Shown here: piece by piece, positions 1 through 60,678 of the stretch
Layout of the letters: each line of letters begins with the position of its first letter
Numbering within the stretch: position 1 is the stretch's first letter
Notes under the pieces: generated by a model
Told to the model about the DNA's origin: nothing
Database searches by the model: none
Seen by the model: only the letters and a program-made list of their open reading frames with translations
Made by a program: the position numbers and the translations under genes
NCBI GenBank assembly: GCA_947632025.1
Contig: CANRNN010000010.1
Span: 1 to 60,678 of the forward strand
Length of the DNA stretch: 60,678 bases
Origin: an uncultured Clostridia bacterium
GTDB taxonomy: Bacteria; Bacillota; Clostridia; Oscillospirales; Ruminococcaceae
Direction of reading: 5' to 3'

Positions 1-95
1 CTTGCCAGAAGGTCGATAAGCAGCCCCTTGTTGTTCTTGTCCGCGAACATTTTCTTGAACACAACATCTATTTTCGGCTTGATAAATTCGTCCAT
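1..95 (-). CDS. Rpn/PD-(D/E)XK nuclease-family protein, N-terminal fragment
   Basis: Only the first 31 codons are in the window; the gene runs off the left edge. The protein begins MDEFIKPKIDVVFKKMFADK and continues NNKGLLIDLLA, the characteristic opening of the Rpn (recombination-promoting nuclease) / PD-(D/E)XK_2 transposase-like family, in which the Lys-Pro-Lys-x-Asp-x-Val-Phe-Lys-Lys segment is conserved. A good ribosome site (AGGTGA) lies just upstream of the ATG. In the family these proteins are DNA endonucleases linked to horizontal transfer or phage defence. The catalytic residues lie outside the window, so activity cannot be judged. Confidence 0.75.
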   Translation of the reverse strand, partial: MDEFIKPKIDVVFKKMFADKNNKGLLIDLLA

Positions 96-132
96 CGGTA
101 TCACCTCACTTAAAATGACTTTCCTTGCTTAT

Positions 133-161
133 ATTATACATCACTTCTCCCTGAAAGTCAA
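133..161 (-). promoter_or_regulatory. sigma-A promoter of the Rpn-family gene with inverted repeat over the -35
   Basis: On the minus strand TTGACT (156-161) and TATAAT (133-138) are separated by 17 bp. TTCTCCC (145-151) and GGGAGAA (162-168) form an interrupted inverted repeat around the -35 box, a possible operator or hairpin. Transcription would run leftwards into the Rpn-family gene. Confidence 0.7.
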
Positions 162-243
162 GGGAGAACCGATAATGTTTTTATACCGTATGCACTTTAA
201 CAGTCCGGCAAAGACCCGCCGTTGAGGTTCGTAAAAAACTCCC

Positions 244-272
244 TTGCTTATTTCTGAAAAATGTGTTATAAT
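244..272 (+). promoter_or_regulatory. sigma-A promoter of the macro-like gene
   Basis: TTGCTT (244-249), a 17-bp spacer ending in TGT, and TATAAT (267-272): an extended -10 promoter. The transcript would start near 279 and give a leader of about 60 nt before the ATG at 338. Confidence 0.75.
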
Positions 273-337
273 ATTATATATAATTGCCCCGATAACCCTT
301 GCAGTATAATATTGAATATTTTTCCGAGGTGAGTGAA

Positions 338-1795
338 ATGCCGTTGCGCCGGATAGCGGTGGATTTTTCTAAGCAGAAAGCAGACGTTATGGTGCTTCCC
401 GTGACGGTTTCGGGCGAGCTGTACAGCGGCGCTTCCGAACGTTTCGCGAAAACAGTCGGCGAGGATTTTATCCGTAACGAAATAAAAAAAGCCGGCTTAA
501 AACAGGGCGAAATTTCCGTTATCAGCGGTTTCGGATTTTGCAGAGCAATAGTTCTCGCCTGCTTTACTCCGATAATGTCCGAGGATAAACACCATATCCA
601 CAGTTTACGCAGGTTTATAAGACAGTGCTGTATCAAAACTCTGGATTGGGCTTGCGATAATAAAGCCGAAAGCGTCTGCTTTCCGCTCGTGGGAAACGCA
701 CAGTTCAGCGGCTTCACAGGCTCCATTATGTCAAAGGTAATAAATACATACCTGATGTATACGGAATGTAATATTGATGTAAGCATAGCCGACCCCGTAT
801 TCGATGATGATAATTCCGTAAAAAACGGCACGGGTGAATTTAAGGTCGTAACAGGCGATATCCTCGATTATCCGTGCGACGCCGTAGTCATAAGCAGCGA
901 GGCATACAGCCCGTCAGAAAGGCGGGTGCTTTTAGCGGCAGGAATTGATAACTGCAGCGACATTATGCAGCAGCTTTCTGATTGCTCTTTCGGCAATATC
1001 CTTATCGAAAATCAGACCACGCTGAAATCAAAATACCTCGTCATAGGCAAGCTTCCAAAATCTTACGAAGTCGACAAGTGCGTTTTTCCGCCCGCACGAT
1101 CCTATATCCGCCGCGTCTGCTTCAATGCAATTGACTTTGCCTGCAGCGCTAAACTCGGCAGTATCGCCTTCCTTCTTATGGGAGAGTACATCAACGAAAA
1201 AGCCGAGTCCGTTATGATACAAGCCATACGCAGCCGTCTGGAGTTCCACGCTTCCCTTATGGACGTGGTGCTTGTAAAGCCCCTCCGCCGCGTCCCCGTA
1301 TTTGTCGGAAACGACGCGCTCTCCTCGGAAACCGAAAAGGGCAGCAGTCCGGATATTTCCGGAGTTTTTTCCCGATATGACCGTGAGTTTGAAAATTCCG
1401 TCAGAGCCTCCGGACTTGAATCAAGCGACTATTGCCGAAAAAGACTTACCGAAATACTTAATCTTCATATCGAAAGTCTTGAAAAACTCGCTCTGGAAAT
1501 AAATTACGATAAATCAAGCATCAGCAAGCTTCGCAGCGGCAGGATACGCAAACCGCAAAAACACCGCGTTATAGCGCTTGCTATCGGAATGAAACTCTCG
1601 GATAAGGAGCGCTATGAATTTATAAGATGCGCCAATTATCAGTATCCCGCCGACGAGCGCGACCGCCTTGTCGAATCGCTCATTCGCGGAGGAGTTACCG
1701 ATTTTGACGAGATAAATACCCGACTTATAAACGCAGATCCCCAATATTCTCTCGATAAAAATATCCGCCAGGCTCCCATCAGAAAAAGGGGATAA
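338..1795 (+). CDS. macro-domain-like protein with C-terminal helix-turn-helix domain
   Basis: 485 residues. The ATG at 338 is chosen because GAGGTGA sits 4-5 bases before it; an in-frame start at 299 has no ribosome site. Two successive halves (about 1-165 and 165-310) resemble macro domains (DVMVLPVTVSG and VVTGDILDYPCDAVVIS as the first strands), but the usual NAAN and GGGV-type loops are degenerate, so ADP-ribose hydrolysis is doubtful and binding is only possible. The last 130 residues (YDKSSISKLRSGRIRKPQKH, then ALAIGMKLS and CANYQY) match the helix-turn-helix tail commonly attached to Firmicutes macro proteins. It has its own promoter and terminator and lies just before the clpP-like/virD4-like pair. 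A nucleotide-sensing regulator of that pair is an inference. Confidence 0.65.
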   Translation: MPLRRIAVDFSKQKADVMVLPVTVSGELYSGASERFAKTVGEDFIRNEIKKAGLKQGEISVISGFGFCRAIVLACFTPIMSEDKHHIHSLRRFIRQCCIKTLDWACDNKAESVCFPLVGNAQFSGFTGSIMSKVINTYLMYTECNIDVSIADPVFDDDNSVKNGTGEFKVVTGDILDYPCDAVVISSEAYSPSERRVLLAAGIDNCSDIMQQLSDCSFGNILIENQTTLKSKYLVIGKLPKSYEVDKCVFPPARSYIRRVCFNAIDFACSAKLGSIAFLLMGEYINEKAESVMIQAIRSRLEFHASLMDVVLVKPLRRVPVFVGNDALSSETEKGSSPDISGVFSRYDREFENSVRASGLESSDYCRKRLTEILNLHIESLEKLALEINYDKSSISKLRSGRIRKPQKHRVIALAIGMKLSDKERYEFIRCANYQYPADERDRLVESLIRGGVTDFDEINTRLINADPQYSLDKNIRQAPIRKRG

Positions 1796-1818
1796 AATAA
1801 AATAAAGTATAAAATATA

Positions 1819-1852
1819 AAAGACCGTTCTAAAAAAAGAACGGTCTTTTTTA
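1819..1852 (+). terminator. Rho-independent terminator after the macro-like gene
   Basis: AGACCGTTCT (1821-1830) and AGAACGGTCT (1837-1846) form a perfect 10-bp stem with an A6 loop, followed by a T run. Confidence 0.9.
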
Positions 1853-1854
1853 AA

Positions 1855-1902
1855 AGTTGCATATAGTTGCATAAATAATTTCATAAACCGGATTTTATGC
1901 AA
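1855..1902. repeat. three TTGCATA boxes upstream of the clpP-like gene (candidate operator)
   Basis: AGTTGCATA occurs at 1855-1863 and again at 1865-1873, exactly 10 bp apart on the same strand, and the inverted copy TATGCAA at 1896-1902 abuts the -35 box at 1903. Spacing of one helical turn plus an inverted copy touching the promoter suggests binding sites for a regulator, possibly the helix-turn-helix protein encoded just upstream. Confidence 0.5.
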
Positions 1903-1931
1903 TTGAACCCCGACCTTTTCTGTGTTATCAT
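1903..1931 (+). promoter_or_regulatory. promoter of the clpP-like / virD4-like pair
   Basis: TTGAAC (1903-1908), 17 bp, TATCAT (1926-1931) with TGT immediately before the -10. It lies downstream of the terminator at 1819-1852, so the two genes form a transcription unit separate from the macro-like gene. Confidence 0.7.
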
Positions 1932-1985
1932 ATTCTTGTAAGCAAAAACGCTTAAAAAAACAGTTTCAGGAAAGGAAGATATAAA

Positions 1986-2564
1986 ATGAGTATAAATTAT
2001 ATCGAAGAAACATCATCGGGCATGCACACCCTCTCCGTCGAGGCGCTTCTTCTTACACAAAGAAAGATATTCATCGAGGGCGTTATCGACGAAAATACCG
2101 TAAGCGGATTTTCAAGACAGATGATGTATCTCTCACGCTCCGCCGATCCCGTAAATATTTATATCAACAGCCCCGGCGGAAGAATCGACTGCGGACTTGC
2201 CATATATGATATAATTCAGAGCTGCACCTTTTCGGTCAATATGTATTGTATCGCCAACGCGTCCAGTATGGCAGCCCTGCTCTTAGCGTCAGGGAAGAAG
2301 GGACACCGCTTTATCCTGCCCCACGCAAGCGTAATGATACACGAAGCGCTCATGAAAGGCGATATCAGCGGCTCTGCCACGTCTATCAGCCGCCTGTCCG
2401 AGTCGATAGTTCAGGTGCGCGACATTGTAAACGGTATCCTTGCCAAACACACAGGCAAAACGCTTGAAGAGATAAACCGCGCAACGTCGTTTGATAATTC
2501 AATGAACGCAAAACAAGCCATAGAGTTCGGAATTTGCGACGAGATCGCAGACAGCATTTTTTGA
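1986..2564 (+). CDS. ClpP-like serine peptidase
   Basis: 192 residues, the normal size of ClpP. The ClpP/crotonase fold signature is clear: INSPGG (60-65), nucleophile Ser94 in IANASSMAA, His119 in VMIHEA and a candidate Asp170 in TSFDNSM, equivalent to the Ser-His-Asp triad of E. coli ClpP. It is diverged from housekeeping ClpP: Glu-Ala replaces the usual Gln-Pro after the active His, and no long propeptide is seen. GGAAG precedes the ATG. The neighbour is a VirD4/TraG-like ATPase 15 bases downstream, not a Clp ATPase. This is therefore an accessory peptidase rather than the cell's main ClpP; substrates and partner unfoldase are unknown. Confidence 0.85.
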   Translation: MSINYIEETSSGMHTLSVEALLLTQRKIFIEGVIDENTVSGFSRQMMYLSRSADPVNIYINSPGGRIDCGLAIYDIIQSCTFSVNMYCIANASSMAALLLASGKKGHRFILPHASVMIHEALMKGDISGSATSISRLSESIVQVRDIVNGILAKHTGKTLEEINRATSFDNSMNAKQAIEFGICDEIADSIF

Positions 2565-2579
2565 AAGGAGAATCTATAT

Positions 2580-3884
2580 ATGAAAAATAACTTTGACATT
2601 CCCGCCGCTTCTCATATCACTCAAACCCTTTCCCCCGACGAGGAATTTAATAACAGCCGGCTTCTCATCGCCCGTAATTGTTATTACAGCCTTGACGATT
2701 ATGAAACACGCCTTAACAACAACGTCCTTGTCGTAGGCGGCAGCGGCACAGGAAAAACTTCCACGATAGTAATTCCCAATCTCTCTCAGGCAGTCGGAAG
2801 TTACATAATTTCCGACCCCAAGGGAAATCTGCACACAAAATTCTCCCGCCGTCTGAAAAACGCCGGCTATGACGTAATAAACATAAACTTCACTTCTCCC
2901 CAGAATTCCGCTCATTACAACCCGCTTTGCTTTGTAAAGACCACACAGGATATCATAAAAATAGCCGACATCATTGTCAATGAAAAAGCCTCCCAAAACA
3001 GCAGAGCCGACCCCTACTGGGATTCTATGACCACCATTCTGCTCTCGTCTATTATCGGATATATGGTCTACACAAAATACGAACCGTTCAATTTCAGCGG
3101 AATATTGAACCTTGTCCGCGAGGGCGCAAGAGGAGATGACGACGATTTCGGCAGGGATTCCAAATTGTCAAAGCGTTTCGACGCTCTCAAAGCCGAAAAT
3201 CCCAACAATTGGGCAAGCGCCCAGTTTGAAAACGTAAACTGCACTCCGTTCAAGACCTACGACACTATCCGTTCAACGCTCTGCGCTAAATTTTCAAAGT
3301 TTGACACCATCGAGCTGCAAACTATGATGAGCAAAAACGACCTTGACTTCGAGAAGATTTCCCGTCATAAAACAGCCGTTTTTGTCACCGTCAGCGACAC
3401 CGACCGTTCCATGGACGCTCTCGCCAATATTTTCTTTACCCAGACCATGCAGCAGCTCTGCGGCATCGCCGACAAGCAGAAAAACAGCCGCCTTCCTGTT
3501 CCCGTGCGGTTTTTCCTTGACGACTTCGCCACCAATTGCAAAATAGACGAGTTTCCCAGAATGATCTCCACCATTCGTTCCAGAGGTATATCCGTAATGC
3601 TTATGATTCAGGCGGAATCACAGCTTGTTCAGGGATATTCAGCCGACAGCGACACCATAATCGCGAATTGCGATACCTACGTCTACCTCGGCGGCAACGA
3701 CTATAAAACCGCCGAATCCGTCGCCCGCCGCTGCAATAAGCCTATTTCGCAGATATTGTTTATGCCCGTCGGCAGCTGTTGGGTATTCAGACGCGGCAGC
3801 GACCCCGTCAGCACGAGTACGCTTTCGCCCGAACTCTACGCTCCCCGCCTTGACGAAATACGCGACCTCGACCCCTCGCCGTAA
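2580..3884 (+). CDS. VirD4/TraG-like ATPase lacking membrane segments
   Basis: 434 residues. Walker A is GGSGTGKT (53-60), followed by IIPNL-like and SDPKGNLH segments typical of type IV coupling proteins; Walker B is FFLDDFA with Asp314-Asp315; near the C-terminus NCDTYVYLGGND and the TAESVARRC region match the TraG/VirD4 core. Family members normally carry two N-terminal membrane helices; here about 50 soluble residues precede Walker A, so it would be cytosolic. AAAGGAG precedes the ATG and it is co-transcribed with the clpP-like gene. No relaxase, VirB4 or pilus genes are nearby, so a conjugation role is not supported here. A motor feeding the adjacent peptidase is a speculation worth testing. 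Confidence 0.8.
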   Translation: MKNNFDIPAASHITQTLSPDEEFNNSRLLIARNCYYSLDDYETRLNNNVLVVGGSGTGKTSTIVIPNLSQAVGSYIISDPKGNLHTKFSRRLKNAGYDVININFTSPQNSAHYNPLCFVKTTQDIIKIADIIVNEKASQNSRADPYWDSMTTILLSSIIGYMVYTKYEPFNFSGILNLVREGARGDDDDFGRDSKLSKRFDALKAENPNNWASAQFENVNCTPFKTYDTIRSTLCAKFSKFDTIELQTMMSKNDLDFEKISRHKTAVFVTVSDTDRSMDALANIFFTQTMQQLCGIADKQKNSRLPVPVRFFLDDFATNCKIDEFPRMISTIRSRGISVMLMIQAESQLVQGYSADSDTIIANCDTYVYLGGNDYKTAESVARRCNKPISQILFMPVGSCWVFRRGSDPVSTSTLSPELYAPRLDEIRDLDPSP

Positions 3885-3924
3885 CTCACCCCCAACTTCA
3901 TAACAGCTTTAATATAAAAATAAC

Positions 3925-3953
3925 CGGCAGAGAGCATTTACCGCCCTCTGCCG
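3925..3953. terminator. bidirectional terminator between the virD4-like gene and rpoC
   Basis: CGGCAGAG (3925-3932) pairs with CTCTGCCG (3946-3953). The T-rich tail is clearer on the minus strand, fitting rpoC termination. Confidence 0.65.
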
Positions 3954-4013
3954 AATTTACTACATTCTACAGTCCGGAATTTTCTTATACCGAAAATCCC
4001 TCAACCCTTTTCT

Positions 4014-7000
4014 TTATTCGGAAACCGCATTTTCTCCGCCATCGGAATTATTTCCGACGTTGGAATTTTCCTCCGGAACCGCTTCCGTAGCAGGCTCTGC
4101 GCTTTCGGCACCTCCCGCATTTTCCGCAGCACCCGTGTTCTCCGCAGCACCCGTGTTCTCCGCAGCCCCCGCGTTTTCCGTTCCGCCCGCGTTCTCCGGC
4201 TTTGGAGCAGGAGCAGGCACCGCCGGAGTAACCGCCGTCTGCTTTATCGAATCGGGATCTTCCTGCGCTCTCAGACCCGTACCTGCGGGTATCAGCGTAC
4301 CGATTATGATGTTTTCTTTCAGTCCCGTCAGCGGGTCTTCCTTGCCGCGTATAGCCGCTTCCGTAAGAACTCTCGTCGTTTCCTGGAACGAAGCCGCCGA
4401 CATAAAGCTGTCCGTTGCAAGGGAAGCCTTTGTGATTCCGAGAAGTACAGGCTCGCAGGTGGGGTAAATTACCTCCTCGCCGTTTGCCTCACGCTCCTTA
4501 AGAGCGTCCACAGCGTCCGCGAATTCCGTCTTTCCGATAACGCCCCCGACCAGCAGATTTGTCGAGCCGCTGTCGGTGACTTTTACCTTTCTCATCATCT
4601 GGCGGACTATGACCTCTATATGCTTGTCGTTGATGTCAACACCCTGTGTACGGTAAACTCTCTGGACTTCACAGATAATATAATTCTGTACTTCCTTTTC
4701 GCCCTTTACCTGAAGAATATCCGGCGGATTTATAGAACCCTCTGTCAAAGCGTCGCCTGCTTCTACCACATCGCCGTCCTGAACTTTCGGACGATATCCG
4801 AACGGCACGGGATAAGCCTCCTCTGTTCCGTCCTCGGCGGTAATTACGGCGTGACGAGTTTTCTTTATCTCCTCGAAACGAACCTTACCCGATATTCTTG
4901 TTATTATAGCCGCATTGCGCGGGTGACGGCTCTCAAACAGCTCCTCTACACGGGGAAGACCCTGTGTGATGTCGTCGGCGTTCGCGATACCTCCCGTATG
5001 GAAGTTACGCATTGTAAGCTGCGTACCCGGTTCGCCTATTGACTGTGCCGCTATAACTCCGACTGCTTCGCCCTTGCTTATAAGCTGACCGTTCGCAAGC
5101 GACGCGCCGTAGCACTTTGCGCACACACCGTTTTTAAGCTCGCAGGTGAGAACGCTTCTTACAGCTACCTTCTTTACGCCTGTCTTTACTATTTTCTCCG
5201 CGTCGAAGTCGTTCAGCATTCTGTCCTTGGAAATAACAAAGGATTTGTCCGGAGCTACGAAATCCTCCGTCAGGAATCGTCCCGTAAGACGTTCTGTCAG
5301 CGGCACGATAACACGACCGCTGTCGTAAATATCGAACACCTCAATGCCGTTCGTCGTATGGCAGTCCTCGTCGCGTATAATTACCTCCTGAGAAACGTCC
5401 ACAAGTCGTCTTGTAAGATAACCCGAGTCCGCTGTTCTCAGCGCCGTATCCGCAAGTCCCTTACGCGCTCCTCTTGACGAGATAAAGTATTCAAGTACGT
5501 TAAGTCCCTCGCGGTAGTTTGCCTTGATAGGCATTTCTATCGTAGCACCCGAAGTATTCGCGATAAGTCCGCGCATTCCCGCAAGCTGTCTTATCTGTGC
5601 CGTAGAGCCGCGGGCTCCCGAATCCGCCATCATAAAGATGTTGTTGTACTTGTCAAGGTTCGCGGTAAGAGCCGCCGAAACATCGTCGGTCGCGTTGTTC
5701 CATATAGTAATGAAGTGTTCCTTGCGTTCCGCGTCGGAGATGAATCCGTGACGGAATTGCTTGTTAAGCTCCGCTATCTCGCTGTCTGCCCTTGCGAGTA
5801 TCTCGGCTTTCTGCGGCGGGATTTCCGCGTCGCATACCGCGACGGTTATTCCCGAACGTGTGGAATATTTGTATCCCATCGCCTTTATTTTGTCGAGAAC
5901 CTGCGCTGTTGTCGCCTGCCCGTGTATTTTCAGACAGCGGTCTATTATCTGACCGAGCTCTTTCTTTGTTACCTTAAATCCAATCTCGTAATCGAGAATA
6001 TGATCCGAGTCGTTTCTGTCGACGTAACCGAGATCCTGCGGTATATGCTCGTTGAAGATGATCCTTCCCGCCGTAGTCGGAACGATCCTTGTTACTCTTG
6101 TTCCGTCTGCCTTTTCCTTTGAAACGCGCACCTTGATTTTGGCATGGATAGAGATTACTCCGTCCTGATACGCCATTATTGCTTCGTTTGCGTCACGGAA
6201 TATCTTGCCCTCGCCCTTTTCGCCGTCCTTGTCGATGGTGAGGTAGTATGAGCCGAGTACCATATCCTGCGTCGGAACAGTAACAGGCTTTCCGTCTGAC
6301 GGTTTCAGCAGATTTTTCGCGGAAAGCATCAGATTTCTCGCTTCGTTCTGCGCCTCATTTGACAGCGGGAGATGTACCGCCATCTGATCTCCGTCGAAGT
6401 CCGCGTTGAACGCCGTACAGCACAGCGGGTGAAGCTTTATCGCACGCCCCTCTACCAGCACCGGCGAGAACGCCTGTATTCCCAGTCTGTGAAGCGTCGG
6501 CGCACGGTTAAGAAGCACCGGGTGATCCTTGATCACGTTTTCAAGGGAGTCCCAGACCTTGTCGTCCGCGCTCTCCACCAGTTTCTTTGCCTGCTTTATG
6601 TTGGGGGAAACGTTATTTATCACAAGATCGTTCAGAACGAACGGCTTAAACAGCTCCAGCGCCATTTCTTTCGGAAGTCCGCACTGATCCATACGCAGTT
6701 CCGGACCGACAACGATAACCGAACGTCCCGAATAGTCCACACGTTTTCCGAGCAGATTCTGACGGAAACGACCCTGCTTACCTTTCAGCATATCCGACAG
6801 CGATTTAAGCGGACGGGAATTCGACCCCGTCACGGGCTTTCCGTGCCTGCCGTTGTCGATAAGAGCGTCGACCGCGTCCTGAAGCATACGCTTCTCGTTT
6901 CTGACAATAAGATCCGGAGCCTTTCTTTTAAGAAGATCTCTCAGACGGTTATTTCTCATGACCACTTTCCGGTAAAGCTCATTCAGGTCGGAAGTTGCGT

Positions 7001-7754
7001 ATCTTCCGCCGTCAAGCTGCACCATCGGTCTTATATCCGGCGGTATTACCGGTATACAGTCAAGTATCATCCATTCCGGACGGTTTCCGCTTGAACGGAA
7101 CGCCTCGACCGCGTCCAGACGGCGCACAAGCTTTATCTGCTTCTGTCCGGGAGGCGCTTCCTCTATTTCTTTCTTAAGCTCCTCCGCGAGTTTGTCGAGG
7201 TCTATCTCCGCCAGAAGCTCCTTTATAGCCTCCGCGCCCATTCCCGCACGGAAAGTGTTCATACCGTCGTACTTTGCCCTGTACTGCGTAAATTCCTCTT
7301 CCGTCAGGAGCTGCTTTTTGACAAGCTCTCCGTCGGGACCGGGGTCGATTACGATATATTTCGTGAAGTACAGTACCTCTTCAAGCTTTTTCGGCGTAAG
7401 ATCCAGCAGCTGTCCTATTCTTGACGGAGTACCCTTATAATACCAGATATGTGACACAGGAGTTGCCAGCTCTATATGACCCATACGTTCGCGGCGGACC
7501 TTGCTTCTCGTTACCTCTACTCCGCACTTTTCGCATATCTTGCCCTTAAAGCGAATTCTCTTGTACTTTCCGCAGTTGCACTCCCAGTCTTTCTGCGGAC
7601 CAAAGATCCTTTCGCAGAACAGTCCGAACTTTTCGGGCTTCTGACTGCGGTAGTTTATTGTTTCAGCGCGAGTCACCTCTCCGTGCGACCAAGCCCTTAT
7701 CTGTTCGGGAGAGGCAAGTCCGATCTTCATAGAATTGAAAGCACTAAAAGCCAT
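4014..7754 (-). CDS. rpoC: DNA-directed RNA polymerase subunit beta'
   Basis: 1246 residues, full length. The N-terminal zinc site (CNCGKYKR...CEKCGVE), the active-site magnesium loop [12 protein letters not shown], and the second zinc region ([19 protein letters not shown]) are all visible. CGAGGT lies 6-7 bases before the ATG. The C-terminus has a low-complexity tail of about 65 residues built of six-residue Glu-Asn-(Ala/Thr)-Gly-(Ala/Gly)-(Ala) repeats, not part of the conserved core. It follows rpoB across a short gap made of 15-bp tandem repeats, so it is co-transcribed with rpoB. Confidence 0.98.
4105..4194 (-). repeat. 18-bp tandem repeat encoding the rpoC C-terminal tail
   Basis: Two identical units of tccgcagcacccgtgttc (4123-4140, 4141-4158) are followed by two diverged units (4159-4176, 4177-4194) and preceded by a degenerate one. 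The repeat stays in frame and encodes the hexapeptide tail of beta'. Confidence 0.8.
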
Positions 7755-7765
7755 TATTATACCTC

Positions 7766-7823
7766 GTTTTCTGCATACCGGTTTTCTGCATACCGGTTTT
7801 CTGCATACCGGTTTTCTGCATAC
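7766..7823. repeat. 15-bp tandem repeat in the rpoB-rpoC gap
   Basis: The unit gttttctgcataccg occurs three times exactly (7766-7780, 7781-7795, 7796-7810), with a fourth copy missing its last two bases (7811-7823). The array fills almost the entire gap between the rpoB stop and the rpoC ribosome site. Confidence 0.95.
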
Positions 7824-10800
7824 TTAATCTTCAGAGTCGCCTGAATCATTGTTCTTGAGGAGCTCTTCCTTGATCTTTGCGTCGAATGCGTCGTCGTCAA
7901 AGTCGCCGAAATCCTCGTCCCCATAATCCTCGTCCTCGTCGAATTCTTCGTCCTCGTCCTCATCAAAGCCGCCCGCTTCGTCGTCATCGTCCGACATAAT
8001 ATCGTCGTCATAATTCACGCCGAGAGAGCTGCCCTCAGATACCTCAAAGCCCGCGTTTGCGTAGTCCGCGTCGTCGTTGCGGAATTCGGCGTTGAAGCCG
8101 TGTCTGCGCATATCCGTATCATCATCGTCGTCATTCTTGAGGTCGACTTCCTCGCCCTTTTCGTCGAGGATCTTAATGTTAAGTCCCAGACCCTGAAGCT
8201 CGCTTATCATTACCTTGAACGATTCCGGAACTCCCGGCTTCGGCACAGGCTCGCCCTTGACGATAGCCTCGTATGTCTTTTGGCGTCCCATCAGGTCGTC
8301 CGATTTTACCGTAAGGATCTCCTGCAGCGTGTAAGCCGCGCCGTATGCTTCCAGCGCCCAGACTTCCATTTCACCGAAGCGCTGTCCGCCGAACTGTGCC
8401 TTACCGCCCAGAGGCTGCTGCGTTACCAAAGAGTACGGACCCGTCGAACGTGCGTGTATCTTATCGTCGACAAGGTGATGCAGCTTAAGGTAGTACATAT
8501 ATCCGACCGTAACGGGGGAATCGAATTTCTCACCCGTTCTTCCGTCGATAAGCTGCGTCTTGCAGTCGGAAGTCCACGGCAGTTTCGTAAAGTCAAGTCC
8601 TGCCGAATCCTCTCCCGCAAGCTCGCTGCGCTTCTCCCGCGCCTCGTCGTAAAGCGCCCTTATATCCTGCTCGTGAGCGCCGTCAAATACCGGAGTTGCG
8701 ATCTTCCAGCCCAGTGCCTTTGCGACATACCCCAGATGCACTTCAAGCACCTGTCCTATGTTCATACGCGAAGGAACGCCCAGCGGGTTCAGTACGATAT
8801 CCAGCGGAGTACCGTCCGGCAAAAACGGCATATCCTCCTGTTTCAAAATACGCGAAACAACGCCCTTGTTTCCGTGGCGGCCCGCCATTTTATCTCCGAC
8901 GGAGATCTTTCTCTTCTGCGCTATATAAACGCGGACTTTTTCGTTCACGCCTGCCGCGAGGTCGTCGGTGTTCTCGCGGTTGAATACCTTGACATCGACA
9001 ACTATTCCGCTCTCGCCGTGTGCCACTCTCAGTGAGTTGTCGCGCACTTCTCTTGCCTTTTCGCCGAATATCGCGCGCAGCAGTTTCTCCTCGGAGGTAG
9101 GCTCTGTTTCTCCCTTCGGAGTTACCTTACCCACAAGGATATCGCCCGAATGGACTTCCGCGCCTATGCGGATTATGCCGCGTTCGTCGAGATCCTGCCT
9201 TGCGTCGTCCGAGAGGTTCGGGATATCTCTTGTTATTTCTTCCGCGCCCAGTCTTGTGTCGCGGCATTCTATTTCGTATTCTTCAATATGGATAGAAGTA
9301 TAAACGTCGTTGTATACCAGCTTTTCGTTGATAAGGACAGCGTCCTCGTAGTTGTAGCCCTCCCATGTCATAAAGCCGATAAGCGCGTTCTTTCCGAGAG
9401 CTATCTCGCCCATTTTTGTTGCGGGACCGTCAGCGATAACGTCGCCCTTTTCAACGTGTTCTCCCACAGAAACTATCGGGCGCTGATTTATACAGTTGCC
9501 CTGGTTCGAGCGCTCAAACTTGATAAGGTCGTAAACGCGCTCTACGGGAGCGCCGTTCGCGTCGGGTTCGTCCTCTGTTATCACTATTTTTCCTGCGTCG
9601 GTAAATGTCACCGTACCCGCTTTTTTCGCGCATACCACAACTCCCGAATCGACAGCCGCCTTGTATTCCATACCCGTTCCGATAATAGGATTGTCCGTCA
9701 CCATAAGCGGCACAGCCTGACGCTGCATATTCGCTCCCATAAGAGCGCGGTTCGCGTCGTCGTTTTCGAGGAACGGTATCATCGCGGTAGCCACAGACAC
9801 CACCATTTTAGGTGAAACGTCCATAAAGTCTACCTTTTCGCGTTCGATTTCCAGTATAGCGTCGCGGCGGCGTGCGTTGACTCTCGGTCTTGCGAAGCAG
9901 CCGTTCTCATCGAGCGGCTCGTTTGCCTGTGCCACGACATAGTTATCCTCCATATCGGCGGTCATATATACCACCTCGTCGAGGACGCGCCCCGTCGCCT
10001 TGTCCACCTTGCGGTAAGGCGCTTCGATAAATCCGTAAACATTTATCTTCGCGAACGTCGCGAGATAGGAAATAAGTCCGATGTTAGGACCTTCAGGCGT
10101 TTCGATAGGACACATTCTTCCGTAGTGGGAGTAGTGTACGTCGCGCACTTCAAATCCCGCTCTGTCGCGTGAAAGTCCGCCCGGACCCAGCGACGACAGA
10201 CGGCGCTTGTGAGTAAGCTCCGCAAGCGGGTTGTTCTGATCCATAAACTGCGACAGCGGCGACGAGCCGAAAAATTCCTTTATAGCGGCTATTACCTGTT
10301 TCGGGTGAATAAACGCCGACGCGGTTATTTTCTCGCCGTCCGCGGTCTGTGCCATTTTCTCGCGTATAGTGCGTTCAAGCCTTGTAAAACCAATTCTGAA
10401 CTGATTCTGCAGCAGCTCTCCCACGCAGCGAATTCTTCTGTTTCCGAGATGGTCTATATCGTCGATATCGCCTATACCCTCGTTGAGGTTTATGAAATAT
10501 CCCACGATAGCGAAGATATCATCAAGCGTTATGTGCTTGGGGATAAGCTCGTCTGCGCGGCTTGCGATAAGCTCTTTCAGGCGCTCCTCGTCGCCGTCCG
10601 CTTCTTCCAGTATCTCTTTCAGTACGCCGAACTTTACGTTTTCGTTTATTCCGAGAGCTTCAACGTCCATATCTCCCGTATAGAGCTTTATGTCGACCAT
10701 GCCGTTTCCGACGATCTTCACCGTGCCCTCGCCCTCAGGCTTGTATACCGAAACCTCTGTCACGCCCGCGTTCTGTATCTCAAGTGCCTTTTCGCGGGTG

Positions 10801-11744
10801 ATAACGTCGCCGTCCACCGCCAGTATCTCTCCCGTAAGGGGTGCGGAAATTATCTCCGCGCACTTCTTTCCGTAAAGTCTGTCGGATATAGCCAGTTTCT
10901 TGTTGTATTTATAGCGACCGAATCTTGAAAGGTCGTATCTCTTCGCGTCGAAAAACAGGTTGTCGAGAGTAAGGCGCGCCGAATCCACCGTCGCGGGCTC
11001 TCCCGGACGGAGCTTTCTGTATACTTCCAGCAAAGCCTCTTCCTCGTTTTTCGTGTTGTCCTTGCCGCCGTCGATAGTAGCGGTAATGCGCGGATCATCG
11101 CCGAATTTCGAGAACAGATCCTCGTCCGAGGAAAGCCCCACCGCTCTCAGAAATGTCGTACACGGAAATTTTCTGTTCTTGTCTATACGCACATAAAATA
11201 CGTCCGAGCTGTCCATTTCAAGCTCCAGCCATGCGCCTCTGTTAGGAATGACCGTAGCCTTGAAAAGCTTTTTACCGGTTTTATCGTAATCGAAGCCGTA
11301 GTAAACTCCCGGCGAGCGCACCAGCTGTGAAACCACGACGCGCTCCGACCCGTTTATCACGAACGTGCCGCTTTCCGTCATAAGCGGCATATCGCCCAGA
11401 TAAATATCGTGTTCTGTGCTGACCTCGCCCGTTTCCTTGTTCAGGAGGGCGGCGGTCACTTTTATCGGTGCTGAGTAGGTAGCGTCATGCTCCTTGCTTT
11501 GCTCTATCGTGTACTTCTGATGTTCGTAATCAAGCTCGTAATCAAGGAAAGACAGCTCGTACTTGCCGTTCATATCGACGATCGGAGATACTTCCTTAAA
11601 AACTTCCTTGATTCCTTCCGAAAGAAACCAGTTGTACGAGTCCGTCTGGATACCGATGAGGTTCGGCATATCTATTACCTCATTGATCTTCGAGAAACTC
11701 TGTCTGGTGGTTCTTCCCAGCTGTACAGACTTTGTGTTCACCAT
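7824..11744 (-). CDS. rpoB: DNA-directed RNA polymerase subunit beta
   Basis: 1306 residues. The rifampicin region ([20 protein letters not shown], then [20 protein letters not shown]) and the C-terminal clamp motifs ([21 protein letters not shown]) are intact. GGAGTG precedes the ATG. Past the conserved end there is a strongly acidic extension of roughly 100 residues rich in Asp and Glu. The gene leads the rpoB-rpoC operon from its own promoter. The genes usually found upstream (rplJ-rplL) are absent: a divergent ABC transporter lies there instead. Confidence 0.98.
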
Positions 11745-11824
11745 CGGCTAAAATCACTCCTTAATATATATGACCACGGATTTTAGGGCATAGTTCACCC
11801 TTATTCATTATGATACATTTTAAT

Positions 11825-11853
11825 ATTATATCACATTTCCCTGTTTTTGTCAA
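11825..11853 (-). promoter_or_regulatory. rpoBC promoter
   Basis: Minus strand TTGACA (11848-11853), 17 bp ending TGA, TATAAT (11825-11830): perfect boxes plus the TGn extension. The leader to rpoB is about 75 nt. Confidence 0.85.
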
Positions 11854-11946
11854 GAGGGTTTTTACAATTTTTCCTGAGTTTTTTATAATTTCCCGCCATG
11901 TGTTTTTTTCTGCTTTGAATTTAAGCGGAAAAAATCGGATACCCCC

Positions 11947-11975
11947 TTGACAAAGAAGAGCAAGTGTGTTATACT
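11947..11975 (+). promoter_or_regulatory. promoter of the NatAB-like exporter
   Basis: TTGACA (11947-11952), 17 bp ending TGT, TATACT (11970-11975); divergent from the rpoBC promoter. Confidence 0.8.
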
Positions 11976-12021
11976 GTATATATCCAATATAAACAGTTAA
12001 ACCCCGAAAGGAGTGTTGAAT

Positions 12022-12924
12022 TTGGGATTATCTGTAAATAATATTACCAAAAAATTCGGAGATTATACCGCTGTAGACGAGCTTTCGTTCGAGCTGAGTT
12101 CGAGAGGCGTTTTCGCTCTTCTCGGAACGAACGGCGCAGGCAAGACTACTTCCATCAGAATAATTCTCGGAATGCTTTCCGCCGAAAGCGGCGAAGTCCT
12201 GTGGGACGGAAAGCCCTTTCTCGCCGCGGAAAGACCCGTCGGATACCTCGCCGAGGAACGCGGTCTTTACCCGAAAATACGCGTTATAGAGCAGCTTCTT
12301 TACTTCTGTACCCTTAAAGGAATGAAGCGCGCCGACGCGATGAAGTCGCTCGATTATTGGTTCGACAGACTTTCCGTTTCGGAGCATAAAAACAAGCGCG
12401 CCGACCAGCTCTCGAAAGGAAATCAGCAGAAGATACAGCTCATAGCTGCCCTTGCTCCCGATCCGGAGCTTCTTATCCTCGACGAGCCTCTTTCCGGTCT
12501 TGACCCCGTAAATGCCGAGCTTTTCAAAAGCGTTATCCGCGAGGAGATCAAAAAGGATAAGTTTATCATAATGTCCTCCCATCAGATGACCACAATCGAG
12601 GAGTTCTGCCGTGACATTGTTATCCTCAATAAAGGAAAAACCGTTCTCAAGGGCAATCTCAACGAAATAAAAAAATCCCACGGACGTGTCAAGCTCACCG
12701 TAAAAACCGAGGGTGATATTTCAAAAATGGCTTCCGAGTGCGGACTTTCGGTCGCGGAAGAAACCCCCAACGGTTCTTCGTTCAACGTCCGCAGCGAGGA
12801 GCAGGCTCATAAACTCCTGAATATGATAATAGCCGCGAAAATACCGCTCATACGCTACGAGCTTCGCGAGCCGTCGCTTCAGGAATTATTCATAGAAAGT
12901 GTAGGTGCGGAAAATGAGAACTAA
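12022..12924 (+). CDS. natA: ABC transporter ATP-binding protein, NatA-like
   Basis: 300 residues from the TTG at 12022, chosen because AAAGGAG (12007-12013) is then 8 bases away; an in-frame GTG at 12013 overlaps that site. Walker A is LGTNGAGKTT, the ABC signature LSKGNQQK, Walker B LLILDEPLSGLD. The C-terminal 90 residues form the regulatory extension common in ABC-2 type ATPases. It overlaps the permease gene by 11 bases. By family resemblance to NatA it would energise export of sodium or a small toxic compound; the substrate cannot be read from sequence. Confidence 0.9.
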   Translation: MGLSVNNITKKFGDYTAVDELSFELSSRGVFALLGTNGAGKTTSIRIILGMLSAESGEVLWDGKPFLAAERPVGYLAEERGLYPKIRVIEQLLYFCTLKGMKRADAMKSLDYWFDRLSVSEHKNKRADQLSKGNQQKIQLIAALAPDPELLILDEPLSGLDPVNAELFKSVIREEIKKDKFIIMSSHQMTTIEEFCRDIVILNKGKTVLKGNLNEIKKSHGRVKLTVKTEGDISKMASECGLSVAEETPNGSSFNVRSEEQAHKLLNMIIAAKIPLIRYELREPSLQELFIESVGAENEN

Positions 12925-14338
12925 AGGCTGGCAGCAGATCTTCAGATTCACATTCGTTCAGCATATCAAAACTAAATCCTTTATAATAGGTACGATAATA
13001 ATGTGCGTGTTTGTCGCGGCGGTCGCGGTGCTGTCAAACATTCTCCCCGCTGTCCTCTCGGATAGGGATAACGATCCCTCCGGCGGAAGTGCCGTCGTTT
13101 CTCCCGAATTCGACAGAATAGTCATTTACGACGACGGACAGATCCTTGAAGACGAGGATTATTCTCTTATAGAAAGCCTTGCGGGAAAAACCGAACTCCC
13201 CTCCGTATCCGCAGATGATACCGAAAAGGAGCTTCTCAATACCGAAAAAGCCCTTGCAGTGACCCATATAACCGCTCAGACCGATGATGAAGGAACGGTA
13301 ATAGGGTATTCCGTGCAGACAAAATATTCGGCTGCCGCAGGAAGCGACGCTGCCGATTACCTGAACAGTATCCTGACCCAAACCATAGAGCGCCGCAATT
13401 TAATAAACCTCGGAGTACCCTCCGAGGATTACGAAAAAACACAGATCAGCATTTACTCAACACGCGTCGAAGCAGGCAAGGACGAGTTAAGCTTCGTCAA
13501 GAGCGCGATGAATTATTTCGTTCCGATAGTGGTGTCGCTTGTGCTGTTTATTTTCATTTACACCTACGGAACTCTGGTCGCTCAGTCCATAGCGAACGAA
13601 AAAACGGGACGTGTTATGGAGCTTCTGCTCACTTCCGTCCGTCCCCTTGCGGTGGTCGTCGGAAAGGTTCTCGCAATGGGACTTGTAAGCTTCGGTCAGT
13701 TTGCCTTTCTCGGAATCGTGGGAGCCGCCGCGTTCGCCATATCCGCGCCGTTCGGCTGGATGAAAACAGCCATGTCCGGTACAGGCGCCGCGTCATTCGG
13801 CGAGCTTTCAAGCCTTGTTTCGGCAGGCGCTCTTGCTGAAGACCAGTCCGAGCTTGGCGAATTCGTAAACGAGCTTTCAAGCGCCTTTTCAGTCGGCAAT
13901 ATTCTCCTTATAATTCTTGTATTTGTCCTCGGATTTTTGTTTTTCGCGCTTCTTGCGGCTCTTGTCGGAGCGTCCGTTTCCAGGACCGAGGATCTCCAGC
14001 AGGCGATGCAGCCGTATGCCCTTACAGGAGTCCTCGGAATGTATCTCGCATATTCTCCCGTTATCTTCAATGCGGGTTCTCTGGATACCGGAGAAGCGGT
14101 GACAAATCCCGTCCAGATATTCAGCTATTATTTCCCCATAAGTTCGCCTTTTGCCCTTCCTTCGGCAATAATGCTCGGAACGCTTTCGCCGCTTGAAATA
14201 ACCTTTGCTGTGGTCATTCTTGCTGTCGCCGTGATTCTTGCCGCTGTCATAGTCAGCAAGGTCTATGAAGCTATAATCCTCCACAACGGCAGCCGCCTTA
14301 AAATAAGCGATATTATAAAACTCGCGGTCCGCAAATAA
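12914..14338 (+). CDS. natB: ABC-2 type permease, NatB-like
   Basis: 474 residues from the ATG at 12914 (AGGTG upstream; an in-frame GTG at 12905 is less likely). One hydrophobic helix near the N-terminus is followed by an extracytoplasmic region of about 150 residues, then five or more membrane helices beginning FVPIVVSLVLFIFIYTYG, with the conserved ANEKTGRVMELLLTSVRP segment of the NatB/YhaP group. It partners the overlapping ATPase. It ends 9 bases from the convergent hybrid kinase gene, with no obvious terminator between them. Confidence 0.88.
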   Translation: MRTKGWQQIFRFTFVQHIKTKSFIIGTIIMCVFVAAVAVLSNILPAVLSDRDNDPSGGSAVVSPEFDRIVIYDDGQILEDEDYSLIESLAGKTELPSVSADDTEKELLNTEKALAVTHITAQTDDEGTVIGYSVQTKYSAAAGSDAADYLNSILTQTIERRNLINLGVPSEDYEKTQISIYSTRVEAGKDELSFVKSAMNYFVPIVVSLVLFIFIYTYGTLVAQSIANEKTGRVMELLLTSVRPLAVVVGKVLAMGLVSFGQFAFLGIVGAAAFAISAPFGWMKTAMSGTGAASFGELSSLVSAGALAEDQSELGEFVNELSSAFSVGNILLIILVFVLGFLFFALLAALVGASVSRTEDLQQAMQPYALTGVLGMYLAYSPVIFNAGSLDTGEAVTNPVQIFSYYFPISSPFALPSAIMLGTLSPLEITFAVVILAVAVILAAVIVSKVYEAIILHNGSRLKISDIIKLAVRK

Positions 14339-14347
14339 TTTCTTCGG

Positions 14348-17300
14348 TCATTGTTGTTTCCCGAAAACATCACAAAGAAGCGAAAGCGTTTTCTCTATGT
14401 CTATCGGCTTTGCAAGATGCCCGTTCATTCCTGCCTGCAAAGCCCGCGCGCGGTCCTCCTCGAAGGCGTTCGCGGTCATAGCTATTATCGGAATCTCCGA
14501 ATACTGCGGGTCGCCCATAGAGCGTATTGCGCGTGTTGCCGCGTATCCGTCCATTATCGGCATCTGTATGTCCATAAGTATCAGATCGTAGTATCCGCGC
14601 TCGGATTTATCCAGCATCTCGCAGGCTTGTTGACCGTTCTCGGCACATTCCACAAGGAATCCCGCTTCGGTAAGCAGTTCCGCGGCAATTTCTCGGTTAA
14701 GCTCGTTGTCCTCCGCCAGCAGTATGCGCTTTCCCTTGAAAATATTTTCGTCACTCGCCGGGGTCTTTTCCTCGGCGTGTTTTTCTTCCGCAGAACGTTC
14801 TTCGGAAGAACGTCCCAGACTTTTTTCAAGGGCACGGTGAAGATCCGACGCGAAAAGCGGCTTGCTTATAAATCCCGTAACGCCCGCGCCCCGTGCTTCC
14901 TTTTCAATATCCGTCCAGTCATAAGCCGACATAAGTATTATCGGAGATTCGTGTCCGACTATTTTTCGTATCTTGCGCACGGTTTCAATGCCGCTAAGTT
15001 CCGGCATTGACCAGTCGACGATGTACACTTCAAACGGGTCGTTCATATCCACAGCTTCCGAAGTACGCACCAGAGCCTCTTTGCCCGAAGTTGTCCATTC
15101 CGCTCTCATTCCCACGCATCTAAGCATCTTGGAAACGCTCTGACAGCACACCATATCGTCGTCTATGACCAGCCCCCTGAATCCTTTCAGCTCCGCTATA
15201 GGCGACATATCATTATGCGCCGGCGACAGCTTCAGTTTCAGCACTACGGTAAACGTCGTTCCCTTGTCCGGTTCACTTTCGACGCTTATCGTGCCGCCCA
15301 TCATATCCACTATATTTTTGGTTATCGCCATACCCAGTCCCGTACCCTGTATACCGCTTACGGTCGAGGTCTGTTCTCTCGTGAACGGGTCAAAGACCGT
15401 TTCCAGAAACTCCGGACTCATACCTATGCCCGTGTCGCTTACCTTAAATTCAAACACCCCCCGTTCCGGCGAATCGGCAGGCTTCTGCGTCACGCGCAAA
15501 GCCACCGTTCCTCCCGCCGGAGTATATTTTATGGCGTTCGATGTAAGATTCAGCAGTATCTGATTAAGTCTGAGTTTGTCGCAGAAAATTTCCTCATTGG
15601 TAACATCTACCGTGTCGATAAACAGTTCCATTCTCTTCGCGTGAATATCCGATTGAATAATATTCCGCAGTCCCTGCAGGATATCCGCCAGATTTTCCGG
15701 ACGTTCGTTTATCGTGACCTTTCCCGATTCTATTCTGCTCATATCCAGAACGTCGTTTATAAGCGACAGAAGATGATTTGACGCCTGTGCTATTTTAGTG
15801 AGATAATCCTGCGCTCTCTCCCTGTCGTCGAGATGCGTCGTGGCAAGCGCCGTATATCCGATAATAGCGTTCATCGGCGTGCGTATATCGTGCGACATAT
15901 TGTTGAGGAACGTTGTTTTCGCACGGCTTGCCGCGTCTGCCGCGTTCAGCGCACGGGTAAGCTCTTCGGTCTTGTTTTCAAGCTCTCCCGTAGCGTCGGC
16001 AATTTTTTTCTTCAAAAACAGTTGATTTTTTGTGCGGATTATCAGCATTGCGACAGCGAACAGCAGCAGCAAAACAACTATTACCGCCACAATGCTGTAA
16101 ATAGGATTTTGATACAAAAACGCGACAAGGCTGTTTTCGTTCTCAAAACCCTCGTCTATTTCGCGTGATATTAACATATCGATCCGGGCGTCAGACACGC
16201 TGTCCGCGCCCTTGTCCAGCAGCGACAGCAGATACCGCCCGCCCGCGACGTCCTCACCGACGGCATAGGACATAGAAGTTTCTCCGAAAACGACCGCCGA
16301 AAGCCTGTTGCGAACATCCTGCCTGACATAACGCTCCGCGGCGTAGGAATAAAGTATCACCGCGTCCTCGCTGCCGTTAAGGACAGCGTTTACACATTCC
16401 TGCGAGGTTTTGTATCTTGTCACCGCGTCGGCGGAAAATCTGCTTGAAATATAGTTGTCAATAGCGTCGGAGCGTTCCATTGCCGCGAGAGTTTCCGTGT
16501 TTCCCGTAAAACTCGTCAGAGAGAGCCTTGCAAAATTCGTGTGAAAATACGGAACGGTTATTTTATAGCCCTCTTCCTCCGCGAGATAATAATCCCCCGC
16601 GAAATCAAGCACCACGTCCGCCGCGCTCTCCGAACGCAAAACATAATATTCGTTTCTGTCCTTTACGGGAATATATTCGTATTTCAGTCCTAGATTATTC
16701 GCCACCTCGTCAAAGATAGCGGGAAGAATCCCGCGGGCTTTTCCGTCCTTGAAATAGCAGTACGGCGCGCGGTCGGGATTTATCAGCAGCCGCAGAGTTT
16801 TTCCGGAATCCTGCAGATCTTCCAGAAACGCGCGTTCTCCCGCGTTCATAATTATCGCGCCGGAGCTGTCAGTCGCATAATATTCCTCGTGCAGCTCGTC
16901 GCGCCAGTTTGGGTCGTGGGAATCCATTTCGTTTATCGCGTCGTTTATTCTGCGCATAAGAGCGGAGTTATTCTTGTTTGTGCAGATGTAAAACGGGCTT
17001 GCATCGAAAGACTCCAAAAGCCATTCGTTGTCAAGAAGCCGCAGACTTCCCGTCAGAGCCGCGTCTACCTCTCCCGCCTGCAAAGCCGCGCAGAGCTTGT
17101 CCTGATCGGGGAAATACACGGGTGTAAAATTGAAGGAATGTTCCTGCGCGAAACGCTCGAAATTCGCGTTTTTCGAGTTTCCCGTCATAAGCCCGACTTT
17201 AATGCCGTTGTATGTGGAAAAATCGCCTTTTACAATGTCGCGGTTTCCCGCTTTTACGGTAAGGATCGTGGAATTCTCACCGATCGGTCGGTCGGAAAAA

Positions 17301-17632
17301 AGGAAATCATTTTCCCGTTCTTCGGTTTTTGAAACGGAAGTCACAATGTCCACTTCTCCGTTTTTAAGCATTTCCAGAGCCTCGGCGTAAGACTTGTCGT
17401 AGCCGACATATTCATAAGACCAGCCTCCGTGTATCGCCAGCCTTTGCAGGAATTCATAGCCGTAGCCGCTTCTCCTGCCGTTTTCGGCAATTGTATGATA
17501 CCCCGAAAACGCGAAAAAACCTACTTTCAGTACCTCGGTTTCCTCGCTTGCGTCAACGGCTTTTGCGCCAAGACAGAAGGGGAGAAGTATGACCGCGGCA
17601 AGTGCGGCGCATAATACGCGAAAGTTTTTCAT
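14348..17632 (-). CDS. hybrid sensor histidine kinase with two periplasmic solute-binding domains (BvgS/EvgS-like)
   Basis: 1094 residues. Order: signal peptide (1-25), two type 3 solute-binding (Venus flytrap) domains (about 30-260 and 265-505), one membrane helix (511-532), coiled coil, HisKA with phospho-acceptor His581 in NNMSHDIRTPMN, HATPase with DTGIGM and GTGLGM, then two receiver domains with Asp873 (IVDWSMPE) and Asp1021 (LMDIQMPIMDG). No HPt domain follows, so an external HPt or direct transfer would be needed. AGGA precedes the ATG. The flytraps suggest sensing of an amino acid or similar small molecule. No response regulator gene is adjacent; the convergent NatAB exporter could be a target but nothing shows it. 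Confidence 0.93.
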   Translation of the reverse strand: MKNFRVLCAALAAVILLPFCLGAKAVDASEETEVLKVGFFAFSGYHTIAENGRRSGYGYEFLQRLAIHGGWSYEYVGYDKSYAEALEMLKNGEVDIVTSVSKTEERENDFLFSDRPIGENSTILTVKAGNRDIVKGDFSTYNGIKVGLMTGNSKNANFERFAQEHSFNFTPVYFPDQDKLCAALQAGEVDAALTGSLRLLDNEWLLESFDASPFYICTNKNNSALMRRINDAINEMDSHDPNWRDELHEEYYATDSSGAIIMNAGERAFLEDLQDSGKTLRLLINPDRAPYCYFKDGKARGILPAIFDEVANNLGLKYEYIPVKDRNEYYVLRSESAADVVLDFAGDYYLAEEEGYKITVPYFHTNFARLSLTSFTGNTETLAAMERSDAIDNYISSRFSADAVTRYKTSQECVNAVLNGSEDAVILYSYAAERYVRQDVRNRLSAVVFGETSMSYAVGEDVAGGRYLLSLLDKGADSVSDARIDMLISREIDEGFENENSLVAFLYQNPIYSIVAVIVVLLLLFAVAMLIIRTKNQLFLKKKIADATGELENKTEELTRALNAADAASRAKTTFLNNMSHDIRTPMNAIIGYTALATTHLDDRERAQDYLTKIAQASNHLLSLINDVLDMSRIESGKVTINERPENLADILQGLRNIIQSDIHAKRMELFIDTVDVTNEEIFCDKLRLNQILLNLTSNAIKYTPAGGTVALRVTQKPADSPERGVFEFKVSDTGIGMSPEFLETVFDPFTREQTSTVSGIQGTGLGMAITKNIVDMMGGTISVESEPDKGTTFTVVLKLKLSPAHNDMSPIAELKGFRGLVIDDDMVCCQSVSKMLRCVGMRAEWTTSGKEALVRTSEAVDMNDPFEVYIVDWSMPELSGIETVRKIRKIVGHESPIILMSAYDWTDIEKEARGAGVTGFISKPLFASDLHRALEKSLGRSSEERSAEEKHAEEKTPASDENIFKGKRILLAEDNELNREIAAELLTEAGFLVECAENGQQACEMLDKSERGYYDLILMDIQMPIMDGYAATRAIRSMGDPQYSEIPIIAMTANAFEEDRARALQAGMNGHLAKPIDIEKTLSLLCDVFGKQQ

Positions 17633-17662
17633 AAGTAAATTTCCTCACAGATTCATATTCAA

Positions 17663-17692
17663 CAAAAATCTGCCGCGGGCGGCAGATTTTTA
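17663..17692 (-). terminator. terminator after the thioesterase gene
   Basis: The stem AAAATCTGCCGC/GCGGCAGATTTTT around 17665-17690 sits directly after the minus-strand stop at 17693 and ends in a T run. Confidence 0.8.
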
Positions 17693-18121
17693 TTATTGAC
17701 CTGCTTCTTTCTCAACAGCATTGTAAAGATCCGGCAGGACCTTTCTGACATTCAGCGGCTTGAAGCTTTTCGAGTCTACGAACGCGTGCGAGCTTGTTCC
17801 TGTCGCAAGTATCTCGTCCTCGCCGTCCCTGCGAAGTTCGTATTCAAATTCTATCCTTGCGGGAGTAAGGCGCGTCACCCTTGTTGTTATCCGAAGCCTG
17901 TCGTCATATTTTGCGGGAAGTTTGTACCTGCACGAAATTCCCGTCACAGGCAGCATCACTCCGTCCTTTTCCATTTCCGCATAAGACAGCCCCAGCGATT
18001 TTATATAATCCGTCCTCGCTATTTCAAACCACACCGGATACACCGCGTGATGTACCACACCCATACAGTCGGTTTCAGCGTAGCGGACCGTAATGACCGT
18101 TCCGTCGAACAAAACAAACAC
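17693..18121 (-). CDS. acyl-CoA thioesterase, YbgC/FadM-like hot-dog fold
   Basis: About 142 residues. The 4HBT signature is clear: RYAETDCMGVVHHAVYPVWF with the catalytic-type Asp in ETD-x-MGVVHH, followed by the Ala-Arg helix. Proteins of this group hydrolyse acyl-CoA or acyl-carrier thioesters in the cytoplasm. The start is uncertain: GTG at 18121 directly follows the ribosome site GAGGGG, while TTG at 18112 has a better 8-base gap. It lies 3 bases after the dehydrogenase gene and is surely co-transcribed with it. Confidence 0.85.
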   Translation of the reverse strand: MFVLFDGTVITVRYAETDCMGVVHHAVYPVWFEIARTDYIKSLGLSYAEMEKDGVMLPVTGISCRYKLPAKYDDRLRITTRVTRLTPARIEFEYELRRDGEDEILATGTSSHAFVDSKSFKPLNVRKVLPDLYNAVEKEAGQ

Positions 18122-18124
18122 CCC

Positions 18125-18889
18125 TCACTTTTTTCTGCGCGACTGGAACAGCCCCGCGCAGAACGCAAGCACCCTGTCCGGTACCAGTTTTGCTCCCGCA
18201 AGCATCGCTTTCACGGCGCAGTTTTCCGTGATGATCAGTTCTCCGCCGAACATTTCCCGCACCGCGTGTTCCGCCAGTTTTTCGCTTGAAACAGGACGGC
18301 TCAGAAACCTCACATTCGCCCTCTCGCCGAATTCCGTCGCAACAGGACCCGGACACAGCGCCGAAACGTGAACATTTGACCTCTGCGCCCTCAGCTCCTC
18401 CGCCACCGCCTGCGTCATTCTCAGGACATACGCCTTTGACGCGTAATAGCTCGAAAACCACGGTCCCGGAATAAATCCCGCCAGCGACGACGTATTCATA
18501 ATATACCCGAATCCGCGCTCCTTAAAATCCCTCAGAAACAGCTTGAATAAAATATGCATAGCTCGTATATTCACCGACAGCATATCAAGCTCGCTCTCCA
18601 GAGAGCTTTCTGTAAATTCGCCGAAGACCCCGAACCCCGCGTTGTTTATCAAAATATCCACACGGTATTTTTTCACGGCTTCATACAGCTTAAAGACCTG
18701 TTTTTCCTTGGACAGATCCGCCGAAATACACAGCACTTTCACGCCGTATTTTTTCGTAAGCTCGCTCTTAAGCTCCGAAAGCCTGTCGCGACGTCTTGCC
18801 GTGATAATGACGTTCACCCCGTGTTTTGCCAGACTTCTGGCGATATCACGTCCTATACCGGAGCTAGCCCCTGTTACCAATGCAACCAT
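18125..18889 (-). CDS. short-chain dehydrogenase/reductase (SDR family)
   Basis: 254 residues. N-terminal NAD(P) motif TGASSGIGRDIA (residues 6-17), NNAG near 86-89, catalytic Ser in NTSSLAG and YYASK (Tyr-x-x-x-Lys), the classical SDR set. The family resemblance is to DltE/YqjQ-type oxidoreductases of unknown substrate. GAGGG lies 7 bases before the ATG. It is the first gene of a two-gene unit with a thioesterase, and its upstream region is made of MITE-like repeats. Confidence 0.92.
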   Translation of the reverse strand: MVALVTGASSGIGRDIARSLAKHGVNVIITARRRDRLSELKSELTKKYGVKVLCISADLSKEKQVFKLYEAVKKYRVDILINNAGFGVFGEFTESSLESELDMLSVNIRAMHILFKLFLRDFKERGFGYIMNTSSLAGFIPGPWFSSYYASKAYVLRMTQAVAEELRAQRSNVHVSALCPGPVATEFGERANVRFLSRPVSSEKLAEHAVREMFGGELIITENCAVKAMLAGAKLVPDRVLAFCAGLFQSRRKK

Positions 18890-18909
18890 ATCTAACCCTC
18901 TTTTTTATG

Positions 18910-19020
18910 ATCTCATATGATCTGTCAACGTTATAAGGCTGATGCGCATTATATCAAGTTGACTATTTTCAAACGTTGAAAACTTATAATGTGGCTTCCG
19001 ATTACTCCACCATATGAGAT
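18910..19020. mobile_element. MITE-like repeat, copy 1 (111 bp)
   Basis: Bounded by the 10-bp inverted ends ATCTCATATG (18910-18919) and CATATGAGAT (19011-19020). Inside lies a hairpin (GTCAAC...GTTGAC arms around TGCGCA) and the near-palindrome TTTTCAAACGTTGAAAA. It encodes nothing. A T-rich run (ttttttatg) precedes it. Confidence 0.75.
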
Positions 19021-19035
19021 GCGCATTTTTTTATA

Positions 19036-19111
19036 ATCTCATATGCTCTGTCAACGTTATAAGGCTGATGCGCATTATATCAAGTTGACTGTTTTCAAAC
19101 GTAGAAAACTT
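19036..19111. mobile_element. MITE-like repeat, copy 2 (right end missing)
   Basis: Matches the first 76 bp of copy 1 almost base for base, beginning ATCTCATATG, and then stops at the T run that precedes copy 3; the 35-bp right end is absent. Confidence 0.75.
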
Positions 19112-19119
19112 TTTTTATG

Positions 19120-19230
19120 ATCTCATATGCTCTGTCAACGTTATAAGGCTGATGCGCATTATATTAAGTTGACTATTTTCAAACGTAGAAAACTTATAAT
19201 GTAGCTCTCAATTACTCCACCATATGAGAT
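19120..19230. mobile_element. MITE-like repeat, copy 3 (111 bp)
   Basis: Same length and ends as copy 1, with about seven base differences by eye. Ends: ATCTCATATG (19120-19129) and CATATGAGAT (19221-19230). Confidence 0.75.
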
Positions 19231-19236
19231 AATATT

Positions 19237-19263
19237 GCTTCCGATTATTCTGTCATATGAGAT
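19237..19263. mobile_element. MITE-like repeat, isolated right end
   Basis: GCTTCCGATTATTCTGTCATATGAGAT resembles the right end of copy 1 without a left part. The remaining 85 bases to the esterase stop show no gene or clear signal; the whole gap 18890-19348 is therefore mostly repeat. Confidence 0.6.
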
Positions 19264-19348
19264 ACGGATTTTTTATCCCCGCAGGAATTGTCAAAACACC
19301 TGTTTTGATGTCCCGCCGCTTTTACTTTTTGCGATACCGGAATATCCG

Positions 19349-20857
19349 TCAGCGGAAATTGAATTTCTTAATCGAGAACGGCACAAGCGGCAGCCCGAAC
19401 CCGTTGAAAACGTGTATCTCCGCCCAGTTTTTGCACAGATACCTCACTCCGCAGGGATTTTCCACCTCGTCTGCCGAAAGGAATATCCTGTCGCCCGAAA
19501 CGTCTGCAATTGCCGGAACATACACTCCGTCCTCGCCGCACACTTCAAACCCGTCCGGTTCGCCTACTATCTTGAATCCGACCGGAACATACTTGAACTG
19601 AAGCTCCACCATATCCCCGCGCCATATCGCATTTGACAATACCGGAGCATATGCGCCGTCGCAGCCGCCGTAGCACATTTCAAGCGCCTGCATAGCGAAC
19701 CTGTGTCCCACCGCTCTTTTGTCCGACGGGTGCAGATTGTCGAACTCTCCGCAGTCAAGCAGCACTGCAATGCCCGTGTTCTTTATGGTGTTGTAAGCGC
19801 GCATCTGCGCCATACGGATAATGTGCCAGCTGTCGCCGTCGGGGTCGGGACCGCCGTACATCGGCAGCTGTCCTATAATGAACGCCAGCTTGTCGTCGTT
19901 CCAGTCATCTCTCCAGCAGCGAATAAGGTTCGTCAGCGCGGTATAATACGCCTCCGGATGAGTTTCGTCGTTTTCGCCCTGATACCACAGCACTCCTCCG
20001 AGAGTATACGGAGCCACTCGTTTTACAAGACACTCATGCAGCAGCCCCGGACGCTTCGGATTGCACGGAGCGGGCTTGTTGCGCGGTTTCTTCCCGCACA
20101 CTTCCTCGCAGCCGCTGTCGGTCGGATTTTCGGTATTCGCGAAATATTCCTCCCGCTTTTTCGCCCAGACCGAGTAGATTTCCTCCCATTCACGGTAAGC
20201 CTTTATAGCGTCCTCTTCGGTAGTCCCCGCCATATAATTGTCGTAATCCTCAAACCATACCGCAGCTTCTCCGATAGCGTACTTCCTGTCCATCCAGCAG
20301 GAAGCGGTCGTTCCGCCCCAGTTGAGGTTTATTATCCCGACCGTAACGTCGAGATACGCCGACATTTCTTTTGCACAGAAATACGCCGCCGCGCTCCAGT
20401 GTTCCGCTTCGTCCTTGTCCTCAAATTCGTGCCACTGCGTATTGTTTAGTGTTTCCTCAAAATTCTCGTCATAGCACGTCATTCTCGGAACGTTATAGAA
20501 ACGCACATCTTTCGCGTCGTCGTTTTCGAGAGCTTCTTTTCCGCCCACGGATTCTCCCAGCTCAAACTGCATATTCGATTGACCGCCCGCGAGCCACACT
20601 TCGCCCACGGCGACATTTTCAAAGAACAGGGAATTTTCCGGATCTCCGTCCTCTATGGTCATTCTCATCATGCGGCACGCACCCATCGGCGGGAAAACCA
20701 CCTGCCACCGCCCGTTTGTCACCTTACACGACCCCTGCAGTCCGCAGAACATAACGGTAACTATCGTTCCGTCGTCGCCCGTGCCGAACACGTTTATATT
20801 CTTGTTCCTCTGCAGCACCATATTATCTCCGAAAAGCGGTGAAACCTGAAATCCCAT
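19349..20857 (-). CDS. sialate O-acetylesterase family protein
   Basis: 502 residues. The SGNH-type esterase nucleophile is Ser94 in LAGGQSNMQF; further conserved blocks are WNWGGT-like (NLNWGGTTASCW), VLWYQGENDE and LHPSDKRAVGHRFA, which supplies the catalytic Asp/His pair. There is no signal peptide, so it should act in the cytoplasm, on imported acetylated sialic acid or acetylated oligosaccharides. GGAGGG lies 9 bases before the ATG. It is divergent from a LysR regulator, each with its own promoter in a 238-bp gap. No sialic acid catabolism genes are nearby, so acetylated plant glycans are an equal possibility as substrate. Confidence 0.9.
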   Translation of the reverse strand: MGFQVSPLFGDNMVLQRNKNINVFGTGDDGTIVTVMFCGLQGSCKVTNGRWQVVFPPMGACRMMRMTIEDGDPENSLFFENVAVGEVWLAGGQSNMQFELGESVGGKEALENDDAKDVRFYNVPRMTCYDENFEETLNNTQWHEFEDKDEAEHWSAAAYFCAKEMSAYLDVTVGIINLNWGGTTASCWMDRKYAIGEAAVWFEDYDNYMAGTTEEDAIKAYREWEEIYSVWAKKREEYFANTENPTDSGCEEVCGKKPRNKPAPCNPKRPGLLHECLVKRVAPYTLGGVLWYQGENDETHPEAYYTALTNLIRCWRDDWNDDKLAFIIGQLPMYGGPDPDGDSWHIIRMAQMRAYNTIKNTGIAVLLDCGEFDNLHPSDKRAVGHRFAMQALEMCYGGCDGAYAPVLSNAIWRGDMVELQFKYVPVGFKIVGEPDGFEVCGEDGVYVPAIADVSGDRIFLSADEVENPCGVRYLCKNWAEIHVFNGFGLPLVPFSIKKFNFR

Positions 20858-20910
20858 TGTAAATTCCCTCCGTCAGATTGAGCGCCCGCGACGAGCGTTT
20901 ATTTATATAA

Positions 20911-20939
20911 ATTATACCACATTTTTTTTAAATTGTCAA
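20911..20939 (-). promoter_or_regulatory. promoter of the sialate O-acetylesterase gene
   Basis: Minus strand TTGACA (20934-20939), 17 bp ending TGG, TATAAT (20911-20916). Confidence 0.8.
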
Positions 20940-21016
20940 TAGCAATTTAGCCAAATAAAAATGTCCCCGCTTTTCAAAAAAATTCGTTCGGCAGGGCTTT
21001 TCGCGGGTTTCGTGTC

Positions 21017-21045
21017 TTGACAACGGAAGCGGGATATGTTATAAT
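21017..21045 (+). promoter_or_regulatory. promoter of the LysR-family gene
   Basis: TTGACA (21017-21022), 17 bp ending TGT, TATAAT (21040-21045). It may also serve the phosphotransferase and hydrogenase genes downstream, since no other clear promoter is seen before them. Confidence 0.8.
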
Positions 21046-21095
21046 TGATATAGTGTAGGTCTTAAAATGTAAAATTTCGTCGCGGGAGGTACTGT

Positions 21096-22025
21096 ATGAA
21101 TATCACTCACATGAAATACGCTATGGAAATCGCCAGAACAGGCTCTATCAACCGCGCCTCCGAAAACCTCCTTATAGCACAGCCGAATCTCAGCCGCTCA
21201 ATAAAAGAGCTTGAAAAGGAGTTCGGACTCACCATTTTCAGAAGAACGTCAAAAGGTATGACACTCACGCCCGAAGGGGAAGAGTTCCTTGCCCTCGCGT
21301 CCGAGGTCCTTAACCGCCTTGACACCATGGAACATCTCTATAAACTCGCCCCGAAAAAACAGCGCTTCTCCATCTCCGTTCCGAGAGCGAGCTATATCTC
21401 CGACGCCTTCGCCAGATTTTCCCGAAACATAACCGCCGACCCCGCCGAGATCTATTACAAGGAAACCAATTCCTACCGCGCCATACATAATATCCTCGAC
21501 GCCGATTACAAACTCGGTATCCTGCGCTATGCCGAGCATTTCGATAAATACTTCAAAGATATGCTTGAGGAAAAAGAGCTGAATTGCGAGCTTATCGCCG
21601 AGTTCAAATATGTCCTCATAATGAACCGGAAATCTCCCCTTACCAAGCTGTCCGAAATACACCGCGCAGACCTGAGGAATTATATCGAAATCGCGCACGC
21701 CGACCCGTTCGTGCCGTCGCTGCCGTTCGCCGAGGTCCAGAAAGAAGAGCTTCCGAATACAACAACACGCCGTATCTTCGTCTACGAGCGCGCAAGCCAG
21801 TTCGAGCTTCTCACCGAAAACGAACAGACCTATATGTGGGTGTCGCCGCTGCCGCCTAAGCTTCTCGACAGATACGAGCTGTCGCAGATAGTCTGCGCCG
21901 ATAACGATAAGGTATACCGTGATATGCTCATATATCGGAAAAATTATACCCTTTCGGAGCTGGATAAGCAGTTCATTACCGAGCTGTGCAATTCCAAGCG
22001 CGAGCATCTCCGCTTTAACGATTGA
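21096..22025 (+). CDS. LysR-family transcriptional regulator
   Basis: 309 residues. The winged helix-turn-helix occupies residues 1-60 (GSINRASENLLIAQPNLSRS, then the LGxxLF-like FGLTIFRRTSKGMTLTPEG), followed by a periplasmic-binding-like effector domain. GGGAGGT precedes the ATG. It is divergent from the esterase gene and only 14 bases before a small phosphotransferase gene. LysR proteins often control the divergent gene, here the esterase, but control of the downstream hydrogenase operon is equally possible. Confidence 0.95.
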   Translation: MNITHMKYAMEIARTGSINRASENLLIAQPNLSRSIKELEKEFGLTIFRRTSKGMTLTPEGEEFLALASEVLNRLDTMEHLYKLAPKKQRFSISVPRASYISDAFARFSRNITADPAEIYYKETNSYRAIHNILDADYKLGILRYAEHFDKYFKDMLEEKELNCELIAEFKYVLIMNRKSPLTKLSEIHRADLRNYIEIAHADPFVPSLPFAEVQKEELPNTTTRRIFVYERASQFELLTENEQTYMWVSPLPPKLLDRYELSQIVCADNDKVYRDMLIYRKNYTLSELDKQFITELCNSKREHLRFND

Positions 22026-22039
22026 TGGAGCTTTGAATT

Positions 22040-22789
22040 ATGAAATCCGATAAAATAATCGCCGTCCGCGTCAATAAGACCATTTACCGTGAGGGCGACA
22101 GATGCGTCAAGGTCTTTCGTGAGAGCTTCTCGAAATCTCAGATCTTCAGTGAAGCGCTCAATCACGTCAAAATAGAAGAAGCAGGCGTCACCGTCCCGAA
22201 AATAATCGAGGTCACAAAAACCGACGGACGCTGGAGCATAATAAGCGAGTACATAAAAGGCAGCACCCTCGAACGCCTTATGGAGCTTGACCCCGAAAAC
22301 AAAACCGAACACCTCCGTACACTCGCCCGCCTGCAAACCGAAATACATAAAAAAGTCTGCCCCGCCCTCCCAAGCCTTAAGGAGAAAATTTCACGAAAAA
22401 TAAGTATGGCGGAGCTTTACGACCCGCGGCTGAAAAACCGCCTTTACGAGATCCTTGACGGTATCCCCGACAAGAATAATATCTGCCACGGAGATTTTAT
22501 CCCGTCCAATATCCTTGTCGCCGAAAACGAAAAGATCTATATCACCGACTGGCCTCACGCGGCAAGAGGCGACGGCGCGGCAGATGCTGCCGAAACTTTC
22601 CTGCGCTTCGCCCTTACTGGAAACAAAGACGCGGCAAGGGAATATCTGGAGCTGTTCTGCGATATAAGCGGACGCAGCGAAAAAGACGTGAGAATGTGGC
22701 TGCCGCTTGTGGCGGCTGCGCGTCTTGCAAATAACAGTGCCAAAGAACGTGAATTCCTGCTGCGGCAGGTTGACGTTGTTGATCTATGA
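22040..22789 (+). CDS. aminoglycoside phosphotransferase-like (APH/choline kinase fold) protein
   Basis: 249 residues. Kinase-like features are the probable ATP-binding Lys in RCVKVFRE, the catalytic-loop motif CHGDFIPSNIL and the metal-binding ITDWPHAARGDGAADAAET, the pattern of APH/ChoK-type small-molecule kinases. It is shorter than true aminoglycoside kinases and gives no sign of a resistance role. It sits between the LysR regulator and the hydrogenase operon, with 14- and 34-base gaps, so it is likely co-transcribed. The substrate is unknown. Confidence 0.8.
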   Translation: MKSDKIIAVRVNKTIYREGDRCVKVFRESFSKSQIFSEALNHVKIEEAGVTVPKIIEVTKTDGRWSIISEYIKGSTLERLMELDPENKTEHLRTLARLQTEIHKKVCPALPSLKEKISRKISMAELYDPRLKNRLYEILDGIPDKNNICHGDFIPSNILVAENEKIYITDWPHAARGDGAADAAETFLRFALTGNKDAAREYLELFCDISGRSEKDVRMWLPLVAAARLANNSAKEREFLLRQVDVVDL

Positions 22790-22823
22790 ATAATGAATAA
22801 AATGTGCAAAGGAGATCTTAAGT

Positions 22824-23066
22824 ATGAAAGTTACAGTGTGTATCGGTTCGTCCTGCCACATCAAAGGCTCGCGGCAGGTGGTCGAGGGGCTTCAGAATCT
22901 CATTTCCGAAGCGAATCTCGCAGACAAGGTCGAACTCGGCGGAACGTTCTGTATGAGCAGATGCCAGCAGGGCGTATGCGTCACCGTCGACGACGAATTC
23001 TTCTCGGTTTCTCCCGAAACCGTCAAGGATTTCTTTGACAAGGAAATAATGACAAGGGTGGGTTGA
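22824..23066 (+). CDS. thioredoxin-like [2Fe-2S] ferredoxin (NuoE-type), first copy
   Basis: 80 residues. Cys6, Cys11, Cys43 and Cys47 give the C-x4-C...C-x3-C ligand pattern of NuoE/HydC-type thioredoxin-fold [2Fe-2S] proteins. AAAGGAG lies upstream. It heads the hydrogenase gene run and is followed 1 base later by a paralogue with the same ligand positions. It probably passes electrons to or from the HydS or HydA2 Fe-S chain. Confidence 0.85.
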   Translation: MKVTVCIGSSCHIKGSRQVVEGLQNLISEANLADKVELGGTFCMSRCQQGVCVTVDDEFFSVSPETVKDFFDKEIMTRVG

Positions 23067-23067
23067 T

Positions 23068-23319
23068 ATGGTCGTACAGATATGCGTGGGCTCGTCCTGT
23101 CACCTGAAAGGTTCCGAGCGAATAGTCGAGCTTTTCCGCGAGGCGGTAGAGCAAAGACACCTTGAAAACGAGATAACTCTCGCGGGCTGCTTCTGTACAG
23201 GTAACTGCAACCGCGTCGGCGTCACCATACAGGTCGGCGACGAGGTCGTCACCAATGTCACTCCCGAAAATTTCAGCGAGTTTTTCGAGGAGAAAATAAT
23301 GTCCGCAATTTCTAAGTAA
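23068..23319 (+). CDS. thioredoxin-like [2Fe-2S] ferredoxin (NuoE-type), second copy
   Basis: 83 residues with ligand cysteines at the same positions as the preceding gene (6, 11, 43, 47), plus an extra Cys41. It begins QICVGSSCHLKGSERIVE and is clearly a paralogue of its neighbour, though sequence between the cysteines has diverged. GGTTGATATG is the translation start region. It is followed 17 bases later by hydS. Confidence 0.85.
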   Translation: MVVQICVGSSCHLKGSERIVELFREAVEQRHLENEITLAGCFCTGNCNRVGVTIQVGDEVVTNVTPENFSEFFEEKIMSAISK

Positions 23320-23336
23320 AAGGAGAGGAAAAAGCA

Positions 23337-25016
23337 ATGATGGCAAAATGCCTCACGCTTAAAAAATCCAATTGCAAGAACTGCTACCGCTGTATCCGCA
23401 ATTGCCCCGTAAAATCTATCCGCTTTTCGGGGAATCAGGCACATATCGTCGGCGACGAGTGTATCCTCTGCGGACAGTGCTTTGTTGTCTGCCCCCAGAA
23501 CGCCAAGGAAATAGTCGACGAAACCGAAAAGGTAAAGGTAATGCTTTTAAGCGGCGACCCCGTCGTCGTAAGCCTTGCGCCGTCGTTCATAGCGAATTAT
23601 GCGGGAGTGGGCATAGAATCCGTCAGGGAAGCCCTCAAAAAGCTGGGCTTTTATGACGTCGAGGAAACCGCCATAGGCGCCACTATCGTCAAGCGGGAAT
23701 ACGACAGAATGCTTGAAGAGGACGGAAAGGATATAATCATCTCGTCCTGCTGTCATTCGATAAATCTGCTCATACAGAAGTACTTCCCTAAAGAGCTTGA
23801 ATACCTTGCAGATGTGGTATCGCCCATGATGGCACATTGTTTGGATATCCGGAGAAGAATACCCAACGCAAAGACTGTTTTCATAGGACCGTGCGTCGCG
23901 AAGAAGGACGAAGCAGAGCATTACGAGGGCGTAGTGGACGCTGTGCTGACGTTCGAGGAGCTGACAAACTGGCTCAAGGCTGAAAATATCGAGCTTAAAA
24001 AAGAGATCGTCCCCAACGAGGAATCCCTCGCGCGCTTTTTCCCGACTACCGGCGGCGTCCTCCGCACAATGGAGAAAAAACCTCAGGAGTATACATACCT
24101 GTCCATAGACGGCGTTGAAAATTGTATGGCTGCCCTGCGTGAGATCGAAAACGGAAATATCCATAAGTGCTTTATCGAAATGAACGCCTGCGTCGGCGGC
24201 TGCGTGGCGGGTCCCGTTATGGAAAAATATCACCGCACCCCCGTAAACGATTATCTGTCTGTCGCGGCTTATGCCGGAAAAAAGGATTTCGCCGTCGATC
24301 AGCCCGACAGATTCTCGCTTAAAAAGCATTTCACCCTCATCGAGAAGAAAACTCAGGATCCCTCCGAAAGCGAGATCACCGAGATACTCCACCAGATGGG
24401 CAAATTCCGCCCCGAACAGGAACTCAATTGCGGCACCTGCGGCTATAACACCTGCCGCGATAAGGCTATCGCCGTTTACCACGGAAAAGCCGAGATCTCA
24501 ATGTGCCTGCCGTTCCTGAAAGATAAAGCGGAAAGTTTCTCCGATACTATCGTAAAAAATACGCCTAACGGTCTTATCGTGCTTAACGAAAAGCTTGAAG
24601 TGCAGCAGATAAACCACGCCGCCCTGAAAATGATGAACCTGCGTTCCGCGTCCGATGTCCTCGGAGATCAGGTGGTCAGGATAATGGATCCCGCACTGTT
24701 TATGAAAGTCCTCCAGACCGGAAGAAGCATAAATAATCAGCGCGTTTACCTCGCAGAGTACAGCCGCTATATAGAGCAGACCGTCGTTTACGACCGCGAA
24801 AGCCATATGCTCGTGTGCATAATGCGTGACGTTACCGACGAGGAGGACGAGCGCGAGAAGAAAGAAAGCATTTCCCGCCAGACTATCGAGGTCGCGGATA
24901 AGGTCGTCGACAAGCAGATGAGGATCGTTCAGGAAATAGCTTCTCTGCTCGGAGAAACCGCAGCCGAAACCAAAATCGCCCTCTCGAAATTAAAGGAGTC
25001 TATATCTGATGAATGA
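23337..25016 (+). CDS. hydS: sensory [FeFe]-hydrogenase with PAS domain (HydS-like)
   Basis: 559 residues. Two 4Fe-4S ferredoxin sites lie at the N-terminus (CKNCYRCIRNCP, CILCGQCFVVCP). The H-cluster motifs follow in altered form: SSCC-HS (Cys138/139) in place of TSCCP, FIGPCVAKKDEAE, and NACVGGCVAGP. Next comes an extra Cys cluster (CGTCGYNTCRDKAIAVYHGK...C), a PAS domain (about 400-500) and a coiled-coil end. Loss of the standard L1 residues plus PAS marks the sensory group of hydrogenases rather than a bulk catalyst. It overlaps the SpoIIE-type phosphatase gene by 8 bases, suggesting that hydrogen or redox state is signalled to that phosphatase. A comparable HydS was described in R. albus. 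Confidence 0.9.
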   Translation: MMAKCLTLKKSNCKNCYRCIRNCPVKSIRFSGNQAHIVGDECILCGQCFVVCPQNAKEIVDETEKVKVMLLSGDPVVVSLAPSFIANYAGVGIESVREALKKLGFYDVEETAIGATIVKREYDRMLEEDGKDIIISSCCHSINLLIQKYFPKELEYLADVVSPMMAHCLDIRRRIPNAKTVFIGPCVAKKDEAEHYEGVVDAVLTFEELTNWLKAENIELKKEIVPNEESLARFFPTTGGVLRTMEKKPQEYTYLSIDGVENCMAALREIENGNIHKCFIEMNACVGGCVAGPVMEKYHRTPVNDYLSVAAYAGKKDFAVDQPDRFSLKKHFTLIEKKTQDPSESEITEILHQMGKFRPEQELNCGTCGYNTCRDKAIAVYHGKAEISMCLPFLKDKAESFSDTIVKNTPNGLIVLNEKLEVQQINHAALKMMNLRSASDVLGDQVVRIMDPALFMKVLQTGRSINNQRVYLAEYSRYIEQTVVYDRESHMLVCIMRDVTDEEDEREKKESISRQTIEVADKVVDKQMRIVQEIASLLGETAAETKIALSKLKESISDE

Positions 25017-26181
25017 TCTTTGTGTGGATATCGGTTACAAGAGCATAAATCACGTCGGAGAACAGCTTTGCGGCGACCACGTCGATATCATCGAACAGGA
25101 CGATTCCTCCGTGGTGATAGTCCTCGCCGACGGCTTGGGAAGCGGCGTCAAGGCAAGCATACTCTCAACGCTCACTTCAAAGATAATCTCCACCATGATG
25201 GCTGAGGGTCTGCCGCTTGAGGAGTGCGTGTCCACCATAGCGGCTACGCTTCCCGTGTGTTCTGTCAGAGGGGTAGCTTATTCCACTTTCACAATAATAC
25301 ATATAATCAATAACCAGACCGCCGAGCTTATCCAGTACGACAACCCGCAGGTCGTCCTTATCCGCGACGAGGAAAATATAAATTATCCCAAAACAGAAAT
25401 GAATATCGGCGGCAAAAAGATATTCAGGTCTACAATAAACCTCTGTGAGGGAGATGTTTTTATCGCAATGAGCGACGGCTGCCCTCACGCGGGCATAGGC
25501 ATAGGCTATAATTTCGGCTGGAAAGTCGAGGATATCGCGAATTTTATGTCTACGCTCGCAAATTCCGGACTTACCGCAAAAACGTTATCCACCATTTTAG
25601 TGGACGAGTGCAATAAGTTCTACGGCGGCAAGCCGGGCGACGATACAACGGCTTGTATCGTCAGGGTAAGAAAGCGCGTCCCCATGAATCTCCTCTTCGG
25701 TCCGCCGTCCAACCGCGACGACTGCGACCGTATGATGTCGCTGTTCTTCTCAAAAGAGGGCAAGCATATCATCTGCGGAGGGACGACATCCTCTATCGCC
25801 GCGAAATATCTCGGAAAGCCGCTTCGAGCAAGCCTTAATTTCGAGCGCTCGGATATTCCGCCCATAGCGGAGCTTGAGGGCGTCGACCTCGTGACAGAGG
25901 GAGTCATCACCGTCAATAAAGTCCTCGAATACGCCAAGAATTACCTTGAGGACAACGAAAGCTATGAACAGTGGAGCTTCAAAAAAGACGGCGCGTCGCT
26001 TATCTCCCGCCTGCTGTTTGAAGAAGCGACGGATATCAATTTCTACGTCGGACGCGCCATAAACCCCGCGCACCAGAATCCCGACCTGCCCATTAACTTC
26101 AATATCAAAATGAATCTGGTCGGAGAGCTTTCCGACTGTCTTAAAAAAATGGGCAAGCGAATAAAAGTAAGCTATTTCTGA
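25009..26181 (+). CDS. SpoIIE/PP2C-type serine phosphatase
   Basis: 390 residues. The PP2C-like metal motifs are VIVLADGLGSG (about 42-52), VFIAMSDGCPHAG and GDDTTACIVRV; after about residue 230 comes an extension of 160 residues without a recognised fold. It lies between hydS and hydA2, overlapping hydS, so it is the probable output of the sensor, dephosphorylating a serine- or threonine-phosphorylated anti-anti-sigma factor or another regulator. No anti-sigma partner is encoded in the window, so its target is unknown. Confidence 0.9.
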   Translation: MNDLCVDIGYKSINHVGEQLCGDHVDIIEQDDSSVVIVLADGLGSGVKASILSTLTSKIISTMMAEGLPLEECVSTIAATLPVCSVRGVAYSTFTIIHIINNQTAELIQYDNPQVVLIRDEENINYPKTEMNIGGKKIFRSTINLCEGDVFIAMSDGCPHAGIGIGYNFGWKVEDIANFMSTLANSGLTAKTLSTILVDECNKFYGGKPGDDTTACIVRVRKRVPMNLLFGPPSNRDDCDRMMSLFFSKEGKHIICGGTTSSIAAKYLGKPLRASLNFERSDIPPIAELEGVDLVTEGVITVNKVLEYAKNYLEDNESYEQWSFKKDGASLISRLLFEEATDINFYVGRAINPAHQNPDLPINFNIKMNLVGELSDCLKKMGKRIKVSYF

Positions 26182-26193
26182 GGAGGTTTCGGA

Positions 26194-27636
26194 ATGAGTG
26201 AAGTAAGAAAGTTCGATACCAAGGTACAGTACCTTAAATATAAAGTCCTGCGCGAGGTCGCAAGAATGGCATGGAAGGATATGTCGTTCGAGAAAGTGCT
26301 CGATATCCCGAAAATAATCGTTCCGGGAAAGATACCGACCATGCGCTGCTGCGTCTATAAAGAACGCGCCATCATCGAGGAGCAGGTAAAGCTCGCTATG
26401 GGCGGCAACAAGGATAATCCCAACGTTATAGAAGTAATTGATATAGCGTGCGACGAGTGTCCCGCCGCCGGTTACGAGGTCACGGCTTCCTGCCGCGGCT
26501 GCCTTGCCCACCGCTGCGAACAGGCGTGCAAGCGCGGAGCTATCTCGTTCGATTATAACCACGTCGCTCATATCGACAAGACCAAGTGCGTCGAGTGCGG
26601 ACAGTGCGCGAAAGCCTGCCCCTATTCCGCAATAGTGAACCACAAGCGTCCCTGCCAGATAGCCTGCAAGGTCAAGGCGATCTCCATTAACCAGGATAAC
26701 GCCGCGTCTATCGACAACGAGAAGTGCATCGCCTGCGGAGCGTGCGTGTATATGTGTCCGTTCGGCGCAATAATGGACAAGTCGTTCATTCTTAACGTCG
26801 TAGACCTTCTCCGCGAAAGCGAACACGGCAAGAATTACCGCCTTTACGCCGTGGTGGCGCCCTCTGTTTCAAGCCAGTTCAGATACGCAAAGCTCGGTCA
26901 GGTCATTACCGGACTTAAAAAGCTCGGCTTCCATACCGTCGTCGAAGCCGCTCTCGGAGCCGATATGGTCGCCGATATGGAGTCCAAGGAGCTGGTCGAA
27001 AAGGGCTTCCTCACAAGCTCCTGCTGCCCCGCGTTCGTCAAGTACATAAAGTCCGCTTTCCCCGAAATGATACCCAACATCTCCCACAATCTCTCCCCCA
27101 TGGCGGCTATCTCCAAGTACATAAAAGCGACCACCGAAAACGCCAAGGTCGTTTTCATAGGTCCGTGTACCGCCAAGAAAATGGAAGTACAGCTCGATTC
27201 CGTAAAGCCCTACGTTGATGCCGCGCTCACGTTTGAGGAGCTTCAGGCATTGTTCGACGCAAGAGAGATCGACCTCACAACTCTTGAAGAGGGAGTCCTC
27301 GACAACGCGTCCTATTTCGGAAGGATCTTCGCCAGAAGCGGAGGATTGTCCGAAGCAGTCGAGGAAGGACTTAAAGAGCATAACGATACCGATTTCCCGC
27401 TTAAAGCCGAGGTCTGCAACGGCATTGAGGAGTGCCGCGCAGCTCTACTTAAGAAGTCAAAGAACGTCCTCAACGCCAACTTCATTGAGGGTATGGCGTG
27501 CGTCGGCGGCTGTATCGGAGGCGCGGGCTGCCTTACTCACGAAGAAAAGAGCAAATCCGAGGTCGACGCATACGGCAGGGAAGCTCTCGAAAAAACCATC
27601 TCCGACGCTCTCTCCGTGATAACCACCGTTTCGTAA
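26194..27636 (+). CDS. hydA2: monomeric [FeFe]-hydrogenase (HydA2-like)
   Basis: 480 residues. H-cluster motifs: TSSCCPAF (Cys277-278), FIGPCTAKKMEVQ and MACVGGCIGGAG. Upstream are two 4Fe-4S sites (CVECGQCAKACP, CIACGACVYMCP) and further cysteine groups (CDECP, CRGC, CEQACK) for additional clusters. It lacks the NuoG-like N-terminus of bifurcating HydA. GAGGAGG precedes the ATG, 12 bases after the phosphatase. It should couple ferredoxin oxidation to hydrogen evolution, or the reverse, in the cytoplasm. Maturation genes hydEFG are not in the window. Confidence 0.93.
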   Translation: MSEVRKFDTKVQYLKYKVLREVARMAWKDMSFEKVLDIPKIIVPGKIPTMRCCVYKERAIIEEQVKLAMGGNKDNPNVIEVIDIACDECPAAGYEVTASCRGCLAHRCEQACKRGAISFDYNHVAHIDKTKCVECGQCAKACPYSAIVNHKRPCQIACKVKAISINQDNAASIDNEKCIACGACVYMCPFGAIMDKSFILNVVDLLRESEHGKNYRLYAVVAPSVSSQFRYAKLGQVITGLKKLGFHTVVEAALGADMVADMESKELVEKGFLTSSCCPAFVKYIKSAFPEMIPNISHNLSPMAAISKYIKATTENAKVVFIGPCTAKKMEVQLDSVKPYVDAALTFEELQALFDAREIDLTTLEEGVLDNASYFGRIFARSGGLSEAVEEGLKEHNDTDFPLKAEVCNGIEECRAALLKKSKNVLNANFIEGMACVGGCIGGAGCLTHEEKSKSEVDAYGREALEKTISDALSVITTVS

Positions 27637-27687
27637 CGTCCTGTAGGGTATATCACGAATTATATAAGGCGTTTTGACAATTTATAA

Positions 27688-27716
27688 TTCCAAAAAATAA
27701 AAAAATCTGCTAAAAT
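27688..27716 (+). promoter_or_regulatory. possible promoter of the chemoreceptor gene
   Basis: TTCCAA (27688-27693), 17 bp ending TGC, TAAAAT (27711-27716): weak -35, good extended -10. A GC hairpin, GCGGGCTTGCCCGC (near 27739-27752), lies in the leader. No sigma-D motility promoter was recognised. Confidence 0.4.
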
Positions 27717-27792
27717 ATACTTAATAGAGGTATATCAGGCGGGCTTGCCCGCTTTGTCAATATGATAACTTTTGTTTTGGGAGGAAATTGCT

Positions 27793-29772
27793 TTGAGATC
27801 CATAGGAAAAAAGATAACCAAGGTAAATCTTTTGCTGGTGGGAATATCCCTGTTTATCGTGGGGATCTTCGCGTGCGTTATGTCCTATACTTCCGCGAAC
27901 AAGATGGCGGAGTACAGCATAACCGAAATGACAAAAGAATCCGCCGAAAGAATATCGTGGCAGCTTCAGGCGTATTCCAATATAGCGATCAATATCGGAA
28001 CTATGCCTATATTCACAGACCCCGAAAGCACCCTCGCCGAGAAAAAGGCTATTCTTGAAAACAGAGCCGCCCAGTACGGTCTTGAAAGATGTAACCTTAT
28101 AGATTCCTCCGGAAAAGGGATCGACGGAAACGATTATTCCGACCGCGCCTATTTTCAGGCGGCAATGGCGGGCAGAGCAATGATCTCCGAGCCGCTTGTG
28201 TCAAAAGTCACCGGTAATCTCACAATAATCGTCGCCGCCCCCGTATGGGAAGACGGTCTTTCCGGAAGCAAGCCCGCCGGCTGCGTCTACGTCGTGCCTG
28301 ACGAGGAATTCCTCAACGATATCGTTCGCGGCATAAATATCAGCGAAAACAGCGGCGCTTACCTTATCGACAAGAACGGAAACACCATCGCGAATATTGA
28401 TTCCGAAGTCGTCAAAAACGGCGAGAATATCGAGGAAAAAGCCAAGACCGTCAAATTCTACGAGTACGCCGCCGCTATACACAGCAAAGCCCGTCAGGGC
28501 GAAAGCGGAATCTGGGCAGGCGGTTCTGCGGTAAACCGCGGCTATATGGCTTACCGCCCGATAGAGAGCGAACCCGCCGACGGCTGGTCGCTTATAATCT
28601 ACGCTCCCGTCAAAGATTTCCTAGGCGGCGCTTACACCGCTATATACTTCACCCTCTTCGCGCTCCTCGCGGCACTCGGCGTTTCGGCGTTTATAACTAT
28701 TAAAATGGGTATATCTATCGGAAGCCGCATAAGTGCCTGCACCGAAAGAATACGTCTGCTTGCTACGGGAGATCTTAAAACAGGAATCCCCACAGTCGAA
28801 ATAAACGACGAAACCGCCGTCCTTGCAAAGGCGACCGAGTCCCTCACAGGCTCCCTCAACGGAATGATCGAGGATATGGGCAGAATACTGGGCGGTATGG
28901 CAGACGGCGATTTCACCGTGGATACTGCTCCGGGCAGGGAATACTATAAAGGCGATTTCCACGAGATACTTACTCACGTCGAGGGCATAAAACTGCGCCT
29001 TAACGAAGCAATGTTCAAAATAAACCGTTCCGCGGACAAGGTTTCCGAAAACTCCGAGGAAGTTGCCAAAAACGCCCAGACGCTTTCAGCCGGAGCTTCC
29101 GAGCAGGCAGCGTCCATCGAGGAACTCGCTTCCAATATCCGCATCATCTCCGAGAAAATTTCCGCCAACTCCGAAAATTGCGTAGGCGCGCGCCAGCTCG
29201 TTGAGGAAACCTCCCAGTACGTCGAAACCACCAACGAGGAAATGGAAAAGCTTACCGACGCTATGAAGGACATCAACGCAACTTCCGCAAAGATCAACGC
29301 TATCATCAAAACTATCGAGGATATCGCCTTCCAGACAAATATCCTCGCCCTCAACGCCGCTATCGAATCCGCAAGAGCCGGAATGGCAGGCAAGGGCTTC
29401 TCCGTCGTCGCAAACGAAGTCGGTATACTCGCTTCAAAATCCGCCGAGGCAGCCAAGGATACCACTGCCCTTATCCAGCAGTCCATATCCGCCGTCAAGA
29501 ACGGAACTTCCATAGCTCACCGCACCGCCGAAGCAATGAACCGCGTCGGACAACATACCCACTCCGTCGAGGAAATAGTCGGCAGAATAACCGAAGCAGG
29601 CGAACAGCAGGCGGATATGATACGTCAGGTATCCACGGGTATCGAACAGATCTCTTCCGTCGTTCAGCAGAACTCCTCCACAGCAGAACAGAGCGCGTCA
29701 AGCTCCGCTTACCTCTCCGGAGAAGCGGAAACCCTCAAGGAGCTTATGCATTCGTTCACAATACGCTATTGA
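27793..29772 (+). CDS. methyl-accepting chemotaxis protein with dCache sensor domain
   Basis: 659 residues from the TTG at 27793 (GGGAGGA 7 bases before it; an earlier in-frame TTG at 27772 overlaps that site). Membrane helix 1 ([20 protein letters not shown]), a large extracellular dCache-type domain (about 40-280; [15 protein letters not shown] and [16 protein letters not shown] are typical), membrane helix 2, HAMP, and a C-terminal signalling domain with the conserved hairpin tip [20 protein letters not shown]. There is no C-terminal pentapeptide tether. Flanking genes are not chemotaxis genes, so it is an isolated receptor. Confidence 0.95.
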
Positions 29773-29792
29773 TAAATTTTATCGAGCCTTTC

Positions 29793-29822
29793 AGCCGTCC
29801 GCTCTTAAACGGACGGCTTTTC
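29793..29822 (+). terminator. terminator after the chemoreceptor gene
   Basis: AGCCGTCCG (29793-29801) and CGGACGGCT (29810-29818) form a 9-bp stem followed by a short T run. Confidence 0.8.
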
Positions 29823-29912
29823 GGTATGTGAGAAAAATTCGTCAAAATGCACAAAATCAAGGAATAAAATTACTTTTGTAATGGAAAAATAAATGAAGTT
29901 TCGCGGAAACAC

Positions 29913-29941
29913 TTGACAAAAGACGAAGAATATAGTATAAT
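29913..29941 (+). promoter_or_regulatory. str operon promoter (rpsL-rpsG-fusA)
   Basis: TTGACA (29913-29918), 17 bp, TATAAT (29936-29941). The leader to rpsL is about 60 nt. Confidence 0.85.
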
Positions 29942-30008
29942 GTTAAAGTGTGTTTGAGTATTCCGTCGGGAGTGCTTTGAACATAAATTTTGTTTGGAGG
30001 TGAAAATA

Positions 30009-30434
30009 GTGCCTACGTTTAACCAGCTTGTCCGCAAGGGACGCGAGGATTCCGTAAAGAAATCCAAGTCGCCTGCACTTCAGAAAGGTATGAATACTTT
30101 GAAGAAGCAGCAGATCGACCAGCATTCTCCTCAGAAGAGAGGAGTATGCACCGCTGTCAGAACTCAGACTCCTAAGAAACCTAACTCCGCAATGAGAAAG
30201 GTTGCCAGAGTCAAGATCTCCAACGGCTACGAGGTCACTGCGTATATTCCCGGAATCGGACATAAACTGCAGGAACACTCTGTCGTGCTTATCAGAGGCG
30301 GACGTGTAAAGGATCTTCCGGGTGTGCGTTACCACATCATCAGAGGAACACTCGACGCTCAGGGCGTTGACAAGAGAATGCAGGGACGTTCCAAGTACGG
30401 AGCAAAACGTCCGAAGGCGGGAAAGAAAGCGTGA
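30009..30434 (+). CDS. rpsL: 30S ribosomal protein S12
   Basis: 141 residues from the GTG at 30009, which follows GGAGG (29996-30000) by 8 bases and gives the standard N-terminus [12 protein letters not shown]. The conserved decoding-site segments [15 protein letters not shown] and [26 protein letters not shown] are intact, with Lys at the main streptomycin-sensitive position. It is first in the str operon and is followed by rpsG after a gap of 130 bases. Confidence 0.98.
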
Positions 30435-30564
30435 TCTTAACCCACTAAAGGCTGTAAAACGGGCATTATTTCTTATAGAATCATTGCCTCGTAGTACGGC
30501 ATATGCGGGAGTTTAAGGCTTTCGAGTACCTGTGATTTTCATTTTTATGAAGGAGGGAAGAAAA

Positions 30565-31035
30565 GTGCCAAGAAGAGGTAATGTACCGAAGCGTGAGGTT
30601 CTTCCGGATCCGCTTTACGGATCGGAGCTTGTAACAAGACTTATCAATAACATCATGCTGGACGGTAAAAAGGGCGTAGCCCAGAAAATCGTATACGGCG
30701 CGTTCGAGATAGTTGCCGAAAAGACCGGCAAGGACGCTCTGGAGGCTTTCGAGGAGGCAATGGAAAACATCATGCCGCAGCTCGAAGTCAAAGCAAGACG
30801 TGTCGGCGGCGCGACATATCAGGTCCCGATGGAGGTGCGTCCGGAAAGAAGACGTACATTGGGACTGAGATGGATAACCACCTACAGCCGCCAGCGCAGC
30901 GAGAAAACGATGAAAGAAAGACTCGCAAACGAGATATGCGACGCGCTGAACAATCAGGGCGGCGCGTGCAAGAAGCGTGACGATACTCACAAGATGGCAG
31001 AAGCCAATAAGGCTTTCGCGCACTTCAAGTGGTAA
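30565..31035 (+). CDS. rpsG: 30S ribosomal protein S7
   Basis: 156 residues from the GTG at 30565 (AAGGAGGG upstream), giving the standard [16 protein letters not shown] start; an in-frame ATG at 30532 would add 11 non-conserved residues. The 16S-binding segment ([19 protein letters not shown]) and the C-terminal helix ([13 protein letters not shown]) are intact. It is in the str operon between rpsL and fusA. Confidence 0.98.
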
Positions 31036-31059
31036 TCCGAGCATATTACGGAGGGCTTT

Positions 31060-33147
31060 ATGAAAAGAGATGTAACTCTTGAAATGACCCGTAATATTGG
31101 TATAATGGCTCATATCGACGCGGGAAAAACCACCACGACCGAGCGTATCCTTTTCTATACCGGAATCAACCACAAGATCGGAGAAACGCACGACGGCGCT
31201 TCCACGATGGACTGGATGGAGCAGGAAAAGGAAAGAGGTATCACGATCACCTCTGCCGCTACGACCGCGTTCTGGAAAGAGCATCGTATCAATATTATCG
31301 ACACTCCGGGACACGTTGACTTCACAGTAGAAGTTCAGCGTTCTCTGAGAGTGCTTGACGGCTCTGTTACTGTATTCTGCGCGAAAGGCGGCGTTGAGCC
31401 GCAGTCTGAAACAGTATGGCGTCAGGCGGATAATTATCACGTTCCCAGAATGGCTTATGTAAATAAGATGGATATAATGGGAGCAAACTTCTATAACGTC
31501 GTGGATATGATGAAGGACAGACTTAAGTGTAATGCCGTTCCTATCCAGCTTCCTATCGGAGCTGAGGCGGATTTCAAGGGCATTATCGACCTCATCGAAA
31601 TGAACGCGGACGTTTACTACGACGACCTCGGCAAGGATATGCGCGTCGAGGAGATCCCCGCGGATATGAAGGAAAAAGCAGAGGAATACCGTGCAAACCT
31701 TCTCGAAAAGGTAGCCGAGCTTGACGATGACCTTATGGAAAGATACCTCGAAAACGAGGGCGCGGATTTCACCGCCGAGGAAATCAAAAAGGCTATCAGA
31801 AAGGGTACTATCGAGAATAAGTTCGTACCCGTTACCTGCGGTACTTCTTACAGAAACAAGGGCGTACAGAAACTGCTCGACGCTATCGTCGACTATATGC
31901 CGTCGCCTTTGGATATCCCGTCTATCAAGGGAGTAAACCCCGAAACAGGCGAGGAGGAAGAGCGTCACGCAGGCGACGACCAGCCGTTCTCCGCTCTCGC
32001 GTTCAAAATCGCGACCGACCCGTTCGTCGGAAAACTCTGCTTCTTCAGAGTTTATTCGGGATATGTTGACGCAGGTACCACCGTCCTTAATTCCACTAAG
32101 GATAAGAACGAGCGTATGGGACGTATCCTCCAGATGCACTCCAACCACAGACAGGACATCGACGCTTGCCCGTGCGGCGATATCGCGGCAGTCGTAGGTA
32201 CAAAATATACCACGACAGGCGATACCCTCTGCGACGAGAATCACCCGATAATCCTTGAGTCTATGGAGTTCCCGGAGCCCGTTATCGACCTCGCTATCGA
32301 GCCGAAAACAAAGGCAGGTCAGGAGAAAATGGCGATCGCCCTCGCAAAACTCGCCGAGGAAGATCCTACCTTCAAGACCTTTACCAATGCCGAAACAGGT
32401 CAGACCATCATCGCCGGAATGGGCGAGCTTCACCTTGAGATCATCGTCGACAGACTTCTGCGCGAGTTCAAGGTCGAGGCAAATGTCGGCGCACCTCAGG
32501 TCGCTTATAAGGAAACTATCACCGGCAACGCCGATGTTGATATGAAGTATAAGCGTCAGTCGGGCGGTTCGGGTCAGTACGGTCACGTTAAGATCCGTGT
32601 CGAGCCGAACGAAAGCGGCAAGGGCTACGAGTTTATAAACAATGTAGTCGGCGGCGCAATCCCGAAGGAGTTTATCCCTGCCGTAGACGCCGGTATCCAG
32701 GGCGCTCTCAACGCGGGCGTTCTCGCGGGATATCCCGTAGTAGACCTTAAAGTCGAGTTGTACGACGGTTCTTACCATGAGGTCGACTCGTCCGAAATGG
32801 CATTCAAGATCGCAGGCTCTATGGCAATCAAGGAAGCGCTTAAACAGGCACATTCCATTATCCTTGAGCCTATAATGAAGGTAGTTGTCGTATGCCCGAC
32901 CGATTATACCGGTACGGTAATAGGCGACCTCACCTCCCGCCGCGGTCAGATACAGGGACAGGAATCAAGATTCGGCTCGGAGTCTATCACGGCTCTCGTG
33001 CCTCTGTCGGAAATGTTCGGATACTCCAACGACCTCCGCTCCAAAACACAGGGACGCGGTCAGTACGTTATGGAGCCTCATTCCTATATCGAGGTTCCGA
33101 AGTCTATCGCCGAGGGCATTATGTCCAAGCGTAAACAGAACGATTGA
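31060..33147 (+). CDS. fusA: elongation factor G
   Basis: 695 residues. GTPase motifs: [14 protein letters not shown] (G1), [10 protein letters not shown] (switch I), DTPGHVDFT (G3), NKMD (G4); followed by domains II-V, including the [11 protein letters not shown] segment of domain IV. GGAGGG precedes the ATG. It is full length with no unusual features and ends the rpsL-rpsG-fusA run. It drives ribosomal translocation and ribosome recycling. Confidence 0.98.
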
Positions 33148-33214
33148 TTCTGAAAAAATCGCCGCGCTTCGACGCGGTATCCAAAGAAAATTTGCCGTTG
33201 CGCCTGAAAACTAC

Positions 33215-33243
33215 TTGATTTTTTCGGGTAAAAATGGTAAAAT
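33215..33243 (+). promoter_or_regulatory. tuf promoter
   Basis: TTGATT (33215-33220), 17 bp ending TGG, TAAAAT (33238-33243): tuf can be transcribed independently of the str operon. A hairpin CGGGAGC-AAA-GCTCCCG (33267-33283) lies in its leader just before the ribosome site. Confidence 0.7.
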
Positions 33244-33306
33244 ATTAAGTGTAACAATTTATTTTTCGGGAGCAAAGCTCCCGCCTTATAAAAGGAGGAA
33301 AAACCA

Positions 33307-34542
33307 ATGGCAAAGGAAAAGTATGATTCCAGCTTACCCCACGTAAACATCGGTACTATCGGACACGTTGACCACGGCAAGACCACCCTTACCGCGGCTA
33401 TCACCAAGTACCTTGCTCTTAAGGGTCAGGCTCAGTTCGAGGCTTATGATATGATTGATAAGGCTCCTGAGGAGAGAGAGCGCGGTATCACAATCAATAC
33501 CGCACACGTTGAGTATAAGACCGACAAGCGTCACTACGCTCACGTTGACTGCCCCGGACACGCTGACTATATCAAGAACATGATCACCGGCGCAGCTCAG
33601 ATGGACGGCGCGATCCTCGTTGTTGCAGGTACAGACGGCGCAATGGCTCAGACTAAGGAGCATATCCTGCTTGCACGTCAGGTAGGCGTTCCTTCGATCG
33701 TAGTTTTCGTAAACAAGTGCGACGACGTTGACGGCGTTGAGTACGACGAAGCAACAGGCGAGTACAAGGATAACGACGGTATGCTCGAACTCGTAACCGA
33801 GGACCTTAAGGATATCCTTTCCAACAACGGCTTCGATAATGTACAGTTCGTATGCGGTTCCGCAAAGAAGGCTCTTGACAGCACTTCCAACGACCCCAAC
33901 GCTCCCGAATACGCTTGCATCAAGAAGCTTATGGACGTTGTAGACGAAGCTATCCCCACTCCTGAGCGTGATGACGCAAAGCCTTTCCTTATGCCTGTAG
34001 AGGATACAATGACCATTTCCGGTCGTGGTACCGTTGCAACAGGACGTGTTGAGAGAGGTGCTGCAAAGGTCGGCGATACCGTTGAGATCACAGGTCTTGT
34101 AGAAGAGCCCAAGTCCACCGTTATCACAGGTCTTGAAATGTTCCACAAGAGCCTTGATGAGGCAGTTGCAGGCTACAACATCGGCGCTCTGCTCCGTGGT
34201 ATCACCCGTGACGAGATCGAGCGCGGACAGGTACTCTGCAAGCCCGGATCTATCCACCCGCACACCAAGTTCAGCGGTCAGGTTTACGTTCTTAAGAAGG
34301 AAGAGGGCGGTCGTCATACCCCGTTCGTTTCCAACTATCGTCCGCAGTTCTACTTCAGAACCACCGACGTTACCGGCGTTATCACACTTCCCGCTGACAA
34401 GGAAATGTGTATGCCCGGCGATAACGTTGTAATGGACGTTGAGCTTATCACTCCTATCGCAATAGAGGAAGGACTTCGTTTCGCGATCCGTGAGGGCGGC
34501 AGAACGGTTGGTTCCGGCGTCGTTACAAAGATCAACGCTTAA
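33307..34542 (+). CDS. tuf: elongation factor Tu
   Basis: 411 residues, some 12-16 longer than typical bacterial EF-Tu. G1 GHVDHGKT, switch [21 protein letters not shown] and NKCD are intact. The extra length is mainly an acidic insertion after NKCDDVDG ([14 protein letters not shown]) and a short one near [12 protein letters not shown], both in the GTPase domain near the guanine-binding loops. AAAGGAGG precedes the ATG. It has its own promoter and a strong terminator. Confidence 0.98.
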
Positions 34543-34566
34543 TTGATCTTTCGTTGAACAAATCGA

Positions 34567-34597
34567 ATCCCCTGAGGGTATCCTCAGGGGATTTTTG
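34567..34597 (+). terminator. tuf terminator
   Basis: ATCCCCTGAGG pairs with CCTCAGGGGAT around a 4-base loop, followed by TTTTTGTATTT. Confidence 0.92.
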
Positions 34598-34618
34598 TAT
34601 TTGTACGCCGACTTATCT

Positions 34619-35206
34619 TCAAAACCAATTTCTCAGCCACTCGTAAACGGCAAATTTGATCGTAAACCCTTGCGGCTTCTGAAAGTCTGCTGCAAGCACG
34701 TCCGATTTTTCAGGCTCCGAAACAGCAGGCAGACACAGCTGCGGAAAAATCACACACCACCAGTTATGCCCCTCACCCTTGCCGAGAGTTATCTTAAGAG
34801 CGCGGTATTCACCCGCAGGCAAAATGACCCTGTCGTATTCGCGAGTCGGGAATCTGCTGTCGGAAAGCTCCGCACGCGCCGAATATTCAAATCCCCTCCC
34901 CCTCAGAAATTCGTTGCACCTCTCCTCAATTTCCGGCAGAAGCAGAATTATTTTTTCTTCCGCCTCCGAAACCGACTTGCATTCAGCCAGCTCCCCCGAA
35001 AATTCCGAAAGCACCATATCCCTCACTTCCAGCTTGATTTTCTGGTCGTCCTCCGAATCGGAGTTTGCAGGAATGTGAAGCCGCAAAACCTCTCCTTGAA
35101 CTTCCTCGCATTTCTCCGAAAAAACCGTGAAGCTCCCGATCCCTACCGAGATTATAATTCCCAGAATAAGTAAACTAACCGTTATAATGTTTTTAATCAT
35201 CGTCAT
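34619..35206 (-). CDS. spoIIR: stage II sporulation protein R
   Basis: 195 residues from the ATG at 35206, which follows GGAGG by 5 bases (the next ATG, at 35200, is also possible). One N-terminal membrane/signal helix (NIITVSLLILGIIISVGIG) precedes the conserved LRLHIPANSDSEDDQKIKLE, FPTREYDRVILPAGEYRAL and GHNWWCVIFPQLC blocks. In Bacillus the secreted SpoIIR activates SpoIIGA, which processes pro-sigma-E in the mother cell. Its presence places the organism in a spore-forming lineage, though not proving spore formation. It is divergent from hprK. Confidence 0.93.
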   Translation of the reverse strand: MTMIKNIITVSLLILGIIISVGIGSFTVFSEKCEEVQGEVLRLHIPANSDSEDDQKIKLEVRDMVLSEFSGELAECKSVSEAEEKIILLLPEIEERCNEFLRGRGFEYSARAELSDSRFPTREYDRVILPAGEYRALKITLGKGEGHNWWCVIFPQLCLPAVSEPEKSDVLAADFQKPQGFTIKFAVYEWLRNWF

Positions 35207-35299
35207 CAAAACCTCCAAAATGTCATATCCCTTGTAACAAAAGTTTTGACGCCTACGGAAAAATTATACAAAAACAGACCCCCTAAGTCGAAAAAATAC

Positions 35300-35328
35300 T
35301 TGCAAAATTCATAAAAATGGTGTATAAT
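35300..35328 (+). promoter_or_regulatory. hprK operon promoter
   Basis: TTGCAA (35300-35305), 17 bp, TATAAT (35323-35328). The likely unit is hprK-glk-murB and onwards. Confidence 0.75.
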
Positions 35329-35365
35329 AAAGATAATAATTTAGTTTGAGAAAGGATCTTTTGTT

Positions 35366-36337
35366 ATGCCTCTGGAAGAAATTACAAGGGAATTGTCCAC
35401 CACAATTAAAAAAATGATAGACGAGTTAAAACTCGAAGTGATTTATATGCCCGAAAACGGCGAGAATTCCCTGATCTCAAATAACGATACCAACCGTCCG
35501 GGATTGCAGTTCGCGGGCTTCTACGAGTATTTCGATAATAAACGTGTTCAGGTCATGGGAAAAATGGAAACGTCCTACCTTATGGGACTTGACCCCGAAG
35601 TGCGCAGAAAACGTATAGAGGATTTCCTGTCATACAGATTCCCTGCATTGATAATCACGCGCAGTCAGGATGTCCTTCCCGAAATGATGGAGGCTGCTCC
35701 GACTTACGAAGTACCTATACTCAGAACCGACGAAAGCACATCCGTTTTCATAGCAAAGCTTATGGCGTTTTTGAATCTGGAGCTTGCACCGCGTATCACC
35801 CGCCACGGCGTTCTTATCGAGATATACGGCGAGGGAGTTATGATAATGGGCGAAAGCGGCGTAGGTAAGTCCGAAACCGCCGTCGAGCTTGTAAAGCGCG
35901 GACATAGACTTATCGCCGACGACGCGGTTGAAATCCGCAAAGCGTCGAACATCACGCTTGTCGGCTCGTCACCTGATAATATCCGTCATTTTCTGGAGCT
36001 TCGCGGCATAGGTATTGTAAACGCAAGACAGCTTTTCGGTATCGGCTCCGTTAAAATGTCCGAGAAAATAGATATGGTCGTCGAAATGGAACTCTGGAAT
36101 CCCGAAAAAACCTACGACAGAATGGGCGTGGATACGCATTATATGACAATTCTCGGCGTAAAAGTCCCCCTGCTCAATATCCCCGTAAAGCCGGGACGTA
36201 ACCTCGCCGTTATCCTTGAAGTTGCCGCAATGAATAACCGCCAGAAGAAAATGGGCTACAATGCGGCAAAAGACCTCCTCCGCCAGCTCGGAATGGATTC
36301 CGACAGCGAGGATATTATGTCCGATTTGAATCTGTAA
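35366..36337 (+). CDS. hprK: HPr kinase/phosphorylase
   Basis: 323 residues. Walker A is GESGVGKS (162-169), followed by RLIADDAVEI, and the family-specific PVKPGRNLAVILEVAAMNNRQKK block near the C-terminus. It phosphorylates and dephosphorylates HPr on Ser46, the master signal of catabolite repression in Firmicutes. GAAAGGA is upstream of the ATG. It is the first gene of the conserved hprK-glk-murB-rapZ-whiA run, with a 19-base gap to glk. Confidence 0.97.
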   Translation: MPLEEITRELSTTIKKMIDELKLEVIYMPENGENSLISNNDTNRPGLQFAGFYEYFDNKRVQVMGKMETSYLMGLDPEVRRKRIEDFLSYRFPALIITRSQDVLPEMMEAAPTYEVPILRTDESTSVFIAKLMAFLNLELAPRITRHGVLIEIYGEGVMIMGESGVGKSETAVELVKRGHRLIADDAVEIRKASNITLVGSSPDNIRHFLELRGIGIVNARQLFGIGSVKMSEKIDMVVEMELWNPEKTYDRMGVDTHYMTILGVKVPLLNIPVKPGRNLAVILEVAAMNNRQKKMGYNAAKDLLRQLGMDSDSEDIMSDLNL

Positions 36338-36356
36338 TTTTTAAGGAGAGTATATT

Positions 36357-37313
36357 ATGTATAATATTGGAGTCGATCTCGGCGGCACGAATATCAAAGT
36401 AGGACTTGTCGACGATAAATACAATATCATATCCAAGGCTACCGCCAAAACAAATCTTCCCCGACCCGCAGAGGAAATAGCAGCGTCTATCGTCGAGCTT
36501 ATCTGGAAAGCGCTCGGCGAAGCAAAAGTCACTATCGGCGAGGTGAAGTCCATCGGCATCGGCACTCCCGGAGTAGCCAACCGAAACAGCGGTATCGTTC
36601 TTTATTCCTGCAATCTCGGATTCAATAATACCGACCTTCGCGCCCTTATCCGTAAGCGCCTTGAACTTCCCATTTATGTCGAGAACGACGCGAACGCCGC
36701 GGCATTCGGCGAAGTCCTCGCGGGCGCAGGCAAGGGATATAAGGACGTTGTCGTCGTGACCCTCGGTACAGGCGTCGGCGGCGGAATTATAATCGACGGA
36801 AAGATCTACACAGGCTTCAATTTCTGCGGCGCTGAACTCGGTCATACGGTCATTCAGTACGGCGGCAGACAGTGCGGCTGCGGAAGAAAAGGCTGCTTTG
36901 AGGCATATTCCTCGGCGACCGCGCTTATAAATATGACTAAAGAGGCAATGGAAGAAAATAAGGATTCCGGAATGTGGAAGCTGTGCGACGGCGATATAGC
37001 AAATGTCGACGGAAAAACAGCATTCGACGGAATGAGAGCGGGCGACGTCGCCGCAAAAAGCGTTGTCGACACATATATCGAGTACTTAGGCTGCGGTCTT
37101 GTTAATATCGTAAACACCTTCCAGCCCGAAATGCTCCTTATAGGGGGCGGTATCTGTAAGGAAGGCGAAAACCTGACAGGTCCCCTCACGGAGATCATCA
37201 GGCGTGACAGCTATTGCATAGATGCCGAAAAAACCACCAAGCTCGATATCTGCAGCCTCGGAAACGACGCGGGAATTATCGGCGCGGCTTATCTTTACAG
37301 CATAGCCGAATGA
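36357..37313 (+). CDS. glk: ROK-family glucokinase
   Basis: 318 residues. ATP motif DLGGTNIKVGLV at the N-terminus, catalytic Asp111 in VENDANAAAFGE, GTGVGGGIII, and the ROK zinc-binding block CGCGRKGCFEAYSS with the preceding GHT. These identify a ROK sugar kinase; the glucose assignment follows from the family and from the link with HPr kinase. AAGGAG precedes the ATG. Its cytoplasmic role is phosphorylation of free glucose released from oligosaccharides. Confidence 0.93.
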   Translation: MYNIGVDLGGTNIKVGLVDDKYNIISKATAKTNLPRPAEEIAASIVELIWKALGEAKVTIGEVKSIGIGTPGVANRNSGIVLYSCNLGFNNTDLRALIRKRLELPIYVENDANAAAFGEVLAGAGKGYKDVVVVTLGTGVGGGIIIDGKIYTGFNFCGAELGHTVIQYGGRQCGCGRKGCFEAYSSATALINMTKEAMEENKDSGMWKLCDGDIANVDGKTAFDGMRAGDVAAKSVVDTYIEYLGCGLVNIVNTFQPEMLLIGGGICKEGENLTGPLTEIIRRDSYCIDAEKTTKLDICSLGNDAGIIGAAYLYSIAE

Positions 37314-37356
37314 TATATTTCGGCGCTGCCCATATTTAATTTAACGGAGGCATCGT

Positions 37357-38265
37357 ATGGACTATTCTGTGATAGAATCGCTGTGTATTGCAAGCAAAAC
37401 GGAATTCGCACACAGCGCCCCGCTAAAGCAGTATTGCACGATGAAAATAGGAGGAGCCTGCGATATCCTTGTAAAGCCGAACAGCGAGCAAATAATTGCC
37501 GAGTTGCTCTCTGAATGTAAAAAGAACAGTATCCCGTATTTTATACTAGGAAAAGGCAGCAATGTCCTGTTTTCCGACAGCGGATTCCGTGGTGTCGCTG
37601 TCCTCATAGGTCAGGAGCTTGGCGGGATAACCGTCGACGGAAATACAATAACTGCGGGTGCCGGCGCACCACTTAACGCCGTGTGTCGGGCTGCGCTCGA
37701 AAATTCTCTTTCCGGAGCGGAAAACCTCTACGGCATTCCCGCTTCCGTCGGCGGAGCACTCTATATGAACGCCGGAGCATTCGGTGGCGAAATGAAAGAC
37801 ATCGTCACCTCCTGCCGTTACATTGACGAAAACGGAACCGCCCGTGAAATGCCCGTCGGAGATATGGAGCTTTGCTATCGTCACAGCATTTTCTGCGGAA
37901 AAAACAATGTTATAACGTCCGTCACAATGCGCTTCCAAAACGGTGATAAAACAGCTATCCAAGCCCGTATGGACGAGGTCATCAGACTTCGCAGGGAAAA
38001 ACAGCCGCTTGAATTTCCCTCCTGCGGAAGTACGTTCAAACGACCGAAAAACGGCTTTGCAGCGGCACTTATCGAGGAGTGCGGACTGAAAGGCTTCACC
38101 GTCGGCGGAGCGCAGGTCAGCCAAAAGCACAGCGGTTTCGTGATAAACCGCGGCAACGCAACGTTCGAGGACGTAATGGCAGTTGTCGACCATGTGAGGT
38201 CTGTCGTCCTCAAAGAAAAAGGCGTCGAGCTTGAGTGCGAAATGGAGATCCTCGGCAGCCGTTAA
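37357..38265 (+). CDS. murB: UDP-N-acetylenolpyruvoylglucosamine reductase
   Basis: 302 residues. FAD-binding features LGKGSNVLFSD and GIPASVGGALYMNAGAFGGEM, with catalytic Ser in CGSTFKRP and the conserved LIEECGLKGFTVGGAQVS. It is MurB of the Firmicutes type without the long Tyr loop. It reduces the enolpyruvyl group to give UDP-MurNAc. ACGGAGG precedes the ATG. The gap to rapZ holds the palindromic element described separately. Confidence 0.96.
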   Translation: MDYSVIESLCIASKTEFAHSAPLKQYCTMKIGGACDILVKPNSEQIIAELLSECKKNSIPYFILGKGSNVLFSDSGFRGVAVLIGQELGGITVDGNTITAGAGAPLNAVCRAALENSLSGAENLYGIPASVGGALYMNAGAFGGEMKDIVTSCRYIDENGTAREMPVGDMELCYRHSIFCGKNNVITSVTMRFQNGDKTAIQARMDEVIRLRREKQPLEFPSCGSTFKRPKNGFAAALIEECGLKGFTVGGAQVSQKHSGFVINRGNATFEDVMAVVDHVRSVVLKEKGVELECEMEILGSR

Positions 38266-38267
38266 AA

Positions 38268-38299
38268 TCAAGAATCTTGTACTTTATACAAGAACTTTG
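38268..38299. repeat. palindromic element (TCAAGAATCTTGT) and imperfect copy between murB and rapZ
   Basis: CAAGAATCTTG (38269-38279) is a perfect palindrome starting 3 bases after the murB stop; a degraded copy CAAGAACTTTG follows at 38289-38299. It belongs to the same motif family as the sites in the XRE-ImmA cassette. Confidence 0.6.
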
Positions 38300-38356
38300 A
38301 ATTCAAAATCAATTCAGGGGGCTGACAAAGCTCCTTAGTTTTGTTTGGAGGATATT

Positions 38357-39217
38357 ATGGAATTTGTTATCGTGACAGGAATGTCAGGTTCGGGAAAATC
38401 GTCCGCTGTCAGATTCCTTGAAGATATAGGCTTTTTCTGTATCGACAATATGCCGCCCGCTCTGATTCCGAGCTTCGCGGAGCTTTGTTCCGAAAACGGC
38501 GAGATAACCCGCGTCGCGATAGTAACGGATATACGCGGGGGCGCGATGTTTTTCGAGCTTCCCGAATGTGTCGAAAGCCTGAAAAATACCGACGGTATCG
38601 ACGTCAGAGTCCTCTTTCTCGAAGCGTCCGAGGACGTGCTTATAAACCGCTACAGCGAAACCCGCCGCAAGCACCCCCTTGACGAAGCGTCAAACGGCGA
38701 CATAGCAAAAGCAATAGCCGCCGAAGCCGAGCTGCTAAGGGACGTTCGCGCCAATGCCGATTATATAATCGACAGCACCCTCCTCACCTCCACCCAGCTT
38801 AAAGAGCAGATAGCGGCGCTCTTTCTGGACAAGCCGACCGACCGTATGGTGATAAGCTGTATGAGTTTCGGCTTCAAATACGGCGTGCCGAAAGAAGCGG
38901 ATCTTGTGTTTGACGTGCGCTGCCTTCCCAATCCGTTTTATATCCCCGAATTGAAGCATAAAACGGGTCTGGACAGCGAAGTCCGCAGCTATGTCATGAG
39001 TTTCCCCCAGTCCGTCGAATATGAAAAAAAGATCCGCGAAATGGTGGATTTCTTGATTCCCCAGTTCGTCCGTGAGGGCAAAAGCCGCTTGGTCATAGCG
39101 TTCGGCTGCACGGGCGGCAAGCACAGAAGTGCGACTTTCGCTCTCCGTACAGCGGATTATTATCGGGAAAAGGGAATGCGCGTAAACGTCGTACACCGTG
39201 AGATCGGTGTCAGATAG
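38357..39217 (+). CDS. rapZ: RNase adapter / nucleotide-binding protein RapZ (YvcJ)
   Basis: 286 residues from the ATG at 38357 (GGAGG 6 bases upstream; the in-frame TTG at 38345 overlaps that site). Walker A GMSGSGKS is at residues 8-15; the C-terminal half has the family blocks MSFGFKYGVPKEADLVFDVR and FGCTGGKHRS. In Bacillus, YvcJ affects competence and binds GTP and ATP; in E. coli RapZ regulates glmS RNA decay. It is followed 27 bases later by whiA. The classical yvcK gene normally between them is missing. Confidence 0.96.
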   Translation: MEFVIVTGMSGSGKSSAVRFLEDIGFFCIDNMPPALIPSFAELCSENGEITRVAIVTDIRGGAMFFELPECVESLKNTDGIDVRVLFLEASEDVLINRYSETRRKHPLDEASNGDIAKAIAAEAELLRDVRANADYIIDSTLLTSTQLKEQIAALFLDKPTDRMVISCMSFGFKYGVPKEADLVFDVRCLPNPFYIPELKHKTGLDSEVRSYVMSFPQSVEYEKKIREMVDFLIPQFVREGKSRLVIAFGCTGGKHRSATFALRTADYYREKGMRVNVVHREIGVR

Positions 39218-39244
39218 CCAAATTCAGTGTATCGGAGTGGTAAA

Positions 39245-40144
39245 ATGTCGTTCTCATCTGAGTTGAAGCAGGAGCTTCTTTCGGTATCGGAGCTTTCAAA
39301 GCTCTCTGACAGCGAAGCATCGGCAATGCTGTACGGAATGTTCTATGCGGGCAGGATCTCCGAAAAAAAGCCCGTTATCCGCACGGAAAGCGAGATCCTC
39401 GTCACAGCCGCAAAGACCCTCCTTGAGCGTGTTTTCCCAAACGAGAGAATTTTCATCAAGAAACTTGTAGGAAATAACGATTCCGTCTACACTCTCGGCG
39501 CTCATTCGCGCGGAGTTTACGAGAAATTCGGGGATTTCACATCTGTATCCGCCTCTGCCGTCCCCGGCTCGGACGAGGTTTCTTCGGCTTTCCTGCGCGG
39601 AATTTTCACCTCCTGCGGAAGTGTCACAGAACCTGTCAAGGAGTACCACCTTGAGTTTACAGTCCCCGAAACCTCACGCGTCCGACCGCTTTTCGAGTTT
39701 ATCGAGGAACACGGTTTCCCCATAAAGGAAACGCGCCGCGGCAGGCAAACGGCGCTCTATTTCAAGGACAGCGAGGTCATCGAGGACTTTTTGACCTATA
39801 TCGGAGCAGGGCATCGTGCCCTTGAAATAATGCAGATAAAAATCGAAAAAGACCTCAGAAACCGAGCGAACCGTGTAGTAAACTGCGACAGCGCCAACCT
39901 TGACAGAACCGTCGCAGCCAGCGAGCGAACGCGGCGCGAAATTGAGTTCCTGCTTGAAAAAACAGGCTTCGAGGGGCTTTCCGACGAGCTTCGCGAAACG
40001 GCGCGGCTCCGCCTTGACAATCCTGAAAGCTCACTTTCCGAGCTTGCGTCAATGCACGTTCCACCCATTTCAAGAAGCGGGCTTAATCACAGATTAAAGA
40101 AACTTGAATTCCTTGCCGAAAAAGCGCGGGCTTCAGAGGAATAA
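39245..40144 (+). CDS. whiA: DNA-binding protein WhiA
   Basis: 299 residues from the ATG at 39245 (CGGAG upstream; MSFSSELKQEL is the family start). The N-terminal LAGLIDADG-homing-endonuclease-like fold (SAFLRGIFTSCGSVTEP) and C-terminal helix-turn-helix (LSELASMHVPPISRSGLNHRLKKL) are both present. WhiA is a conserved Gram-positive DNA-binding protein linked to cell division. It ends the hprK-to-whiA block. Confidence 0.96.
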   Translation: MSFSSELKQELLSVSELSKLSDSEASAMLYGMFYAGRISEKKPVIRTESEILVTAAKTLLERVFPNERIFIKKLVGNNDSVYTLGAHSRGVYEKFGDFTSVSASAVPGSDEVSSAFLRGIFTSCGSVTEPVKEYHLEFTVPETSRVRPLFEFIEEHGFPIKETRRGRQTALYFKDSEVIEDFLTYIGAGHRALEIMQIKIEKDLRNRANRVVNCDSANLDRTVAASERTRREIEFLLEKTGFEGLSDELRETARLRLDNPESSLSELASMHVPPISRSGLNHRLKKLEFLAEKARASEE

Positions 40145-40181
40145 GTACAAGAAACTTAAACATAAAAGGACAGACAGAAAT

Positions 40182-40868
40182 TTGAAATTAAAAGCTTTAA
40201 GATATGCATTCCCCAAAACGATCCCCATAATGACGGGCTTTTTGTTTCTGGGAACGGCATATGGTATCTACGCGAGAACGTCGGGGCTTCCCGCTGTAAC
40301 TCCGATAATTATGGCAGCGATAGTGTTCGCGGGTTCAATGGAGTTTGTGGCGGTGGATATGCTTATCGGCGCATTCGACCCTCTTGGAGCGCTGGTTATG
40401 GCTCTTATGGTCAACGCACGTCATTTGTTTTACGGTATCTCGATGCTTGAAAAATACAGGGATCTTGGAGTTAAAAAGTGGTATCTCGTGTTCGGGCTGT
40501 GCGACGAGAGCTTCTCGATAAATTGCACTGCCGAGATCCCGCAGGGCGTCGACAGGGGCTGGTTTTACTTCTGGGTAACTGCGCTGAATCAGCTGTACTG
40601 GCTCACTGGGGCGACCATAGGCTCTCTCGCGGGACAGTTTATCACGATCGAGCTTCCGGGGCTTGAATTTGTAATGACGGCGCTCCTTGTCGTTATCTTC
40701 CTCGATAACTGGCTCAAGGAAAAGAACCATACCGCTTCGATAATCGGCGTGCTTGCAGCGTTTTTGTGCCTGCTCATCTTCGGAAGCGAGAGCTTTATCA
40801 TACCGTCAATGGCATTGATAATCCTGACCCTCACTTTAGCACGAAGAAAACTTGAATCAAAAATTTAG
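40182..40868 (+). CDS. azlC: AzlC-family branched-chain amino acid exporter subunit
   Basis: 228 residues from the TTG at 40182, the best start: AAAGGA (40165-40170) lies 11 bases upstream, whereas the open frame's earlier start at 40104 is inside whiA. Membrane helices begin at TIPIMTGFLFLGTAYGIYA; family marks are FAGSMEFVAVDML, LMVNARHLFYGISML and the GLCDESFS loop. With AzlD it forms an exporter of branched-chain amino acids or their analogues. TACAAGAAACTTA, a degraded copy of the local palindrome, lies directly after the whiA stop. Confidence 0.92.
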   Translation: MKLKALRYAFPKTIPIMTGFLFLGTAYGIYARTSGLPAVTPIIMAAIVFAGSMEFVAVDMLIGAFDPLGALVMALMVNARHLFYGISMLEKYRDLGVKKWYLVFGLCDESFSINCTAEIPQGVDRGWFYFWVTALNQLYWLTGATIGSLAGQFITIELPGLEFVMTALLVVIFLDNWLKEKNHTASIIGVLAAFLCLLIFGSESFIIPSMALIILTLTLARRKLESKI

Positions 40869-40890
40869 AGTACAAGAAATTTGAATAAAC

Positions 40891-40905
40891 TACAAGATTC
40901 TTGTA
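40891..40905. repeat. palindromic element TACAAGATTCTTGTA upstream of azlD
   Basis: Perfect 15-bp palindrome between azlC and azlD, 8 bases before the azlD ribosome site. A degraded copy TACAAGAAATTTG lies just upstream at 40871-40883. Confidence 0.75.
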
Positions 40906-40929
40906 AAAATACCGGAGGACATATACATA

Positions 40930-41277
40930 ATGACACCCATTCAGACAGTGATAATGATCGGCGCTGTGGCGCTCGGAACGATGCTTACCAGATTTACGCC
41001 GTTCCTCGTGTTCGGCGGACGAACGCATGACGGACAGCAGAGAAAGGTCCCCGCGCTTGTTCACTACCTCGGAAAAGCGCTTCCCGGAGCTGCTTTGGGG
41101 CTGCTCGTGGTATACTGCTTCAAGGACGTGAACGTCTTAAGCGGCTTTCACGGATTGCCGGAGCTTATCTCCCTTGCAGCGATCGTAGGAGTGCATTTGT
41201 GGAAGCGGAATATGCTCGTTTCCATAGCCACCGGAACGGTAATTTATATGCTCCTTGTAAATTTTATTTTCACCTGA
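40930..41277 (+). CDS. azlD: AzlD-family branched-chain amino acid exporter subunit
   Basis: 115 residues with four hydrophobic segments. The family pattern is visible: MLTRFTPFLVFG near the N-terminus, the LGKALPGAALGLLVVYC helix and the LISLAAIVGVHLWKRNMLVSIATGT end. GGAGG precedes the ATG. It is partner of AzlC 61 bases upstream. Confidence 0.92.
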   Translation: MTPIQTVIMIGAVALGTMLTRFTPFLVFGGRTHDGQQRKVPALVHYLGKALPGAALGLLVVYCFKDVNVLSGFHGLPELISLAAIVGVHLWKRNMLVSIATGTVIYMLLVNFIFT

Positions 41278-41324
41278 GTTAAAGATTCCTGTATTTTCAG
41301 AAATCCCGTGAGCCTTTTATTTAA

Positions 41325-41352
41325 GCCAAAAACAGGCTCCGAAGAGCCTGTT
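41325..41352 (-). terminator. terminator of the ferredoxin gene
   Basis: AACAGGCTC (41331-41339), CGAA loop, GAGCCTGTT (41344-41352). On the minus strand it ends in TTTTT, so it terminates the ferredoxin gene and may also stop azlCD transcription. Confidence 0.8.
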
Positions 41353-41356
41353 GCAT

Positions 41357-41539
41357 TTAGGTAGTGTGGATAACTTCGACAGGGCAGGAGTCCGCTGCGT
41401 CCTCAACGGCGTCCTCGTGACCGTCGGGCGAAGAAACGACCTCGGAAAGTCCGTCCTCCGCCAGCTTGAAAACGTCCGGACAAATATCCGCGCAAACCCC
41501 GCAGCCGATACAGCCGTCGCGGTCAATTTCAACTTTCAT
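41357..41539 (-). CDS. 4Fe-4S ferredoxin, single cluster
   Basis: 60 residues. Cluster ligands Cys10, Cys13, Cys16 and Cys52 (CIGCGVC...SCPVE) with a further Cys20, the pattern of Thermotoga-type one-cluster ferredoxins. Acidic overall, as expected for a soluble electron carrier. AGGAGGG lies upstream. A likely low-potential carrier for hydrogenase or the adjacent flavin protein, by inference. Confidence 0.95.
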   Translation of the reverse strand: MKVEIDRDGCIGCGVCADICPDVFKLAEDGLSEVVSSPDGHEDAVEDAADSCPVEVIHTT

Positions 41540-41615
41540 AATATCCCTCCTTTGTGAGGTATTTTACTCACTCAGAGTGGATTTATTCCGAAAAAATTAT
41601 TACCAAAATTCCCAA

Positions 41616-42236
41616 TTATCTGATGAAATTTGTCTTGTTTCCCGTTATCGGTTCGGGACGGACAACGCCGGAATTTTTCCCCGCCTCAATACATTTCAGC
41701 AGCCAAGCCATATTCAGCGCGAGATTCTGCACGGTCTGTATACCTTCCGCGTCCTGAAGCACCTCGCTCGGCGTATTTCCGTGAACCTGATTCCAGTATG
41801 TGGAAGTAACGATCGGCATCGAGCTTATCCCAAAAAACTTGTTCAGAACGTCATAAGATGCCGAAGCGCCGCCGCGCCGGCAGCTGACAACACACGCGCC
41901 GGGCTTTCCGAAAAAAGCGTCCTTTCCCGAATAGAAAGCGCGGTCAAGAAAGCTCATCACAGAGCCATTTGGAGCGGCATAATACACAGGTGTTCCGAAA
42001 ATAAATCCGTCAGCGGAACGTGCTTTCTCGACGAATCCGTTTACAGTATCTTCCATAAAGCAGTGTCCGAGCTTCGCGCACGCTCCGCACGCAATGCACC
42101 CCGAAACAGGTTTATTTCCCATCTGGTAAATTTCGCATTCGATCCCTTGTTCTTCCAGAACCTTCATTGCCTCCGAAAGCGCGGTAAAAGTACAACCGTT
42201 GGCTCTGGGCGACCCGTTCAGCATTAAAACTTTCAT
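41616..42236 (-). CDS. flavodoxin-like NAD(P)H-dependent FMN reductase family protein
   Basis: 206 residues. LNGSPRANGCT (6-16) is the FMN phosphate-binding loop; GTPVYYAAPNGSVMSFLDR is the second family block. Between them CIACGACAKLGHC resembles the cysteine-rich segment of iron-sulfur flavoprotein-like members, though only the compact C-x2-C-x2-C-x5-C set is seen. AGGTAGC precedes the ATG. It is next to a ferredoxin gene transcribed in the same direction. Substrate unknown. Confidence 0.88.
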   Translation of the reverse strand: MKVLMLNGSPRANGCTFTALSEAMKVLEEQGIECEIYQMGNKPVSGCIACGACAKLGHCFMEDTVNGFVEKARSADGFIFGTPVYYAAPNGSVMSFLDRAFYSGKDAFFGKPGACVVSCRRGGASASYDVLNKFFGISSMPIVTSTYWNQVHGNTPSEVLQDAEGIQTVQNLALNMAWLLKCIEAGKNSGVVRPEPITGNKTNFIR

Positions 42237-42322
42237 AGCTACCTCCCAAATTTTACTTTATTTAATTATATTACATTTCCATAAAAAAATCAAGGGATTC
42301 GTAAAAAAATTTTAAAAACCCC

Positions 42323-42351
42323 TTGACAGTACAAGTTTCTTGTGTTATAAT
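42323..42351 (+). promoter_or_regulatory. promoter of the XRE-ImmA cassette with palindromic operator in its spacer
   Basis: TTGACA (42323-42328), 17 bp, TATAAT (42346-42351). The palindrome ACAAGTTTCTTGT (42331-42343) lies wholly between the two boxes, an ideal place for a repressor to block RNA polymerase. Confidence 0.85.
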
Positions 42352-42387
42352 TCATAATAGAATATGAAAATGAACGGAGATGGTTTT

Positions 42388-42801
42388 ATGAAAAGTTGTA
42401 TTTCCGCGCTTGAAATGGCTCGAAGCGCGGAGCTGACAATAAGAGCAGAGCTTGACCATATCGAGGAAATGCGCAGCATTGCCACTCAAACTAAGTACGC
42501 GAATAATGATTATTCGGCTGCCGTTATCAAGAAACTTGAACTTCTGGAAAGGGAACTCAATACTTCGATCGACATAGCCGTCGACCGAAAGCGTGAAGCG
42601 CTTGAGGTCATAAGCGGCTTGGACGAAATGCAAAGATTGATTCTGTACAGATACTATATTTTGGGCGAGGAGTGGGAAACCGTGGCAGATAAGGTGTATG
42701 TCAGCCTCAGGCAGGTCTACAATATCCGCAAAAAGGCGTTGAACGAATTAAAATTGAAATACGAAGAAGTACAAGATTCTTGTATTAAGGAGGCAATATG
42801 A
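42388..42801 (+). CDS. phage-type sigma-70 region-4-like regulatory protein
   Basis: 137 residues from the ATG at 42388 (GGAG 8 bases upstream; an ATG at 42364 is only a few bases after the transcription start). The N-terminal two thirds is helical. The C-terminal segment ILYRYYILGEEWETVADKVY and SLRQVYNIRKKALNEL is a sigma-region-4/RinA-like helix-turn-helix as found in phage late-gene activators and DUF1492 proteins. It overlaps the XRE gene by 4 bases. A phage-derived regulator is inferred; its target is unknown. Confidence 0.7.
   Translation: MKSCISALEMARSAELTIRAELDHIEEMRSIATQTKYANNDYSAAVIKKLELLERELNTSIDIAVDRKREALEVISGLDEMQRLILYRYYILGEEWETVADKVYVSLRQVYNIRKKALNELKLKYEEVQDSCIKEAI
42770..42784. 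repeat. palindromic element TACAAGATTCTTGTA before the XRE gene
   Basis: Perfect 15-bp palindrome inside the 3' end of the region-4-like gene, ending 2 bases before the AAGGAGG ribosome site of the XRE gene. Confidence 0.75.
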
Positions 42802-43220
42802 AAATCGGTGCTAACATCAAAAAGTTAAGGATCCGCGCAGGCTTGACGCAGCAGCAGCTCGCAAGGAAAATCGAGGTCACTCCCTCCGCGGTCTGCAATT
42901 ACGAAACGGATATCAGCTTTCCGAAGTCGGAAATTTTGTACAAGATCTTTTATGCTCTAAGAACGTCCCCCAACGAGCTTTTCGGTTACTCGCCTATGGA
43001 GAGCGAAGAAGTCCGCCGTCATATGGAAAAATTCAAGAAACTTGATGAAATCGGACGCGAAAATGTCGATAGATTTACAGATTCCGAGCTTGAACGCAAA
43101 GAGGGAATCGCCGTCAGGATCGCTGCCAGAAACGGCGATTCCGACTCGGAGATACAGATCAAAAAGCAGTCCGATAAGCAAATTTCCAACCTCCCCGATT
43201 ATAACGGAGGAAGAAAATGA
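42798..43220 (+). CDS. XRE-family repressor (ImmR-like)
   Basis: 140 residues. The helix-turn-helix spans about residues 5-60 (LRIRAGLTQQQLARKIEVTP, then SAVCNYETDISFPKSEIL). The C-terminal part is acidic/polar and predicted flexible, as in repressors cleaved by ImmA-type peptidases. It overlaps its neighbours by 4 bases on each side (coupled translation). The candidate operator is the palindrome in the cassette promoter. Confidence 0.93.
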   Translation: MKIGANIKKLRIRAGLTQQQLARKIEVTPSAVCNYETDISFPKSEILYKIFYALRTSPNELFGYSPMESEEVRRHMEKFKKLDEIGRENVDRFTDSELERKEGIAVRIAARNGDSDSEIQIKKQSDKQISNLPDYNGGRK

Positions 43221-43759
43221 CCCCCTTGGAGGTGTATGAAAAGGCAGGCGTAGACAGCCTGCCCGTCGACCCGATCTCCGCCGCGAATGCTCTCGGAATT
43301 AAAGTTATTTCTTATTCAAGTTTCTTGAATATTGCCGACGTCGATATTGAAAACTTGTATAAGAAAAGCCGGGAGGGATTTTCGTTCAAATATGGTGAAC
43401 AGTATTGCATCGTGGTAAACGAAAAATCCTGCGGTGAAAAGCGTCGGCGTTTCACAATTGCCCACGAGCTGGGGCATATCGTTCTCGGTCATTTGGAACT
43501 CCCCGAAATAACCAAAAAATGCGAGAATGAAGCCAATTTCTTTGCTTCGGAATTCCTTGCGCCGCCTGCTGTTCTGGAAGCCTGCGGTGTTAATTCCGTT
43601 GCGGAAATTTCAAAAATCTGCGGAATTTCAGCAGGCTGCGCTGAAATTGTATTTTCAAATCTGTACAAAAACTGTAATAGCGAATACAAGAATCTTGTAA
43701 AAAATCACTTCTCAGACTACATATTATTATATAATTCCGCAAAACAATATATAGTCTGA
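43217..43759 (+). CDS. ImmA/IrrE-family metallopeptidase
   Basis: 180 residues. Zinc motif HELGH (83-87) in FTIAHELGHIVLGH, with the following NEANFFASEFLAPP helix supplying the third ligand Glu: standard for the family. Relatives (ImmA, IrrE/PprI) cleave a partner XRE repressor in response to DNA damage or another signal. The partner is the overlapping gene upstream. Two of the local palindromes fall inside this coding region. Confidence 0.94.
   Translation: MTPLEVYEKAGVDSLPVDPISAANALGIKVISYSSFLNIADVDIENLYKKSREGFSFKYGEQYCIVVNEKSCGEKRRRFTIAHELGHIVLGHLELPEITKKCENEANFFASEFLAPPAVLEACGVNSVAEISKICGISAGCAEIVFSNLYKNCNSEYKNLVKNHFSDYILLYNSAKQYIV
43315..43329. repeat. palindromic element TTCAAGTTTCTTGAA inside the immA-like gene
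   Basis: Arms TTCAAG and CTTGAA pair perfectly across TTT; it is the same core as the site in the cassette promoter. Confidence 0.6.
43685..43699. repeat. palindromic element TACAAGAATCTTGTA at the 3' end of the immA-like gene
   Basis: Perfect 15-bp palindrome, 60 bases before the stop codon and about 90 bases before the metY promoter. Confidence 0.75.
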
Positions 43760-43788
43760 AACTATAACGCTGTATAGAAAAATAGCGA

Positions 43789-43817
43789 TTGACAATACCC
43801 AAGTGAAATGGTATAAT
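43789..43817 (+). promoter_or_regulatory. metY promoter
   Basis: TTGACA (43789-43794), 17 bp ending TGG, TATAAT (43812-43817). The leader is only about 30 nt, too short for an S-box or T-box. Confidence 0.85.
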
Positions 43818-43854
43818 ATATTCAGAAACCAAATCACGAAAGGAAGATTTAAAT

Positions 43855-45135
43855 ATGGCAAAAAATTACAGATTTGAAACCTTACAGGTACACGCAGGAC
43901 AGGAGAATCCCGACCCCACTACGGACGCAAGAGCAGTCCCGATTTACGCGTCAACAAGCTATGTGTTCCATAATACGCAGCACGCGGCGGATCGTTTCGG
44001 ACTTCGTGACGCAGGAAACATTTACGGGCGGCTCACAAATCCTACACAAAGTGTCTTTGAGGAGCGCATGGCAGCTCTTGAGGGAGGCGTTGCGGCGCTT
44101 GCAACCGCGTCCGGAGCCGCGGCAATCACCTACGCCGTCGAGGCACTTGCCGGAGCGGGCGACAATATTGTATCATCGGAAACTATATATGGTGGTTCGT
44201 ATAACCTTTTTGCCCACACTTTGCCCAGATATGGTATCTCAACGAAGTTTGTAAAGCCCGAACCCAAACTCTTTGAACAGGCAATCGACGAGAAAACGAA
44301 GGCACTATATGTAGAAACTCTCGGAAACCCCAATTCCAATGTCGCAGATATTGAGGAAATCGCAAATGTGGCTCACAGACACGGAATTCCGCTTGTTGTG
44401 GATTCCACTTTCGCGACGCCTTATTTGCTCCGTCCGATCGAGTATGGAGCAGATATTGTGGTTCATTCCGCGACGAAATTTATCGGCGGTCACGGAACAG
44501 CGATTGGCGGAGTTATCGTTGACGGCGGCAAATTCGACTGGGCAAAATCTGGAAAATATCCTCAGCTTTCAGCCCCGAATCCCTCGTATCACGGAATTTC
44601 TTTCACAGAAGCAGTCGGAAGTGCGGCGTTTGCAACATACATAAGGGCGATTCTTCTTCGCGATACTGGAGCGACATTAAGCCCATTCCACGCATTTTTG
44701 TTCCTTCAGGGACTTGAAACTCTCTCGCTCCGTGTTGAACGCCATGTGCAGAATGCTCTGAAAATTGTTGATTATCTCGTGAAAAATCCCAAAGTTGAGG
44801 CTGTTCATCACCCGTCGCTTGAAACCGAGCCTACAAATTACTTGTACAAAAAGTACTTCCCGAACGGAGCTGGCTCGATATTTACGTTTGAGGTCAAGGG
44901 CGGGGAAGAGGAAGCTCGTAAATTTATTGACCATCTTGAGATTTTCTCGCTGCTCGCGAACGTTGCCGATGTGAAATCTCTTGTGATCCACCCCGCTTCG
45001 ACGACACATTCGCAGCTGACTGACGAGGAATTGCTCGAACAGGGAATTAAAAAGAACACGATACGGCTTTCTGTCGGAATCGAGCATATTGACGACCTTA
45101 TAAGTGCGTTGGATAACGCATTTGCGGCAATTTAA
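43855..45135 (+). CDS. metY: O-acetylhomoserine sulfhydrylase
   Basis: 426 residues. Cys/Met-metabolism PLP enzyme: catalytic Lys208 in [14 protein letters not shown], with the family blocks [24 protein letters not shown] and [14 protein letters not shown]. The length and the [10 protein letters not shown] start fit the MetY group rather than cystathionine synthase. It makes homocysteine from O-acetylhomoserine and sulfide. GAAAGGA precedes the ATG. It stands alone, with its own promoter and terminator. Confidence 0.95.
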
Positions 45136-45148
45136 CGCGAAATACTTG

Positions 45149-45181
45149 AAGATCCCCGCAGTATAAAACGGGGATCTTTTT
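45149..45181 (+). terminator. metY terminator
   Basis: AAGATCCCCG (45149-45158) pairs with CGGGGATCTT (45169-45178), followed by a T run. The AT-rich stretch from here to 45360 holds nothing further that I recognise. Confidence 0.9.
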
Positions 45182-45360
45182 ATTGAATTTATAGTTTAAT
45201 GACTAAATGAATTATATTCATTTTACATAGAATAATTGCCCAAATTTCGTTAAAGTGTTTATCTTTTCTGAAAATAAATTATTCAAAAATCGCTGAAAAT
45301 TATTAAAAACCGCAAATTTTGCTTAAATTTTTATACTCCATTCAGCGAGAATGAAAATAT

Positions 45361-46233
45361 TCATCGTGAAATTTCCGTGTAACATTCGGGGCGGCGGTCA
45401 CGGAAAATTCCCCACGAATACCGTAGCTTGTCGACCTCATCTAAGTCAAAAGTGTGTATTATTATTTCGTCCGAAACCCTGTCGGCAGATTTGAGGATTT
45501 CGCCTGTTTCATCGGTGATAAAGCTGCTTCCATAAAATGTAAGCTCACTTGACTGATGTGCATTTTCTTCACAGGGTGTGATTTTCTCGTTCCCGACTCG
45601 GTTTGCCGCAACAAGAGGGAGGACGTTCGCCGCCGAATGACCCTGCATACAGCGCCGCCAGTGGGGCATACTGTCACAGTCGATTATCGGCTCGCTGCCG
45701 ATGGCGGTCGGGTAGAGCAATATTTCGGCGCCCTGAAGCGCCATACACCTAGCTGCTTCGGGGAACCACTGATCCCAGCAGATTCCTACTCCGACGCGTC
45801 CGAATTGAGTTTGCCAGACCTTGAATCCCGTATTTCCGACGGAAAAGTAAAATTTTTCTTGATAAAAATGGTCGTCGGGAATGTGCGTCTTTCGGTAAAT
45901 TCCAAGGAGGTTTCCGCTGTCGAGCATGGCGACTGTGTTATAAAAAAAGTTTCCGTCACGCTCGAAAAAGCTTATCGGCATGGCAATACCGAGTTCGCGC
46001 GTCACCTCGATAAACCGCTTTACGGCAGGATTTTCTTCGGTTTTTGTTGCGAGTTCAAAGTTTTCATAGCGCCGTTCCTGACAAAAATATTTGGTTTCAA
46101 AGAGTTCGGGCAGCAGGACAAGGTTTGCACCTTTTCCGACCGCTTCGCGCACGAGCTTCTCGGCTTTCGCGATCGATTCCTCACGGCTTTCGGGAACGGA
46201 CATCTGGACTGCCGCAACGGTCAATTTTCTCAT
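45361..46233 (-). CDS. aguB: N-carbamoylputrescine amidase
   Basis: 290 residues from the ATG at 46233 (AGGTG upstream; an in-frame GTG at 46242 is inside that site). Nitrilase-fold triad Glu43 (LLPELFE), Lys115 (YRKTHIPD) and Cys152 (GICWDQWFPEAAR). The substrate assignment rests on the family pattern HIPDDHFYQEKFYF and on the agmatine deiminase gene upstream. It converts N-carbamoylputrescine to putrescine, carbon dioxide and ammonia. Confidence 0.94.
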   Translation of the reverse strand: MRKLTVAAVQMSVPESREESIAKAEKLVREAVGKGANLVLLPELFETKYFCQERRYENFELATKTEENPAVKRFIEVTRELGIAMPISFFERDGNFFYNTVAMLDSGNLLGIYRKTHIPDDHFYQEKFYFSVGNTGFKVWQTQFGRVGVGICWDQWFPEAARCMALQGAEILLYPTAIGSEPIIDCDSMPHWRRCMQGHSAANVLPLVAANRVGNEKITPCEENAHQSSELTFYGSSFITDETGEILKSADRVSDEIIIHTFDLDEVDKLRYSWGIFRDRRPECYTEISR

Positions 46234-46335
46234 AAAAATCACCTCGTAAAAACGTATTTATTATTATCGTTTTTCGATAACAAAAAAACCTCAAAAAATC
46301 TTGAATTTGGCTCTATTAAAAGAAAAGCTGCAACA

Positions 46336-46348
46336 TCAAGAATCTTGA
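46336..46348. repeat. palindromic element TCAAGAATCTTGA between aguA and aguB
   Basis: Perfect 13-bp palindrome with the same core as the XRE-ImmA cassette sites, in the gap between aguA stop and aguB start. Confidence 0.65.
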
Positions 46349-46370
46349 ATTGTAATAAATTTCATAATTG

Positions 46371-47465
46371 TTATTCGACAAGCGGAATTTGCTGTGTTAT
46401 GCAGTGGATATTTCCGCCGCCGATAAGAATATCACGGGCAGGGACGGGGACGATTTTCCGCGTGGGGAAAAGGTTTGTGAGCAGTTCAACTGCTTTTTCG
46501 TCGTTCGGATCATCAAAAATCGGCATAACAACGGCATTATTTGCGATATAGAAATTGACGTAGCTTGCGGCTAATCTCTCGCCGGCTGTTCTTGTCGGCT
46601 TGAAATCCATGGTGTCAAGTCCCTCACAGTCCTTTTCGGTAACAAGAACGGGAGCGGGACAATGGAGTTTGTGAATCTTGAACGGTCTGCCCTTGGCGTC
46701 CGTGGACTGAGAAAGAATCTCAAAACAACGCTGAGATGGCTTGTACTGCGGGTCGGAGGGATCGTCTGTCCACGCGAGGACGACTTCGGCAGGCGCTGTG
46801 AACGTACAGATGTTGTCGACGTGTTCGTTCGTTTCATCGCCGAAAATGCCGTTTTCAAGCCAGATGACTTTATTTACATTCAAGTACTCGCAAAGAAAAT
46901 TCTCAATTTCCACTTTAGTGAGGTCGGGATTCCTTCCCTTGCTCAACAGACAGGCTTCGGTCGTGATACAGGTCCCTTCGCCGTCGACGTGAACGGAGCC
47001 GCCCTCAAGTATAAAACTGCTCAGGTCGTACATATCAATGTCGTACAGGTCGCACAGTTTTCTTGCCATTTTGTCGTCGAGATCCCACGGGAAATAAAGT
47101 CCGTCGACAAGTCCGCCCCAGGCGTTGAAGCCCCAGTTTATTCCGCGGAGCTCCTTGCCGTTTGTGACGAATGTCGGCGCGTAATCGCGCGCCCAGCAGT
47201 CGTTTGAGGACATTTCCACAACACGGACGCGTTCGGGAAGCATACGGCGGGCGTTTTCATACTGTTTGGCAGAGGCGCAGACCGTGAGCTTTTCGCTTTC
47301 GGAGATGGCTTCGGCGACTTTGACGAACGCTTTTCTGGCGGCGTAAGCGCCGTATGTCCAACTGTCGGCGCGCTCCGGAAAAATCATTATACAGCCGTAA
47401 TGCGGCGAAAATTCCGCAGGCATATAAAAGCCGTCTTTTTTTGGCGTGGAGCTTATAATTTTCAT
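46371..47465 (-). CDS. aguA: agmatine deiminase
   Basis: 364 residues from the ATG at 47465 (GAGGT upstream; an in-frame TTG at 47477 overlaps that site). Catalytic Cys355 lies in GGGNIHCITQQIP; other family marks are NDCWARDYAPTF, LEGGSVHVDGEGT and NEHVDNICTF. It hydrolyses agmatine to N-carbamoylputrescine and ammonia. It precedes aguB, giving a two-step putrescine route. No agmatine importer or arginine decarboxylase is visible nearby. Confidence 0.96.
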   Translation of the reverse strand: MKIISSTPKKDGFYMPAEFSPHYGCIMIFPERADSWTYGAYAARKAFVKVAEAISESEKLTVCASAKQYENARRMLPERVRVVEMSSNDCWARDYAPTFVTNGKELRGINWGFNAWGGLVDGLYFPWDLDDKMARKLCDLYDIDMYDLSSFILEGGSVHVDGEGTCITTEACLLSKGRNPDLTKVEIENFLCEYLNVNKVIWLENGIFGDETNEHVDNICTFTAPAEVVLAWTDDPSDPQYKPSQRCFEILSQSTDAKGRPFKIHKLHCPAPVLVTEKDCEGLDTMDFKPTRTAGERLAASYVNFYIANNAVVMPIFDDPNDEKAVELLTNLFPTRKIVPVPARDILIGGGNIHCITQQIPLVE

Positions 47466-47604
47466 CTTAAACCTCAACTACGTTTACAATCTTACAATAT
47501 TCTTATTATAACATATTTTTCGTCAAATGAAAATTGTTAAAATTGCACAAATTTTTATTGAACATCTTTCTTATATTTGTGTAGAAATATTTGTCGGAAT
47601 ATGT

Positions 47605-47610
47605 TATAAT
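47605..47610 (+). promoter_or_regulatory. extended -10 promoter of the DUF4190-like gene
   Basis: TGTTATAAT (TGn-TATAAT, -10 at 47605-47610) without a recognisable -35 box. Confidence 0.5.
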
Positions 47611-47646
47611 TAAAGTAAAGTAATATTGGAATTTTGGAGGTATTTT

Positions 47647-47940
47647 ATGTCTGAAAACACTGTAAAGACGTTGTCTATTGTGGGGCTTGTGACGGGAATA
47701 ATAAGCGTGGTGCTGGCGTTTATACCGTTTGCGGTCTACTTTGGGATCGCGTGCGGAATCGCGGCTATTGTCACGTCCGCTATCGCGCTGAACGGCATAG
47801 CAAAGGGCGCTCCCGTTTCTAAAGGTCTGGCTGTAGGGGGACTGGTGCTCGGAATTGTCGGATTCCTTATAAGCGTGCCTATGTGCATTTGCACTGTTGT
47901 TTGTCAGGGAATAATGGCAAATCCCGAAGTGCTCGGCTGA
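47647..47940 (+). CDS. small DUF4190-like membrane protein
   Basis: 97 residues from the ATG at 47647 (GGAGG 7 bases upstream). Two or three hydrophobic helices: IVGLVTGIISVVLAFIPFAV, GIACGIAAIVTSAIALNGIA and LAVGGLVLGIVGFLISVPMC. Gly-rich helices around an Ala-Lys-Gly loop are typical of DUF4190 proteins, whose function is unknown. Related to the next gene. Confidence 0.75.
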   Translation: MSENTVKTLSIVGLVTGIISVVLAFIPFAVYFGIACGIAAIVTSAIALNGIAKGAPVSKGLAVGGLVLGIVGFLISVPMCICTVVCQGIMANPEVLG

Positions 47941-48090
47941 TAGGCGTCTGTTTGGGAATTTCGCCGATTTTGATTTGAAAGGCGAGCGGTGCTTTTTTAA
48001 CAGGCTTTTGACTTCCGACGGAATTCGGTTTTTGTTGAAAATGCACAAAATTTGTTTTTTCTGTTCAAAAATATTTGGCGGGTGAACTGA

Positions 48091-48119
48091 TTGACATTAA
48101 AACTGTAATATGGTATAAT
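48091..48119 (+). promoter_or_regulatory. promoter of the second DUF4190-like gene
   Basis: TTGACA (48091-48096), 17 bp ending TGG, TATAAT (48114-48119). Confidence 0.8.
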
Positions 48120-48176
48120 ATTATTGCACGAAATAAAAGGCTTGTGCGGTAATAAATATTTTGGAGGATCTGAGAA

Positions 48177-48419
48177 ATGACTAACAAGACATTGGCGATA
48201 GTTGGTTTTGTACTTAGCTTTTTCACCACGATACCCGGTCTTATCGTAAGTATCATTGCGCTTAAAAAGATGAACGACGCGGGCGAAACCGACGGTAAGG
48301 GCTTTGCGATCGCAGGTATGGTTATCGGTATCGTTACAACTGCTATTGCTCTGCTTTCTATTGGATGCACTGCTTGCGCTATCTGTGCTGCGGGTGCTGC
48401 GGGCGGATTTAACAGCTGA
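48177..48419 (+). CDS. small DUF4190-like membrane protein
   Basis: 80 residues with two hydrophobic helices (LAIVGFVLSFFTTIPGLIVS and FAIAGMVIGIVTTAIALLSI) around a short polar loop, then a Cys-Ala-rich end (CTACAICAAGAAGG). GGAGG precedes the ATG. It is a paralogue of the gene at 47647 by layout, with its own promoter and terminator. Confidence 0.75.
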   Translation: MTNKTLAIVGFVLSFFTTIPGLIVSIIALKKMNDAGETDGKGFAIAGMVIGIVTTAIALLSIGCTACAICAAGAAGGFNS

Positions 48420-48439
48420 TTTGTTTTGCGCCACATTAA

Positions 48440-48466
48440 GACCCCGTCGAGAGGCGGGGTTTTTGT
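48440..48466 (+). terminator. terminator after the second DUF4190-like gene
   Basis: ACCCCG (48441-48446) and CGGGGT (48455-48460), followed by TTTTT. Confidence 0.8.
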
Positions 48467-48518
48467 GTATTTATTTTTTAGCGCTTGTAATATTTTCGGT
48501 TAAAATTACGGAGGGTCT

Positions 48519-49316
48519 ATGTTTTCGGGATTTCAGGTCGGTCCTGTGTTTATCGGGACGTATGGAATTTGCGCACTGGTGGGGATTTTCACGGCGTGTC
48601 CGCTGGCTATACATCTTTACAAAAAACGAACGGGGAACGATATTCCGCTTATCATTATGTTTTTGTTCGCGGCGTTGGGAGTTTTTTTCGGAATGCATCT
48701 GCTTTTCGGGCTGACGAATGTCGCATACTGGAAGCTGCTTTTTAATGCCGGGAGTTTTAAGCAGTGGATAGAGCGTTTCGCGGCGATCTTCGGAGGTTCG
48801 GTGTTTTACGGGGGACTTATCGGCGGACTTATCGCGGGGGGTATTTCCATAAAAGTTCAGAAGCTGCCTGCGGGTACGGCTGCGGACTGCGGGGCGGTGG
48901 CTATACCGCTGTTTCACGGATTCGCGAGGATAGGGTGCTTTTTCGGCGGGTGCTGCTATGGGGTGGAATGGGAACATGGGATCACATTCCACAATTCGGT
49001 GGTAGAGAGCGCAAACGGCGTGCCACGCGTTCCGATACAGCTTTTTGAGGCGGGATTTGAATTTCTGCTGTTCGGGCTGATTTTCCTGTTGTTTTCAAGG
49101 AATAAATTTTCGGGAAAGCTGCTTGCGGTATATCTGACTGTTTATCCTGTCGGGAGGTTCATTCTGGAATTCTGGAGAGGGGACGAGTACAGGGGACATC
49201 TGCTGGGACTTTCGACCTCGCAGTTTATAAGCGTCATCTTGTTTTTCGGGAGCATTGTATATCTTATTTTCAATAAATTCCGTCAAAAAAGGCAAAGCGG
49301 GGAAATTCCGAGATAA
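48519..49316 (+). CDS. lgt: prolipoprotein diacylglyceryl transferase family protein
   Basis: 265 residues, polytopic, with about seven membrane helices. The Lgt signature appears as HGFARIGCFFGGCCYG, the Cys-rich Clostridia variant of GRIGNFxNxE, and YPVGRFILEFWRGDEYRG gives the C-terminal Arg/Glu block. It moves diacylglycerol from phosphatidylglycerol to the lipobox Cys of lipoproteins. ACGGAGGG precedes the ATG. Two lipoprotein genes lie next to it, convergent. It may be one of several lgt-like copies, so the housekeeping role is not certain. Confidence 0.9.
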   Translation: MFSGFQVGPVFIGTYGICALVGIFTACPLAIHLYKKRTGNDIPLIIMFLFAALGVFFGMHLLFGLTNVAYWKLLFNAGSFKQWIERFAAIFGGSVFYGGLIGGLIAGGISIKVQKLPAGTAADCGAVAIPLFHGFARIGCFFGGCCYGVEWEHGITFHNSVVESANGVPRVPIQLFEAGFEFLLFGLIFLLFSRNKFSGKLLAVYLTVYPVGRFILEFWRGDEYRGHLLGLSTSQFISVILFFGSIVYLIFNKFRQKRQSGEIPR

Positions 49317-49320
49317 AAAT

Positions 49321-49352
49321 AAAGGGAGCGTTTAAGCTCCCTTTGATTTTTT
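49321..49352. terminator. bidirectional terminator between lgt and the lipoprotein gene
   Basis: AAAGGGAGC (49321-49329) pairs with GCTCCCTTT (49336-49344); T-rich tails on both strands. Confidence 0.85.
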
Positions 49353-49363
49353 TTAGAAATACT

Positions 49364-50062
49364 TTACTTGACCGATTTCTGTATCTCGTTTCCGTCGGGA
49401 TTGACGATAACATAGAAGTAACCGTCGTCGGTTGTGCTGTAGACCGTACCCGCGACAGATTCCTCAAACGAGGGATAAGCCAGCGCGTTGGGGTCGGTTT
49501 TGATATAATTGTAATATGCTTCGACAGATGCCTTTGCTTCGTCGGTTTTGCCGTCCGCAGGCTGTGCGACTACGACCTTGTAGAGGTTCGCGCTCATTAT
49601 GGTCGTAGCGAGGCAGTAGTCATTGAAAACAGAAACATCGAGGTTCGGGAAAATCCAACCAAGCGAATCGGGGTCAACCGAATCCCCGTACATAAGCTCC
49701 ATAGGCGCCCAGTTGCCTGTGTTGAGTATTTCCTTCATAATGTCGCCGGCGCGGGTGTCAGGGTACTCGTAGCCTGTCGTATCGGTGACGTCGATAGCGG
49801 GTCTGCCGCCTGAAGGCGAAGAAGTGTTATCGGTAGACTGTGCGGAGCTTGTTTCCGGGTCAGACTCGACTGAAGATCCGGTATCTGCGGAGCTTTCCGA
49901 ACTTTCAGACGAGCTTGCGGAGCTTTCGTTTGAAGATGCTTCGGAACTGCTTGTCTGAGAGCTGCTTTCAGAGCCGGCGGAATCTGTGGATTCGTTGTTG
50001 CAGGCTGTAAGGCTTGCGGTGAGTATTGCCGCTGCGACAGCTGCCGAGAGAAATTTTTTCAT
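49364..50062 (-). CDS. DUF4358-like lipoprotein with Ser-rich linker
   Basis: 232 residues. Lipobox LTAC with Cys21 after a hydrophobic signal, then about 70 residues rich in Ser, Glu and Asp (a surface linker), then a folded domain of some 140 residues with SANLYKVVVAQPA and YFYVIVNPDG. This architecture matches DUF4358 lipoproteins of Clostridia; the function is unknown. AAAGGAC precedes the ATG. Confidence 0.75.
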   Translation of the reverse strand: MKKFLSAAVAAAILTASLTACNNESTDSAGSESSSQTSSSEASSNESSASSSESSESSADTGSSVESDPETSSAQSTDNTSSPSGGRPAIDVTDTTGYEYPDTRAGDIMKEILNTGNWAPMELMYGDSVDPDSLGWIFPNLDVSVFNDYCLATTIMSANLYKVVVAQPADGKTDEAKASVEAYYNYIKTDPNALAYPSFEESVAGTVYSTTDDGYFYVIVNPDGNEIQKSVK

Positions 50063-50132
50063 TGATATTGTCCTTTCATAACTTGAATGTCCGCGCCTTT
50101 GCGCTTTAATTTACGATTTACCGAACCAAAGT

Positions 50133-50387
50133 TTAATCCTTGGATTCGGTTGAATTTGTTTCCGTATCGGAACTTATATCCGAATCGGAGGAGCTGTCCG
50201 AAGCAGAATTTGTTTCGGAACTGTTATTATCAACGGGCTCGGAATCCGAGGCATTGCCGCCCATATTGCTTGAGCTGTTAAATTCCTCAGCGCCCTGATG
50301 ATACATATCGTCGCCCGCGTTGTTTGCGCAGGCGGTAAGAGTTGCCGCTATGGCTGCCAGAGCCGCGGCGAAGATGAGTTTTTTCAT
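50133..50387 (-). CDS. small Ser/Asp-rich lipoprotein
   Basis: 84 residues. Signal peptide with lipobox LTAC (Cys20), then a low-complexity tail of Ser, Asp, Glu, Thr and Asn with no folded domain. It resembles the linker of the next lipoprotein gene, 70 bases downstream, without the C-terminal domain, so it may be a truncated duplicate. GGAAGGGAAAA precedes the ATG. Both are probably co-transcribed. Confidence 0.7.
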   Translation of the reverse strand: MKKLIFAAALAAIAATLTACANNAGDDMYHQGAEEFNSSSNMGGNASDSEPVDNNSSETNSASDSSSDSDISSDTETNSTESKD

Positions 50388-50495
50388 AGTTTTCCCTTCC
50401 TTTCCGCTTTTTCAAGCATTAAATATTTTGCCCTGAATTAAAATTTAATTCATAGAAAATTGTACCTGAAAAAAGGGCGTAAAAGGACAGAGAAA

Positions 50496-50528
50496 AGCCG
50501 CGGCGCATCGAAATGAAGCGACACGGCT
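50496..50528 (-). terminator. possible terminator of the zinc-ribbon gene
   Basis: On the minus strand AGCCG and CGGCT close an imperfect, bulged stem followed by TTTT, 120 bases after the zinc-ribbon stop. The rest of 50388-50648 shows no gene. Confidence 0.35.
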
Positions 50529-50648
50529 GTAATCTGCTTTTTGCTTACAAACCAAACTATAGGGTGTGCCGTTGCTATATAACAGGTATCCCATGTACAA
50601 TTCGGTGAAAACGAAGCTGATTAACGAAGAATTTTACACCTTTGGCGA

Positions 50649-50927
50649 TCAGTTTTCGCCTCTCTGCTTTGCGAAGCACTCGGAGCAGTAGACAGGCTTG
50701 TCGCCCTTCGGCTCGAAGGGAACTCTTGCGACTCCCCCGCACATAGCGCAGGTTGCCTCGAAGAACTGTCTTGTGCCTCTGCCTGCGGATTTCTTGGCGT
50801 CGCGGCAAGCCTTGCATCTCTGCGGCTCGTTCTCGAAGCCTTTCTCAGCGTAGAACTCCTGCTCACCTGCGGTGAATACGAAATCTGCGCCGCAATCCTT
50901 GCATTTTAATGTCTTGTCAGTGTACAT
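50649..50927 (-). CDS. double zinc-ribbon protein
   Basis: 92 residues. Two Cys4 sites: Cys9/Cys12 with Cys38/Cys41, and Cys60/Cys63 with Cys81/Cys84. The first block (LKCKDCGADFVFTAGEQEFY...PQRCKACR) and the second (CAMCGGVARVPFEPKGDKPVYCSECF) match the widespread CxxC zinc-binding family of unknown function, which often carries just these two units. AAGGGG precedes the ATG. Confidence 0.88.
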   Translation of the reverse strand: MYTDKTLKCKDCGADFVFTAGEQEFYAEKGFENEPQRCKACRDAKKSAGRGTRQFFEATCAMCGGVARVPFEPKGDKPVYCSECFAKQRGEN

Positions 50928-50993
50928 AAGTAATACCCCTTAAAATTTAGATTTGTTCCCTTATCGGGTTTGCACCGATTTCGGGCGTATATA

Positions 50994-51011
50994 TAAAACC
51001 GCTTTAGCGGA
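50994..51011. terminator. short hairpin after the sigma factor gene
   Basis: CCGC-TTTA-GCGG directly beyond the sigma factor stop, with TTTTATATA on the minus strand: a weak terminator, so the zinc-ribbon gene may receive read-through. Confidence 0.5.
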
Positions 51012-51012
51012 T

Positions 51013-51570
51013 TTATTTCTCGTTATAGAAACGGCGGAGTTTTGTTCTTGCTCTTGAAAGGGCGTTATCCACGGTTTTCTCGCCGACTCCGAGTTTTTGT
51101 GCTGTTTCCTTATATGACAATCCCATTGCCGCGGCTTGGATACATTTGCGTTCAAGCTCTGTAAGCTCCGAATTAAGTATTTCGAGTACGGTTTTGACCT
51201 CTTCGCGCTCGAAGAACTGTTCTTCGGGGGTAGGCGTAGGATCGGGGATAGTCCTGAGTGTTTCCTCTGACCGGTCGGAGATCTCTGAAGCTCTTCTTCG
51301 GGAACGTTTTACGGTATTTTTCATTCTGTTGGAAATACTTACCGAAACGTATGCCGAAAACTCTCCGAGGTTTATGTCATATCCCTTGACGCAATCGAGC
51401 AGCGCGTCCATTCCGTCGGAAACGAGGTCCTCGTAATCGGCGCCGGTTTTGAATTTTCCTGCCAATGCAAGTACTGTTTTGGTATAGCGAGAAACGATCT
51501 CTCCGACTGCTGCGCCGTCGTTTTGGCATAGGCGGAACAATTCTTTATCGTTCATTGAGGAATAATCCAT
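51013..51570 (-). CDS. SigH-like sigma-70 family factor
   Basis: 185 residues. Region 2 (TGADYEDLVSDGMDALLDCV, then EFSAYVSVSISNRMKN) and region 4 (LTELERKCIQAAAMGLSYKETAQKLGVGEKTVDNALSRAR) are both present, with no region 3: the SigH/ECF-like size. Start at the ATG 51570; an ATG at 51555 lacks a ribosome site. Its leader of about 180 nt is dominated by a GCAGG-rich repeat. It could be sigma-H of the sporulation pathway or a related alternative factor; sequence alone does not settle this. Confidence 0.85.
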   Translation of the reverse strand: MDYSSMNDKELFRLCQNDGAAVGEIVSRYTKTVLALAGKFKTGADYEDLVSDGMDALLDCVKGYDINLGEFSAYVSVSISNRMKNTVKRSRRRASEISDRSEETLRTIPDPTPTPEEQFFEREEVKTVLEILNSELTELERKCIQAAAMGLSYKETAQKLGVGEKTVDNALSRARTKLRRFYNEK

Positions 51571-51572
51571 AA

Positions 51573-51704
51573 TGCTACCCCTGCTGCTACTTGCTATCCC
51601 TGCTGCCCTGCCGCACCTGCTACCACTGTTGCCTTTGCCGCACCTGTTGCCTTACTGCCCTGCCGCGCCTGCTACCCTGCTGCCCTGCTGCCCTGCTCAA
51701 TACT
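51573..51704 (-). repeat. GCAGG-rich imperfect minisatellite in the sigma factor leader
   Basis: About 130 bases built from variants of CTGCCCTG, CTGCTACC and CTGTTGCC on the plus strand (GCAGGGCAGCAGG on the minus strand), with a period near 7-8. It fills the leader between promoter and start codon. The plus-strand Leu/Pro-rich reading frame across it is a by-product. Confidence 0.85.
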
Positions 51705-51758
51705 CCTCTCAATTCTCTACTTACATACCTACCGGATTTAACACCTTCGGCAAATTGT

Positions 51759-51787
51759 ATTATACCATATTTAAAGCGATTTGTCAA
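51759..51787 (-). promoter_or_regulatory. promoter of the sigma factor gene
   Basis: Minus strand TTGACA (51782-51787), 17 bp ending TGG, TATAAT (51759-51764). Confidence 0.85.
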
Positions 51788-51846
51788 GGATAAAATAAAA
51801 TTTTAAGCAATAAATTGTTATTTTTTTCACAATAACTACATTTTCA

Positions 51847-51869
51847 ACAAAAATCAGCTGATTTTTTGT
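51847..51869 (-). terminator. possible terminator after the fumarase beta gene
   Basis: The palindrome AAAAATCAGCTGATTTTTT forms a short AT-rich stem with a T run, about 45 bases after the stop. Confidence 0.45.
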
Positions 51870-51912
51870 GAAACATCACTAAAATTTTTCACCACGAAAG
51901 ATTATCTGAGCA

Positions 51913-52464
51913 TTAACTTATTTTGAAATACTTTGCTCTTCCGGATTTGAAAATATTCCCGCCGTGAGAATCTATCGCGACGATGAGCGGAAACTTCTCA
52001 AAATGTAAACGTTTGACGCTTTCGCAGCCCAGATCCTCGAAAGCTATGACTTCACATTCGGTGATACATTTTGCCGCGAGTGCGCCTGCTCCGCCGACCG
52101 CGCAGAAATAGACAGCGCCGTTGCGGACGATAGCGTCACAGACCGCTTCTGAACGCTCTCCTTTTCCTATCATAGCGGATAATCCGAGGTCGAGCATTTT
52201 CGGGGAATAGACGTCCATTCTTCCCGATGTAGTCGGACCGCAGGAGCCGATTGCCATGCCTTCCTTTGCCGCCGTGGGACCGGCGTAGTATATTGCCGCG
52301 CCTTCGAGTGAATAGGGGAGGGGTTCGCCGTTTTTGAGCAGCGCCATAATGCGTTTATGCGCCGCGTCACGGGAAGTATAGACGGTTCCGGAAAGGAGGA
52401 CTTTTTCTCCTGCCGTAAGGGTTTTGGCTTTCTCACGAAGCTCCGAAGTATTCAATTCTGTCAT
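51913..52464 (-). CDS. class I fumarase / tartrate dehydratase beta subunit
   Basis: 183 residues. Fe-S hydro-lyase beta-type: LLSGTVYTSRDAAHKRIMALL, IYYAGPTAAKEGMAIGSCGPTTSGRMD and AVGGAGALAAKCI match the FumA C-terminal / TtdB family. It normally pairs with an alpha subunit carrying the 4Fe-4S cluster, usually encoded next door. Here the upstream neighbour is a DivIVA-like gene and the downstream one a sigma factor, so the alpha gene must be elsewhere. Fumarate-malate or tartrate as substrate is not decided. Confidence 0.9.
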   Translation of the reverse strand: MTELNTSELREKAKTLTAGEKVLLSGTVYTSRDAAHKRIMALLKNGEPLPYSLEGAAIYYAGPTAAKEGMAIGSCGPTTSGRMDVYSPKMLDLGLSAMIGKGERSEAVCDAIVRNGAVYFCAVGGAGALAAKCITECEVIAFEDLGCESVKRLHFEKFPLIVAIDSHGGNIFKSGRAKYFKIS

Positions 52465-52489
52465 AAAATCCTCCGATATTACAAATCGT

Positions 52490-52521
52490 AGACGCGCCTT
52501 CCGATGATAAAAGGCGCGTCT
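52490..52521 (-). terminator. strong hairpin between the DivIVA-like and fumarase beta genes
   Basis: AGACGCGCCTT (52490-52500) and AAGGCGCGTCT (52511-52521) form a perfect 11-bp stem with a 10-base loop directly after the DivIVA-like stop. There is no T run, so it may be a processing or stability element rather than a terminator. Confidence 0.6.
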
Positions 52522-52538
52522 GAATGTAAGATCTTAAA

Positions 52539-53993
52539 TCAGAAACTGCCAAAAAGATCCGCCGACATATCGTCGTCGGAGGTATCAGACGATGAGTCAT
52601 CGCCGAAATTCCAGATAGCGGAATCGTCCGCGTCGGGAACTTTTCTGTCGTCGTCCGCGGGTATTGCATTCGACTCTGTATTCTCTCTGTCGGAAGAGGA
52701 GGGAACGTTCTGCTCCATGGCGTTGAGCTGCGCCTGAAGGTCTGCCCACGGATTGGAATTATCGAAAGAATTATTTTCCGGTTCGGGTGAGCCGAGGTCG
52801 AGATCGGCTGAACCGCCCGCGCTTTCGAGAGCAGCGCCCATTTGTCCGAGGAGTGCGTTCATAGCGTCTATTCCGTCGTCGACACTTCCGGAATCCATGC
52901 TGCCCATATCCATACTATCCATACTGAAATCGCCCATTCCGTCGGAGGGACGAACGGCGTGTTTATCGTTTTCGCGGGCAACGGCGCTTGCGAGGTCCTC
53001 GCCCATATCGGCTGTGATAGCGCTGCTCGGAACGGTCTGGGAGATAAGCTCCATATCGAAGCCGTCGAGCATTTCAGCGCCTTTGGGTTTTTCGTCGAAC
53101 GGCTCGACTTCGGACACGCCCGATTCTTCCTCGGCGGACTTTCCGACGTCGGAGAGATCAAAGCCGTCTATGACTTCATGCATGGGCTTTTGCGGGTCGA
53201 GCGGCTTTATATCGGCTTCCTCGCCGAACACGTTCATATCCGCATCGTCGTCGCCCATATCTGACGAGAAGATATCGTCTATTGAATTCATATTGCCTGA
53301 AGCGCGGGTCGGAGCGGGACTTGGAGCTGCGGCAGGAGCGGGTGCGGGCTTTGCCTTGGGGATCTCTGCCTGCGGCGCGGAATATGCCGAGAAGTCGGGT
53401 ATTTCGATATTTGCGCCTGCTGTTTCGCCGAGGAGCCTTTCGGCTTTCTCGCTGAGGACTTTCATTCCCGAACCTACTGTATCCATAAATGAGCGGAGCG
53501 CTCGGATAAACTCCTTATTATTAGCGGAGGACGCGCCGCCTGCGCTTCCTGCGCCGGAAATTATCTCGTGAGCTGTTTTCTTTGCTTTATCGACTATTTC
53601 GCGGGCTTCGGCGTTAGCTTTTTCGATGATGGCGACCGCCTGTTTTTCGGATTCGGCGGTGGAGGCTCCTGCTTTAGCCGCGGAGGTCTGGGCGGAGTTT
53701 TTCAATTTTCTTTTAAGGTCGTCCACCTGATTCTGAAGGTCCTCGGCGTTGCGGCGTTCTGTACGCACCTGTGCTTCGAACTCGGCGATTTTTTCCTCAC
53801 ATTCTTTTTTGACAGCCTGTATTTTGCTGTCGGCTTCCTCTGCGGCTTTTACGGCGGCGCGAGTTTTCTCCTCGTTCTGCTTTTTTTCCGCTTCGATCTC
53901 GTTCATTTTTTTTCTGAGATTACCTATGTACTCATTGACCTCGCCTTTATCGAAGCCCATAGGTCTGGTACTGAATCCGCCTTCGCCTGCCAT
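52539..53993 (-). CDS. DivIVA-like coiled-coil protein with acidic C-terminal tail
   Basis: 484 residues. The start (STRPMGFDKGEVNEYIGNLR) has the DivIVA-domain look, followed by a coiled coil to about residue 150, a middle part with an Ala/Pro linker (PKAPAPAPAAAPSPAPT), and a long Asp/Glu/Ser-rich tail ending DDDMSADLFGSF. The short motif Asp-Ile/Leu-Phe-(Ser/Gly)-Ser recurs (DDIFSSD, ADLFGSF). DivIVA-type proteins bind curved membrane and organise septum or pole proteins. The tail may bind partner proteins, by inference. No cell division genes adjoin it. Confidence 0.7.
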   Translation of the reverse strand: MAGEGGFSTRPMGFDKGEVNEYIGNLRKKMNEIEAEKKQNEEKTRAAVKAAEEADSKIQAVKKECEEKIAEFEAQVRTERRNAEDLQNQVDDLKRKLKNSAQTSAAKAGASTAESEKQAVAIIEKANAEAREIVDKAKKTAHEIISGAGSAGGASSANNKEFIRALRSFMDTVGSGMKVLSEKAERLLGETAGANIEIPDFSAYSAPQAEIPKAKPAPAPAAAPSPAPTRASGNMNSIDDIFSSDMGDDDADMNVFGEEADIKPLDPQKPMHEVIDGFDLSDVGKSAEEESGVSEVEPFDEKPKGAEMLDGFDMELISQTVPSSAITADMGEDLASAVARENDKHAVRPSDGMGDFSMDSMDMGSMDSGSVDDGIDAMNALLGQMGAALESAGGSADLDLGSPEPENNSFDNSNPWADLQAQLNAMEQNVPSSSDRENTESNAIPADDDRKVPDADDSAIWNFGDDSSSDTSDDDMSADLFGSF

Positions 53994-54054
53994 ATTATGA
54001 ATTCTCCCCTCAATAACTGATTCCGCGAAACGCGGTTAAAAACTTTATACTTTA

Positions 54055-54083
54055 ATTATAACACAGTTTTTTCAAATATACAA
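54055..54083 (-). promoter_or_regulatory. promoter of the DivIVA-like gene
   Basis: Minus strand TTGTAT (54078-54083), 17 bp ending TGT, TATAAT (54055-54060). Confidence 0.7.
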
Positions 54084-54215
54084 GTGTTTTAGCAAATTTT
54101 ATAAATATGTATATTTTGGCACTTCTTTTTTGTGGATTTTTACCAAAAAATCTGATTTTAATTTGTTATGTTCGTAGATTTTGGGGCTAAAAACGGAAAA
54201 TGGGTGTTAAAAAGG

Positions 54216-54244
54216 TTGTTTTTTTCGGCAAAATAGGGTATAAT
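54216..54244 (+). promoter_or_regulatory. ireB promoter
   Basis: TTGTTT (54216-54221), 17 bp, TATAAT (54239-54244). Confidence 0.65.
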
Positions 54245-54273
54245 CAAAATAGAGATAAAATCATTGAACGGAG

Positions 54274-54528
54274 ATGATTTGTATGAACGATAAAACTATT
54301 GCCTTTTCGGTGCATGAGGACAGAGAAAACGAAATGAAAGAGATACTCACGACCGTTTACGAGGCTCTCAAACAGAAAGGCTATAATCCGATAAATCAGC
54401 TTGTGGGGTATATTCTCTCGGAGGACCCTACATATATTACTACTTTTAACAATGCACGCGGTCTTATCCGCCATATCGACAGGGACGAGCTGCTTCAGGT
54501 TCTCGTCAAGAGTTATCTGTCGAATTGA
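54274..54528 (+). CDS. ireB: IreB-family regulatory phosphoprotein (UPF0297)
   Basis: 84 residues. The invariant core [20 protein letters not shown] and [15 protein letters not shown] is present, with Thr5 near the N-terminus, where the Ser/Thr kinase IreK phosphorylates the Enterococcus protein. GGAG precedes the ATG. In most Firmicutes the gene is followed by ruvX (yqgF); here the next gene is a transport-binding lipoprotein, so the usual cluster is broken. Confidence 0.93.
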
Positions 54529-54714
54529 TTTTGAATTTTTCGGAACGCTTTCTTGCGTTCAGGGGACTCAGATATGTTTTTACTTACGCTCCGTCAGGTT
54601 CGGCGGAGCAATTTTTTTACTCTAAAAGTGAAACAAATGCGGTGAGAAGCGTGGTTTTTGTGAAAAACGCCTAAAATTTCGAGAAATCCTTTGTAAGATT
54701 GTACAGTTTTAGTC

Positions 54715-54743
54715 TTGACAGTTTTTGAATTAAATGGTATATT
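54715..54743 (+). promoter_or_regulatory. liv operon promoter
   Basis: TTGACA (54715-54720), 17 bp ending TGG, TATATT (54738-54743). The leader is about 90 nt. Confidence 0.8.
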
Positions 54744-54837
54744 AAAATTGCAAGAGGAAATTTGCATTGAGCAAATTCCGTTACTATATAAATTCAAAAT
54801 CGGTAAATCAAGAACAAGAAAGGAAAATCTTAACAGT

Positions 54838-56025
54838 ATGAAAAAGAACATCTTCAAAAGTGCTGCGGCGATAGCTCTTGCCGCGGCGGCAGCTATTTCG
54901 GTCGCAGGCTGTAAAGAAAGCGGCAACGCGGGCAGCGGCTCGGACGACGCTCTCGTTATCGGTATGATAGGTCCGCTGACAGGCGGCGCGGCTTCTTACG
55001 GAATCGCCGTAAAGAACGGCGCACAGCTGGCTGTTGACGAAATCAACGCAAACGGCGGCGTGAACGGTATGAAGCTCGAACTTAAGTCGCAGGACGACGA
55101 GCATGACGCAGAAAAATCCGTGAACGCGTACAACTCCCTTAAGGACGACGGCATGAAGGCGCTGGTGGGCACTGTTACCTCCGCTCCGTGCGAGGCTGTT
55201 TCCAAGGTGGCGGCAGAGGACAATATGTTCCTTATCACTCCGTCGGGTTCGTCCATAAACTGCATTACCGCGGGCGACAACTGCTTCCGCGTATGCTTTA
55301 CCGACCCTATGCAGGGCGCTATGGCGGCTGACTATATCGCGGATAACCTTTCGGCTAAGAAGATAGGCATTATTTACGACAGCTCCGACACTTATTCAAC
55401 GGGTATCGTTCAGGGTTTTGAGGACGAGGCTGCAAACAAGGGTCTGACTATCGCGGCGAAAGAGGCGTTTACCGCTGACTCCAAGACCGACTTCTCGGTT
55501 CAGATTCAGAAGATAGCTGACAGCGGCGCTGAAATGCTGTTTTTGCCGTTCTACTATCAGGAGGCATCTCTTGTTCTCCAGCAGGCTGAGGGCAAGCTGA
55601 ATATCCCCGTTATGGGCGGCGACGGTCTGGACGGTCTGGCTGACCCCGCAATTCTCGGTGAGAAGCTGTCTGTTGCTGACGGCGTGCTTGTAATGACTCC
55701 TTTTGCGGCGTCTTCTCCCGACCCCAAGTCGAAGGCTTTCACGGAGGCTTATGAGGCTAAGTTCAACGAAACTCCTATTCAGTTCGCGGCTGACGCTTAT
55801 GACGCGGTTTACGCTATCAAGATGTGCCTTGAGAAATCGGGCGTGAATGATCCGTCGATCTCCGCTTCCGATCTTTGCGACAAGCTTAAGTCCGCTATGA
55901 CGCAGATAGAGCTTGACGGCATTACGGGCAAGACCACATGGGGCGCTGACGGCGAACCTACAAAGGCTCCGCAGGTTATGAAGATCGCTGTAAACGGCGA
56001 CACGGCAGAGTACGTTAATCCGTAA
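54838..56025 (+). CDS. livJ: branched-chain amino acid ABC transporter substrate-binding lipoprotein
   Basis: 395 residues from the ATG at 54838 (AAAGGAAA upstream); the open frame extends back to 54715, but that is inside the promoter. Lipobox SVAGC with Cys25. The type I periplasmic-binding fold shows as IGMIGPLTGGAASYGIAVKN, LVGTVTSAPCEAVS and MGGDGLDG. It delivers Leu/Ile/Val or related amino acids to LivHMGF. It is separated from livH by 226 bases, longer than the other gaps. Confidence 0.94.
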   Translation: MKKNIFKSAAAIALAAAAAISVAGCKESGNAGSGSDDALVIGMIGPLTGGAASYGIAVKNGAQLAVDEINANGGVNGMKLELKSQDDEHDAEKSVNAYNSLKDDGMKALVGTVTSAPCEAVSKVAAEDNMFLITPSGSSINCITAGDNCFRVCFTDPMQGAMAADYIADNLSAKKIGIIYDSSDTYSTGIVQGFEDEAANKGLTIAAKEAFTADSKTDFSVQIQKIADSGAEMLFLPFYYQEASLVLQQAEGKLNIPVMGGDGLDGLADPAILGEKLSVADGVLVMTPFAASSPDPKSKAFTEAYEAKFNETPIQFAADAYDAVYAIKMCLEKSGVNDPSISASDLCDKLKSAMTQIELDGITGKTTWGADGEPTKAPQVMKIAVNGDTAEYVNP

Positions 56026-56108
56026 CGAGTATACTGACGCCGTACCGCGGCACGGGCAGTCTGAACGGCGCACGGCACGGCGGATATGATATTCCGGAAG
56101 AGATAAGC

Positions 56109-56133
56109 GCAGGGGGCAAGGGTGCTTCCCTGC
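56109..56133 (+). promoter_or_regulatory. hairpin in the livJ-livH gap
   Basis: GCAGGG (56109-56114) and CCCTGC (56128-56133) close a stem with inner AAG/CTT pairs, without an immediate T run. It may lower expression of downstream genes relative to livJ or protect the livJ message. Confidence 0.4.
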
Positions 56134-56251
56134 ACTTACCTCTATTTTTGGATTTTCGGGGAATGTTCCGAAATCAAAAGGTAAGGCTGTAGGAATATCG
56201 TTTTACCTGTTGATTTTGGCTGATTTTATAAAGCGATCGGAGAGTGATTTT

Positions 56252-57196
56252 ATGAGTTTTATTTCGTACCTCGTGAGCGGGCTGAGTTTAGGGTCTATCT
56301 ATGCGCTTATTGCGCTGGGGTACACGATGGTTTACGGGATAGCAAAAATGCTGAACTTCGCGCACGGCGACATAATTATGGTGGGCGGATATGCGGCATT
56401 TCTGGCAATGTCAGCTTCGTGGTGTCCGATATGGCTGGCGATGATTATTTCGGTGACGGTATGCACGGTGCTGGGCGTGGTAATTGAAAAGGTGGCGTAC
56501 AGACCGCTCAGAAGCGCGCCTCCGCTGGCGGTGCTTATTACAGCGATAGGAGTAAGCTATCTGCTTCAGAATATCGCGCTGCTTACGCAGTCGGCAACTC
56601 CGAAAACGTTTAAGTCGATAGCAGCGGGAGCGCCTCCGTTCCTGCTCGTGTTTGAGGGAAAAGCGCCGCTTTTCTTTACGAAATTGTCGGACAGCCCTTA
56701 CGGCGGGGAATCTCCGGTGCTTACTATTTCTATGGAAACATTTCTGGCTATAGTGGTATCGCTTGTGATAATGGCGGCGCTGACGCTGTTCATAAACAAG
56801 ACAAAGGCAGGAAAGGCAATGCTGGCTTGCTCGGAGGACAGAGGAGCGGCACAGCTTATGGGAATAAATGTGAACGCGACTATCTCTATGACGTTTGCGA
56901 TAGGTTCGGCGCTTGCGGCAGTGGCGGCAATGCTGATGTGTTCGGCGTATCCGCTGCTTTCTCCGACGACGGGCTCGATGCCGGGAATAAAGGCGTTCGT
57001 TGCAGCGGTATTTGGAGGGATAGGAAGCATTCCGGGAGCTATGATAGGCGGGGTGCTGCTGGGAGTTATCGAACAGCTTTCCAAGGCGTATATTTCCTCG
57101 CAGCTGTCGGACGCGATAGTGTTCCTTGTGCTTATAGTGGTGCTTATAATCCGTCCGACGGGAATTATGGGCAAGAAGATAAGCGAAAAGGTTTAA
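56252..57196 (+). CDS. livH: branched-chain amino acid ABC transporter permease LivH
   Basis: 314 residues from the ATG at 56252 (GGAGAG upstream; an in-frame ATG at 56210 lacks support). Eight or so membrane helices; family blocks GLSLGSIYALIALGYTMVYG, LNFAHGDIIMVGGY and GIGSIPGAMIGGVLLGVIE. It forms the permease heterodimer with LivM, 11 bases downstream. Confidence 0.95.
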   Translation: MSFISYLVSGLSLGSIYALIALGYTMVYGIAKMLNFAHGDIIMVGGYAAFLAMSASWCPIWLAMIISVTVCTVLGVVIEKVAYRPLRSAPPLAVLITAIGVSYLLQNIALLTQSATPKTFKSIAAGAPPFLLVFEGKAPLFFTKLSDSPYGGESPVLTISMETFLAIVVSLVIMAALTLFINKTKAGKAMLACSEDRGAAQLMGINVNATISMTFAIGSALAAVAAMLMCSAYPLLSPTTGSMPGIKAFVAAVFGGIGSIPGAMIGGVLLGVIEQLSKAYISSQLSDAIVFLVLIVVLIIRPTGIMGKKISEKV

Positions 57197-57207
57197 GGTG
57201 AGATATT

Positions 57208-58293
57208 ATGAGAAAAACTACAAAAAACAACCTGATAACCTTTGGCGGGACGACGGTGCTTGCTGTCGTTATGGCGGTGCTGTCGGCGGCAGGTGCGCTG
57301 AACAGCAAGACGTCGGGGTTGCTGATACCGATGGGGATATACATTATTCTGGCAATTTCGCTGAATCTGACAGTCGGGATACTGGGAGAGCTTTCTCTGG
57401 GACACGCGGGATTTATGTGCATAGGCGCTTATGTTTCGGGAGCGTTTTCGCTGGTCTTTCAGAATACGATAAGTCCGGTATGGCTGAGGTTTTCCCTGGC
57501 GATAATTTTCGGCGCGGTGATGGCGGCTGTGTTCGGTATTCTTATAGGAATACCGGTATTGAGGCTGAGGGGCGACTATCTGGCGATAGTGACGCTGGGC
57601 TTCGGCGAGATAATGAAGTCGATAGCGAACAACATTTATCTTACAGAGGACAAGAACGGGCTGCACTTCGGCTTTACGAATCCGCCGTCGGGCATAGACA
57701 GTGAAACAAAGCGGGAGCTGCTTAAAGGTCCTATCGGAATGGCAGCGCCGCAGGATACGACTATATGGGCGGTGATCGCGGTACTGCTTATATGTCTTGC
57801 TATTCTTATGATGTTTATCGACAGCCGTTCGGGAAGAGCGTGTATGGCGGTGCGTGACAACTATATAGCGGCGCAGTCGGTGGGAATAAACGTGACGAAA
57901 TACCGTCTGATGGCGTTTACGCTTTCGGCAGCGATAGCGGGGGCGGCGGGAGCGCTTTATTCACATTCGATTTCGCTGCTGGCGGCAAAGAAGTTTGACT
58001 ACAATTTGTCGATACTGATACTGGTGTTTGTCGTTCTCGGAGGACTGGGAAGCCTGAGAGGGTCGATAATCGCGACGATAATTCTTTACGCTTTGCCGGA
58101 ACTGTTCCTGCGCGAGGCGGGAAATCTGCGTATGCTGCTTTATGCTATAATTCTGATAGTAATGATGCTGTGGACAAACGCGCCGTTCGGTATAAGACTC
58201 CGCGAGAGGATACTCAATTCGGGCTTTGTAATGAAGCTGAAAGCTAAATTCAACAGGAAAAAAGCCGGAGCGGGAGGTGCGGAAAATGAGTGA
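57208..58293 (+). CDS. livM: branched-chain amino acid ABC transporter permease LivM
   Basis: 361 residues with about nine or ten membrane helices. Family blocks: LNLTVGILGELSLGHAGFMC, RLRGDYLAIVTLGFGEI, IAAQSVGINVTKYRLMAFTL and FVVLGGLGSLRGSI. AAGGTGA precedes the ATG. It overlaps livG by 8 bases. Confidence 0.95.
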   Translation: MRKTTKNNLITFGGTTVLAVVMAVLSAAGALNSKTSGLLIPMGIYIILAISLNLTVGILGELSLGHAGFMCIGAYVSGAFSLVFQNTISPVWLRFSLAIIFGAVMAAVFGILIGIPVLRLRGDYLAIVTLGFGEIMKSIANNIYLTEDKNGLHFGFTNPPSGIDSETKRELLKGPIGMAAPQDTTIWAVIAVLLICLAILMMFIDSRSGRACMAVRDNYIAAQSVGINVTKYRLMAFTLSAAIAGAAGALYSHSISLLAAKKFDYNLSILILVFVVLGGLGSLRGSIIATIILYALPELFLREAGNLRMLLYAIILIVMMLWTNAPFGIRLRERILNSGFVMKLKAKFNRKKAGAGGAENE

Positions 58294-59056
58294 AAACAAT
58301 CCCGCACTGGAGGTTAGGAATCTGTCGATACAATTCGGCGGACTGAAAGCCGTCGACGACCTTTCGATGACTATAGAAAAGGGCGCTTTGTACGGACTGA
58401 TAGGTCCAAATGGAGCAGGAAAGACGACAGTGTTCAATATGCTGACGGGTGTGTATAAGCCGACTTCGGGGAGCGTACTGCTGGAGGGCGAGAATATCAC
58501 GGGGAGATCTCCGACGGAAATAAACAAGGCGGGGATAGCCAGAACGTTCCAGAATATTCGTCTGTTCAAGGCAATGAGCGTTTTAGACAACGTAAAGGCG
58601 GGACTGCACAACGAAACGCACTATACGGCTATAGAAGGGGCGCTGAGACTGCCGAGGTATTTCAGGGAAGAAAAGAGAGTTACCGAAAAGGCAAAAGAGC
58701 TGCTGGGGGTGTTCGGTCTTGAAAAGGAACTTGATACGAAAGCACAGAATCTTCCTTACGGAAAGCAGAGAAAGCTTGAGATAGCCCGCGCTCTGGCGAC
58801 AGACCCGAAGGTGCTTCTGCTTGACGAGCCGGCGGCGGGTATGAACCCGAACGAAACGGCGGAGCTTATGGATACTATCAGATTTGTACGGGAAAAATTC
58901 GACGTGACCGTTCTTCTTATCGAACACGATATGAGACTCGTTTCGGGCATATGCGAGAGGGTAACGGTGCTGAACTTCGGGCAGGAACTCGCGCAGGGGG
59001 AAACCTCCGCGGTACTCAACGACCCGAAGGTCATTACGGCGTATCTCGGTGAATGA
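58286..59056 (+). CDS. livG: branched-chain amino acid ABC transporter ATPase LivG
   Basis: 256 residues from the ATG at 58286 (GGGAGGTG upstream). Walker A GPNGAGKTT, ABC signature LPYGKQRKLEIA, Walker B KVLLLDEPAAGMNP, and the LivG-specific VLLIEHDMRLVSGICERVTVL. Cytoplasmic motor subunit working with LivF. Confidence 0.96.
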   Translation: MSENNPALEVRNLSIQFGGLKAVDDLSMTIEKGALYGLIGPNGAGKTTVFNMLTGVYKPTSGSVLLEGENITGRSPTEINKAGIARTFQNIRLFKAMSVLDNVKAGLHNETHYTAIEGALRLPRYFREEKRVTEKAKELLGVFGLEKELDTKAQNLPYGKQRKLEIARALATDPKVLLLDEPAAGMNPNETAELMDTIRFVREKFDVTVLLIEHDMRLVSGICERVTVLNFGQELAQGETSAVLNDPKVITAYLGE

Positions 59057-59074
59057 TTTTTATGGAGTACGATT

Positions 59075-59785
59075 ATGGCACTTTTGGAAATTGATAAACT
59101 AGAGGTATATTACGGCTCTATCAACGCGCTGAAAGGTATTTCCTTCAACGTTGAACGGGGGGAGATCATCGCTCTTATCGGGGCAAACGGCGCGGGAAAG
59201 ACCACGACGCTGCACACGATTACGGGGCTTCTTCCCGCAAAAAAAGGCTCTATAAAGCTGGACGGGCATGATATAACGAAAGCTCCCGCGCACAGGATAG
59301 TGTCTATGGGAATGGCGCACGTTCCGGAGGGAAGAAGAGTTTTCGCGCAGCTGACAGTATATGAAAACCTTATGCTGGGAGCGTACACGAGAAAAGACAA
59401 GGACGAGATAGCAGCGACGCTTGAAAACGTATACTATCGTTTCCCAAGACTTAAGGAGCGTCTGAAGCAGACGGCGGGGACTCTTTCGGGAGGAGAGCAG
59501 CAGATGCTGGCAATGGGCAGGGCGCTGATGTCAAAGCCTTCCATAATCCTTATGGACGAGCCGTCTATGGGACTTTCGCCGCTTTATGTGAGCGAAATTT
59601 TTGATATTATTCAGGAAATAAACAAAGCGGGAACGACTGTTCTGCTTGTTGAACAGAACGCAAAGAAGGCACTTTCGATAGCAAACCGCGCATATGTTCT
59701 CGAAACGGGAAATATTGTGCTTGCGGGCGACGCGTCGGAGCTTATGAACAACGAGCAAGTCAAGAAAGCGTATTTGGGTGAATGA
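59075..59785 (+). CDS. livF: branched-chain amino acid ABC transporter ATPase LivF
   Basis: 236 residues. Walker A GANGAGKTT, signature LSGGEQQMLAMGRAL, Walker B IILMDEPSMGLSPL, and the LivF-type VPEGRRVFAQLTVYENL. It completes the liv operon and is followed 1 base later by a kinase-like gene. Confidence 0.96.
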   Translation: MALLEIDKLEVYYGSINALKGISFNVERGEIIALIGANGAGKTTTLHTITGLLPAKKGSIKLDGHDITKAPAHRIVSMGMAHVPEGRRVFAQLTVYENLMLGAYTRKDKDEIAATLENVYYRFPRLKERLKQTAGTLSGGEQQMLAMGRALMSKPSIILMDEPSMGLSPLYVSEIFDIIQEINKAGTTVLLVEQNAKKALSIANRAYVLETGNIVLAGDASELMNNEQVKKAYLGE

Positions 59786-59786
59786 T

Positions 59787-60404
59787 ATGGAAAAATTTGT
59801 TATTACTATCGCGAGGGGCTATGGAAGCGGCGGAAGAACTATCGGAATAAGGCTTTCCGAGCGGCTTGGGGTGGAATTTTACGACCGCGACCTTATTCGT
59901 CTGGCTTCTGACGAGAGCGGGATAAATGAGGCTCTGTTCGGCGAATCCGACGAGAAAACAAAGGGATTATTCACGAAAAGATCCGTTTACAAGGGAGAGG
60001 TCATCACTCCGGATAAAAAATCTTTCACGGGTGAGGAAAATCTTTTTAACTATCAGGCAAAGGTCATAAAAAAGCTGGCTGATGAAAAATCGTGCATAAT
60101 TGTCGGACGGTGCGCGGACTATGTTCTGAAAGATTATAAGAATGTCGTCAGAGTGTTTGTATACGCGGATTTGGAAAACTGTGTAAAAAATGTTGCGGAC
60201 GTGAAAGGGATACTTGACCGCAAGGAGGCGCTTAAGAAAATTTCGACGATCGACAAGGAGCGCGCGGCGTACTACAAGAGCCACACGGGGCGCGACTGGA
60301 TAGACGCAAGGAATTATGATCTGTGCCTAAACAGCGGGGATCTGGGGTTCGATAAGTGCGTCGACATCATTGCGGACTATCTGAAAATCAAGCTCGGCGG
60401 ATAA
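59787..60404 (+). CDS. cytidylate kinase-like family protein
   Basis: 205 residues from the ATG at 59787 (GGGTGA just upstream; a GTG at 59778 overlaps livF). The P-loop region is ITIARGYGSGGRTIG, followed by YDRDLIRLASDESG, with CIIVGRCADYVL further on: the cytidylate-kinase-like group, common in Clostridia and distinct from housekeeping Cmk. The substrate is unknown. It is co-transcribed with the liv genes but has no evident role in transport. Confidence 0.85.
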   Translation: MEKFVITIARGYGSGGRTIGIRLSERLGVEFYDRDLIRLASDESGINEALFGESDEKTKGLFTKRSVYKGEVITPDKKSFTGEENLFNYQAKVIKKLADEKSCIIVGRCADYVLKDYKNVVRVFVYADLENCVKNVADVKGILDRKEALKKISTIDKERAAYYKSHTGRDWIDARNYDLCLNSGDLGFDKCVDIIADYLKIKLGG

Positions 60405-60522
60405 TTTTTAAGGTTTTTTGTGGATATTTTGCTTGAAACCGGAAATATTATTGTTGAAAATCACCGATTATTTGATTTTGTGAGAATTTTCTCGATTTTT
60501 TGAGAAAATTTTTAAAAAGCCC

Positions 60523-60551
60523 TTGACAAATCAAATTTTTTGTGGTACAAT
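60523..60551 (+). promoter_or_regulatory. upstream promoter (P1) at the right edge
   Basis: TTGACA (60523-60528), 17 bp ending TGG, TACAAT (60546-60551). No open reading frame follows before the next promoter. Confidence 0.75.
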
Positions 60552-60632
60552 AATTAAGTTGTCGCAATTCGAGGACGGACGAGGGAAAGAAAAAAATATT
60601 AAAAAATTTTAATAATTTTTTATAAAAACCCC

Positions 60633-60661
60633 TTGACAAGTTTGAAGAAAAGTGATATAAT
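60633..60661 (+). promoter_or_regulatory. downstream promoter (P2) at the right edge, with AT-rich upstream element
   Basis: TTGACA (60633-60638), 17 bp ending TGA, TATAAT (60656-60661), preceded by about 40 bases of A and T resembling an UP element. It reads out of the window, 110 bp after P1. Confidence 0.8.
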
Positions 60662-60678
60662 AAGAAAGTCGCCTAACG

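Follow-up and report, generated by a model that had tools for sequence, protein, structure and literature searches.

The DNA analysed here (henceforth the window) is a stretch of 60,678 nucleotides from contig CANRNN010000010.1 (assembly GCA_947632025.1) of an uncultured clostridial bacterium of the family Ruminococcaceae. It contains a cassette of three forward-strand genes, together with short palindromes lying in the cassette promoter, inside its genes and at or within neighbouring genes, as follows.

38267..38301, no strand: tandem pair of palindromes, 20 bp apart, second core with one mismatch, between the murB and rapZ homologues
39456..39468, no strand: coding-region palindrome TCAAGAAACTTGT in a neighbouring gene
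40871..40905, no strand: tandem pair of palindromes, 20 bp apart, first core with one mismatch, between azlC and azlD
42323..42351, + strand: consensus promoter of the cassette, TTGACA-17-TATAAT (12/12 hexamer matches)
42331..42343, no strand: operator-like palindrome ACAAGTTTCTTGT in the promoter spacer, conserved in the promoters of relatives
42364..42801, + strand: sigma-region-4-like gene (helical hairpin and region-4 HTH), start set at the first in-frame ATG
42527..42539, no strand: coding-region palindrome TCAAGAAACTTGA in the first gene (synonymous permutation)
42770..42784, no strand: palindrome TACAAGATTCTTGTA directly ahead of the XRE ribosome site (relatives G009 and G025 also have an exact core at this offset)
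42798..43220, + strand: XRE repressor gene (HTH_3 match, alignment, AlphaFold2)
43033..43045, no strand: coding-region palindrome TCAAGAAACTTGA in the XRE gene (core in homologous codons of G009 and G025)
43217..43759, + strand: ImmA/IrrE-type metallopeptidase gene (HELGH and invariant Glu103, Peptidase_M78, PADLOC capP model)
43315..43329, no strand: coding-region palindrome TTCAAGTTTCTTGAA in the peptidase gene
43685..43699, no strand: coding-region palindrome TACAAGAATCTTGTA close to the 3' end of the peptidase gene
46335..46349, no strand: single palindrome between the agmatine deiminase and N-carbamoylputrescine amidase genes

The preliminary description of this DNA, made without database searches, had taken the three genes to be translationally coupled and to code for a sigma-region-4-like protein, an XRE repressor and an ImmA peptidase. 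It had also described a perfect promoter with a palindrome in its spacer and near-identical copies at 42770-42784, 43315-43329 and 43685-43699. All of these points held up. Consecutive genes overlap in an ATGA (42798-42801 and 43217-43220), and the three products matched Sigma70_r4 (E=2.9e-4, under the Pfam cut-off), HTH_3 (E=6.9e-10) and Peptidase_M78 (E=7.3e-14), respectively. Profile and structure matches also support reading the last two as XRE and ImmA partners of the ImmR or CapH/CapP type. The hexamers TTGACA (at 42323) and TATAAT (at 42346) enclose 17 nt that hold ACAAGTTTCTTGT, and the three further copies are present at the positions given.

Judging from the ribosome site and the starts in relatives, the sigma-like gene more probably begins with the ATG at 42388. 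Its product resembles phage regulators of the ArpU and phrog_36 types, with a profile match to phrog_36 (transcription regulator) at E=1.5e-14 and a match to ArpU TIGR01637 below the cut-off; unlike these, it is encoded in one operon with XRE and ImmA genes and, in the window, not among phage genes. The AlphaFold2 model is a long helical hairpin followed by a region-4-like HTH. Foldseek E-values for this protein were all above 0.05, although several structures of sigma region 4 could be superposed on its C-terminal domain at 1.2–1.4 Å. In the model of the XRE protein, an HTH (residues 3-61) and two further helices (70-101) precede a low-confidence tail (102-140) that is probably disordered. 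Within this tail, Ala-Ala-Arg at 109-111 is invariant in all 21 aligned rows. Position 33, in the recognition helix, is Cys in this species versus Gly in the other 20 rows. The peptidase (180 aa) matches CapP and, weakly, IrrE; its HExxH motif, Glu103, Cys72 and Cys135 are invariant across 20 aligned rows, and the two cysteines, invariant in addition to the catalytic residues, could have a redox or metal role. The peptidase of this species also sits on a very long branch of the tree (1.28 versus a median of 0.31), which indicates that the cassette changed fast in this species.

The Ala-Ala-Arg tail was also sought beyond the genus. Of 160 ImmA loci, 91 had a close upstream ORF (XRE identity unchecked), and 18 of these 91 hold the pattern, as do 25 of 1249 control ORFs. 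The holders are all 13 genus ORFs so found plus L120, L122, L123, L222 and L286; the instance in L286 looks like chance, and the tails of L120 and L222 are the same. A universal mark of ImmA partners was thus rejected, most upstream ORFs outside these Clostridia being without the pattern (a point that also weighs against the main reading given below), and the 18/91 distribution makes the tail a clostridial feature at most. Four of the holders (L120, L122, L123 and L222) are clostridial ORFs beside ImmA in which the N-terminal regions differ and the tail has Ala-Ala-Arg-Gly-Gly in common.

A relative of the peptidase (best E about 1e-26 or lower) was found in 31 of 36 same-genus genomes, the five with no match being 69, 98, 75, 76 and 80% complete. 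The 98%-complete one (G014) also has no exact promoter string, a possible cassette loss that counts against the main reading given below. Among 24 genomes from other families of the order, six gave weak peptidase matches only (E 1e-9 to 7e-4). No peptidase in the genomes compared came closer to that of this species than about 58% identity. The XRE gene is present in all 29 of the relatives' loci and the sigma-like gene in 28 (one partial). In the window the neighbours of the cassette are housekeeping genes. As there, an FMN-reductase gene, the RapZ/MurB block or a sulfhydrylase/agmatine block flanks the cassette in the four relatives whose neighbourhoods were covered (L103, L104, L108 and L110; several flanking genes named by eye). 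Because these flanking genes are common to the window and the four relatives, the locus has probably been inherited vertically. No phage gene was recognised near the cassette in the window, the neighbours in L103, L104 and L110 look housekeeping (partly by eye), and the window does not present the setting of mobile element control or of prophage immunity. Nor were CBASS genes recognised among the window neighbours (PADLOC covered the three cassette proteins). In L108 (G032), a phage terminase large-subunit gene (1969-3195) is found some 5 kb upstream of the cassette, outside the flank held in common, so that the locus may have had a mobile past.

For the promoter, we compared 28 upstream regions, i.e. 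those of this genome and 27 same-genus relatives (L056 and L061, in which the first gene is incomplete, were left out of the 29 loci). In every one of the 28, a promoter matches the consensus hexamers at 11 or 12 of the 12 positions, with a spacer of 17-18 nt. The spacer holds an exact ACAAGNNNCTTGT in 16 of them and ACAA-N5-TTGT, with three variable central bases, in 24; its absence from the other four counts against the main reading. The right half of the palindrome may partly double as an extended -10. The full string ACAAGNNNCTTGTGNTATAAT, with zero mismatches, occurs exactly once in each of 19 of the 43 genus genomes and twice in none. In 16 of the 19 it is at the located cassette (the other three, G062, G063 and G066, fall outside the cassette survey). 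As the exact promoter form, where found, is a single copy per genome, autoregulation seems to be the common state. A second promoter of the same type was rejected in view of the zero second exact copies in 43 genomes; copies with one mismatch lie away from the located cassette in G032 and G010, and one more, not located, is present in G064. ACAAGNNNCTTGTG alone is near background in most of the 43 genomes. Given its conservation across the genus, the spacer palindrome is the probable operator of an ImmR/CapH-like switch. Five exact motif strings had no match in the literature searched (the text of mainly open papers), and a term search of the main text of a paper on the palindromes of XRE regulators (PMC12565409) gave neither ACAAG nor CTTGT. 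The literature search on the cassette likewise gave nothing relevant.

Beyond the copies in the preliminary description, exact CAAGNNNCTTG cores occur in the cassette at 42528 and 43034 and nearby at 38269, 39457, 40893 and 46337, and one-mismatch cores at 38289 and 40873 each lie 20 bp from an exact one. In all, there are 12 CAAGNNNCTTG cores in the window (10 of which fall between 38269 and 46337), while 100 sequences drawn from a third-order Markov model of the window had a mean of 1.31 and a maximum of 5. Allowing up to two mismatches, ACAAGAWTCTTGT has 8 matches in the window versus 1.39 expected, a number that none of 100 shuffles reached. Five exact cores lie inside the three cassette genes, where 2000 permutations of synonymous codons gave 0.22 on average. 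Four coding cores each were found in G009 and G025 (permutation means 0.50 and 0.43), two results that are not independent since these are close kin. Eight further cassettes put to the same permutation test had no coding cores, and exact cores past the start of the first gene are present in only three of 28 loci, i.e. in this species, G009 and G025. The pre-XRE and XRE sites are at homologous places in the three species; those in the peptidase gene are shifted by several codons, as in binding-site turnover. In the tree, this species falls together with G036, G009 and G025 (support 85/86, in an open fork). With this support, the open fork and the very long branch of this species, a shared origin of the coding sites is unsure.

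A random spread of the motif through the genome had been named in advance as refuting the preliminary description, and a genome scan gave a different picture: CAAGWWWCTTG has 34 copies, of which 10 are clustered in 8.1 kb around the cassette (binomial P about 3e-17, the interval having been picked post hoc). The reversed control has 2 copies in this genome. In 42 other genus genomes the motif has 3 to 19 copies (mean 8.4) and the reversed control 0 to 22 (mean 4.4), several relatives showing some excess. As the reversed control of this genome is low, the fair comparison is that of 34 with the genus mean of 8.4 and maximum of 19. Many of the other sites among the 34, single and coding, may be chance occurrences; a single coding core is found, for example, in a polA-like gene (named by eye). 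A tandem half-site, CTTG-N-CAAG, was slightly over-represented in this genome (strand counts of 20 and 23 versus 8 and 15) and was dropped, the other seven genomes giving no clear excess. In G036, the 16-mer CTTGAAATACATCAAG recurs, often near contig ends, and is likely the end of a repeated element.

Outside the cassette, tandem copies stand at six junctions: murB-rapZ, azlC-azlD, acpS to an EF-G-like gene (acpS by eye), an unnamed ORF to NAD synthase, trpG-trpD (by eye) and the convergent gap between a DUF218 and a Mur-ligase gene. Single copies are found at three further junctions. Across these nine junctions, with one mismatch allowed in the eight fixed bases, 7 of 10 neighbour spacings are 20 bp, the others being 19, 36 and 45 (pairs within coding sequence, at C3 59661/59685, 24 bp, and C1 402024/402075, 51 bp, were left out of the count). 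Were spacings uniform over 12-50 bp, at least seven equal ones would have P of about 3e-8, a test chosen post hoc. With 155 CAAGNNNCTTG sites placed at random, one would expect some 0.2 pairs at 20 bp or less and 0.5 at 50 bp or less. The linkers are unlike one another and for the most part AT-rich; the arrays therefore do not resemble duplicates of a single element. A phasing of 20 bp would put neighbouring dimers nearly on one helix face and therefore suggests cooperation. Most arrays are at gene 3' ends or at junctions without a convincing promoter, and one is between convergent genes (the ORF calls are mechanical, from the first ATG/GTG/TTG, and intergenic or coding labels may be off by tens of bases); for this reason simple promoter repression fails to explain them. 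None of the genes directly after tandem arrays was recognised as a repair gene. Conservation was checked at one junction, aguA-aguB: in L103 (G009) it has no core with up to one mismatch, and in L110 (G036), in which another gene lies between aguA and aguB, there is no exact core.

Our main reading, which we hold at a probability of about 0.6, is that of a chromosomal, autoregulated repressor of ImmR/ImmA- or CapH/CapP-like type, relieved by proteolysis, with an operator that has given rise, in this lineage, to a local cluster and to a few phased arrays. An XRE dimer on ACAAGNNNCTTGT, between the -35 and -10 of its own promoter, would block polymerase and shut off the three-gene operon. By analogy with ImmA, IrrE and CapP, the inducing signal would probably be ssDNA or RecA after DNA damage, and we expect cleavage of the XRE tail in response: the ImmA-like peptidase would cut the flexible tail of the repressor, probably near the invariant Ala-Ala-Arg. 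Repression would then fall, releasing a burst of the sigma-region-4-like protein as the effector, and fresh repressor and protease, made together, would reset the switch. The extra operators within the cassette of this species and of G009/G025 could keep the repressor near the promoter through cooperation, looping or a roadblock. Through the phased tandem operators elsewhere in this species, the same repressor would also govern a few more gene junctions.

The most familiar examples of protease-relieved XRE repressors come from mobile elements, CBASS islands and Deinococcus. The likeness to ImmR/ImmA of ICEBs1 and its kin lies in an XRE repressor gene adjoining the gene of an M78 peptidase with HEXXH, and in the HTH itself (ImmR 7t8i, E=3.6e-8 by profile; 1.0 Å over 61 columns); unlike there, the neighbours in the window are housekeeping genes rather than a mobile element, a sigma-region-4-like gene comes first, and sites are also found inside genes and in arrays. 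Many Cro/C1-type proteins match the XRE HTH, including P22 c2, ICEBs1 ImmR and CapH. The best by sequence are a designed protein and P22 c2 and the best by fold a C. difficile transposon-related protein and ClgR, in neither case ImmR, which counts against the main reading. As for CapH/CapP of CBASS, the peptidase matches the PADLOC capP model (E=6.9e-15, RmrA models close behind), CapP is its best PDB profile match (E=6.8e-5) and the XRE protein matches capH (E=8.5e-8, RmrA scoring better), but here the locus is genus-wide, with no CBASS gene among the identified neighbours. ImmR/ImmA modules are described as responding to DNA damage (PMC10233336). In the accounts of Deinococcus DdrO/IrrE (PprI), a protease-relieved XRE repressor likewise has several palindromic targets (PMC10904395, PMC5552922): the cut falls in a loop of the DdrO C-terminal domain, and ssDNA activates the protease, as it does CapP (PMC10904395). 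Its RDRM is given as a 17-bp palindrome upstream of about 20 genes (PMC5552922). Our site differs at 13 bp (a comparison by length only), as does the single exact promoter copy per genome where found. PprI is also reported to carry a GAF-like domain (PMC10904395), which the 180-aa peptidase does not have, profile searches giving only weak peptidase-family matches besides M78. The distinguishing feature here is the lineage-specific multiplication of sites around a probable switch of an otherwise known type.

Several other explanations share part of this evidence. The palindrome in the promoter could be the XRE operator and the phased arrays belong to another regulator that shares the core by chance. 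The outer base of array sites often gives TCAAG...CTTGA, which most promoter palindromes do not have, the one junction compared in relatives (aguA-aguB in L103 and L110) has no exact core there, and contig C9 carries a second XRE gene. However, the recognition helix of that second protein differs, 10 of the 34 sites surround the cassette with both outer-base forms among them, and Cys33, a change in the recognition helix of the cassette XRE, may account for the looser outer base of the sites in this species. A separate regulator for the arrays is therefore, in our estimation, a minority possibility, of some weight. It is decidedly less probable that the sigma-region-4-like protein, rather than XRE, binds the palindrome and autoregulates the operon. 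Its gene does come first and is found in all but one of the 29 relatives' loci, and the C-terminal domain of the protein is similar in structure to sigma region 4, but region 4 of sigma factors binds -35 hexamers and not 13-bp palindromes in the spacer, and a palindrome filling a spacer of 17-18 bp fits a repressor dimer of the Cro/C1 type.

That the coding-region sites are functionless by-products of codon use (e.g. for Lys-Lys-Leu-Asp-Glu) would suit the conserved residues that some of them encode and the 25 of 28 loci that have no exact core inside cassette genes. We give this little credence: 0/2000 synonymous permutations reached the observed number in this genome, in G009 or in G025 (the latter two close kin), and sites are found again at the pre-XRE and XRE positions and, in the peptidase gene, close to one another. 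Most improbable, we believe, are RNA hairpins at gene junctions, acting as 3'-end protection or processing signals. The position of most tandem sites, at gene junctions or 3' ends, would suit this, as would the short stem into which each palindrome could fold, but four fixed pairs around a three-base loop make a weak stem (judged from sequence), the outer flanks of 27 hand-picked sites do not covary (15/27 complementary versus 13.4 expected), and an exact phasing of 20 bp suits a protein on DNA.

Returning to the protease-relieved XRE repressor, the cassette looks like a chromosomal switch of a whole genus of gut Clostridia, whose output is likely to be the sigma-like protein and whose probable operator could be read by footprinting alone. 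Since the palindrome is at the promoter in most relatives versus in a cluster and arrays in one species, the emergence of a regulon around a repressor under protease control can be tested directly. More speculatively, and we think this rather unlikely, XRE in this species would serve as a protease-releasable roadblock and form a local DNA-bound cluster that stalls transcription between genes, its dimers sitting on one face of the DNA at the 20-bp-phased junction sites and within its own genes. If so, a single proteolytic signal would simultaneously open several unrelated operons in their downstream parts, and the regulon would have arisen by the birth of sites at junctions rather than at promoters.

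Three palindrome copies also precede a gene on contig C1 of this genome (G000; L017:5060-7594) that encodes an 844-aa protein in which an EF-G-like translational GTPase carries a fused NYN_YacP domain at its C terminus.
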